From NCBI GenBank assembly GCA_902558585.1, contig CACEEO010000005.1, positions 1 to 44,115 of the forward strand: a DNA stretch of 44,115 nt, given 5' to 3'. Of the stretch, positions 1-44,115 are shown one piece after another. How positions within the stretch are numbered: position 1 is the first letter of the stretch; each line of letters opens with the position of its first letter. Position numbers and translations under genes: made by a program. This DNA is from an uncultured Pelagibacteraceae bacterium. Lineage in GTDB: Bacteria > Pseudomonadota > Alphaproteobacteria > Pelagibacterales > Pelagibacteraceae. Below the pieces are notes generated by a model. The model worked only from the letters and a program-made list of their open reading frames with translations, was not told the origin of the DNA and did no database searches.

Positions 1-1626
1 TATTAATTGAATTTTTTTTATCTTTTCTAGTAAAGTTAATTTTTTATTTATTTTTTCAATTACTTTATTTATTTTTTCTTTTTCATTTAAAAAATCTTTA
101 TTAGGAACAATTAAAGCAACTAAATAATTTTTTTTATCACCATAAACCATACATTGATCTATCTCTGATTCATTTGTAATCATATTTTCGATTTTAGCAG
201 GTGAAATGTTGTCTCCTCCAGCACTTACTATTATATCTTTTTTTCTATCGGTTATTTTTAAATAACCATCATTTGGATCTATCTCTCCAATATCACCAGT
301 GTGAAGCCATCCGTTAATTATTACATTTTCAGTTTCTTCTTTTTTGTTCCAATATCCCAGCATTACATTTTCTCCTTTAACTAAAATTTCTCCATCTTCA
401 GCAATTTTAACTTTATTCCCTTTAAATGGAGGTCCTACAGTTTCCACTTTTATTTTGTGGATTGGATTGCAACTTACTACTGGTGATGTTTCTGTTAAAC
501 CATAACCCTGAAGAGTAGGCAGCCCCACAGAATTCAAAAATTCTCCTATTTCTTTGTCTAAAGCCCCACCCCCTGAAACGAAAGCTTTCAAATTTCCACC
601 AAACTGTTTTTTTATTTTTTTTCTAACTAATTTATCAACTATAAAATTGAGTATTTTTTCAGAAAATGTCATTTTTTGATTTAATAGTTTTTTTCTTCCC
701 AAACGAAGAGTTGCTTCAATTAATTTTGCTTTAAAACCTGTCTGCTTTTTTAAATTCATGTTTATTTTGTTGTAAAGGTTTTGGTAGAACCTTGGAACCG
801 CTGTCATAATTGTGGGTTTTGCTTCAGATATATTTTCTAAAAGTTTTTCTATTTTTTCTGCATAAAATACTTTTGCTCCCACTGCTATCTGTGCAAATTG
901 AACAGAATGCTCATAAGAATGTGAAAGAGGAAGCCAGGTTAAAAATACTGGTCTTGAGTTAAACAATGGTTGCATAATTTCGCATGCTCCTACGAGATTA
1001 CTTAAAATTCCACCGTGACTTAAAATTACTCCTTTAGGATTACCTCCGGTTCCGGAAGTATAAATGATACATGCTGGAGAATTTCTTTTTAATTTATTAT
1101 TTTCAATTTTATCTTCTGCTAATAAATTATTTTTTATAATTAAATTAAAATCTAAATATTTTTCTTTGTTAATTATATTTAAATTATTTGTTACCTTAGC
1201 TTTTTCATCCAAAGTAATAACTTTTTTGATAAAGTCTTTTTCATTAATTGAATTATTTAATTTTTTTAACATTTCATTATTTGAAACAACAACTAAGCTA
1301 GGCTCACAATCTTCTATCAGGTACTTATAATCATCTTCAGTATAAGTTGTATATGCCGGAACTGTAACTCCACCAGCTACCATAATGGCTAAATCAGAAA
1401 CAAACCACTCGGGTCTGTTTTCCGAAACTAAAAGACATCTATCGCCTTCTTTTATATTTTCTTTAATGACTTTTGATAATTTTAAAATATTATTTTCGGT
1501 TTGTTCCCATGTGTATGTTTTTTTATTAGTTGGGTTTAGCCATTCTAAAAAAATATCTTTTTTATTTTGTTTATTTGCTTGATTAGCAAATAATTCGATT
1601 AAGTTATTTAAATTATCTAAATTCAT
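1..1626 (-). CDS. AMP-dependent synthetase / long-chain acyl-CoA ligase (partial, runs off the left edge)
   Basis: Reverse-strand reading gives MNLDNLNNLIELFANQ...IIYTSGTGGNPKGVILSHGG...QGYGLTETSPVVSCNP...GWLHTGDIGEIDPNDGYLKITDRKKDIIVSAGG, which carries the AMP-binding superfamily motifs. No stop before window base 1, so it is absent from the ORF track. Confidence 0.93.
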   Translation of the reverse strand, partial: MNLDNLNNLIELFANQANKQNKKDIFLEWLNPTNKKTYTWEQTENNILKLSKVIKENIKEGDRCLLVSENRPEWFVSDLAIMVAGGVTVPAYTTYTEDDYKYLIEDCEPSLVVVSNNEMLKKLNNSINEKDFIKKVITLDEKAKVTNNLNIINKEKYLDFNLIIKNNLLAEDKIENNKLKRNSPACIIYTSGTGGNPKGVILSHGGILSNLVGACEIMQPLFNSRPVFLTWLPLSHSYEHSVQFAQIAVGAKVFYAEKIEKLLENISEAKPTIMTAVPRFYQNLYNKINMNLKKQTGFKAKLIEATLRLGRKKLLNQKMTFSEKILNFIVDKLVRKKIKKQFGGNLKAFVSGGGALDKEIGEFLNSVGLPTLQGYGLTETSPVVSCNPIHKIKVETVGPPFKGNKVKIAEDGEILVKGENVMLGYWNKKEETENVIINGWLHTGDIGEIDPNDGYLKITDRKKDIIVSAGGDNISPAKIENMITNESEIDQCMVYGDKKNYLVALIVPNKDFLNEKEKINKVIEKINKKLTLLEKIKKIQLI

Positions 1627-1633
1627 AGTTACT

Positions 1634-1718
1634 TGGTGGGCGAAGAGAGAATCGAACTCTCACTTCTTGCGAAACACGATTTTGAGTCGTGCGCGTCTAC
1701 CAGTTCCGCCATTCGCCC
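1634..1718 (-). tRNA. tRNA-Leu (anticodon CAA), CCA encoded
   Basis: Reverse complement GGGCGAATGGCGGAACTGGTAGACGCGC ACGACTCAAAATCGTG TTTCGCAAGAAGTGAGAGTTCGATTCTCTCTTCGCCCACCA. The acceptor stem pairs (GGGCGAA/TTCGCCC), the anticodon stem is CACGA-CTCAAAA-TCGTG, there is a long variable arm, a GTTCGATTC T-arm and a 3' CCA. Confidence 0.96.
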
Positions 1719-1780
1719 TAGGCATTCAATTAAATTATATTTAAATAGTATAAGAACTAAATTTATATTAAAACCAAAAA

Positions 1781-2386
1781 ATGTTTCAAACACTTTACAA
1801 AAAATGTCTTGAATTAGCTGCACATAAAAGTTCTAATTTTTATTTAGGGCTTGTATCTTTTATAGAAAGTTCTTTTTTTCCTATACCTCCAGATGCAATG
1901 ATAGTCCCAATGGTTATTGCTAAAAAAAAGGAATATCTGAAAATATTTTTAATAGCATCAATATTTTCAGTTCTTGGAGGAATCTTTGGATATTTGATAG
2001 GTTATTTATTTTTTGATTTAGCAATGTATTTAATCGAATTTTATGGTTATCAAGATAAAGTTGAAAATTTAAAATTAAGCATGTCTCAAGGTAGTGGATT
2101 CCTCGCATGGCTGAGTATTCTTTTTTTAGCTGGCTTTACTCCATTACCCTATAAAGCCTTTACGATTTCAAGTGGTTTAATTGCTTTTAATCTTCCTATT
2201 TTTATAATTGTTAGTTTAATTTCAAGAAGCTTGAGATTTTTTATAGTTGCCTATTTATCTTATAGATTTGGAGAATTATTTACAGAGTACATGGAAAAAC
2301 ATGGATCAAAATGGTTTACCATAATTGGAATTATTATAGTTATAATATTTATTATTATTTATTTATTTTTTAAATTTAATGGTTGA
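1781..2386 (+). CDS. DedA/YqaA-like (SNARE-associated Golgi superfamily) membrane protein
   Basis: 201 aa, multiple hydrophobic segments, FIESSFFPIPPDAMIVPM and AGFTPLPYKAFTISSG motifs typical of the YqaA/DedA family. Confidence 0.85.
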   Translation: MFQTLYKKCLELAAHKSSNFYLGLVSFIESSFFPIPPDAMIVPMVIAKKKEYLKIFLIASIFSVLGGIFGYLIGYLFFDLAMYLIEFYGYQDKVENLKLSMSQGSGFLAWLSILFLAGFTPLPYKAFTISSGLIAFNLPIFIIVSLISRSLRFFIVAYLSYRFGELFTEYMEKHGSKWFTIIGIIIVIIFIIIYLFFKFNG

Positions 2387-2861
2387 GATTAACAAAACAA
2401 TTACCTTAAAATTAATTTTTTTAATTAGCATTATTGCTTTATCCTCGGCATTTTTTATTGAATATGTTTTAGGTCATCAACCTTGTAACTTATGTATTTT
2501 AGAGAGAATTCCATACTTAATGGCTATAATAATTATTGTAATAAATTATAAATTTATTCATCTTGAAAAATATTTTATACTTTTGCTTATCTTGGTTTTT
2601 TTAGCTGCTACAATTTTATCTTTATATCATCTAGGTATTGAGCAAGGTTTAATTGAGGAATCGTTAGTTTGTGATTTAAAAAAAGGATCTGATTTAGTAT
2701 CTAAAGAAGACATATTAAAACAATTACAAGAAAAAAATATAAGCTGCAAAGATGTGACATTTAAAATTATGGGATTATCACTTACAAGTTATAATATTTT
2801 GATTTCTTTACTAATAACTATTAGTAGTGCAAGGATTTATTTAAACTATGACAAAAATTAA
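2379..2861 (+). CDS. dsbB: Disulfide bond formation protein DsbB family
   Basis: Hydrophobic ~160 aa protein with HQPCNLCILERIPY (CxxC) and a later Cys pair (VCDLKKG...NISCKD). Confidence 0.87.
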   Translation: MVEINKTITLKLIFLISIIALSSAFFIEYVLGHQPCNLCILERIPYLMAIIIIVINYKFIHLEKYFILLLILVFLAATILSLYHLGIEQGLIEESLVCDLKKGSDLVSKEDILKQLQEKNISCKDVTFKIMGLSLTSYNILISLLITISSARIYLNYDKN

Positions 2862-3381
2862 TAAAAGAAGAATTGAAGAATTCATAAGAGTTGACCACGC
2901 AGGTGAACGTGGAGCTGTTAAGATTTACGAAGGGCAATTGCTAGCTTTAAATACTTTTGTAAAAGATGAAAATCTTAAAAAAACTATTGAAGAAATGAAA
3001 GTTCATGAAAAAGAACACTGTGAATTTTTTGAAAATGAAATTAAAAAAAGAAATATACAACCAACTAAATTTTTACCTTTGTGGGATTTATTAGGTGTTG
3101 GACTAGGATTTGGATCAACTTTACTTGGAAAAAAAGCTGCAATGTTATGTACTGCCTCTGTTGAAGAAGTTATAGATGAACATTACTTAAATCAAATTAA
3201 TCAGCTGGATAAGAGTGAGAAAGATTTAAAAAAAAAGATTTCAAAATTTAGACAAGATGAAATAGACCATAAGGATATTGCATATGATGAAGGTGCAACA
3301 AAAAAAGGACCCTATTTCTTGCTAGATAAAATTATTAAAACTGGCTCTAGAATTGCAATAAATATCTCTGAGAAAATTTAA
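2848..3381 (+). CDS. coq7: Demethoxyubiquinone hydroxylase (COQ7 family)
   Basis: RVDHAGERGAVKIYEGQ, HEKEHCEFF, ASVEEVIDEHY and RQDEIDHKD diiron-binding motifs. Confidence 0.93.
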   Translation: MTKINKRRIEEFIRVDHAGERGAVKIYEGQLLALNTFVKDENLKKTIEEMKVHEKEHCEFFENEIKKRNIQPTKFLPLWDLLGVGLGFGSTLLGKKAAMLCTASVEEVIDEHYLNQINQLDKSEKDLKKKISKFRQDEIDHKDIAYDEGATKKGPYFLLDKIIKTGSRIAINISEKI

Positions 3382-3947
3382 GCCTCTAACTCTACATCCC
3401 AATATAGATAATCCATCCAGCTTTTATGTAAGAAATTTGGTGGAAAATGTTTACCATTTTTATGTAGATCCTCTGTAGAAGGTCGATAAGGGTGCTGATA
3501 TAATTTCATACCTGAATGTTTTAATAATTTTCCTCCCTTTTTTACATTACATGCAGAACAAGCTGTTACGACATTATCCCAATTGGTTTCTCCCCCTTTT
3601 GATCTAGGCAATAAATGATCAAAAGTTAACTCCTCATTGCTTCCACAATATTGACAAGAAAATTTATCTCTTAGAAACACGTTAAATCTAGTAAAACTTG
3701 GCTTGCTTTGAGGAACAATATAATCTTTTAATGCAATGACACTTGGCAATTTCATATTAAAAGATGGACTTCTTATAGTTCTATCATAATTACTGACTAT
3801 AATAACTCGATCAAGAAAAACTGATTTAACTGTATCCTGCCATGACCATAAAGATAAAGGGTAATAGCTCAAAGGTCTGTAGTCAGCGTTAAGTACTAAT
3901 GCTGGACACTTTTCTAATGAAACATTTTGTTCAATAAAGTTATTCAT
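3378..3947 (-). CDS. HNH endonuclease family protein
   Basis: FSCQYCGSNEELTFDHLLPRSKGGETNWDNVVTACSACNVKKGG: HNH motif with two CxxC zinc knuckles. Confidence 0.92.
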   Translation of the reverse strand: MNNFIEQNVSLEKCPALVLNADYRPLSYYPLSLWSWQDTVKSVFLDRVIIVSNYDRTIRSPSFNMKLPSVIALKDYIVPQSKPSFTRFNVFLRDKFSCQYCGSNEELTFDHLLPRSKGGETNWDNVVTACSACNVKKGGKLLKHSGMKLYQHPYRPSTEDLHKNGKHFPPNFLHKSWMDYLYWDVELEA

Positions 3948-3995
3948 TGATTTAATTTTAACTTAGTTAAACAAATTTATCAATAATAAGAGATG

Positions 3996-4679
3996 TTAAA
4001 TTTTTTTTAAGATAAAATTTAAAGCTGTACTTGATGCTTCAATAGGAATATGATGATCACAATTTTTTATTAATAATGTATCAACTTTAATATTATTTCT
4101 AATTAAAAAATCCTTTGCTTCTAGTAAATGTGTTGATGAGACAATTTGATCTGCTTCACCGTGTATAAGTAATGTTTGAGTATTATTTTTGATTCTGTTT
4201 TTCAAATCTTTTTGATTAATTATTTTTCCAGAAAAACCAACTATACATAAAAATTTTTCTTCAGATGTAAGGCCAACATTTAAAGACATCATACAGCCCT
4301 GACTGAATCCTGATAAACAGATTTGATTATTTGATAACTTAAATTCTTGTTTTATTTCATTAATAAATTTTTTTAAAACTTCTTCAGCTTTAATTGATTG
4401 CTCTAATATGTAATGAGAGTCCTCTTTAGTTAAATCAAACCACTGGTAACCTGAAGGATTTATTGCGCATGGTTCGTGACCATTGGGACAAATAAAGATT
4501 GTATTAGGCATATGTCTTTTCCAGTTTAAGGAAAGCATGCTTATATCCTTCCCATCACCTCCATAACCATGAAGCAAAATAACTGCGTTTTTGATTTCAA
4601 CACCATTTTCTGGTTTAATAATTATTGAATCTAGGCAAAATGTCATAGTAGATAAATTATGTTTTTTATGCCAAAACAC
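3996..4679 (-). CDS. Phospholipase/carboxylesterase family alpha/beta hydrolase
   Basis: VILLHGYGGDGKDI, CLSGFSQGCMMSLNVG (GxSxG), LLIHGEADQIV and the catalytic His (NCDHHIP). True start may be the internal ATG at 4646 (MTFCLDSI). Confidence 0.87.
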   Translation of the reverse strand: MFWHKKHNLSTMTFCLDSIIIKPENGVEIKNAVILLHGYGGDGKDISMLSLNWKRHMPNTIFICPNGHEPCAINPSGYQWFDLTKEDSHYILEQSIKAEEVLKKFINEIKQEFKLSNNQICLSGFSQGCMMSLNVGLTSEEKFLCIVGFSGKIINQKDLKNRIKNNTQTLLIHGEADQIVSSTHLLEAKDFLIRNNIKVDTLLIKNCDHHIPIEASSTALNFILKKI

Positions 4680-4695
4680 AATCTATAATAAAAAA

Positions 4696-4899
4696 ATGAT
4701 TTCAGAAATATTAGTAAAAGTTTTATCAATTGCTCTTTTGATAGCTGTTGGAGTAATTTTAATCTTAGGTATAGGTACTCTTTTTAAGGGAGGACAGACA
4801 AGTAAGAAATATTCAAATAAATTAATGCAGTTGAGAGTTATTTTACAGTTTATTGCTATTATTGCTTTAGTTGGCTTCGCTTATTTTTTTAAAAATTAG
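4696..4899 (+). CDS. Twin-transmembrane protein, HIG1-domain-like
   Basis: ATG at 4696 gives MISEILVKVLSIALLIAVGVILILGIGTLFKGGQTSKKYSNKLMQLRVILQFIAIIALVGFAYFFKN, with two TM helices and a conserved RxxLQ-like loop. The ORF track start at 4591 is probably an over-extension. Confidence 0.75.
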   Translation: MISEILVKVLSIALLIAVGVILILGIGTLFKGGQTSKKYSNKLMQLRVILQFIAIIALVGFAYFFKN

Positions 4900-5405
4900 T
4901 TATATTTTTTTATCCAACTAACAAAATTTTTATCCTCAAAATCAATTGAACCTATTATCCTAGCAAATTCTTTACCCTCTTTATTTATTAGAATTGATGT
5001 AGGGACACCTCTTAAAGAAAACATTTTTGCCAATGTAGTAGGTGGATCAAAATAAGGTTCGAAATTTTTGATATTAAAATCTTTAAAAAATTTATTAACT
5101 TTGTCTGAATTTTCTTTACCAATATTGATTGCAAAAATTTTAATTTTATCCAATTCTGTATTAGCTTGAAGTTTGTCTAACGACGGCATTTCTTCTTTAC
5201 AGGGTTCACACCAAGTTGCCCAAAAGTTTAATACCAATAAGTTGCCTCTATATTCATTGATATTAATTTTTTGATCTTTTTTGTCTAAAAAAATAACATT
5301 ATCGTATGTTTTTGGTGCTTTATGAATAACAATATTTTTAATTCCAGGTAGTTCTTCAGCTACAACATTTGTTATCAAAAAAATAAATATTATTAAAAAT
5401 CTCAT
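4896..5405 (-). CDS. TlpA-like thioredoxin-fold thiol:disulfide protein
   Basis: Signal-peptide-like N-terminus, NFWATWCEPCKEEMPSL active site, GVPTSILINKEG. Confidence 0.92.
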   Translation of the reverse strand: MRFLIIFIFLITNVVAEELPGIKNIVIHKAPKTYDNVIFLDKKDQKININEYRGNLLVLNFWATWCEPCKEEMPSLDKLQANTELDKIKIFAINIGKENSDKVNKFFKDFNIKNFEPYFDPPTTLAKMFSLRGVPTSILINKEGKEFARIIGSIDFEDKNFVSWIKKYN

Positions 5406-5429
5406 GTTAAATAGGTATAATTAAATATC

Positions 5430-6812
5430 ATGGCAAAAAATAAAAACAACCAAGCAATCTGGAACACAAGGATAAAAAGAAATGTGTCAAGTTTGTTTCA
5501 AAAAGTCGGTAATTCAATAGATATTGATAAAAGACTTTATAAAGAAGACATTCAGGGATCAATTGCTCATGTTGAAATGCTTTTTAAACAAAAAATAATT
5601 TCATTTAAAATAAAAAATAAAATTATTTATGGACTAGCAAAAATTGATAAGGAAATAACAAACAATAAATTTGAGTTTAATAAAAAATATGAAGATATTC
5701 ATATGAATATAGAAAAGAGACTTTTTCAAATTATAGGTGAAGAAGCTGGCTATGTTCACACTGGAAGATCAAGAAATGATCAAGTAATTACTGATTTTAA
5801 AATTTGGATGAAAAATTCAACTAACGAAATAAATAATAATATTAATAAAGTTATTAAAAGCACAATCAAATTAGCTGAAAAAAATATTGAGACTATTATG
5901 CCTGGATTTACACATCTTAAAAATGCTCAGGCTATCTCTTTTGCACATTATTTGATGTCTTATGTGGAAATGTTTAATAGAGACAAAAAAAGATTTTCAA
6001 ATAATTTAGAGAGTTTAAATGAGAATCCCTTAGGCGTTGCAGCTTTAGCAGGAACGTCTTTCAATATAGATAGAAATTATACAACTAAAAAACTTGGCTT
6101 TAAAAAACCCACCAATAATTCTATTGATACAGTTTCAGATAGAGATTTTGTACTAGATTTTTTATATGCTTCATCTGTATGTGCAATGCATATTTCTCGA
6201 ATTGCTGAAGAGCTGATTATTTGGAACTCTGATGGTTTTAACTTAATCAATTTATCTGACAAAGTTGTTACTGGATCATCTATAATGCCACAAAAGAAAA
6301 ATCCTGATCTTCTAGAGTACCTACGAGGAAAATCAGGGGGTGCTTATGGAAATTTATTTTCAATGCTTACAATTTTAAAAGGCTTACCATTATCTTATTT
6401 TAAAGATTTGCAAGACGATAAAGAGATAGTTTTCAAATCTAACGACAATCTAAATAATTGCTTAAAAATTTTTGATGAAATACTTAAAAACTGTAGTCCT
6501 AACAAAATTAAAATGCAAGAACTTGCTAACTCAGGATACATAACAGCAACTGATTTAGCCGATTATCTAGTAAAAAATCAATCAATGTCATTTAGGAAAG
6601 CGTATCAAAAAACTGCAGCTGTAGTTAATTATGCTGAAAAAAGAAAAAAGAAATTGAATCAATTAACTTTAGAGGAATTAAGAAAAATTGAGCCAAAACT
6701 TAAAGAAGATGTTTTAAATGTATTTGATTTAAATAATTCTATTAATTCAAAAAAATCGTATGGTGGAACCTCTTTTGATAATATTAAAAAAATGATAATG
6801 AAATATAAATAA
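5430..6812 (+). CDS. argH: Argininosuccinate lyase
   Basis: 460 aa with HTGRSRNDQV, GFTHLKNAQ and GSSIMPQKKNPD signature. Confidence 0.98.
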   Translation: MAKNKNNQAIWNTRIKRNVSSLFQKVGNSIDIDKRLYKEDIQGSIAHVEMLFKQKIISFKIKNKIIYGLAKIDKEITNNKFEFNKKYEDIHMNIEKRLFQIIGEEAGYVHTGRSRNDQVITDFKIWMKNSTNEINNNINKVIKSTIKLAEKNIETIMPGFTHLKNAQAISFAHYLMSYVEMFNRDKKRFSNNLESLNENPLGVAALAGTSFNIDRNYTTKKLGFKKPTNNSIDTVSDRDFVLDFLYASSVCAMHISRIAEELIIWNSDGFNLINLSDKVVTGSSIMPQKKNPDLLEYLRGKSGGAYGNLFSMLTILKGLPLSYFKDLQDDKEIVFKSNDNLNNCLKIFDEILKNCSPNKIKMQELANSGYITATDLADYLVKNQSMSFRKAYQKTAAVVNYAEKRKKKLNQLTLEELRKIEPKLKEDVLNVFDLNNSINSKKSYGGTSFDNIKKMIMKYK

Positions 6813-6935
6813 ATGATTAAAAAAATAATATTTTTTCTGCTTATTTCAATCCTAATAAGCTCTTGTGGAAAAAAAGGTTGCCCAAAATATTCTAATTCAG
6901 AAAATGAAAAGTGTGATCCATTATTTAAAGATTGA
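6813..6935 (+). CDS. Small lipoprotein (LptM/YifL-like position and form), 40 aa
   Basis: ATG directly after the argH stop: MIKKIIFFLLISILISSCGKKGCPKYSNSENEKCDPLFKD*. Signal peptide with lipobox-like ISSC followed by GKKG. Stop overlaps the lysA ATG. Not in the supplied ORF track. Confidence 0.72.
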   Translation: MIKKIIFFLLISILISSCGKKGCPKYSNSENEKCDPLFKD

Positions 6936-8149
6936 TGAAATATAATAATAAAAAACTTTTTATAGAAAAAATAGATTTAAATAAAATTGCTATTAAATTC
7001 AAAACACCTTCATACTGTTATTCTCACTCTAAATTAAAAGAAAATATCTTCAAATTTAAAAAAAGCTTTAAATCTTTTAATCCATTAATTTGTTTTGCAG
7101 TTAAATCTAATACAAATGTTAATATAATAAGAGAAATAAAAAAATTTGGTTTAGGGGCTGATGTGGTTTCTATAGGTGAACTAATGTTAGCTTTAAAAGC
7201 AGGCATCAAGCCTAATAAAATAGTCTTTTCAGGGGTTGGCAAAACATCCCTTGAGATAAGTTATGCCATAGAAAAAAAAATTTTACTTATAAACGCTGAG
7301 TCATTAAGTGAAATAAAAGAAATTAATAGAATAGCTAAATCTAAAAAAAAAATTGTTAGTGTTGGAATTAGACTAAATCCAAACACTGATGCAAAAACAT
7401 TAAAACAAATCTCTACTGGTAAAAAAGAAAATAAGTTTGGTGTAAATACGAATACTTTTCACAAGATTGTTGATTATTGTAAAAATTCTAATAACATAAA
7501 TTTAAAATGTCTAAGTGTTCATATCGGTAGTCAAATTTTAGATTATAAGCCTTATGAAAAAATGCTTAAAGCAGTCAGTCAAATTCTCAATAAAACAAAT
7601 CATAAATTTGAATTTATAGATTTAGGTGGAGGTATGGGTATAAAATACTCTGGAGAAAATAAAAAACTTAATTATAAAAAATATAACACAGCCATACTTA
7701 AATTTTTAAGAAAACATAAGGTTAAAATTATATTCGAGCCAGGTAGATCAATAATTGGTGATACCGGTACATTGATATCAAAAGTAATCTATATAAAAGA
7801 TAGCGGTAGTAAAAAGTTTATCATTTTAGATGCAGCAATGAATGATTTAATGAGACCTGCTTTGTATGGAGCGTTTCATAAAACCTTACCTGTTACAAAA
7901 TCTAAAAAAATATCTAAAAAAACATATGAATTTGTAGGTCCTATTTGTGAAAGTACAGATAGATTTGTTACATTAAAAAATTTTCAAGTGTTGAAAGAAA
8001 AAGATTTAATAGCAATATGTGATGTGGGAGCTTATGGAATGTCACTTAGCTCAAATTATAATTTAAGACCTAAACCAATAGAATTATTAATAAAGGGATC
8101 AAAAATTAAAGTAATAAGAAAAAGACAAAAGCATAAAGATATAATTTAG
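6935..8149 (+). CDS. lysA: Diaminopimelate decarboxylase
   Basis: FAVKSNTNVNIIREI (PLP-Lys), HIGSQILD, DLGGGMGIKY, EPGRSIIGDTG, CESTDRF, CDVGAYG. ATG at 6935 preferred over the TTG at 6932. Confidence 0.97.
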   Translation: MKYNNKKLFIEKIDLNKIAIKFKTPSYCYSHSKLKENIFKFKKSFKSFNPLICFAVKSNTNVNIIREIKKFGLGADVVSIGELMLALKAGIKPNKIVFSGVGKTSLEISYAIEKKILLINAESLSEIKEINRIAKSKKKIVSVGIRLNPNTDAKTLKQISTGKKENKFGVNTNTFHKIVDYCKNSNNINLKCLSVHIGSQILDYKPYEKMLKAVSQILNKTNHKFEFIDLGGGMGIKYSGENKKLNYKKYNTAILKFLRKHKVKIIFEPGRSIIGDTGTLISKVIYIKDSGSKKFIILDAAMNDLMRPALYGAFHKTLPVTKSKKISKKTYEFVGPICESTDRFVTLKNFQVLKEKDLIAICDVGAYGMSLSSNYNLRPKPIELLIKGSKIKVIRKRQKHKDII

Positions 8150-8161
8150 CTTTTGACAATA

Positions 8162-8863
8162 ATGATAAGAAACTTTTTATTTTCAATATTATTTTTCACT
8201 GGAATCATTTTTATTTCGATAATTTTTTTACCATCATTTTTTTTGCCCAAACAGGTTGTTTTGAAGGGAGGAAAATTAATGGGCCATTGGACCAGTTTTT
8301 GTTTAAGGTTTATTCTTTCAGTAAAAATTTCAATCAAAGGTAGGGAAAATATTATTAATAATGAAAAATTTTTTATAGCAGCATCTCATCAATCAATGTT
8401 TGAAACTTTTTATTTACAAACAATCTTTAACTCACCTGTATTTATTCTAAAAAAGGAATTATTGTTAATTCCAATATTTGGTTGGTACTTAAGAAAAATA
8501 GGATCAATTTCAATAAAAAGAAATAAAGTTACAAAAGATAACTCGGGTTTTTTTAATGATATTTCAAAAATGATAACCACTTCTAATAGACCCTTAATTA
8601 TTTTTCCTCAAGGAACTAGAGTTCTTCCAGATGAAAGACCACCTTTCAAAAAAGGTGCTTCGAGAATTTATGAACAGCTAAATGTTACTTGTCAGCCAGT
8701 TGCAATTAACTCTGGATATGTGTGGCCTAAAAAAGGTGAAAAAAAATCTAATAGAACTATTACAATCTCTATTCTAAAACCAATTCCTTCTGGGTTAACA
8801 AAAGAAAATTTTATTCAAATTCTTGAAAAAAATATTTATTCAGAGTTAGATTTAATTAATTAG
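8162..8863 (+). CDS. plsC: 1-acyl-sn-glycerol-3-phosphate acyltransferase
   Basis: AASHQSMFET (HX4D-like region), IFPQGTRVLPDERPPFKKGASRI. ATG at 8162 preferred over the TTG at 8153. Confidence 0.88.
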   Translation: MIRNFLFSILFFTGIIFISIIFLPSFFLPKQVVLKGGKLMGHWTSFCLRFILSVKISIKGRENIINNEKFFIAASHQSMFETFYLQTIFNSPVFILKKELLLIPIFGWYLRKIGSISIKRNKVTKDNSGFFNDISKMITTSNRPLIIFPQGTRVLPDERPPFKKGASRIYEQLNVTCQPVAINSGYVWPKKGEKKSNRTITISILKPIPSGLTKENFIQILEKNIYSELDLIN

Positions 8864-9972
8864 CCCTTCATAGGCATAACAACAAAAATACTATCAAAGT
8901 CACCCGGATCTTTTATTAGTGCTGGCGAACCAGTATCATTTAAAAAAATCTCAACTCTGTCTCCATCTAGTTGTGATGCAACATCCATCAAATATCTAGA
9001 GTTAAAACTTATCTCTAAGTCATTATCAAACTTAACACTTAAAGTTTCTTTACCATCACCACTGTTGGTGTTATTTACCGAAAGATCTAGTGTATCTTTA
9101 GATAAATTGAATTTCACACCATCTTTTTTATCTAATGAAACAGATGCTACTCTATCAACAGAATTTAAAAATAATTTTAAGTCTATTTCTAATTTTTTTT
9201 GGTTATTTTTAGGTATAACTTGAATGTAATTAGGAAATTTTCCATCAATAAGTTTTGAAATTAAAATACTATTATTTAATTCAAATTTTATTTTTGATTT
9301 AACATTTGAAACTTTTACATCTCCGTCATAGCTATCTAATAAAGAACAAAGTTGAAAAATTGTTTTTTTAGGCAAAATTATTGGATCAAAATCAATTTTT
9401 TCCTCTAATCTAACTTTTGAAATAGACATTCTATGACTATCAGTTGCAACTGCAGTTAAATAATTTTTATCCTCAACTTCTGTTTGATGAAAATAAATAC
9501 CACTTAGATAATGTCTTGTTTCATCATTAGAAACTGAAAATTTACACTTATTTAATAATTTCAAAAGTTGTTTTGATTTAATTATAAATTCATTTTGATT
9601 AAAATTTTCATCTGTTAGTGGAAATTCTGTTGCACTTATACAATTCAAATTAAAAATAGATTTTTCAGACTCTACTTGTAATTTGCTAATATCAGTTAAA
9701 TATAAATTAATTTTTTTTCCTGAGTTAAACTTTCTTATAATATCATACATTATTGAAGAAGTTGTGGTTGTTTTCCCCTCATCTAAAATTTCTACATTAT
9801 TTAATTGATGTATAAATATTAAGTCTAGATCTGTCGCAGTAATAGTAAGTTTTGAATTACTTGCATCTAATAAAATGTTAGAAAGTATTGGTAATGTGCT
9901 TCTTTTCTCAATAACTCCTTGGCAATAATTTAATGCTTGCTGAAGGTCTTGTTGATTAACGTTAAATTTCAT
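8860..9972 (-). CDS. dnaN: DNA polymerase III subunit beta (sliding clamp)
   Basis: 370 aa, MKFNVNQQDLQQALNYCQGVIEKRSTLPILSNILLDA ... C-terminal ALIKDPGDFDSIFVVMPMKG. Confidence 0.97.
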   Translation of the reverse strand: MKFNVNQQDLQQALNYCQGVIEKRSTLPILSNILLDASNSKLTITATDLDLIFIHQLNNVEILDEGKTTTTSSIMYDIIRKFNSGKKINLYLTDISKLQVESEKSIFNLNCISATEFPLTDENFNQNEFIIKSKQLLKLLNKCKFSVSNDETRHYLSGIYFHQTEVEDKNYLTAVATDSHRMSISKVRLEEKIDFDPIILPKKTIFQLCSLLDSYDGDVKVSNVKSKIKFELNNSILISKLIDGKFPNYIQVIPKNNQKKLEIDLKLFLNSVDRVASVSLDKKDGVKFNLSKDTLDLSVNNTNSGDGKETLSVKFDNDLEISFNSRYLMDVASQLDGDRVEIFLNDTGSPALIKDPGDFDSIFVVMPMKG

Positions 9973-11380
9973 TTTCTTTATTATTATATAAAATCTGGTT
10001 TTTTAGCTTGCTTATATTATCAACCATTTCTGGATCTTTTTCTTTTATCTTTTCAATAGTTTTTACTGAATGAATTATAGTTGTGTGGTCTCTATTGGAA
10101 AATTCTCTTCCGATTTCAGGTAATGATTTGGAAGTTAAAATTTTTGTTAAATAAATTGCTGTTTGTCTAGGTCTTACTAAATATCTTGATCTTCTAGACG
10201 ATAACATCTCATTTTTACTGATTTTGAAGAATTTACAAACAGTTGTCTGAATTAAATCTATTGTAACCTTATTCTCTGCTAAATTTAATAAATCCTTTAA
10301 AACTACTTTTGTTTCAGCAAGATTTGGGACTTTGTTGTAAATTTTTGAAAATGAAACAACTCTGTTTATTGCACCAACTAGTTCCCTTACACTTCCAGTT
10401 ATTTCATTACTTATAAAATCTTGAATCTCTTTAGAAACTTGTAATTGTTCGGAATACAAGGCATTCAATTCTTCAGTTTTTTTTTCAACTATTTTTTTTC
10501 TTAGCTCTAGATCTGGCTTTTGAATATCAACAACTAATCCACCAGAAAATCTTGATCTTATTCTTTCTTGAATTCTTGACAATTTATTTGGTGATCGATC
10601 AGCTGATACAATTATTTGAGATCCCTTATCAAGTAATGCGTTAAATGTATGAAAGAACTCCTCCTGCATTGCCTCTTTTCCACTGATAAACTGGATATCA
10701 TCGATTAATAAAATATCTGTATTTCTAAAATATTCTTTAAACTTAACCATGTCGTTTGATTTAATTGATTTTACAAACTGATACATGAAACGTTCGGCAG
10801 AAATAAACATTACTTTATTATTTTTTTTAAGCTCTAAACCTATTGAATTTAATAAATGAGTTTTTCCCATTCCAACACCACCGTAAATATAAAGTGGATT
10901 ATAATGAGATATATTTTCTGAAACTTTTAAAGAAGCTTCATAAGCTAATTTGTTACTTGAACCTGTTATAAAATTATCAAATCTTTTATTTGGATCAATT
11001 CGATTATACTGAAGATAAGAATCTTTTATAAATGAAATATTTTCATTTATATTGCTCTCTTTAATATTGCTTTCTTTTAAATTGGTTTCTTGAGAATTTT
11101 CAACTATTTTGAACTCAATTCTGATAATGTCTTTTTTAAATACTTTAATTATTTGTAATATTTGATCTAAATACCTTGATGTAATCCAGTCTCTAATAAA
11201 TCTTGTTGGAACTGACAATAATAAGTAATTATTGAATTCCTCTACAAAAGAAATCTTTTTTAACCAACTCTCATAAACTTCTAAGCCTAATTTATTTTTC
11301 ATTTCATTCTGTACATGCTTCCATTCAAAGCCTTCTGAGGAAAAACTATTAATATTTTTTATATTTGTTAATTTATTCAT
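9962..11380 (-). CDS. dnaA: Chromosomal replication initiator protein DnaA
   Basis: YNPLYIYGGVGMGKTHLLNSIG (Walker A), DILLIDDIQFISGKE, and C-terminal RPRQTAIYLTKILTSKSLPEIGREFSNRDHTTIIHSVKTIEK. Confidence 0.98.
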   Translation of the reverse strand: MNKLTNIKNINSFSSEGFEWKHVQNEMKNKLGLEVYESWLKKISFVEEFNNYLLLSVPTRFIRDWITSRYLDQILQIIKVFKKDIIRIEFKIVENSQETNLKESNIKESNINENISFIKDSYLQYNRIDPNKRFDNFITGSSNKLAYEASLKVSENISHYNPLYIYGGVGMGKTHLLNSIGLELKKNNKVMFISAERFMYQFVKSIKSNDMVKFKEYFRNTDILLIDDIQFISGKEAMQEEFFHTFNALLDKGSQIIVSADRSPNKLSRIQERIRSRFSGGLVVDIQKPDLELRKKIVEKKTEELNALYSEQLQVSKEIQDFISNEITGSVRELVGAINRVVSFSKIYNKVPNLAETKVVLKDLLNLAENKVTIDLIQTTVCKFFKISKNEMLSSRRSRYLVRPRQTAIYLTKILTSKSLPEIGREFSNRDHTTIIHSVKTIEKIKEKDPEMVDNISKLKNQILYNNKENEI

Positions 11381-11524
11381 AACTTAAGGGGAAGTCTCAG
11401 TTAGAACGATTTAAAAAAATTTGCAACAAGTTAATAAGAAAAATCAAAAAAAAATAAAATCTATGATTGTGATTTATAATGTTGCTGATTAATTTTTTAT
11501 TAAGATCAAAAATTAAAATTTTAA

Positions 11525-11591
11525 ATTGAATCAAATATAGATTGAATCAATAAATTGATTGAATTAAAATTGAATCAAACATAGATTGAAT
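11525..11591. repeat. Iteron-like direct repeats in the dnaA-rpsT intergenic region (candidate oriC-associated element)
   Basis: ATTGAATCAAATATAGATTGAAT (11525-11547) and ATTGAATCAAACATAGATTGAAT (11569-11591) differ at one position. TTGAAT cores start at 11526, 11542, 11559, 11570 and 11586. Confidence 0.55.
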
Positions 11592-11693
11592 GATGGTAAT
11601 CCAAATATTTACTAAATCTAAATATAGTAACTTAAGAAAAATCTTAAATATATAATGTAGATATCAGGAGTTGTTTAAAAATTAAGCTAACGT

Positions 11694-11954
11694 TTAAATT
11701 GCAGCTATTTTTTTGGTAATTCTAGAAACGTTTCTAGAAGCATTTTGTTTTTTTATTATCCCTGTTTTAGCAATTTTCATCAACTCAGAGTTTAACTTTG
11801 GTAAAAATTTTAGAGCTTCATCTTTCTTTTTACCATCAATTAGAAGGTTCATTTTCTTAAGAGCGTTTCTAAATCTGCTCTTTCTAGCTTTATTTACTGC
11901 TGTTTGTTTAGAAATTCTTCTAATTCTCTTAATTGCTGATTTTGTGTTTGCCAT
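11694..11954 (-). CDS. rpsT: 30S ribosomal protein S20
   Basis: MANTKSAIKRIRRISKQTAVNKARKSRFRNALKKMNLLI...; the upstream residues in the 110-aa ORF are a spurious extension. Confidence 0.96.
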   Translation of the reverse strand: MANTKSAIKRIRRISKQTAVNKARKSRFRNALKKMNLLIDGKKKDEALKFLPKLNSELMKIAKTGIIKKQNASRNVSRITKKIAAI

Positions 11955-12004
11955 CTGCGCAGGGGTATAGCTTGAGAATTTATAGTGGTCAACTAAATAT
12001 TTAA

Positions 12005-12868
12005 CTATTTTTGACAGGAAACACAAAAAAAAGTCGACCTATTTGATGTTATCTTTTTTTTTATAATGCCTTTGCACTTCGTACGCTTACAATCAGCTCC
12101 GTCTTGCTGATAGACTTTAAACTCCTTTTGGAAGTTACCTTTGTTACCTGAGATATCTTTAAAATCTCTTATACTTGAACCTCCCTTATTAATTGCCTGT
12201 TGAAGTATTTTCTTAGTATTAAAAATAATATTTAAACATTCATTTTTATTAAGTCTTTTTGCCTTTTTAAATGGATTTATTTTACTAGCGAAAAGAATTT
12301 CACTTGCATAAATATTACCTATTCCAGAAACAAATCTCTGATCAAGTAAGAAACTTTTTATATCCTTATTTTTTTTCTTAAAATAATTAACTACATAATT
12401 TAAGTTAAATTTTTCACTAAATGGTTCAGGTCCCATTGATTTAAATCTTCTCTGTAGATCTTGATAATTTTTAATTATTTCAAAAAATCCAAAACGTCTT
12501 GGATCGTTATAAATTACTTTCAAGCTATCAAATACAAACTCTGCATGATTGTGTTTTTTAGGTAAAAAAGGTGAATGATAAAAACTAGTATTCGTAAATT
12601 TTAGAGGCTTTTTCTTATCAAGAATATGAATTGTTCCTGACATTCCTAAATGTATTAAACAATAATCCTCATTTTGAAAATGGATAATCAAATATTTAGA
12701 AAATCTACTAACTTCAATTATTTTTTTATTTTTAAGAAAACTTTCAAAATCACTTGGTATTTTAAACCTTAAATTCCTGTTTCTGATTATTACTTTTTTT
12801 ATGCTTTTTTTTTTGATCTTTTTATGAAGGGATTGTCTAACAATTTCTACTTCTGGTAATTCTGGCAT
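12005..12868 (-). CDS. mutM: Formamidopyrimidine-DNA glycosylase
   Basis: MPELPEVEIVRQSL N-terminus, LDQRFVSGIGNIYASEILF, C-terminal zinc finger CKRTKCKGIIKKKITSNRSTFFCVSCQK. Confidence 0.98.
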   Translation of the reverse strand: MPELPEVEIVRQSLHKKIKKKSIKKVIIRNRNLRFKIPSDFESFLKNKKIIEVSRFSKYLIIHFQNEDYCLIHLGMSGTIHILDKKKPLKFTNTSFYHSPFLPKKHNHAEFVFDSLKVIYNDPRRFGFFEIIKNYQDLQRRFKSMGPEPFSEKFNLNYVVNYFKKKNKDIKSFLLDQRFVSGIGNIYASEILFASKINPFKKAKRLNKNECLNIIFNTKKILQQAINKGGSSIRDFKDISGNKGNFQKEFKVYQQDGADCKRTKCKGIIKKKITSNRSTFFCVSCQK

Positions 12869-12897
12869 TTGATACTATATTCAATATATATTTTTTT

Positions 12898-13602
12898 ATG
12901 CAACAAAATCTTCAAAATAAAAAAGGACTTGTAGAAAATGTGTTTAATCAGGTCTACAACAAATATGACTTGATGAATGACTTTATGTCTATGGGTGTAC
13001 ATAGATATTGGAAAAAAAGTTTAATCAATATGATGAATCCGAGAGTTAATAGAAAATTAATAGATGTTGCGTGTGGGACGGGGGATGTTGGAAAGTTATT
13101 TTTAGATAGCACAAATAAAGAGGCTGAAATTACTTGTGTAGACCCTAATAAAGGAATGGTTAGTCAAGGAAAGCAAAAATTATCTAATTACAAAAATGTA
13201 AAATGGGTTATTTCTCCAGCAGAAAAATTACCAATAACAGACAATTCATTTGATTATTACACTATTAGCTTTGGGCTAAGAAATACAAAAAATTTAAATA
13301 AAGCACTTTCAGAAGCCTATAGAGTTTTAAAGCCTGGTGGACGCTATCTATGTCTGGAATTTTCTAAGATACAAAATTCAAATCTTGATTTTGTATATAA
13401 AAATTATTCAAAACTCATTCCTATTATTGGTCAGTTTGTAGTTGGAGAAAAAGAACCTTACGAATATTTAATCAAAAGTATTGAACAATTTATTAATCAA
13501 GATGAATTAATAGAGTTGATGGAAAAAAATAATTTTCATAAATGTTCTTATAGAAATCTTTCTGGTGGTATTGTTTCAATTCATAGTGGTTGGAAAATTT
13601 AA
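12898..13602 (+). CDS. ubiE: Ubiquinone/menaquinone biosynthesis C-methyltransferase UbiE
   Basis: VFNQVYNKYDLMNDFMSMGVHRYWK, DVACGTGDVGKLF, YTISFGLRN. Confidence 0.96.
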   Translation: MQQNLQNKKGLVENVFNQVYNKYDLMNDFMSMGVHRYWKKSLINMMNPRVNRKLIDVACGTGDVGKLFLDSTNKEAEITCVDPNKGMVSQGKQKLSNYKNVKWVISPAEKLPITDNSFDYYTISFGLRNTKNLNKALSEAYRVLKPGGRYLCLEFSKIQNSNLDFVYKNYSKLIPIIGQFVVGEKEPYEYLIKSIEQFINQDELIELMEKNNFHKCSYRNLSGGIVSIHSGWKI

Positions 13603-15170
13603 TGATTAAAAAACTTATTACTTTATTTAAATTAGGAAGAAAAATTGCAAAATCAGATATTTTAAAAATTGCATCTAAATTTAAAAAACCTCCTTTAGCT
13701 GTAACAATATTATTACAAATTTTATCTATTTCATTTGAAAAAAAGGAACAAAGTAATTTAATTGAGGATGATGGTGAAAGACTATCTAGGTCATTAGAAT
13801 CTATGGGTACAACTTTCATCAAACTTGGTCAATTTCTTGCTACTAGACCAGATATAATCGGAGAAGAATTATCTTTAAAGCTAGAAAAACTTCAAGATCG
13901 ATTACCCCCTTTTTCAATTCATGAAGCAAAAGAAATTATTAAAGAAGATCTCGGAGTTGATGCATTTAATTCAATAATTGATTTAAGTGAACCAGTTGCT
14001 GCTGCATCAATTGCACAAGTTCATAAAGCAAAAATAAATGATAATGGAACAATTAAAGATGTAGCAATAAAAATTTTAAGACCAAATATAAAAAAAATAT
14101 TCAATGAAGAAATAGATGCAATGATGTTATTTGCATTTATTATTGAGTCATTTGTAAAAAAAACAAAAAGATTAAAACTTGTTGAAGTTGTTTTTTTACT
14201 TAAAGAAATAACTAATCTTGAAATGGATTTAAGATTCGAAGCTGCTGCGGCTAATGAATATGCTGAAAACACTAAAAATGATGCTGGATTTAAAGTTCCT
14301 GAAATTTATTGGAATTTTACTAGTGAAAATGTAATGACTTTGGATTGGATAGATGGAATTTCAATAAGAGAAGCTGAGGAGCTAAAGAAAAGAAATCTAG
14401 ATACTAATAAAATAGCTGAAGATATTATCCAACATTTTTTAAGACATGCTGTAAGAGATGGTTTTTTTCATGCAGATATGCATCAAGGAAATATTTTTGT
14501 TGATAATAGTGGCCAAATTGTACCTATAGATTTTGGAATTATGGGCAGGTTAGACAAACTTAGTAAAAGGTTTTTAGCAGAAATTTTATTTGGATTTATT
14601 CAAAGAGATTATCGTAAAGTAGCTGAAGTTCACTTAGTGGCCGGATTAGTTCCAAAAGAAGTACCAATCGATGATCTAGCTCAAGCTTTGAGATCAATTG
14701 GTGAGCCTATATTTGGTCAAGAAGTAAAAGATATTTCAGGAGGTAAGTTACTCAAACAATTGTTTGATGTAACAGAAAAATTTAATATGCAAACTCAACC
14801 TCAATTATTAATGTTGCAAAAAACTATGGTTGTTGTTGAAGGTGTAGCAAGAAAGTTAAATCCAAACACAAATATTTGGACAACTTCAAAGCCTGTACTA
14901 GAAAATTGGCTTAAAGAAACCAAAGATCCAATTAATAATTTAAATGAAACTTTAAAAAATACATCTGAAGTGATTAAACGTTTACCAGAATTTCCTGAGA
15001 TTATGGATAAAGCAAATCAAGCATTAACGTTTTTAGCTAGTGGTCAAATTCCACAAAATTCAAATTCTTACACCGCTCTGAATGATAAGAAATCAGAAAT
15101 GATAGCATTTAGAAATCAATCTATTATTGGTTTATTACTTCTTGTAATTTTGGGCCTTATAGTATTTTAA
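13602..15170 (+). CDS. ubiB: ABC1/UbiB family ubiquinone biosynthesis kinase-like protein
   Basis: GTTFIKLGQFLATRPDIIG, AAASIAQVHKAKI, DGFFHADMHQGNIFVDNSGQIVPIDFGIMGRL. Start ATG 13602 overlaps the ubiE TAA. Confidence 0.95.
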   Translation: MIKKLITLFKLGRKIAKSDILKIASKFKKPPLAVTILLQILSISFEKKEQSNLIEDDGERLSRSLESMGTTFIKLGQFLATRPDIIGEELSLKLEKLQDRLPPFSIHEAKEIIKEDLGVDAFNSIIDLSEPVAAASIAQVHKAKINDNGTIKDVAIKILRPNIKKIFNEEIDAMMLFAFIIESFVKKTKRLKLVEVVFLLKEITNLEMDLRFEAAAANEYAENTKNDAGFKVPEIYWNFTSENVMTLDWIDGISIREAEELKKRNLDTNKIAEDIIQHFLRHAVRDGFFHADMHQGNIFVDNSGQIVPIDFGIMGRLDKLSKRFLAEILFGFIQRDYRKVAEVHLVAGLVPKEVPIDDLAQALRSIGEPIFGQEVKDISGGKLLKQLFDVTEKFNMQTQPQLLMLQKTMVVVEGVARKLNPNTNIWTTSKPVLENWLKETKDPINNLNETLKNTSEVIKRLPEFPEIMDKANQALTFLASGQIPQNSNSYTALNDKKSEMIAFRNQSIIGLLLLVILGLIVF

Positions 15171-15178
15171 TTCTGCAG

Positions 15179-16384
15179 ATGAAAAATTTGTTAAATAAAA
15201 AAATACTATTTATTATCTGTGGAGGAATATCTGCTTATAAAAGTCTTGAAACAATTAGGCTTTTTAAAAAGAATGATGCAGAAATAAAGACAATTCTTAC
15301 AACAAGTGCAAAAGAGTTTGTAACACCGCTTTCAATAACATCACTTTCTCAAGGTAAAGTTTATAGTGATTTATTTAGTGTAGAAAATGAGGCTGAAATG
15401 GATCACATTTCACTTTCAAGATGGGCAGATATAATTGTAATTGCACCTGCAACAGCAAATACAATTTCGAAACTGGCTCAAGGAACAACTGATGATTTAG
15501 CATCCACTGTTGTTTTGGCATCAGATAAAGACATTATTTTAGCACCAGCAATGAATGTAAGAATGTGGGAGCATCCAACTACTAAAACAAATATAAAAAA
15601 ATTAAAAGGGTTTGGATATAAACTAATAGGTCCAGAGGTTGGTGATATGGCATGTGGTGAATATGGAGAGGGTAAAATGTCAGACCCATCAGTAATTGCT
15701 GAAGAAGTTGATAAATATTTCTTAACTCAAAAAAATAACAAAAAATTTAAAGCATTAGTTACAGCAGGTCCAACTAATGAGTACATAGATCCAGTTCGTT
15801 TTATTACAAATAAATCAAGTGGCAAACAAGGATATGAATTAGCAAAATCATTATCCAAAAAAGGTTTTGATACAACATTAATATCAGGTCCAACTAATCT
15901 TGAAATAACTAAAGATATTAATCTTATAAAAGTTGAAACAGCAGATGAAATGTTAGTTGCCACTCAAGAAAATTTACCTGTTGATGTAGCAATTTTTTCT
16001 GCTGCGGTAGCTGATTTTAAAATTAACAAAAAGTATGAAAATAAAATTAAAAAACAAGAGAACTTAAACTTAAATTTAGAAAAGAATGTAGATATACTTC
16101 ATTATGTGTCTAACCATAACTCTATGAGACCTGAACTTGTCATTGGATTTGCAGCAGAAACTAATGAGATTGATAAAAATGCAGAGGAAAAATTAAATAA
16201 GAAAAGTTGTGACTGGATAATTTCTAATGATGTATCAAATAAAGATATAGGATTTAATTCTGATTATAATGAAGTAACAATTCATTATAAAAACAAAGAC
16301 GTTAAAAAAGAAAAACTTTCGTACAAAAAAAAATCTGGAATTTCTGATGAAATAGTTGATAGAATAATTGATCAATTAAATTAA
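15179..16384 (+). CDS. coaBC: Bifunctional phosphopantothenoylcysteine decarboxylase/phosphopantothenate-cysteine ligase
   Basis: IICGGISAYKSLETIR, LAPAMNVRMWEHP, VTAGPTNEYIDPVRFITNKSSGKQGYELA. Confidence 0.97.
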   Translation: MKNLLNKKILFIICGGISAYKSLETIRLFKKNDAEIKTILTTSAKEFVTPLSITSLSQGKVYSDLFSVENEAEMDHISLSRWADIIVIAPATANTISKLAQGTTDDLASTVVLASDKDIILAPAMNVRMWEHPTTKTNIKKLKGFGYKLIGPEVGDMACGEYGEGKMSDPSVIAEEVDKYFLTQKNNKKFKALVTAGPTNEYIDPVRFITNKSSGKQGYELAKSLSKKGFDTTLISGPTNLEITKDINLIKVETADEMLVATQENLPVDVAIFSAAVADFKINKKYENKIKKQENLNLNLEKNVDILHYVSNHNSMRPELVIGFAAETNEIDKNAEEKLNKKSCDWIISNDVSNKDIGFNSDYNEVTIHYKNKDVKKEKLSYKKKSGISDEIVDRIIDQLN

Positions 16385-16821
16385 TGGCAAAAGTTCTTAT
16401 CAAAAAGTTAGACCCTGCGGTTGAATTACCCGCTTACAAAACAGAAGGTGCATCAGGTATGGATTTGATGGCATTATTAAAAGAACCTATTAATCTTAAA
16501 CCAAACTCATCATGCTTAGTACCAACAGGGCTTGCTGTTGCATTTTCAAGTGATTTCGAAATCCAAATAAGACCAAGATCTGGTTTAGCTGCAAAAAACA
16601 ACATTAGTGTTTTAAATACACCTGGAACTATTGATAGTGATTACAGGGGAGAAATAAAAGTAATCCTTTTTAATCACGGAAAAAGTGATTTTTTAATAAA
16701 TAATAAGGATAGAATAGCACAAATGATTTTAACTCCTGTAATTAAAATGGATCTTGAGGAAACTGATGATCTACCAGAAACAATTAGAGGAGAAGGTGGG
16801 TTTGGCTCAACAGGAAAATGA
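16384..16821 (+). CDS. dut: dUTP diphosphatase
   Basis: SGMDLMA, RPRSGLAAKNNISVLNTPGTIDSDYRGEIKV, C-terminal RGEGGFGSTGK. Confidence 0.98.
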   Translation: MAKVLIKKLDPAVELPAYKTEGASGMDLMALLKEPINLKPNSSCLVPTGLAVAFSSDFEIQIRPRSGLAAKNNISVLNTPGTIDSDYRGEIKVILFNHGKSDFLINNKDRIAQMILTPVIKMDLEETDDLPETIRGEGGFGSTGK

Positions 16822-17573
16822 GCAAAAATTTAAACAAAAAAGAAATAGAGAAATTCTCGAGGCAAATAATTCTTAAAAATATTGGTGCAACAGGTCAAAA
16901 AAAAATTTTATCTTCAAAAGTATTGATAGTTGGTATGGGTGGTCTAGGTTGCCCAGTAGCAGAATTTTTAACTAGATCGGGTATTGGTACACTTGGGATT
17001 GCAGATCATGATACTGTAAGTCTCTCTAATATCCACAGACAAAGCCTGTATAATGAAAAAGATATACATCAATCTAAAGTAAAGATTGCAAAAAAAAAAT
17101 TAAATAAAATTAATCCAAAGACAAAAATAAATATTTTTAATTTAAAACTAAATAAAACTACATTTGAAAAAATTATTAAAAATTATGACTATATTGTTGA
17201 TGGGACTGATAACTTTGAAAGTAAATTTTTAATAAATGATTTAAGTCTAAAATATAAAAAATTCTTAGTTACTGGTGCTATAAGTAAGTTTGATGGACAC
17301 ATTTTTACTTTTAATTTTACCAACAAAAAAGATCCTTGCTTGAGATGTTTTTATCAAGAAGAAACAATATCTGATGAAATTTTAAATTGTGAATATGAGG
17401 GAATTTTAGGAACCGTTGCAGGAATAATAGGTACGTTACAAGCCAATGAAGTTTTAAAAAAAATATTAAATATTGGACAAAATTTAAATGGATACATTCT
17501 AATTCTAGATCTATTAAATTTAAATTTCAGAAAAGCAAAAATTAATAAAAGAAAAAAATGCTTATGCAACTAA
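16818..17573 (+). CDS. ThiF/MoeB/HesA family E1-like adenylyltransferase
   Basis: FSRQIILKNIGATGQKKILSSKVLIVGMGGLGCPVAEFLTRSGIGTLGIADHDTVSLSNIHRQ, IVDGTDNFESKFLINDLS. No rhodanese domain. Confidence 0.93.
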   Translation: MSKNLNKKEIEKFSRQIILKNIGATGQKKILSSKVLIVGMGGLGCPVAEFLTRSGIGTLGIADHDTVSLSNIHRQSLYNEKDIHQSKVKIAKKKLNKINPKTKINIFNLKLNKTTFEKIIKNYDYIVDGTDNFESKFLINDLSLKYKKFLVTGAISKFDGHIFTFNFTNKKDPCLRCFYQEETISDEILNCEYEGILGTVAGIIGTLQANEVLKKILNIGQNLNGYILILDLLNLNFRKAKINKRKKCLCN

Positions 17574-18013
17574 TAATAAAAAAAATTTATATAGTATTTT
17601 TTTTGTTATTTTTTACTCACATTTCGTTTGCTAATGAAATTTTTGTCTCTCTTAAAAAAATTAAAGTAAACGTTCGTTACGGACCAAGTTTTGAATCTGA
17701 TATTAAATACGTTTATAAAAAAATAAATCTTCCATTAAAACAAATCGATAAAAAAGAGAATTTCAGGCGAATTATAGATTTAAAAAATAACAGTGGGTGG
17801 ATTCATATCTCTCAATTAAAAAAAAGTAATTCTGTAATAGCTACGAAAGATAAAGTTTTATTTAAAAAACCTACATCTTTTGCTAAACCAATTGCTCAAA
17901 TAAAAGAGGGAAGATTATTAATTGTAGAAAAATGTGAACAAAATTGGTGTAAAATTACATCAGAAGAATTTGAAGGTTGGATTAAAACAGATAATATTTG
18001 GGGACTAAATTAA
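17558..18013 (+). CDS. Exported SH3-domain protein
   Basis: Signal peptide, then two bacterial SH3-like repeats (KVNVRYGPSFESDIKYVY...GWIHISQL; IKEGRLLIVEKCEQNWCKITSEEFEGWIKTDNIWGLN). Confidence 0.82.
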   Translation: MLMQLIIKKIYIVFFLLFFTHISFANEIFVSLKKIKVNVRYGPSFESDIKYVYKKINLPLKQIDKKENFRRIIDLKNNSGWIHISQLKKSNSVIATKDKVLFKKPTSFAKPIAQIKEGRLLIVEKCEQNWCKITSEEFEGWIKTDNIWGLN

Positions 18014-18609
18014 CTAAAATCAGTAGATAAAGAGGCTATATTTTCTTTAGATAATCTTGTGCTATGAGAATACTCTTTATGATCAATTCCGAGCTCAATT
18101 TCTGAGTTATTAGATTGAAATTTTTCTATTTGATCATCAGTAAAATTAAAATGAATAAACTGTACTGATGAAGCTTTTCCTTCAGAAGAAGTTCTATCAA
18201 CATCCTCTTCGGGAACTGCTTTAATTTTCTCACCATTTATTTTCATAAATACTGTTTCTTCTATTCCACCAACTTTTCCAAGAAACGCAGCTCTTGAGAT
18301 GGGGTTATCTATTTCAAACATTAAAGTTGCTGTTAGTTCTTTGCCGTTTGGTATTAAAGGATTGTACGCAGATAACTCATCCTGAAGTTGCTCATCACCA
18401 CCTTTTTCAATGTATAGCATTTCTTGTACTTGAGCTAACATTGTTTCATAACTTTCAAAATAAAAAGTGGCATAAGGCCCTAAAGCAACTCTTCTATTTT
18501 TTTTATAATCAACAATACTTTTTCTTAATTCACGTCTCTTTTCTATATAAACATCTAAAGGCATGATGTCTTCTTTTCGAATTTCTTTTTTTTCTCTAGG
18601 CATGATCAT
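18010..18609 (-). CDS. DUF3501 family protein
   Basis: KEDIMPLDVYIEKRRELRKSIVDYKKNRRVALGPYATFYFESYETMLAQVQEMLYIEKGG matches my recollection of the DUF3501 family; adjacent to Fe-S and rubrerythrin genes. Confidence 0.75.
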   Translation of the reverse strand: MIMPREKKEIRKEDIMPLDVYIEKRRELRKSIVDYKKNRRVALGPYATFYFESYETMLAQVQEMLYIEKGGDEQLQDELSAYNPLIPNGKELTATLMFEIDNPISRAAFLGKVGGIEETVFMKINGEKIKAVPEEDVDRTSSEGKASSVQFIHFNFTDDQIEKFQSNNSEIELGIDHKEYSHSTRLSKENIASLSTDFS

Positions 18610-19937
18610 AAGTTATAACTTTTTGCCATCAATTCGATAGGGTGTAGTGCCTCATCATTAGATATATTTGTATCAACTTCTAACTGTTTTAAATGTTTAC
18701 CAGCTAAAGGACAATCAGAAGCCATATACTTATTATTTTTAGTTTTTATTTGTCTAGCTGTAGGTCTTCCAACTTTATTTGCTAAATCATGAGTTTCTTT
18801 CATTACTCCAAAAGTTCCTCCATGACCTGCACATCTTTCAACTACATCAATTTTAACGTTTGGTATCAATTTTAACATATCTCTTGCTTTGATACCCATG
18901 TTCTGTGCCCTAGCATGACATGCGTGATGTACAGTTACTCCTCCATCAATCTCATTTAATCCTTCTGCTAATCCCTCATTGTTTGCAATATCCACAACAT
19001 ACTCATCAATATCCATAACATTTGAAGATAATTTTTTTATTTTTTCATCGTTTGGTAATAACAAGGGCCATTCGAATTTTAACATCAATCCACAACTAGC
19101 TGTTAAAGTTACTACTTTATATCCTTTATCTATCCATTCATTTAAATCCTTAGAAACTTTTTTCGCTTGTTCAACAACTTTTGGCAGATCTGCTTGCTCT
19201 AAAAATGGCATCCCACAACAACCAGGATAAGCTTCTTGAACCTCTACACCATTTTTTTTCAAAACTTTTAAAGCAGCAACACCCGTATTTTTTTTATTAA
19301 AATTCACAAAACAAGTTGAATAAATAACTACTTTTCTATCTTTAGAAGGTGTTAGATAATTTATCTTATCTTTATTTTTTTTAAAAAAATGTGAAAAAGT
19401 TTCTGAGTTATATTTTGGTAACTGAACTCTTTTATCTATTCCTGCAATAAGTTCCAAAATTTTTCTAATTAATTTATTTTTAATATTTGATGCCCAGTTA
19501 ATTATTTTTGAAAACATTACACCAATTTTGGCGTTTCGGTCTATTTGGGCTAATTGTGTTGGTATATTTGGTAATTTACCTAATTTTTTTTGAGCTGTTC
19601 TATATCTCAGCATTAAATGTGGAAAATCTAAATCAAAATCATGAGGTGGAACATATGGGCATTTAGTCATAAAACACATATCACACAAAGTGCATGCATC
19701 AACAACAGGGGCAAATTGATCGCTAGATAAGCTTTCAACATCCTCATTTTTAGACTCATCAATCATGTCAAATAACTTTGGGAAAGAATCACAAAGATTA
19801 AAACATCTTCTACATCCATGACAAATATCAAACACTCTTCTCATTTCAGCATCTAATTTTTCTGGATTTAAAAAATCTGGATGCTCAAAATCTATTGGAT
19901 GGCGTATAGGTGCACCTAAACTTCCTTCTTTGCTCAT
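18606..19937 (-). CDS. GlpC/heterodisulfide-reductase-like Fe-S protein (2x 4Fe-4S plus CCG domains)
   Basis: CHGCRRCFNLCD and CTLCDMCFMTKCPYVPPH cluster motifs, CCG-type regions AYPGCCGMPFLEQAD and CAGHGGTFG. Confidence 0.88.
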   Translation of the reverse strand: MSKEGSLGAPIRHPIDFEHPDFLNPEKLDAEMRRVFDICHGCRRCFNLCDSFPKLFDMIDESKNEDVESLSSDQFAPVVDACTLCDMCFMTKCPYVPPHDFDLDFPHLMLRYRTAQKKLGKLPNIPTQLAQIDRNAKIGVMFSKIINWASNIKNKLIRKILELIAGIDKRVQLPKYNSETFSHFFKKNKDKINYLTPSKDRKVVIYSTCFVNFNKKNTGVAALKVLKKNGVEVQEAYPGCCGMPFLEQADLPKVVEQAKKVSKDLNEWIDKGYKVVTLTASCGLMLKFEWPLLLPNDEKIKKLSSNVMDIDEYVVDIANNEGLAEGLNEIDGGVTVHHACHARAQNMGIKARDMLKLIPNVKIDVVERCAGHGGTFGVMKETHDLANKVGRPTARQIKTKNNKYMASDCPLAGKHLKQLEVDTNISNDEALHPIELMAKSYNL

Positions 19938-19965
19938 ATAATTAAGTTTTTTGAAATTCGAATTG

Positions 19966-19996
19966 TTTTTAGTGGGCGACTAACGCCCACTAAGAA
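19966..19996. other. Strong stem-loop between the rubrerythrin gene and the downstream Fe-S gene
   Basis: TTTTTAGTGGGCG-ACTAA-CGCCCACTAAGAA: 8-bp perfect GC-rich core (19971-19978/19984-19991) extendable through A/U pairs. No U-tract follows on either strand. Confidence 0.7.
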
Positions 19997-20002
19997 ATTT
20001 GA

Positions 20003-20419
20003 TTAGCTAATAGACTCTAAAGTTTTTTGAAATTTACCAGCATGTGATTTTTCAGCTTTAGCTAAAGTTTCAAACCAGTCAGCAATTTCTTCAAAGCCTT
20101 CTTCTCTAGCTGTTTTAGCCATACCAGGGTACATATCAGTATACTCATGAGTTTCGCCTTGTACTGCCGAAGCTAAATTTGCTTTTGTTTCACCAATTGG
20201 CATACCAGTTCCTGGATCACCAACTTCTTCTAGATACTCCAAATGACCATGTGCGTGACCAGTTTCACCTTCTGCTGTTGATCTAAAAACTGCAGCTACA
20301 TCATTGTAACCTTCTATGTCAGCTTTTTGTGCGAAATAAAGATATCTTCTGTTTGCTTGACTTTCACCAGCAAACGCTTCTTTTAAATTTTCTTCTGTTT
20401 TACTTCCTTTTAAAGACAT
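20003..20419 (-). CDS. Rubrerythrin family protein
   Basis: [97 protein letters not shown]: paired ExxH diiron motifs. No C-terminal rubredoxin domain. Confidence 0.95.
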
Positions 20420-20447
20420 TATTTTTCTCCTTTTAAATGTTACTCAC

Positions 20448-20475
20448 CATATAATAGTTATTAAGATTATGTCAA
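20448..20475 (-). promoter_or_regulatory. Sigma70-like promoter of the rubrerythrin gene
   Basis: On the reverse strand TTGACA-(16 nt)-TATATG, followed by a short leader with AGGAG before ATG (AAAAGGAGAAAAATAATG). Confidence 0.55.
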
Positions 20476-20478
20476 CAG

Positions 20479-20495
20479 TTTAGAATTATTATAAT
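20479..20495. promoter_or_regulatory. Candidate Irr/ICE-like operator upstream of the rubrerythrin promoter
   Basis: TTTAGAATTATTATAAT: left half-site TTTAGAA is perfect, right half 2 mismatches from TTCTAAA; lies 3 bp upstream of the -35 hexamer. Confidence 0.45.
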
Positions 20496-20524
20496 GTAGT
20501 TTTTAAGTATTTGATTTGATAGAA

Positions 20525-20953
20525 TTATTTTTGAGTTTGATTATCACTCGCAACTCTTACCAAAACTTCAACGGAATTTATTTTTTTTCCAGTTATTTTT
20601 TTTCTAATATTTATTTTGTCTATATCGCTCTCATCACAATCGATTAGCTCATGCGTGTCTTCATCAAAAAAATGATGATGTGCTGATGTGTTTGTATCAA
20701 AATAACTTTTATGACTATCGATTGAAATTTCTTTTAGGTATCCTTTTTTTTCAAATGCATGAACTGTGTTATAAACTGTAGCTAGTGATATCTTTTGATT
20801 CATTTTCTCAGATAACAATTTAACCAAATCGTTAATTGTGAAATGAAAAGTTTTTTCTCTATTATACAAAACTTCACACATTTCTACTCTTTGCTTAGTA
20901 GGTCTAAGTCCAACTTCTCTTAATTTTTCAATAAAATTGCAGTTTTTTGGCAT
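20525..20953 (-). CDS. irr: Fur-family regulator, Irr type
   Basis: LREVGLRPTKQRVEMCEVLY, ISLATVYNTVHAFEKKGYLKEISIDSHKSYFDTNTSAHHHFFDEDTHELIDC resembles Irr proteins (YFDTNTSxHHHFF). Divergent from fabA, as in many alphaproteobacteria. Confidence 0.88.
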   Translation of the reverse strand: MPKNCNFIEKLREVGLRPTKQRVEMCEVLYNREKTFHFTINDLVKLLSEKMNQKISLATVYNTVHAFEKKGYLKEISIDSHKSYFDTNTSAHHHFFDEDTHELIDCDESDIDKINIRKKITGKKINSVEVLVRVASDNQTQK

Positions 20954-20958
20954 TGTTT

Positions 20959-20975
20959 TTTATAATTATTCTAAA
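20959..20975. promoter_or_regulatory. Candidate Irr/ICE-like operator upstream of irr (irr-fabA intergenic)
   Basis: TTTATAATTATTCTAAA: one mismatch from the palindrome TTTAGAA-N3-TTCTAAA, ending 5 bp upstream of the irr start codon. Confidence 0.5.
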
Positions 20976-21046
20976 GTATGAATAAAAATATAATGTTTTA
21001 TTATATTATATTAGGATTAAATCAAGTATTAAGGGAGCTCAAAATT

Positions 21047-21547
21047 ATGAAAAAAAACTCATACTCCTATGATGACCTAATAAATTGTGGAAATGGTCAT
21101 CTTTTTGGACCTGGCAATGCAAAATTACCTCTTCCACCAATGCTTATGTTTGACAGAATAACCGAAATCAATGAAAATAATGGTACATTTAATAAAGGCT
21201 CTTTAAAAGCTGAATTAGATATTAAAAATGATCTTTGGTTTTTTGATTGTCATTTTAAAAAAGATCCAGTTATGCCAGGATGCTTAGGTTTGGATGCTAT
21301 GTGGCAACTGGTAGGTTTTTTTCTAGGTTGGCTAGGACACCCTGGGAAAGGAAGAGCTTTAGGAGTGGGTACTGTGAAATTTACAGGCGAAGTTTTACAA
21401 AGTGTAAAAAATGTAAGATATGAAATAGATATGAAAAAAATTATGTCTCCTGGAGGAACAACTGTTGGACTTGCGAATGGAATTGTTCTTGCAGATAACA
21501 AAAAAATATATTCAGCAGAAAGTTTAAAAGTAGGGTTATTTAAATAA
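21047..21547 (+). CDS. fabA: 3-hydroxydecanoyl-[ACP] dehydratase/isomerase
   Basis: [69 protein letters not shown] 21047 has an upstream AGGGAG; the ORF track start at 20978 is over-extended. Confidence 0.96.
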
Positions 21548-22758
21548 TGAGAAGAGTAGTTATTACAGGTTTAGGAGTTGTCTCTTGTTTAGGAAACAAT
21601 CAAGAGGAAGTTCATCAGTCTTTAATAAATTCAAAATCAGGAATTTCTTATGCTGAAGATTATAAAGAGCATAACTTGAAAAGCCAAGTTCATGGTAAAC
21701 CAAATATTAAACTTGAGGATCATATCGATAGAAAAACAATTAGATTTATGGGATCAGGGTCAGCTTATAATTATATTGCAATGAAAGAGGCAATTAAGGA
21801 TTCTGGATTAGAAGAAAATGAAGTGAGCAATTTTAAAACTGGGATTGTAATGGGTTCCGGTGGCCCATCAATTGAAAATGTAATACTTGCAGCAGACAAA
21901 ACAAGAGCTAAAACTCCAAAACTAATGGGGCCCTTTATTGTTCCAAGAACAATGGCCAGTACTGCGTCAGCAACACTTGCAGTACCATTTAAAATTAAAG
22001 GAACTAACTACACAATGAGTTCTGCATGTGCAACTAGTGGTCACTGCATAGGAAATTCTATGGAATTAATTCAAATGGGCAAACAGGATATTGTTTTTGC
22101 AGGTGGAAGTGAAGAAATTCATTGGGCGATGACAGCGATGTTTGATGCAATGACAGCTCTGTCTTCAAAATATAATGATAAGCCTGAAACAGCTTCAAGG
22201 GCTTATGACAAAACTAGAGATGGATTCGTAATCGCAGGTGGAGGTGGCGTTTTAGTGCTTGAAGAATACGAACATGCTAAAGCAAGAGGGGCCAAAATAT
22301 ACGCAGAATTAACTGGTTATGGAGCAACTTCAGATGGATACGATATGGTTGCACCATCAGGTGAAGGTGCAGTTAGATGTATGAAAATGGCAATGGCAAC
22401 TGCTAAAAATAAAATTGATTACATAAATACTCATGGAACATCTACTCCAGTTGGAGATATAACTGAGCTTAATGCAATTAAAGAAACTTTTGGAGAAGAC
22501 ATTCCAAAAATAAGTTCCACAAAATCTTTATCAGGTCATCCTTTAGGGGCCGCTTCAGTGCATGAAGCCATCTATTGTTTAATAATGATGAAAAACAATT
22601 TCATAACAGGATCAGCAAATATTACCGATATGGATGATGATGCTAAAAAATTTCCTATAGTTTCAAAAACTGAAACAGGGGCAACTTTAAATACAGTAAT
22701 GTCAAATAGCTTTGGTTTTGGTGGAACCAATGCTGCTTTAATTTTTGAAAAGGTTTAA
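21547..22758 (+). CDS. fabB: 3-oxoacyl-[ACP] synthase I
   Basis: [41 protein letters not shown] active-site Cys, [26 protein letters not shown]. Confidence 0.96.
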
Positions 22759-22761
22759 TTT

Positions 22762-23547
22762 ATGAATTTGATGAAAGGTAAAAAAGGATTAATCATGGGT
22801 GTTGCAAATGAAAGATCTATTGCCTGGGGTATTTCTCAAAAACTTGCAGAGGCTGGGGCTGAGCTAGCATTTACATATTTAGGTGATGCTCTTAAAAAAA
22901 GAGTAGTTCCTTTAGCAGAAAAGTTAAATTCAAATTTTACATTTAGTTGTGATGTTGAAAAAAAAGAAGAGATAGTAAAACTTTTTGAGGATATTAAATC
23001 ACAGTGGGGTGAAATTGATTTTGTTGTTCATGCAGTTGCTTTTTCAGATAAATCAGAATTATCAGGTGAATATTTAAACACGACTAGAGAAAACTTTTTA
23101 AGAAGTATGCTAATTTCATGCTTTTCATTTACTGAAGTAGCAAAAGAAGCTTCAAAAGTAATGAAACAAGGTGGAAATTTATTAACTTTAACTTACGAGT
23201 CTACTAAAGCAATTCCAAATTATAATGTAATGGGTGTTTGTAAATCAGCTTTAGAGGCTAGTGTTAAATACCTAGCTAGAGACTTGGGTGCAAAAGGCAT
23301 GAGAGTAAATGCTATAAGTGCTGGACCTATTAAGACATTAGCTGCATCTGCAATCGGTGATGCAAAGTTCCTATACAAATGGAATGAAGACCATTCTTTC
23401 CTTAAGAGAAATGTAGATATCTACGATGTTGGAAATTCAGCATTATATCTACTAAGTGACCTTGCAAATGGTGTTACTGGTGAAATTCACTACGTAGATG
23501 CGGGATATAACAAGGTTGGGATGCCAGATCCTAAAAATATTAAATAA
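22762..23547 (+). CDS. fabI: Enoyl-[ACP] reductase (NADH)
   Basis: GKKGLIMGVANERSIAWGISQKLAEAGAELAFTY, YNVMGVCKSALEASVKYLARDLG, GPIKTLAASAI. Confidence 0.96.
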   Translation: MNLMKGKKGLIMGVANERSIAWGISQKLAEAGAELAFTYLGDALKKRVVPLAEKLNSNFTFSCDVEKKEEIVKLFEDIKSQWGEIDFVVHAVAFSDKSELSGEYLNTTRENFLRSMLISCFSFTEVAKEASKVMKQGGNLLTLTYESTKAIPNYNVMGVCKSALEASVKYLARDLGAKGMRVNAISAGPIKTLAASAIGDAKFLYKWNEDHSFLKRNVDIYDVGNSALYLLSDLANGVTGEIHYVDAGYNKVGMPDPKNIK

Positions 23548-23553
23548 AAAATT

Positions 23554-23571
23554 AATTAAATTTATTTAATT
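23554..23571. terminator. Weak AT-only stem-loop between convergent fabI and the TylF-like gene
   Basis: AATTAAAT-TT-ATTTAATT between two convergent stops, with T-rich sequence on the right. Confidence 0.35.
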
Positions 23572-23574
23572 ATT

Positions 23575-24405
23575 TTATATTTTTATAGCTAATCTCACAC
23601 TCTCATCAATTCTGTTCAATAAAATTTTCTCATTATTTTTTTTCATATATTCATCTGTTGCTTGACGTGCACCTCGACACCATCCATAGTCATCTATTAC
23701 TAAAACTCCTCCTTTTGTTAAAATTGGGTATAAATGTTCAAGTTCATGGTATGTAGAAGTATACCAATCAGTATCCAATCTTAATAATGATATCTTTTTA
23801 GGTATGGTATTTGGAATTGTTTGTTCTACAGATCCTTTAACAAATACAAAGTTTTTCTCAGGATAATCTGTTGTAGAAAAAATATTTTTTTTAACATCAT
23901 CAACATTTCCTCCATATCCCCATAAAGGTGTCTCAATTCCCCATTGTGGTTTTTTTTTGTAACCTAATTTTTCCATTTGACTCAAAGAGTCTTGCTCCCA
24001 TTTTTTTTTAAGGTTTTTTCCATCCCAATCAATGTCATTATCTTCAGGTTCTGTCATTCCAGTAAAAGTATCATATAAAAAAATTTTTCTTTCAGTATCA
24101 CCAAAATATTTTAGGGAGAGGGCCATAAGAATTATAGAGCCACCACGCCACACACCACATTCAACAAAATCTCCGGGAATTTTATTTTTAACTATATAAC
24201 CAATTGATTTAAAAAGTGAATATGATGGCTCTATTCCTCTTCCAATGGTCATTGTATAGGGTGCAAATTTAGCGACTGTTTTTACAAAAAAAAGATCATC
24301 TGGATCATCTTTTATAATATCTCTATAACTAAATTTTTTTCCATCAGGTAAAGCTACAGTTAAAATAGATTTATCTTCATCAAATTTAATAAAACCTTTT
24401 GACAT
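23575..24405 (-). CDS. TylF/MycF-like (macrocin O-methyltransferase family) SAM-dependent methyltransferase
   Basis: IPGDFVECGVWRGGSIILMALSLKYFGDTERKIFLYDTFTGM, LLRLDTDWYTSTYHELEHLYPILTKGGVLVIDDYGWCRGARQATDEY. Confidence 0.85.
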   Translation of the reverse strand: MSKGFIKFDEDKSILTVALPDGKKFSYRDIIKDDPDDLFFVKTVAKFAPYTMTIGRGIEPSYSLFKSIGYIVKNKIPGDFVECGVWRGGSIILMALSLKYFGDTERKIFLYDTFTGMTEPEDNDIDWDGKNLKKKWEQDSLSQMEKLGYKKKPQWGIETPLWGYGGNVDDVKKNIFSTTDYPEKNFVFVKGSVEQTIPNTIPKKISLLRLDTDWYTSTYHELEHLYPILTKGGVLVIDDYGWCRGARQATDEYMKKNNEKILLNRIDESVRLAIKI

Positions 24406-24491
24406 AACTTATTATAAATAATTTTATCATAAAAAACTAATGACTTCTTATCTATTATTAAATAAATTATATTTATATTAGCTTTAAAATT

Positions 24492-24514
24492 AAAAAAGCG
24501 TTCTAACAGAACGC
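24492..24514 (-). terminator. Rho-independent terminator downstream of pnp
   Basis: Reverse strand GCGTTCT-GTT-AGAACGC-TTTTTT directly after the pnp stop. Confidence 0.85.
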
Positions 24515-24527
24515 CTTGACTATGAAT

Positions 24528-26600
24528 TTAAGAGTTTGCTTGTTTTATAGAAAGTTTAACTTTTCCCCTGTCAAAACCAATTACTTTAACTTTTACTTCG
24601 TCACCTTCTTTAACGACGTCAGTTACTTTAGCAACTCTCTTATCTGCAAGTTCTGAAATATGAACAAGTCCATCTTGTTTTCCTAAGAAATTAACAAATG
24701 CACCAAACTCCATAATCTTCATTACTTTACCTGAATAAATCTTATTCAATTCGGCTTTTGCGGTTATGTCTTTAATCATTTGCATTGCGATGTTTCTAGA
24801 CTCTTCGTCTGGGGCAGCAACTGTAACTACACCTTCATCATTTACATCTACTTTCGCACCTGACTTTTCAACTATCTCTCTGATAGTTGCACCACCTTTT
24901 CCAATGACAGCAGCAATGTCTTTCTTATCAACATTTACTTGTTCCATTTTTGGAGTATGTTTTCCAACATCTTCTCTTGAAGCTGATAGAGCTTTATTCA
25001 TTTCACCTAAGATATGAACTCTTCCATCTTTCGCTTGGCTTAAAGCCTGCTCCATGATTTCAAATGTAATCCCTGTAATTTTGATATCCATTTGAAGAGA
25101 AGTAATTCCATCTTTAGTTCCAGCTACTTTAAAGTCCATATCACCTAGGTGATCTTCATCACCTAAAATATCTGATAGAACACTGAAATCATCACCTTCT
25201 TTAATTAATCCCATAGCTATACCTGCAACTGGCTCTTTAATCGGTACACCTGCATCCATTAATGCTAAAGAAGTTCCACAAACAGTAGCCATTGAAGAAG
25301 AACCGTTAGACTCTGTAATCTCAGAAACTACTCTGAAAGTATATGGAAATGCTTCTTTAGTAGGTAATGAAGAATTTATTGCTCTCCATGCTAATTTACC
25401 ATGACCAATTTCTCTTCTACCTGTTCCAATTCTACCAGTTTCTCCAACTGAAAAAGGAGGAAAATTGTAGTGAAGCATAAATCGTTCTCTTTGAAGCCCA
25501 TCTAAGCTTTCAATTCTCTGTTCATCATCAGATGTTCCTAAAGTTGCAACAACAATTGCTTGAGTTTCTCCTCTAGTAAATAAAGCAGATCCATGTGCTC
25601 TTGGTAGAACACCAACTTCACATTCTATAGGTCTTACATCTGATAAGCCTCTTCCATCAATTCTATTTTTATTTTTTAGAATGTCTGTTCTAACAATAGA
25701 TTTTTCAAGATTTTTTAACTGACTGTTAACATCTAGATCAGTGTAATTTTCATCTTCCTCATAAAGTTTTTTAGCTTTATCAGTGATTTCAGAAATTTGA
25801 TTTGATCTATCTTGTTTATCTCTAGTTGCAAAAGCTTTCTTAAGATCTTCTGTAAAAGTTTCTTCTAGTTTTTTCTTAACTTCAGATAAATCTTTTTTCT
25901 CAACTGTCCACTCAGGTTTTCTACATTCTTTTGCAAGTTCCTCGATCATTTCAATCACTGGAACAAAGCCTTCATGACCAAATTTAACTGCATTTAACAT
26001 TTCTTCTTCTGTTAAACCATTAGCTTCAGATTCAACCATCAGCACAGCATCTTTTGTACCTGCTACAACTAAATCTAAACTTGAGTTTTCCAACTCAGAT
26101 TTAGATGGGTTTAAAACATATTTACCTTCAATAAAACCAACTCTAGAAGCTCCTACAGGTCCCATAAATGGCATTCCTGATATAGCTAATGCAGCTGATG
26201 ATGCGGTTATTGATAAAATATCTGGTTCATTTTCTTTATCGTATGAAATTACTGTTGGTAATAACTGTACTTCATTTTTAAATTCATCAGGAAACAAAGG
26301 TCTGATTGGTCTATCAATTAATCTAGAGATTAATGTTTCACTTTCAGTTGGTCTTGCTTCTCTTTTAAAATATCCGCCTGGAATTTTTCCAGCTGCATAA
26401 TATTTTTCTTGGTAATTTACAGATAACGGAAAGTAATCCATATCAGGATTTACTTTTTTTGCTCCTACTACTGTTGCTAGTACGACTGTCTCTCCACATT
26501 TTGCGATTATTGCACCGTCTGCCTGTCTTGCTACTTTACCTGTTTCTAAACTTATCTTCTTTCCTGCTACTTCAATTTCCTTTTTATATACTTTAAACAT
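24528..26600 (-). CDS. pnp: Polyribonucleotide nucleotidyltransferase (PNPase)
   Basis: 690 aa, [34 protein letters not shown]-like [17 protein letters not shown] ([12 protein letters not shown]) and S1 ([28 protein letters not shown]) domains. Confidence 0.98.
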
Positions 26601-26650
26601 TTCATTTCCATTTCGTTTCGTTCGTTTCGTTCCATTCCATTCTATCTATC
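26601..26650 (-). repeat. Low-complexity GAAAC/GGAAT-type repeat in the pnp leader
   Basis: Reverse strand GATAGATAGAATGGAATGGAACGAAACGAACGAAACGAAATGGAAATGAA immediately before the pnp ATG. Confidence 0.8.
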
Positions 26651-26657
26651 TTGACTT

Positions 26658-26906
26658 CTATTTTCTTAAATTCAATTTCGACAGTACATTTTTGTAAGAA
26701 TCCATTTTATTTTTCTTTAGGTATTCTAACAATTTCTTTCTTCTATTTACCGCTCTCAACAATCCAACAGATGAATGTTTATCCTTTTTGAATTGCTTAA
26801 TATGTTTAGAGAGAGTTTCAATTTTCTCTGTTAGCAAAGCGATCTGTATCTCAGAAGATCCTGTATCTTTATCATGCATTGCTAATTCTTGTGCCTTTTT
26901 ATTCAT
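26658..26906 (-). CDS. rpsO: 30S ribosomal protein S15
   Basis: DTGSSEIQIALLTEKIETLSKHIKQFKKDKHSSVGLLRAVNRRKKLLEYLK. Confidence 0.97.
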   Translation of the reverse strand: MNKKAQELAMHDKDTGSSEIQIALLTEKIETLSKHIKQFKKDKHSSVGLLRAVNRRKKLLEYLKKNKMDSYKNVLSKLNLRK

Positions 26907-26918
26907 GCCTCTTTCTTC

Positions 26919-27287
26919 CTATTTATTTGTTTGTTTTATTAAATTTTCTATTTTTTCCGCATACTCAAAAGATTCATCTTTTCTAAAAAGTAATTTTGGT
27001 AAAAATTTCATAACCACTTTTTGTGATAAAATTTTTCTTATTAAAAATGAGTATTCCTTCAAAAGATTAATTACTTCCTCAGCATCTTTTCCTCCTAATG
27101 GAAGAACATATGCTTTAGCAATTTTTAAATCAGGGCTCATTCTAACCTCAGTAACTGTTATAGTATTAGTTTCTAAATTTGGCACCTTAGCCTCATTTCT
27201 TATAAAAATCATGCTTAAAGACTGCTTGATCATCTCTCCAACTCTAAGCTGTCTTTGTGATACTGGTTTTCCTATTCTATCAACCAT
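26919..27287 (-). CDS. rbfA: Ribosome-binding factor A
   Basis: QRQLRVGEMIKQSLSMIF...ITVTEVRMSPDLKIAKAYVLPLGG; located between infB and rpsO. Confidence 0.93.
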   Translation of the reverse strand: MVDRIGKPVSQRQLRVGEMIKQSLSMIFIRNEAKVPNLETNTITVTEVRMSPDLKIAKAYVLPLGGKDAEEVINLLKEYSFLIRKILSQKVVMKFLPKLLFRKDESFEYAEKIENLIKQTNK

Positions 27288-29506
27288 TAAATCGATCTCT
27301 CTGTAGATGTAACACTAAATGCCTCTATTGTATCATTTTTTTGGAAATCCATATAATCTTTGACTGTAATTCCACATTCTTGACCCCCACTTACCTGTTT
27401 TACCTGATTTTTTTCTCTAAATATTGATGAAACTTTTCCTGTATAAATAATAGCACCGTCCCTAATAATTCTAATATCTGAAGTACTATTAATTTCTCCT
27501 TCAGTTACTTTTGAACCTGCAACTTTTCCAGCACCTGAGACTTTAAATATTTCCAAGATTTGTGCTGAACCAGTAATTGTTTCTTGGATATCGGGTGCCA
27601 ATAATCCTGACATTCTTTGTTTAATATAATCTAAAACTTCATAAATAATATTGTATGAGGATATTTTTATTTTCTCATTTTCCGCAAGTTTTTTTGCCTC
27701 TTTACTTGGTTTAACATTGAAGGCTATTAACACTGCTTTTGATGCTTTAGCTAATGTAACGTCAGTTTCTGTTACCATTCCAATATCTGCTAAAATTATT
27801 TTAGGTTTGACTTCATCATGCTTGATTTGACTAATTGCATTTTTAATTGCCTCTGATGATCCATGTACATCAGATTTAATAATTAAATTTAATTCCTCTG
27901 TAGATTTATCTGAAAAGGCTGAGTCTTGAGTTGCAAAAGATAATGGATTTTTTCCATCTTTGCTTTCTTGAGCTCTATTTTCACTCAATGTTTTAGCTTC
28001 TTTTTCAGTATCTAGAACAATAAAATCATCTCCAGCTTTTGCTGCACCATTTATACCTAAAATTTCAACAGGAGTTGAAGGTAAGGCTTCATTAATATTT
28101 TGACCTTTGTCATTAATAATTGCTCTTACTTTTCCCCATTTTAAACCACTTACAAAAAAATCACCTTTCTTAAGTGTTCCAGTGGTAACAATTATATTTG
28201 CAACTGGACCCCTACCAACATCAATTTTTGACTCTAAAACTATACCTGTAGCTTTAGATTCATAATCTGTTTTAAGATCTAAAATCTCTGCTTGTAGTAT
28301 TATTGACTCAACTAATTTATCTAAGTTTTGTTTTGTTTTAGTTGAAATCTCAACCATTAAAGTATCACCGGATAAATCTTCAGCAATTAATTCGTGCTCT
28401 AATAATTGATTTTTTATCTTTTGAGGATCTGCTTCTGGTAGATCACATTTATTTATTGCTACAACTATTGGAACATTTGCAGCTTTAGCATGTTTAATGG
28501 ATTCAACTGTTTGAGGTTTAACTCCATCATCAGCAGCGACTACTAAAACAACCACATCTGTTAATTTTGATCCTCTTGCTCTCATTTCTGTAAATGCAGC
28601 ATGACCTGGAGTATCAATAAATGTTAATTTATTACCCTGGCTTACAATTTGATAAGCTCCAATGTGTTGGGTTATTCCACCAAATTCTCCTGAAACCACG
28701 TTCGCACTTCTGAGTACATCTAGTACTGAAGTCTTACCATGATCAACATGACCCATGACAGTAACTATTGGTGGTCTATTTTTTAAATTCTCTGTTCTTG
28801 AAGCTTTTATTTTTTGAATTATTTCTTCTGCTTTTTCTTCTCTTATCGGATTGTGACCAAATTCTTTAACTAAATATTCTGCGGTATCTGCAGCTAATGT
28901 TTGATTGATAGTAACAGTAACACCCATGCCAAATAAATACTTAATTACATTACTTGACTGTTCAGCCATTCTGTTTGCCAATTCTCTTACTGTGATTGCT
29001 TCAGGAATATTAATATCTCTTTTAATTGGTTTTAAATTATCTTGAGAGTCATCTTTTGAAGCATTTTTAATTTCTTTTTGCCTTGCTCTTTTAACTGATG
29101 CTAGACTTCTTTGTTTTGCATCAATCTCATCACTTAGCGCTCTTGACACAGTTAACTTTAATTCTCTTTTCTTTGTACCTACTTTTAAAGTCTTTTTGTC
29201 TTTATTTTCACTATCACCTTTAAGTCTTTTGGTGGCTCTTTGCTCTGCTAATTTTCTCTTCTCAAAATCATTTATTATAGGGGGTGATTTAGGATTGAAT
29301 GAAGTTTTTAGAGGAGCTCCTCTGTTGAGCGTTGAGGTTACTCTAGTTTTATTGTTATTAGATCTAAACGACCCACCTCTATTGGAGAATTTTCCAGTTT
29401 GTTTTTCGATTACTACAGAATTTTTCCCTTGAGTTTTAGCGATCTCAATATTCCTGATTGTTTTTTTGGCCGAGCCTGAAATTGTTAATTTTGTTTTTTT
29501 CTCCAT
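27287..29506 (-). CDS. infB: Translation initiation factor IF-2
   Basis: RPPIVTVMGHVDHGKTSVLDVLRSANVVSGEFGGITQHIGAYQ, FIDTPGHAAFTEMRARG, AINKCDLP. Confidence 0.98.
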   Translation of the reverse strand: MEKKTKLTISGSAKKTIRNIEIAKTQGKNSVVIEKQTGKFSNRGGSFRSNNNKTRVTSTLNRGAPLKTSFNPKSPPIINDFEKRKLAEQRATKRLKGDSENKDKKTLKVGTKKRELKLTVSRALSDEIDAKQRSLASVKRARQKEIKNASKDDSQDNLKPIKRDINIPEAITVRELANRMAEQSSNVIKYLFGMGVTVTINQTLAADTAEYLVKEFGHNPIREEKAEEIIQKIKASRTENLKNRPPIVTVMGHVDHGKTSVLDVLRSANVVSGEFGGITQHIGAYQIVSQGNKLTFIDTPGHAAFTEMRARGSKLTDVVVLVVAADDGVKPQTVESIKHAKAANVPIVVAINKCDLPEADPQKIKNQLLEHELIAEDLSGDTLMVEISTKTKQNLDKLVESIILQAEILDLKTDYESKATGIVLESKIDVGRGPVANIIVTTGTLKKGDFFVSGLKWGKVRAIINDKGQNINEALPSTPVEILGINGAAKAGDDFIVLDTEKEAKTLSENRAQESKDGKNPLSFATQDSAFSDKSTEELNLIIKSDVHGSSEAIKNAISQIKHDEVKPKIILADIGMVTETDVTLAKASKAVLIAFNVKPSKEAKKLAENEKIKISSYNIIYEVLDYIKQRMSGLLAPDIQETITGSAQILEIFKVSGAGKVAGSKVTEGEINSTSDIRIIRDGAIIYTGKVSSIFREKNQVKQVSGGQECGITVKDYMDFQKNDTIEAFSVTSTERSI

Positions 29507-29516
29507 ACCTCATCAC

Positions 29517-31070
29517 TCAATCTTTATAAACTATGTTTCTTGCAGACATAATTAATTCATCTGCTTCTTCTTTGGATAAAGCAAAATCTTCTAGATAACC
29601 TTGAATTTTAACTCTTTCACCTTTAACTACGTCATAACCACCAGTTAGTTCATCAGAAGCTAAATCTGCAAAATCTTCTAAACTTAGAATTTTTTGTTCA
29701 CCCAGGGTAACTAACATTCCGGGAGTTAATCCCTTTAAATTAATCAAAGCATCTTCAAGACCCAATTCTTTAATTCTTTGAGAGATATCCTCCTGATCTT
29801 TTACATGAAACTCATTAGCTCTTTCTATCAAAGCTTTAGCTGTATCTTCCTCTATACCTTCAATCTTCATTAAATTTTCAGTAGAACTATCTTTGATATC
29901 ATCAATAGTTGAAAAACCCTCAGCCACAAGCAGCTGACCTAGTGTTTCATCTAATTCCAAATTTTTTACAAAGTTTTCTGTTTTTTCTTTAAATTCCAAT
30001 TGTCTTCTCTCAGAGTCCTCTGAATCTGTCATTATATTAATTTCAAAATTTAATAATTTAGTTGCAAGTCTTACATTTTGTCCTCTTCTTCCAATTGCTT
30101 TGCTTAAATTTTCCTCAGTAAGAATTACATCTAGTTTCTTTCTTTCGCTATCAACGTTGACTCTTTGTACTTCGGCTGGAGATAACGCATTTGAAACTAA
30201 AATTGCAGGATCTTCAGACCAATTAACTATATCAATTTTTTCTCCTTGCAGTTCATTGACTACAGCTTGAACTCTTGAACCCCTCATACCTACACATGCT
30301 CCAACTGGGTCTAACGAAGTGTCGACGGCTTTAACACATATTTTAGCTCTACTCCCTGGATCTCTAGAAGAAGATTTAATTTCAATTAAACCATCATAAA
30401 TTTCAGGAACTTCTTGTACAAAAAGTTTTTCCATAAATTTAGGATGAGCTCTAGATAGAAATATTTGTTGCCCTCTAGGTTCTCTTCTAACATCATAACA
30501 ATAAGCCTTTATACGATCACCTGCCTTAATGTTTTCACGAGGTATCAATTCATTTTTTTGAATTATTGCTTCGGTTCTTCCTAGATCAACAATTACATTT
30601 CCAAATTCTAATCTCTTTACAATTCCACTTAAAATTGAATCTTTCTTATCAATAAAATCGTTAAATTGTCTCTCTCTTTCAGCTTCTCTTACATTAAAAC
30701 TAATCACTTGTTTTGCTGTTTGGGCAGCTATTCTTCCAAAGTCAAATGAAGGAAGTGGCTGTAATACTTCGTCACCAATAGACTTATCCTTGTTTAATTC
30801 GTTTAAATCAATTGCATCCTCTAATTTTATCTCGGTATTTGAATTTTCAGGATTTTCAGCGATTATCAATTTTCTAAAAAGCTCAATATCTCCATTGTCT
30901 CTATTTATAGAAACTTTAATTTCATTTTCCTGTCCAAATTTTGATTTTGCAGCTTTAGCAATGCCTGTTTCCATAGAACTTATAATTAGTTCTTTATCAA
31001 TTGATTTTTCTAAAGCTACAGCTTCAGCAATTCTTAATAGCTCGAGTTTATCTGCTCTTTTGTTTAACAT
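29517..31070 (-). CDS. nusA: Transcription termination/antitermination protein NusA
   Basis: MLNKRADKLELLRIAEAVALEKSIDKELIISSMETGIAKAAKSKFG, VGACVGMRGSRVQAVVNELQGEKIDIVNWSEDPA, AIGRRGQNVRLATKL. Start ATG at 31070; the ORF track extension to 31109 reads through the upstream hairpin. Confidence 0.96.
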   Translation of the reverse strand: MLNKRADKLELLRIAEAVALEKSIDKELIISSMETGIAKAAKSKFGQENEIKVSINRDNGDIELFRKLIIAENPENSNTEIKLEDAIDLNELNKDKSIGDEVLQPLPSFDFGRIAAQTAKQVISFNVREAERERQFNDFIDKKDSILSGIVKRLEFGNVIVDLGRTEAIIQKNELIPRENIKAGDRIKAYCYDVRREPRGQQIFLSRAHPKFMEKLFVQEVPEIYDGLIEIKSSSRDPGSRAKICVKAVDTSLDPVGACVGMRGSRVQAVVNELQGEKIDIVNWSEDPAILVSNALSPAEVQRVNVDSERKKLDVILTEENLSKAIGRRGQNVRLATKLLNFEINIMTDSEDSERRQLEFKEKTENFVKNLELDETLGQLLVAEGFSTIDDIKDSSTENLMKIEGIEEDTAKALIERANEFHVKDQEDISQRIKELGLEDALINLKGLTPGMLVTLGEQKILSLEDFADLASDELTGGYDVVKGERVKIQGYLEDFALSKEEADELIMSARNIVYKD

Positions 31071-31085
31071 AATTTTGTTTACTCC

Positions 31086-31112
31086 AAAAAAAAATGGGCT
31101 AAAGCCCATTTT
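31086..31112 (-). terminator. Intrinsic terminator between metK and nusA
   Basis: Reverse strand AAAATGGGC-TTTA-GCCCATTTTTTTTT: 9-bp stem plus T-tract, 16 bp before the nusA start and ~58 bp after the metK stop. Confidence 0.82.
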
Positions 31113-31169
31113 GTAAAGTTCAATAATGTAACTGCAATATAGTAAAGTTTTTTTTTAATTCAACAGAAA

Positions 31170-32339
31170 CTATTTAGAAAAAACGTTTGTTTTATTAGTT
31201 TTTTCCCATGAAAATGAACCATTTTCTTCAGGTATTCTTCCAAAATGACCATAAGAGGCTGTTTTTTCATATATTGGTTTATTTAAATTCAACATTTCTC
31301 TAATACCTCTGGGGCTCAAATCAAAATTTTCTTTAATCTTTTCTACAACAAATTTATTTTTTTCTAGATCGTTATCAAATAAATCGACATAAATAGATAA
31401 TGGTTTTGACACACCAATTGCATAAGCTAACTGAATTAAACATTTGTCAGCAATTTTTGAACCAACAACATTCTTTGCAATGTATCTTGCTGCATAAGCT
31501 GCAGATCTATCAACTTTTGTTGGATCTTTTCCAGAGAAAGCACCACCACCATGAGGTGCTGCTCCACCATAGGTATCAACTATAATTTTTCTTCCTGTCA
31601 AACCACAATCTCCGTCAGGTCCGCCAATTACAAAGTTACCAGTTGGATTTACATAAAACTCATCCTCATTAAAACCATCAAGAAAATTCTCAGGGATAGA
31701 TTTTAACATATAAGGTCTTAGTAAATCTCTAACTTGTGATTGATTAACATCTGGTGAATGCTGTGAAGAAATAACTACAGATTTTACTTTTGATGGTTTT
31801 CCATCAACATACTCGAATGTTACCTGACTCTTTGAATCTGGTTCAATATTTTTTAACTTTCCTGACTTTCTATCCTCTGCCATTAATCTTAAAATTTTAT
31901 GAGAATAATGAATTGGTGCTGGCATTAAAACATCTGTCTCATTACAAGCATAACCAAACATTATACCTTGATCCCCGGCTCCTTCATCTTTGTTGCCAGA
32001 CGAGTCTACACCCATAGCAATATCAGCTGATTGGGAATGTAAATGACTTTCAATTTTTGTAGCTTCTTTCCAAGTAAATCCTTCTTGGTCATAACCAATA
32101 TCTTTTATACAATTTCTTACTTTTTCTATTAATTCATCTTTTTTAATTTCTGGTCCTCTTACTTCACCAGCTAAAACAACTTTATTTGTAGTTGTTAGTG
32201 TTTCGCATGCAACTCTTGAATATGGATCTCCAGAAATAAAACTATCTACAACCATATCTGAAATCCTATCAGATACTTTGTCTGGATGGCCTTCTGAAAC
32301 GGATTCACTAGTGAAAAGGAAATTTTTTAAATTACTCAT
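31170..32339 (-). CDS. metK: S-adenosylmethionine synthetase
   Basis: [76 protein letters not shown]. Confidence 0.98.
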
Positions 32340-33876
32340 TTCTAAGCTTCTTAAATGAAAATATTAAAAAAATATACAATAAAATTATTAATCCAAAAAT
32401 TTTATTTCCAAATTTTGCGAATAGAGTCATCTCAATTTTTCTTGACTCAATTAAATCAATATAACCTGATTTATTTATATCAACTTTTTGCTCAATAACT
32501 CCTAGTGGATTAATAATTGCTGTTGTCCCATTATTTGCAGACCTTAAAACATATTTCCCACTCTCTATCGCTCTAAAAATACTATGAGTTAAATGTTGGT
32601 CTGGTCCAATTGATTTACCAAACCAGCCATCTTCTGAAATATTTACAATATAATCAAAGTTACTATTTGTGAAAATTTTACCTGAATAAATTATCTCATA
32701 ACAAATAAGGGGTAATATTTTAACTGATAAATTATTATATTTCAGATCAATTATTTTTCTTTCTTCACCTTTTGAATATGATTGATATTCATTAGTAATT
32801 GTTTTTAAACCAATACTTTTTAATAAGCTTTTAAAAGGTAAAAATTCACCAAAAGGAACAAGATTAATTTTGTTATATGAATTTATTACATTAAGGTCAT
32901 AGTCAAAAATAGATAATGAATTAAAATATTTAATAGTATTATTTTTATCTTCTTTGATATTAATCCCAATTGCTAATAAATGATTTTCGTTGAATTTATT
33001 TTCAAATAACCATTTGTATTCTTTTAGTTGGTCTTGTGAAATACCTGGAATAATACCTTCTGGCCAAATAAAAATTATTTTTTGATTTTTTTTAGGAGAG
33101 CTTATTTCAATTAGCTCTTCTATTGCAGTTATTGGATCAATATTATTATAAAATCTATCTATGCCTATATTTGAACTTAAAATTCTTAGTTTATAATCAA
33201 GTTTTTTTACCTCTTGATTATTAAATTTTTCTAAATTTTGTGAACCAAGTATATAAAATGACATTGTTGTAATAAGAAATGCAACACAAATACTAATATC
33301 TTTTTTATTCTCTCTTAAAATGAATATTGATGGGCTTGTAAATAATGAAATACAGAAAAGATTAAAGCTGTATGTGCCTATGACTGATGTAATGTTTAAA
33401 ATTTCGATTTGATTAGAGAAACTATAAGCAATTAAATTCCAAGGGAAACCAGTGAGTATTAATCCTCTCACAAATTCTACTATTCCAAATATTAAAGAAA
33501 AAAGAAAAAATGAGCTTAAATTATTATTAGGTTTTAAAACCACAAATAGATAAGCAAATAAAGCATAAAACATGGCTAAGAAACCAGGTATTAATATTAT
33601 TGTAAAGGGTATTAAAAACTTAAAATTTTGATCAAACGTTAATGATATTGAGATCCAATATAAATTACTTACGAAATAACCAAACCCAAACAACCAACCA
33701 TAAAGAAAAAATATTCTTTTATTTTTATAAAACTTAATTTTTTTTATTAAAAATATATAGAATAAACTAAAAGTTAAAAAATTTATTACAACATAATTAA
33801 ATGGAGGTAAACTTAAGGAAGTAAGCACTCCTAATAAAATTAAATAAATTAATTCAATATAAAATTTGTTTTTCAA
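32332..33876 (-). CDS. lnt: Apolipoprotein N-acyltransferase
   Basis: Multi-TM N-terminus plus CN-hydrolase domain ([55 protein letters not shown]). Confidence 0.96.
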
Positions 33877-33877
33877 T

Positions 33878-34339
33878 TTAATTTATTTTTGATTGTACAG
33901 ATTTAAATAATAGATTTTCCTCTTTTAACATTTTGGAATAATCTTTATTTTTTTTATGATCAAAACCTAAAAGATGAAGAAAACCATGTATGAATAATTT
34001 AGTAACTTTTTCTTTAAAAGATTTTAAATTTTGTGATCTTGGTTTGTCTAGATAATTATAGCTAATGATAATGTCTCCAAGATAAGTATTTTTTGAAATT
34101 TTTATTTTTTTATCTAATGGAAAAGATAATATATCGGTAGATTTATTTTTTTTTCTAAAAACTTTATTTAATTTTTTAATATTCTGATTATTTGAAAGTA
34201 ATAGTGTTAAGGTTACTTTTTTATTCAAAAATTTATATTTTTTTGGAAAAGCTTTACATATTTTTTTAAAAAAAATGTCCTTATTTTTAAGTCTTTTTGA
34301 CCAAGCCTTCTCCTCAGAGAAGACATTAATACTAATCAT
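33878..34339 (-). CDS. ybeY: Endoribonuclease YbeY
   Basis: NKSTDILSFPLD, YLGDIIISY, KLFIHGFLHLLGFDHKKNKDYSKM (HGxLHLxGxDH). Confidence 0.96.
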   Translation of the reverse strand: MISINVFSEEKAWSKRLKNKDIFFKKICKAFPKKYKFLNKKVTLTLLLSNNQNIKKLNKVFRKKNKSTDILSFPLDKKIKISKNTYLGDIIISYNYLDKPRSQNLKSFKEKVTKLFIHGFLHLLGFDHKKNKDYSKMLKEENLLFKSVQSKIN

Positions 34340-35327
34340 TATTTGAGTATGCTTTAACTATTTTAGAAACAAGTGGATGTCTGACTACATCTGAATGATC
34401 AAAATCAACTATGGATATTTCCTTTAAATGTCCTAGTAACTCTTTTGATCGAACTAATCCTGACATGCTTTTATTTGGTAAATCAATTTGAGATGGGTCA
34501 CCATTTACAACAATTTTAGAATTTTCTCCAATACGTGTTAAAAACATTTTTATCTGAGTATCCGTAGCATTTTGTGCTTCATCTAAAATTGCAAAGGAAT
34601 TTTTTAGAGTTCTACCTCTCATAAAAGCTAAAGGTGCAATCTCTATATCTCCAATCTCAATCATTCTTTGTATTTTTTCAAAGTCGAAGAGATCATATAA
34701 AGAATCATATAAAGGTCTAAGATAAGGGTCTACTTTTTCCTTCATATCACCAGGTAAAAATCCCAAACGCTCACCTGCTTCTACAGCTGGTCTTGAAAGA
34801 ATAATTCTATCAATCTTTTTTTCTAAAAGCATAGTTAGACCTACAGCTACTGCCAAGAATGTTTTCCCTGTTCCTGCTGGCCCAGCTGAAATTACAATAT
34901 CACTTTCCCTCAAGGCTCTCACATAGCTTTTTTGTTTTTCAGATCTAGGAATTATAGATTTTTTTGGAGTTTTGATAATATCTGTAACATTATTATTTTT
35001 TACTTTTTCATTAATCATAAAGTTATCAACCGATGAAAGTATATCTTTATTCTCTATACTTCCATTATTAATAAACTGATTAGCCAAAAATTGAATAGCA
35101 TTTTTAATTTTTTCATTCTTTTCAGGTGTTGATTTAATTAAAATTGAATTTCCCCTTGAATATAAGCTACAATTTGTAATTTTTTCCAATTCTTGTAAAT
35201 TTTTATTAAATTCTCCAACAACACCCATTAACAAGTTGTTGTCATGAAATATAACACTTAAAGAATTGTTATCTGAATAAACAAATTTTAAAGACTGGTC
35301 GATATTTTTTTTTTTTATTTCACTCAA
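34332..35327 (-). CDS. PhoH family ATPase
   Basis: SDIVISAGPAGTGKTFLAVAVGL, SRPAVEAGERLGFLPGDMKEKVDPYLRPLYD, FAILDEAQNATDTQIKMFLTRIGE. Confidence 0.95.
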   Translation of the reverse strand: MSEIKKKNIDQSLKFVYSDNNSLSVIFHDNNLLMGVVGEFNKNLQELEKITNCSLYSRGNSILIKSTPEKNEKIKNAIQFLANQFINNGSIENKDILSSVDNFMINEKVKNNNVTDIIKTPKKSIIPRSEKQKSYVRALRESDIVISAGPAGTGKTFLAVAVGLTMLLEKKIDRIILSRPAVEAGERLGFLPGDMKEKVDPYLRPLYDSLYDLFDFEKIQRMIEIGDIEIAPLAFMRGRTLKNSFAILDEAQNATDTQIKMFLTRIGENSKIVVNGDPSQIDLPNKSMSGLVRSKELLGHLKEISIVDFDHSDVVRHPLVSKIVKAYSNND

Positions 35328-35330
35328 GTT

Positions 35331-36659
35331 CTAAGCAACCTTCTGATCCGAATTGGTTATAACTTCACCGAATAAAGTGTTTCTATTACTATCTTTAATT
35401 CTCACTTGCACTATTTTTCCAATATCATTCTTTTTACCATTAAAAATTACAGATGTCATATACTCAGATCTGCCAAAAGCTTTGCTTTTATCGTCTGTTA
35501 AATTTTCAACCAAAACATCAACGACTTTACCCTTCAATGAATTATTCATTCGAATTTGATTTGCGAATAAAATATTTTGAATTTTTTCTAATCTTTCAAT
35601 AGAAATTTTTTTTTCAGTTAATTTTAAATTTTCAGCTACTGTTCCTGGTCTTGGGCTAAAGATGAAAGAGTAAGAGTTAATAAATTTAACCCTTTCAATT
35701 AAATTAAAGGTATTTTTAAAATCCTGATCTTCTTCACCAGGATAACCTATTATAAAATCGCTTGAAAATTCTATGTTTGGGTTAATTTTTTTTAATTTAT
35801 CAAAAGTATTTAAATATTCCTCAATAGTATGTTTTCTATTCATTAATTTTAAAATTTTATTAGATCCACTTTGGATGGGTAAATGTACAAGTGGCATTAA
35901 CTTTTTAGAAGTTTTATAAACTTCAATCAAATCCTCCGTCATATCTTTTGGGTGAGATGTTGTGTATCTAACTCTTTTAATTTCAGATATTTTTTCAATG
36001 TTAAATATTAAATCTGATAGTCTGTATCCTTCATTGTCATAAGCATTTACATTTTGACCAAGTAAAATTATTTCTTTTGCTCCACTATCAGCTAAATATT
36101 TTGCTTCATCCAAAATTTGATTAAATGGTCGAGAATATTCTGGTCCTCTTGTGTATGGGACTACACAAAAATGACAAAACTTATCACATCCTTCTTGAAT
36201 AGTTAAGAAGGATGAAACTTTTCCAGCTTCATTTTTTATTTTACTTAAATATTTAAATTTAGAAACTGCATCAAACTCTGTCTCTTCTATTTTTTTCTTT
36301 TTTTTAGTATAATTTAAAATTGTATCATTAATTTTATGATAAGCTTGAGGACCAATTACTAAATCTATGTAAGGTTCTCTTTTAAGCATTTCTTGGTTTT
36401 CTGCTTGAGCAACACACCCTGCAATAATCACCAATGGTTTTTTTTTAGATCTAAAAATTTTTTTTACTCTACCTATTTCATGATAAACTTTTTCTTTTGC
36501 TTTATCCCTAATGTGACATGTGTTTAAAAGATAACAGTTTGCTTCTTCATATTTTTCTGTTTTTTCATAACCAATTTTTTTAACTGAATCATATATCCTA
36601 TTAGAGTCATACTCATTCATTTGACATCCAAAAGTTTTAATAAATATTTTTTGATTCAT
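35331..36659 (-). CDS. miaB: tRNA-2-methylthio-N6-dimethylallyladenosine synthase
   Basis: FIKTFGCQMNEYDS, LNTCHIRDKA, EGCDKFCHFCVVPYTRG radical-SAM CxxxCxxC, C-terminal TRAM region. Confidence 0.96.
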   Translation of the reverse strand: MNQKIFIKTFGCQMNEYDSNRIYDSVKKIGYEKTEKYEEANCYLLNTCHIRDKAKEKVYHEIGRVKKIFRSKKKPLVIIAGCVAQAENQEMLKREPYIDLVIGPQAYHKINDTILNYTKKKKKIEETEFDAVSKFKYLSKIKNEAGKVSSFLTIQEGCDKFCHFCVVPYTRGPEYSRPFNQILDEAKYLADSGAKEIILLGQNVNAYDNEGYRLSDLIFNIEKISEIKRVRYTTSHPKDMTEDLIEVYKTSKKLMPLVHLPIQSGSNKILKLMNRKHTIEEYLNTFDKLKKINPNIEFSSDFIIGYPGEEDQDFKNTFNLIERVKFINSYSFIFSPRPGTVAENLKLTEKKISIERLEKIQNILFANQIRMNNSLKGKVVDVLVENLTDDKSKAFGRSEYMTSVIFNGKKNDIGKIVQVRIKDSNRNTLFGEVITNSDQKVA

Positions 36660-36664
36660 AATTA

Positions 36665-37075
36665 TTAGGATTTTTTCTTAACCCCATATAATTCTAATTT
36701 ATGGTCTACTAATTTATATCCATATTTTTCTGCAACTTTTTTTTGCAACTTTTCAATTTCTTCGTCTACAAATTCTATGATTTCACCAGTTTTCACATCT
36801 ATTAAATGATCGTGATGGCCTTCATTTAATTCTTCATATCTAGCCTTTCCACCTTTAAACTCATGCTTTGTTAATATTCCAGACTCTTCAAATAGTTTTA
36901 CCGTTCTATAAACAGTTGCAATACTTATTTTTGGATCAATTTTAGACACTCTATTATAAAGTTCATCTACATCCGGATGATCAGAAGACTCGGACATTAC
37001 TTGTGCAATCACTCTTCTTTGATCAGTTAATTTAACTCCTTTTGCTATACATTTTTGCTCTATTGTTTCTGACAT
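36665..37075 (-). CDS. fur: Fur-family metalloregulator (Fur/Mur)
   Basis: GVKLTDQRRVIAQVMSESSDHPDVDELYNRVSKIDPKISIATVYRTVKLFEESGILTKHEF; GHHDHLIDVKTGEIIEF. Confidence 0.92.
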   Translation of the reverse strand: MSETIEQKCIAKGVKLTDQRRVIAQVMSESSDHPDVDELYNRVSKIDPKISIATVYRTVKLFEESGILTKHEFKGGKARYEELNEGHHDHLIDVKTGEIIEFVDEEIEKLQKKVAEKYGYKLVDHKLELYGVKKKS

Positions 37076-37084
37076 AAAATAATT

Positions 37085-37471
37085 TTAACTTAAATAAATA
37101 GGGTTAATCAAATTTTTTTTAATATTAAATTTATCGCACAAATGAGGGATATTTTCGTATTTTATGTCTTTTTCACCTTTAAAATCTTGAATGCTATAAC
37201 AATAGTAATCAATATTATTAGTTAAATTAAATGCTTTAACTATAGAAAATGAATTTCTTATTCCTGCAAAACTTCCAGGCCCTCTATTTAAATAAATTGT
37301 ATTAATATCTTTCAAGTATAATTGATGAGAATTTAAAAAATCATTAATAATTAAAGTTAATTTTTCATAATTAATTTTAGTATTCTCTTTAGTAATATTA
37401 TAAATATCATTACTAGTTATGATCATTAAAAAAATTTTTTCACTGGCTACATCAATTATCAGTTTATTCAT
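37085..37471 (-). CDS. tsaB: Short TsaB-like tRNA t6A biosynthesis protein (apparently internally compacted)
   Basis: MNKLIIDVASEKIFLMIITSNDIYNI...INTIYLNRGPGSFAGIRNSFSIVKAFNL (GPGSFTGLR-like motif) and C-terminal NPIYLS. Genomic position next to fur/miaB. True start ATG at 37471. Confidence 0.8.
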   Translation of the reverse strand: MNKLIIDVASEKIFLMIITSNDIYNITKENTKINYEKLTLIINDFLNSHQLYLKDINTIYLNRGPGSFAGIRNSFSIVKAFNLTNNIDYYCYSIQDFKGEKDIKYENIPHLCDKFNIKKNLINPIYLS

Positions 37472-38486
37472 AATTATTTTATTTTCTAATATCAGTTCTA
37501 AATCAGATGAAAATAATATCAAATACTATTCCAATGATGAAGGAATTCTATCAATTATGTATCATCGTTTTAATGAGAATAAATACCCCTCAACCAATAT
37601 TAAAATGGATATATTTAAGGAACATATAAATATTATTAAGAACTCAGATTTTAATTTTCATAATCCAAATAATTTTGATGAACAGTTTAATAAACCAAAA
37701 CAAAAAAAAGAAATTCTTATAACTATCGATGATGCTTTTGAATCTTTTTATACTGAAGCATGGCCTTATCTAAAAGAACATAAAATTCCGTTTATTTTAT
37801 TTGTTTCAACTGAACCAGTGGGAAAAAGAGGTTACATGACTTGGGAGCAAATTAAAGAGGTTGAAGGAAATGAATTTACAAATATAGGACATCATTCTCA
37901 TACTCATGAATATCTTATAGATGTAAGCAATGAAGAGTTTATTTTAGATATTGAAACGGCTAATAAAATTTTTCTAAGAGAACTTGGTCATATCCCTAAC
38001 CTATTCTCATATCCATTTGGTGAATACTCTAAGTTTATGAAAGATTATATATCTAAAAATTTCAAATATGCTTTTGGTCAGCATTCGGGTGTAATTGATT
38101 TAAATAAAGACAAATTTGAATTACCTAGATTTCCAATCAATGAAAAATACGGTGAGTTAAAAAGATTTAAATCAATAATAAATTATTTTCCACTTGAATA
38201 TAAAAAAATACTTCCTGAGGAAAAACAATTAGACATAAACACTAACCCTCCAAATTTTAAAGTTGAATTTTTCAAGGAGCAAAAAAATTTATCTAATATC
38301 AATTGCTATTCTAATGAGGGAGATGTTTGGGAAAAATCAAAAACACTCTTTACCGACAACTCTTTAACAATTCAATTTAGAGAGCCATTCAAACCAAGGA
38401 GAGGTAGAGTCAATTGTTCTCTGAATGATAATGGAAAATGGAGATGGTTTGGTGTTCAATTCCCTATAAAAATAAAAGAGAATTAG
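37419..38486 (+). CDS. Exported polysaccharide deacetylase
   Basis: Signal peptide MIIKKIFSLATSIISLFIIILFS, LITIDDAFESFYTEAWPYLKEHKIPFILFVST, NIGHHSHTHEYL, LFSYPFGEYS (NodB-type motifs), plus a C-terminal extension. Confidence 0.88.
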   Translation: MIIKKIFSLATSIISLFIIILFSNISSKSDENNIKYYSNDEGILSIMYHRFNENKYPSTNIKMDIFKEHINIIKNSDFNFHNPNNFDEQFNKPKQKKEILITIDDAFESFYTEAWPYLKEHKIPFILFVSTEPVGKRGYMTWEQIKEVEGNEFTNIGHHSHTHEYLIDVSNEEFILDIETANKIFLRELGHIPNLFSYPFGEYSKFMKDYISKNFKYAFGQHSGVIDLNKDKFELPRFPINEKYGELKRFKSIINYFPLEYKKILPEEKQLDINTNPPNFKVEFFKEQKNLSNINCYSNEGDVWEKSKTLFTDNSLTIQFREPFKPRRGRVNCSLNDNGKWRWFGVQFPIKIKEN

Positions 38487-39547
38487 ATCAAACTTTCTAG
38501 ATCTTTACTTGAGGGCAGCAGTCTTGCCTCATCGAAATCTTTTAAATTATTCTGTTCAATAATTTTTTGTAAGACCTCTACGTATTGACTCCCTGTTTCT
38601 GCATATTTATCTAAATGTTTAGACAAAATTAAACTATCTAAAAGTTTATTTTGATTTCTTAGTTCTGTTCTTGCTTTTCTCAAATTTTTATATGTTGAGT
38701 GAGTGTTTAAATTTCTTAAATACGCTCTTACAGAGAGCTGTAAACTATGAAATTTCATAACCTTATGATCTTTACCCTCATCAGCATTTTTGGGTTTTAG
38801 TCCTTCTCCAGACCAAGTCCATTGACCAAATAAAGCATTTCCCTTTAGAGCAAATCTTGAAGTGCCCCATCCAGTTTCTTTGGCTGCTTGAGCTATTGCT
38901 AATGAAACTGGTATTTCATCCATTCTTACTTTTAAAGTAGATAAATCATTTTTTCTTACACCATATTGTTTATACTTTTTTTCTAACCATTTTTTTTCAA
39001 TATCTGTATTGCTATTTTTACTTAAAATTGTGAATAACCTTTTTCTATCAACTCTAATTTTATTATTTTCCTTAACTATTAAAGGGAGAACAATTTTTAT
39101 AAACATATCCTTTCTTTTTTTAGTATTTCCAATATTTTTAATTTCATTTGGTAGAAGACCAATATCTATTGGTTTTACTAATTTTGTAGCTCTTACATCT
39201 TTTAAATTATAATTTACCTCTTTAAATAATGAATCAATTTCAGATGTTGTATATCTGACTAGATTAATTTCAGAATTATTCTCTTCTAAAATATCATATA
39301 ATAAATCTCTCTCATCAGAATCTACTGATTCATCTTCTTCAATTAATTTATCTTTGTTTAAAGTATCATTTAAAATATTTTTTGAATTATTTGTGAATTC
39401 TTTGCTATTAAAATTTTTATCAGTGAAATTAATAATTATTGGTGTCACATAAAAAAATGAAATTATAATAAAAGAACTTAAAAAAAATCGTGAAACTATA
39501 TTAAAGCTTTTATTTTTCAAATAACCTAATTTTTTAAATTTACTCAT
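38483..39547 (-). CDS. Membrane-anchored glucosaminidase-domain (Bax-like) protein
   Basis: N-terminal TM segment, then VSLAIAQAAKETGWGTSRFALKGNALFGQWTWSGEGLKPKNADEGKDHKVMKFHSLQLSVRAYLRNLNTHSTYKNLR. Confidence 0.86.
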   Translation of the reverse strand: MSKFKKLGYLKNKSFNIVSRFFLSSFIIISFFYVTPIIINFTDKNFNSKEFTNNSKNILNDTLNKDKLIEEDESVDSDERDLLYDILEENNSEINLVRYTTSEIDSLFKEVNYNLKDVRATKLVKPIDIGLLPNEIKNIGNTKKRKDMFIKIVLPLIVKENNKIRVDRKRLFTILSKNSNTDIEKKWLEKKYKQYGVRKNDLSTLKVRMDEIPVSLAIAQAAKETGWGTSRFALKGNALFGQWTWSGEGLKPKNADEGKDHKVMKFHSLQLSVRAYLRNLNTHSTYKNLRKARTELRNQNKLLDSLILSKHLDKYAETGSQYVEVLQKIIEQNNLKDFDEARLLPSSKDLESLI

Positions 39548-39553
39548 AAATTA

Positions 39554-40096
39554 TTATTGTATAGCAACAACCTCTTTTACCTCTGGTAAATAATGACATA
39601 AAAGGTTTTGTACACCTTGTTTTAAAGTCATAGTTGAACTAGGACATCCAGAACAACTTCCTTGCAATTGTACTTTTACAACTCCATCTTTAAACTCTTT
39701 AAATTTTATATCTCCACCGTCTCTAGCAACAGCAGGTCTTATTTTTTGCTCTAAAATTTTTACAATTTTTTCCTCAATTTCATTTAAACTTGAAACTTCC
39801 TCTTTTATATTTTCATCAATTACAAACTCTTTACCATCTGCATAAAAATCATTTATAAGAGAAATTACGATATGTTTTATTTCATCCCATTTAATTTTCT
39901 CGTTCTTATTTACTGAAATAAAATCTTGACCTAAAAAAATACCCTCAACACCATTAATTGACAAAATGTTTCTCACCAATTCATTATGCGTATCTTCTTT
40001 ATTTGTAATTTCATAAGGACCGCTGTTTGAAACTTTCTTCCCAGGAAGAAATTTCAAAGAATTTGGGTTCGGTGTTACTTCTGTTTGAACGAACAT
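39554..40096 (-). CDS. NFU/NifU-type Fe-S cluster scaffold protein
   Basis: MFVQTEVTPNPNSLKFLPG (Nfu_N) and RPAVARDGGDIKFKEFKDGVVKVQLQGSCSGCPSSTMTLKQGVQNLLCHYLPEVKEV (CxxC NifU C-terminal domain). Confidence 0.95.
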   Translation of the reverse strand: MFVQTEVTPNPNSLKFLPGKKVSNSGPYEITNKEDTHNELVRNILSINGVEGIFLGQDFISVNKNEKIKWDEIKHIVISLINDFYADGKEFVIDENIKEEVSSLNEIEEKIVKILEQKIRPAVARDGGDIKFKEFKDGVVKVQLQGSCSGCPSSTMTLKQGVQNLLCHYLPEVKEVVAIQ

Positions 40097-40148
40097 AAAT
40101 TATTTATAGTGAAAATTTTAAAAAATAAAACTTGATAATAAATTTTTA

Positions 40149-41150
40149 TTAAAAACCTACTATTTCTTTAATTCTTTCAATCTTTTTGGATGCAATTAAA
40201 TTAGCTTTTTCAACTCCATCTAGAAGAATTTTATCTAAATAACTTTTATCTCCTAAAAGTCTTTTTATCTCATTAGAAATAGGTTCAATTTTATTCACAA
40301 GTTCTTCATTTAATTGTTCTTTAAATTCTGAAAAATTTTTACCTGCAAAATTTTTTACTGAGTTTTCTAATGTAGAATTAGTTAAACTTGAATATATTCC
40401 TAAAAGATTTTTCGCTTCTAACCTTTCATCAAGCTCCTTTATATCTAGTGGCATAGGCAAAGGATCCGTTTTCGCTTTTTTGATTTTGTTTATTATTTGA
40501 TCCTTGTCATCTGTTAAATTTATTCTACTTAAATCTGACAATTCTGATTTACTCATTTTTTTTGAACCATCTTTTAAACTCATTATTCTTGAAAATTCTT
40601 TTTGAATTAAAGGTTCAGGAACTTGAAGAAAATTTTCTACTTCAAAATCGTTATTAAATTTTTGAGCTATATCTCTGCATAACTCCAAATGTTGCTTTTG
40701 ATCATCACCTACTGGAACATGTGTAGCATCATATAAAAGAATATCAGCTGCCATTAAAACTGGATAAGAATATAAACCAATGCTAGCTTTCTCTTTATCT
40801 TTACCAGCTTTCTCCTTAAATTGAGTCATCCTATTCAACCAACCCATTCTAGCAACACAGCTTAATATCCATGCTCCTTCTGCATGAGCAGCCACACTAG
40901 ATTGATTAAAAATTATACTTTTTTTTGGGTCTATTCCGCTTGCTATAAAAGTTGCAACAGTTTCCCGGATATTATTTTTTAATTCTTTAGGATCTTGCCT
41001 TACTGTAATGGCATGTAGATCAACTACACAAAAAATACATTTATTATCTTTATTGTTATTTAAGTCTACAAAGTTTTTTATGGCACCTAAATAATTTCCA
41101 AGATGAAGATTACCTGTAGGCTGAACACCAGAGAATATTTTTTTACCCAT
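40149..41150 (-). CDS. trpS: Tryptophan-tRNA ligase
   Basis: [23 protein letters not shown] (HIGH-type), [17 protein letters not shown] (KMSKS). Confidence 0.98.
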
Positions 41151-41154
41151 AAAA

Positions 41155-42684
41155 TTAATACTTTAATTTAATATCATTCATTTGAAAAGCTTTGATGAAA
41201 TAACACACAATTAAATAAAACAATAATCCTAATATAACAGATAAAACTAAATAAAAAGATTTAATTGATTGATTAAATGCTAACTCGTTTTGGAAAAAAT
41301 TTAACATAAAATTAAAAAATAAACCCATCATAATTGATGCAAAAATTATTTTAATAAATTTAATAAAAAATATTTGATTAAAATAAAATAATTGTAGATT
41401 TTTTAAAAATAAAAATAACAATATAGAATTAAACCAAGATGAAATAGATGTGGCTATTGGAATTATTATAAAACCAATTTCACTAAAATAATACAAACTG
41501 ATAAAGATATTAACCAATACTGAGATCAAGGAAATATAAAATGGAGTTTTGGTATCATGGTTTGCAAAGAAAAAACTTGAAAAAACTTTTATCAATGCAA
41601 AAGCAGGCAGACCTAAAGCAAAGTAATATAAAGCTAGGCTTGAGTTGCTCACCGAATTTTCATTGAAAGACCCATAGCCAAATAAAGCTGAAATAATTTG
41701 TTCTGATCCTATGATTAAAGCGATAGTTGCTGGAAGACTTAAGAACAAACTTAATTCAAGAGCTTTATTTTGTATAAGCAAAATCTTATTTTTATTTTGA
41801 GATTGAATATGTTTTGAAAGCTGTGGAAGTATTACAACACCAATCGCTATACCAGCTATCGCTAGGTTAATTTGATAAATTCTATCTGCATAATATAAAT
41901 AAGAAACTGCACTTGCTTGAAATGATGCAATTATTGTACCGACTAAGATATTAATTTGAGTGACACCCGATGAAAAAATACTCGGCAAAAGCTTCTTAAA
42001 AAAAAATTTAACTTTGTTACTTACCTTTAATTCAAAACTAAACTTAAGTGAGAAATGTTTTGATACATATTTATATAAAAATATTAATTGTAAAAACCCA
42101 GCTAGAGAAACTCCATACGATAAATAATATACTAACTGGTCACCAAGATTTTTTGAAAAAATTAATACTAAAATTAAAACAATATTTAAAATTATTGGGG
42201 CTGCAGCAGCAGCTGCAAATTTATTGTGTGAATTTAAGATTGCAGAAAAAAATGAGGCTAAACAAATAAAAAATAAAAAAGGAAAAGTAATTCTTGTTAA
42301 ATTAATTGCTACCTCCATTTTTTCTAAATCACCCACAAATCCTGGGGCAATAATTGAAACAAATGCAGGCATGAAAATTTCAATTATTATTGTTAAAAAT
42401 AATAACCCTAAAAAAAGGAGATTAAAAATATCGTTAGCAAATTTATTTGATTGTTTTTTTCCCTGAGTAATTTCTGATGAATAACTTGGAACAAATGCTG
42501 CATTAAAGGTGCCTTCAGCAAACAATCTTCTAAAAGTATTTGGAATTCGAAATGCTACAAAAAAAGCATCAGCCAACATCCCTGTTCCTAGAAAAATTGC
42601 TATTAAAATATCTCTTAAATAACCAAGCAATCTACTAATGATAGTATAAAAACCAAATGTGCCTGTTGACTTAAGTAAGTTCAT
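41155..42684 (-). CDS. murJ: Lipid II flippase MurJ (MviN family)
   Basis: [61 protein letters not shown]; 14-TM-like protein. Confidence 0.97.
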
Positions 42685-42736
42685 AAATCATATTAGTCTT
42701 AATTTTACCCCAATTGTACACATATTGTTATCAGAA

Positions 42737-44115
42737 ATGAAAAAAACAAAAATTGATCATTACACAGATAAAGAGGCTTTAGATTTTCATAAAGACAAAA
42801 AACCAGGCAAGATTGAGATTATTTCTTCAAAAAATATGACGACTAAGCGTGATCTCGCTTTAGCTTACTCTCCAGGAGTTGCGGCCCCAGTAAAAAAGAT
42901 AAGTGAAAATCCAGATGCAGCTTATGATTACACAAGTAAAGGAAACCTTGTTGCTGTAATAAGTAATGGTTCAGCAATATTAGGGATGGGAAATTTAGGT
43001 GCTCTTGCATCAAAGCCTGTGATGGAAGGAAAAGCTGTATTATTTAAAAGATTCGCAGATATCGATTCGATTGATTTAGAGATTGATTGTAAAGATTCAG
43101 ATGAAATCATAAATTCAATTAAAAATTTTGCACCTAGCTTTGGTGGAATAAATTTAGAAGACATAGCGGCCCCAGATTGTTTTATAATAGAACAGAAATT
43201 AAAAGAAATTTTAGATATCCCAGTTTTTCATGATGACCAACATGGGACAGCGATTATAACTACTGCAGCATTAATTAATGCTTTAGATATTTGTGGTAAA
43301 TCAATAAAAAAAATTAAAGTTGTAGTTAATGGTGCTGGAGCTTCAGCACAAGCTTGTACTGAGTTATTTAAAAACTCAGGAGTAAAATCTGAAAATATAA
43401 TAATGCTAGACAGAAAGGGCGTTATTTATGAGGGAAGAACTGAGGGAATCGATCAATGGAAATCCAGATATGCAGTTAAAACCAAACATAGAACTTTAAA
43501 GGATGCTGTTAAAGGTGCTGATGTTTTTTTAGGATTGTCTGCAAAAGGTGTTCTAAAAAAAGAGATGGTTAAATCTATGGCAAAAAATCCAATTATATTT
43601 GCTTGTGCTAATCCTGATCCAGAAATTACCCCAGAGGAAATTAGTGAGGTTAGAAATGATGCAATTGTTGCAACAGGCAGATCTGATTACCCTAATCAAG
43701 TAAATAATTTAATTGGATTTCCTTATATCTTTAGAGGAGCTTTAGATGTGAGATCTAAAACGATAAATGAAGAAATGAAGGTTGCTGCAGCTAATGCAAT
43801 AGCTAAGCTTGCAAGAGAAGATGTTCCTGATGAAGTTGTTGCAGCTATGGGTGGAGAAAGACCTCATTATGGAAAAGATTATATTATTCCATCTACATTT
43901 GATCCAAGATTAATTAGTGTAATACCAGCGGCTGTAGCAAAAGCAGCCATAGATAGTGGAGCAGCTAGAAAAAATATAGATGATTTTGAATTTTATAAAG
44001 ATCAACTAAAACAAAGACTAGACCCAACCGTTACCATCATGCAGGGTATTAATTCATTTATTAAGAAAAATCAGAAAAGAATAGTTTTTGCAGATGGTGA
44101 AGATGAAAATACTTT
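42737..44115 (+). CDS. maeB: NADP-dependent malic enzyme, MaeB type (partial, runs off the right edge into the phosphotransacetylase-like domain)
   Basis: MKKTKIDHYTDKEALDFHKDKKPGKIEIISSKNMTTKRDLALAYSPGVAAPVKKI, FHDDQHGTAIITTAALINAL, IFACANPDPEITPEE; the window ends in NQKRIVFADGEDENT. Confidence 0.96.
   Translation, partial: MKKTKIDHYTDKEALDFHKDKKPGKIEIISSKNMTTKRDLALAYSPGVAAPVKKISENPDAAYDYTSKGNLVAVISNGSAILGMGNLGALASKPVMEGKAVLFKRFADIDSIDLEIDCKDSDEIINSIKNFAPSFGGINLEDIAAPDCFIIEQKLKEILDIPVFHDDQHGTAIITTAALINALDICGKSIKKIKVVVNGAGASAQACTELFKNSGVKSENIIMLDRKGVIYEGRTEGIDQWKSRYAVKTKHRTLKDAVKGADVFLGLSAKGVLKKEMVKSMAKNPIIFACANPDPEITPEEISEVRNDAIVATGRSDYPNQVNNLIGFPYIFRGALDVRSKTINEEMKVAAANAIAKLAREDVPDEVVAAMGGERPHYGKDYIIPSTFDPRLISVIPAAVAKAAIDSGAARKNIDDFEFYKDQLKQRLDPTVTIMQGINSFIKKNQKRIVFADGEDENT

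Follow-up and report, generated by a model that had tools for sequence, protein, structure and literature searches.

The window analysed here, a stretch of 44,115 nucleotides from an uncultured Pelagibacteraceae bacterium, contains a gene for a Fur-superfamily regulator, irr, with a block of three genes headed by the rubrerythrin gene rbr lying beyond it on the same strand. The features of the locus are as follows, in order of their coordinates:

18010..18609, minus strand: gene for a DUF3501 protein (PF12007, 211 bits), third gene of the rbr block
18606..19937, minus strand: gene for a CCG-domain iron-sulphur protein (PF02754), second gene of the rbr block
20003..20419, minus strand: rbr, a rubrerythrin of 138 amino acids without a rubredoxin domain (Pfam Rubrerythrin, 102.5 bits; NCBIfam)
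20448..20453, minus strand: probable -10 of the rbr promoter, TATATG, by inspection, with a 16-bp spacer
20449..20464, minus strand: decayed second operator O2, TTAATAACTATTATAT, with 3 mismatches, between the rbr -35 and -10
20470..20475, minus strand: -35 of the rbr promoter, TTGACA; TTGAC lies at the same offset in relatives
20476..20498, plus strand: predicted operator O1 for Irr in the rbr promoter, directly next to the -35; 23-mer CAGTTTAGAATTATTATAATGTA, core 20479-20495
20525..20953, minus strand: irr, 142 amino acids, an Irr of the Fur superfamily by profiles and tree
20956..20978, minus strand: predicted operator for Irr just before irr itself; 23-mer TACTTTAGAATAATTATAAAAAA, core 20959-20975

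A preliminary description of this DNA had proposed two palindromic sites flanking irr. Both were read from the window where it had placed them, as TTTAGAATTATTATAAT at 20479-20495 and TTTATAATTATTCTAAA at 20959-20975; both are intergenic, and they differ from TTTAGAANNNTTCTAAA by two bases and one base, respectively. Its account of their surroundings was also correct: the first site is 3 bp away from the -35 of rbr (TTGACA, 20475-20470), and the second lies upstream of the irr start codon, with 5 bp from its end to the ATG. When the window was scored with a PWM, the rbr O1 operator was the top site (28.4) and the irr operator at 20956..20978 the second best (25.5).

That the gene between the two sites encodes Irr, as had been claimed, is backed by both tree and profile. 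The product contains a FUR domain (PF01475, 77.9 bits, against a gathering threshold of 23.1), and IrrA (133.9 bits) and Irr (121.4 bits) are by far its best NCBIfam models, even though the curated cut-offs of 150 and 170, respectively, are missed; PerR models reached at most 65.5 bits. In the tree, SAR11 Irr is nested in an alphaproteobacterial Irr clade of 59 rows (support 96/91), apart from Fur and PerR, although it should be noted that the PerR and Fur references are few and partial and that the branches are long. By its sequence, the SAR11 protein is a divergent member of the Irr family. His37, Asp86, His92-94 and Asp105 are invariant in the 29 SAR11 Irr proteins compared, and the HxH heme-binding motif (His92-His94) is thus present in 29/29. 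The three-His, two-Asp regulatory metal site of PerR is present, but is also invariant in other Irr proteins and hence does not discriminate. Neither the CxxC structural zinc site nor the Cys-Pro heme regulatory motif of the Bradyrhizobium subtype occurs in any of the 29 SAR11 proteins, which therefore resemble the R. leguminosarum subtype. The window also holds another gene of the Fur family, a Fur-like one (36686-37075; PF01475, 143 bits), at a distance of 16 kb from irr.

To compare the locus across the family, 197 genomes were searched, most of which gave a strong irr match; the irr tally of 169 among these 197 should be read with the consideration that it also counts genomes with a Fur-level hit alone. 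The comparison set consists of 90 SAR11-family irr loci, in all of which (90/90) a fabA match is found divergently upstream of irr. The site criterion was TTTAGAAynrTTATAA with at most one mismatch, and dinucleotide-preserving shuffles served as the control. TTTAGAAYNRTTATAA, with at most one mismatch, was found upstream of irr in 71/90 loci (shuffles, 0.27), a good site being absent there in the other 19. In the gap between irr and the gene after it, 89/90 loci have such a site (shuffles, 0.13). Among the g1 relatives, the mean major-base frequency was 0.924 in the columns of the irr site and 0.763 in the rest of the gap, and 0.937 in those of the rbr site as opposed to 0.767. The comparison that the preliminary description had named as a possible refutation, of the palindromes with drift in the flanking A+T-rich sequence, thus favours the sites, which are phylogenetically conserved. 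Orientation is uniform in all 71 sites upstream of irr, and likewise in all best sites before katG, while the best site before rbr is reversed in 18 loci and forward in 13. In the same irr-fabA gap, at 21018-21028, lies TACTTGATTTA, which most of the 90 loci keep, which stays beside fabA in the irr-deleted locus L187, and which may be part of the promoter of fabA. As for possible effects of the sites on fabA, which had also been raised, nothing but the shared gap speaks for them.

From position frequencies over the SAR11 loci, the element is about 23 bp long, TAGTTTAGAATnATTATAAACTA, and is palindromic bar one base, where a G in the first half faces an A instead of a C. The likeness to the ICE motif that had been drawn holds for the geometry and the first half, which are those of TTTAGAA-N3-TTCTAAA. 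The second half, however, is consistently TTATAA in SAR11, and the sites are thus copies of an asymmetric 23-bp element rather than poor copies of the symmetric one. The position of O1 relative to TTGAC is conserved in the rbr promoters of relatives. Many rbr and katG promoters carry a second copy, O2, over the -10, which starts 10-12 bp past TTGAC in most O2-bearing loci. O1 and O2 run in opposite directions, with starts usually 29-31 bp and centres usually 30-32 bp apart, about three helical turns, although other spacings occur too. Where there is a single operator, in katG promoters and in many g3 rbr promoters, it lies over the -10. In the window, O1 is intact and O2 is decayed; relatives have TTTAGAATGATTATAT in its place, from which we infer that O2 was lost in the window's clade. 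The asymmetry at O2 can be explained by its second half supplying the -10 (TATAAA), an explanation that is limited to O2 and does not extend to the irr site or O1.

Next after irr comes rbr in 31 of the 90 loci and katG in the other 59, where katG lies on the strand of irr, 24-128 bp past it, and is preceded by the same operator. Two main KatG lineages occupy this slot, one with roughly 57-60% and the other with roughly 92-97% identity to the query. Among the 197 genomes, 32 have rbr, 130 have katG and none has both (Fisher p = 2e-18, a value that overstates independence, as the genomes are related). Those rbr loci whose downstream side was examined continue after rbr with the genes for the CCG iron-sulphur protein and then the DUF3501 protein; in the examined katG loci, none of the three occupies that position. 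A 2025 paper found katG to be common to most offshore Pelagibacteraceae genera, and its main text mentions neither rubrerythrin nor Irr (PMC12636525). The ferriperoxin-type single-domain rubrerythrin of Hydrogenobacter also lacks a rubredoxin domain, and its group III includes alphaproteobacterial proteins, with a peroxidase as the characterised member (PMC3317640). Unlike that ferriperoxin, the SAR11 protein, a rubrerythrin by sequence, is encoded together with a CCG iron-sulphur protein and a DUF3501 protein.

The reach of the regulon was assessed by pattern searches. In the window's own genome (0.86 Mb, 71% complete), exact TTTAGAAYNRTTATAA matches number exactly two, at irr and at its neighbour, and the looser symmetric pattern adds just two weak sites. 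In the other genomes checked, almost all of the off-locus one-mismatch sites inspected lie within ORFs, and none is in a suf or iron-uptake promoter. The regulon therefore looks local, in line with what had been described as a local regulon, although weak sites could be missed. A few candidates were considered and rejected. A third target in a TRAP transporter promoter, TAGTTTAGAACAACTATAAGTTG, is shared by the window genome and a single 98% relative but not by two others, the neighbourhood keeping an ACAACT-AGTTGT palindrome instead; exact sites at aroA-like, ilvB-like and glycosyltransferase-like loci of other genomes are inside reading frames; and a window site at 35904-35920 is, by inspection, inside the reading frame next to fur and not intergenic. 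That palindrome, ACAACT-N3-AGTTGT, lies upstream of a TRAP substrate-binding protein gene (L242-L245) and is conserved or nearly so in relatives. A pair of symmetric TTTAGAATTATTCTAA sites, spaced by 129 bp, occurs in L203 (G026:C1:75530-76946), where there is no long reading frame.

Seven genomes have fabA directly followed by katG, with irr missing from the gap. In five of these seven loci the operator is gone (scores of 0.9 or lower); L186 has a weakened operator (18.3) and L187 an intact one (25.3). None of 13 further katG genes that lie elsewhere, with no linked irr, scores above 0.1. In comparison, no irr-bearing locus (of 90) scores below 17.9 in front of the scavenger gene; as the matrix was derived from these very loci, its construction accounts for part of their high scores, but not for the low scores of irr-less loci. 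Going by these scores, loss of irr is usually accompanied by decay of the operator.

The pairing of irr with rbr is common among other Alphaproteobacteria. An ICE-like site (at most two mismatches) precedes irr in 1/30 of these loci and rbr in 14/25, the sites at rbr being near-symmetric. By this comparison, irr-rbr with ICE-like sites is ancient in Alphaproteobacteria and the rbr site an inherited trait, and the irr-upstream site seems, within this sample, to have been added in SAR11. Four of the other alphaproteobacterial loci (L136, L141, L156, L157) have a perfect palindrome, TTTGTAA-N3-TTACAAA, unlike ICE, in the fabA-irr gap. That Irr acts via ICE on rubrerythrin-like genes is already known: its targets include mbfA and ccpA in R. 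sphaeroides and blr7895 in B. japonicum (PMC3413700). SAR11 shares with the Irr/ICE systems of Rhizobiales and Rhodobacterales the Irr family, an ICE-like operator and rubrerythrin-like or oxidative-stress targets. It differs from them in that the operator is longer and asymmetric by one base and lies upstream of irr, and in that the regulon apparently comprises no more than irr and the scavenger next to it. An operator of this asymmetric form, a regulon with nearly a single target and an exchange of rbr and katG behind one operator were not found in the literature searched, which left out the Rodionov 2006 predictions.

We interpret the two sites as operators of the Irr encoded between them, at its own gene and at the neighbouring scavenger operon, and give this reading a probability of about 0.78 on the strength of the tree, the profiles, conserved sites nearly restricted to irr and its neighbour, and their decay after irr loss; the one or two irr-less loci that keep an operator (L187, L186) count against it, as do the 19 loci with no good site before irr. 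An Irr dimer would bind the 23-bp near-palindrome at the 5' end of irr, in autoregulation, and would also bind the promoter of the neighbouring peroxide-scavenging operon, where the window's clade has one intact operator abutting the rbr -35 and many relatives a second copy covering the -10. Bound Irr most likely keeps RNA polymerase out, as the operators over the -10 and at the irr 5' end suggest repression. The scavenger would then be induced once Irr is released, whether by heme or iron loaded at the conserved His/Asp cluster or by peroxide. The published response complicates the iron side of the regulon as first proposed, although 'local iron/peroxide regulon' remains an apt description. 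In P. ubique, rbr mRNA rises 1.57-fold under iron limitation, the opposite of simple Irr repression in low iron, and irr mRNA follows stationary phase with Irr protein unchanged (PMC2864753). In sulphur-limited cells in stationary phase, rbr mRNA stands at 0.17 of the control and the protein at 2.24-fold. The Irr of R. sphaeroides likewise contributes little to the response to iron, and its targets are genes of oxidative stress (PMC3413700). In view of these data we favour a peroxide- or heme-linked signal.

Other readings need to be weighed. The sites might be chance palindromes of A+T-rich DNA, and as symmetric palindromes alone both are indeed no better than chance in such a genome: the symmetric pattern is not enriched in the window (23 matches with at most three mismatches, 29.6 expected) or genome-wide (60 sites with at most two mismatches, compared with 100 for a reversed control pattern). 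What goes beyond chance is their conservation, over loci whose Irr identity falls to about 44%; together with the frequency of the site in both gaps, the better conservation of its columns, the two flagged sites being the only exact matches in the genome, and the usual loss of the operator upon irr deletion, this leaves the chance reading practically negligible. Fur-family sites share a 7-1-7 geometry, and the sites could be bound by another such protein, either the Fur at 36686-37075, whose gene lies in the same window, or a Zur-like protein. This is improbable, as the sites are found at irr and its neighbour only and as the operator usually decays with irr loss, although a Fur-level hit remains in most such genomes.

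Instead of sensing heme, the regulator itself could sense peroxide by metal catalysis, as PerR does, with Fe or Mn as its corepressor. A Fur-superfamily regulator beside a peroxide scavenger is the known pairing of PerR with katA or rubrerythrin, and the half-site ATTATAA equals one half of a PerR box. The targets are peroxide scavengers, the conserved His/Asp residues correspond to the PerR regulatory site, and weak rbr induction under iron limitation fits the loss of a metal corepressor. Nonetheless, these residues do not vary in any alphaproteobacterial Irr examined, the CxxC pairs are absent, and profile and tree place the protein in Irr and outside PerR, and we consider a PerR-type sensor rather unlikely. 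Unlikely as well is that Irr mainly activates rbr in the window's clade, binding upstream of the -35 and recruiting polymerase in low iron or heme, with repression limited to irr itself and to promoters carrying the -10 operator. O1 abuts the -35, the rbr rise under iron limitation (PMC2864753) has the expected direction, and a review has Irr often activating, depending on ICE position (PMC7762939). Yet this rise is small, the lone operators of katG and many g3 rbr promoters cover the -10, a repressor position, and the -10 copy is also present in P. ubique itself (L030, assuming that G026 is HTCC1062).

If the sites are Irr operators, a further step can be taken, to which we assign somewhat less than an even chance: that SAR11 has a local Irr, whose regulon is itself and one exchange slot, filled by the three-gene rubrerythrin block or either of two katG lineages, and which senses peroxide-linked heme or iron status and not iron supply. 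The published habitat marker katG is hereby linked to its likely counterpart, as katG-less genomes often have rubrerythrin at the same site and under the same operator. SAR11 bacteria are among the most abundant in the ocean and have few transcription factors, with little-known targets, for which this locus offers a compact, testable circuit. The unsettled signal of Irr, be it iron, heme or peroxide, becomes addressable in cultured strains of both kinds, such as HTCC1062 with rbr and HTCC7211, for which a catalase gene, possibly the katG of this slot, is reported. The switch would have been kept across the family even though the peroxide enzyme was swapped for an unrelated one.
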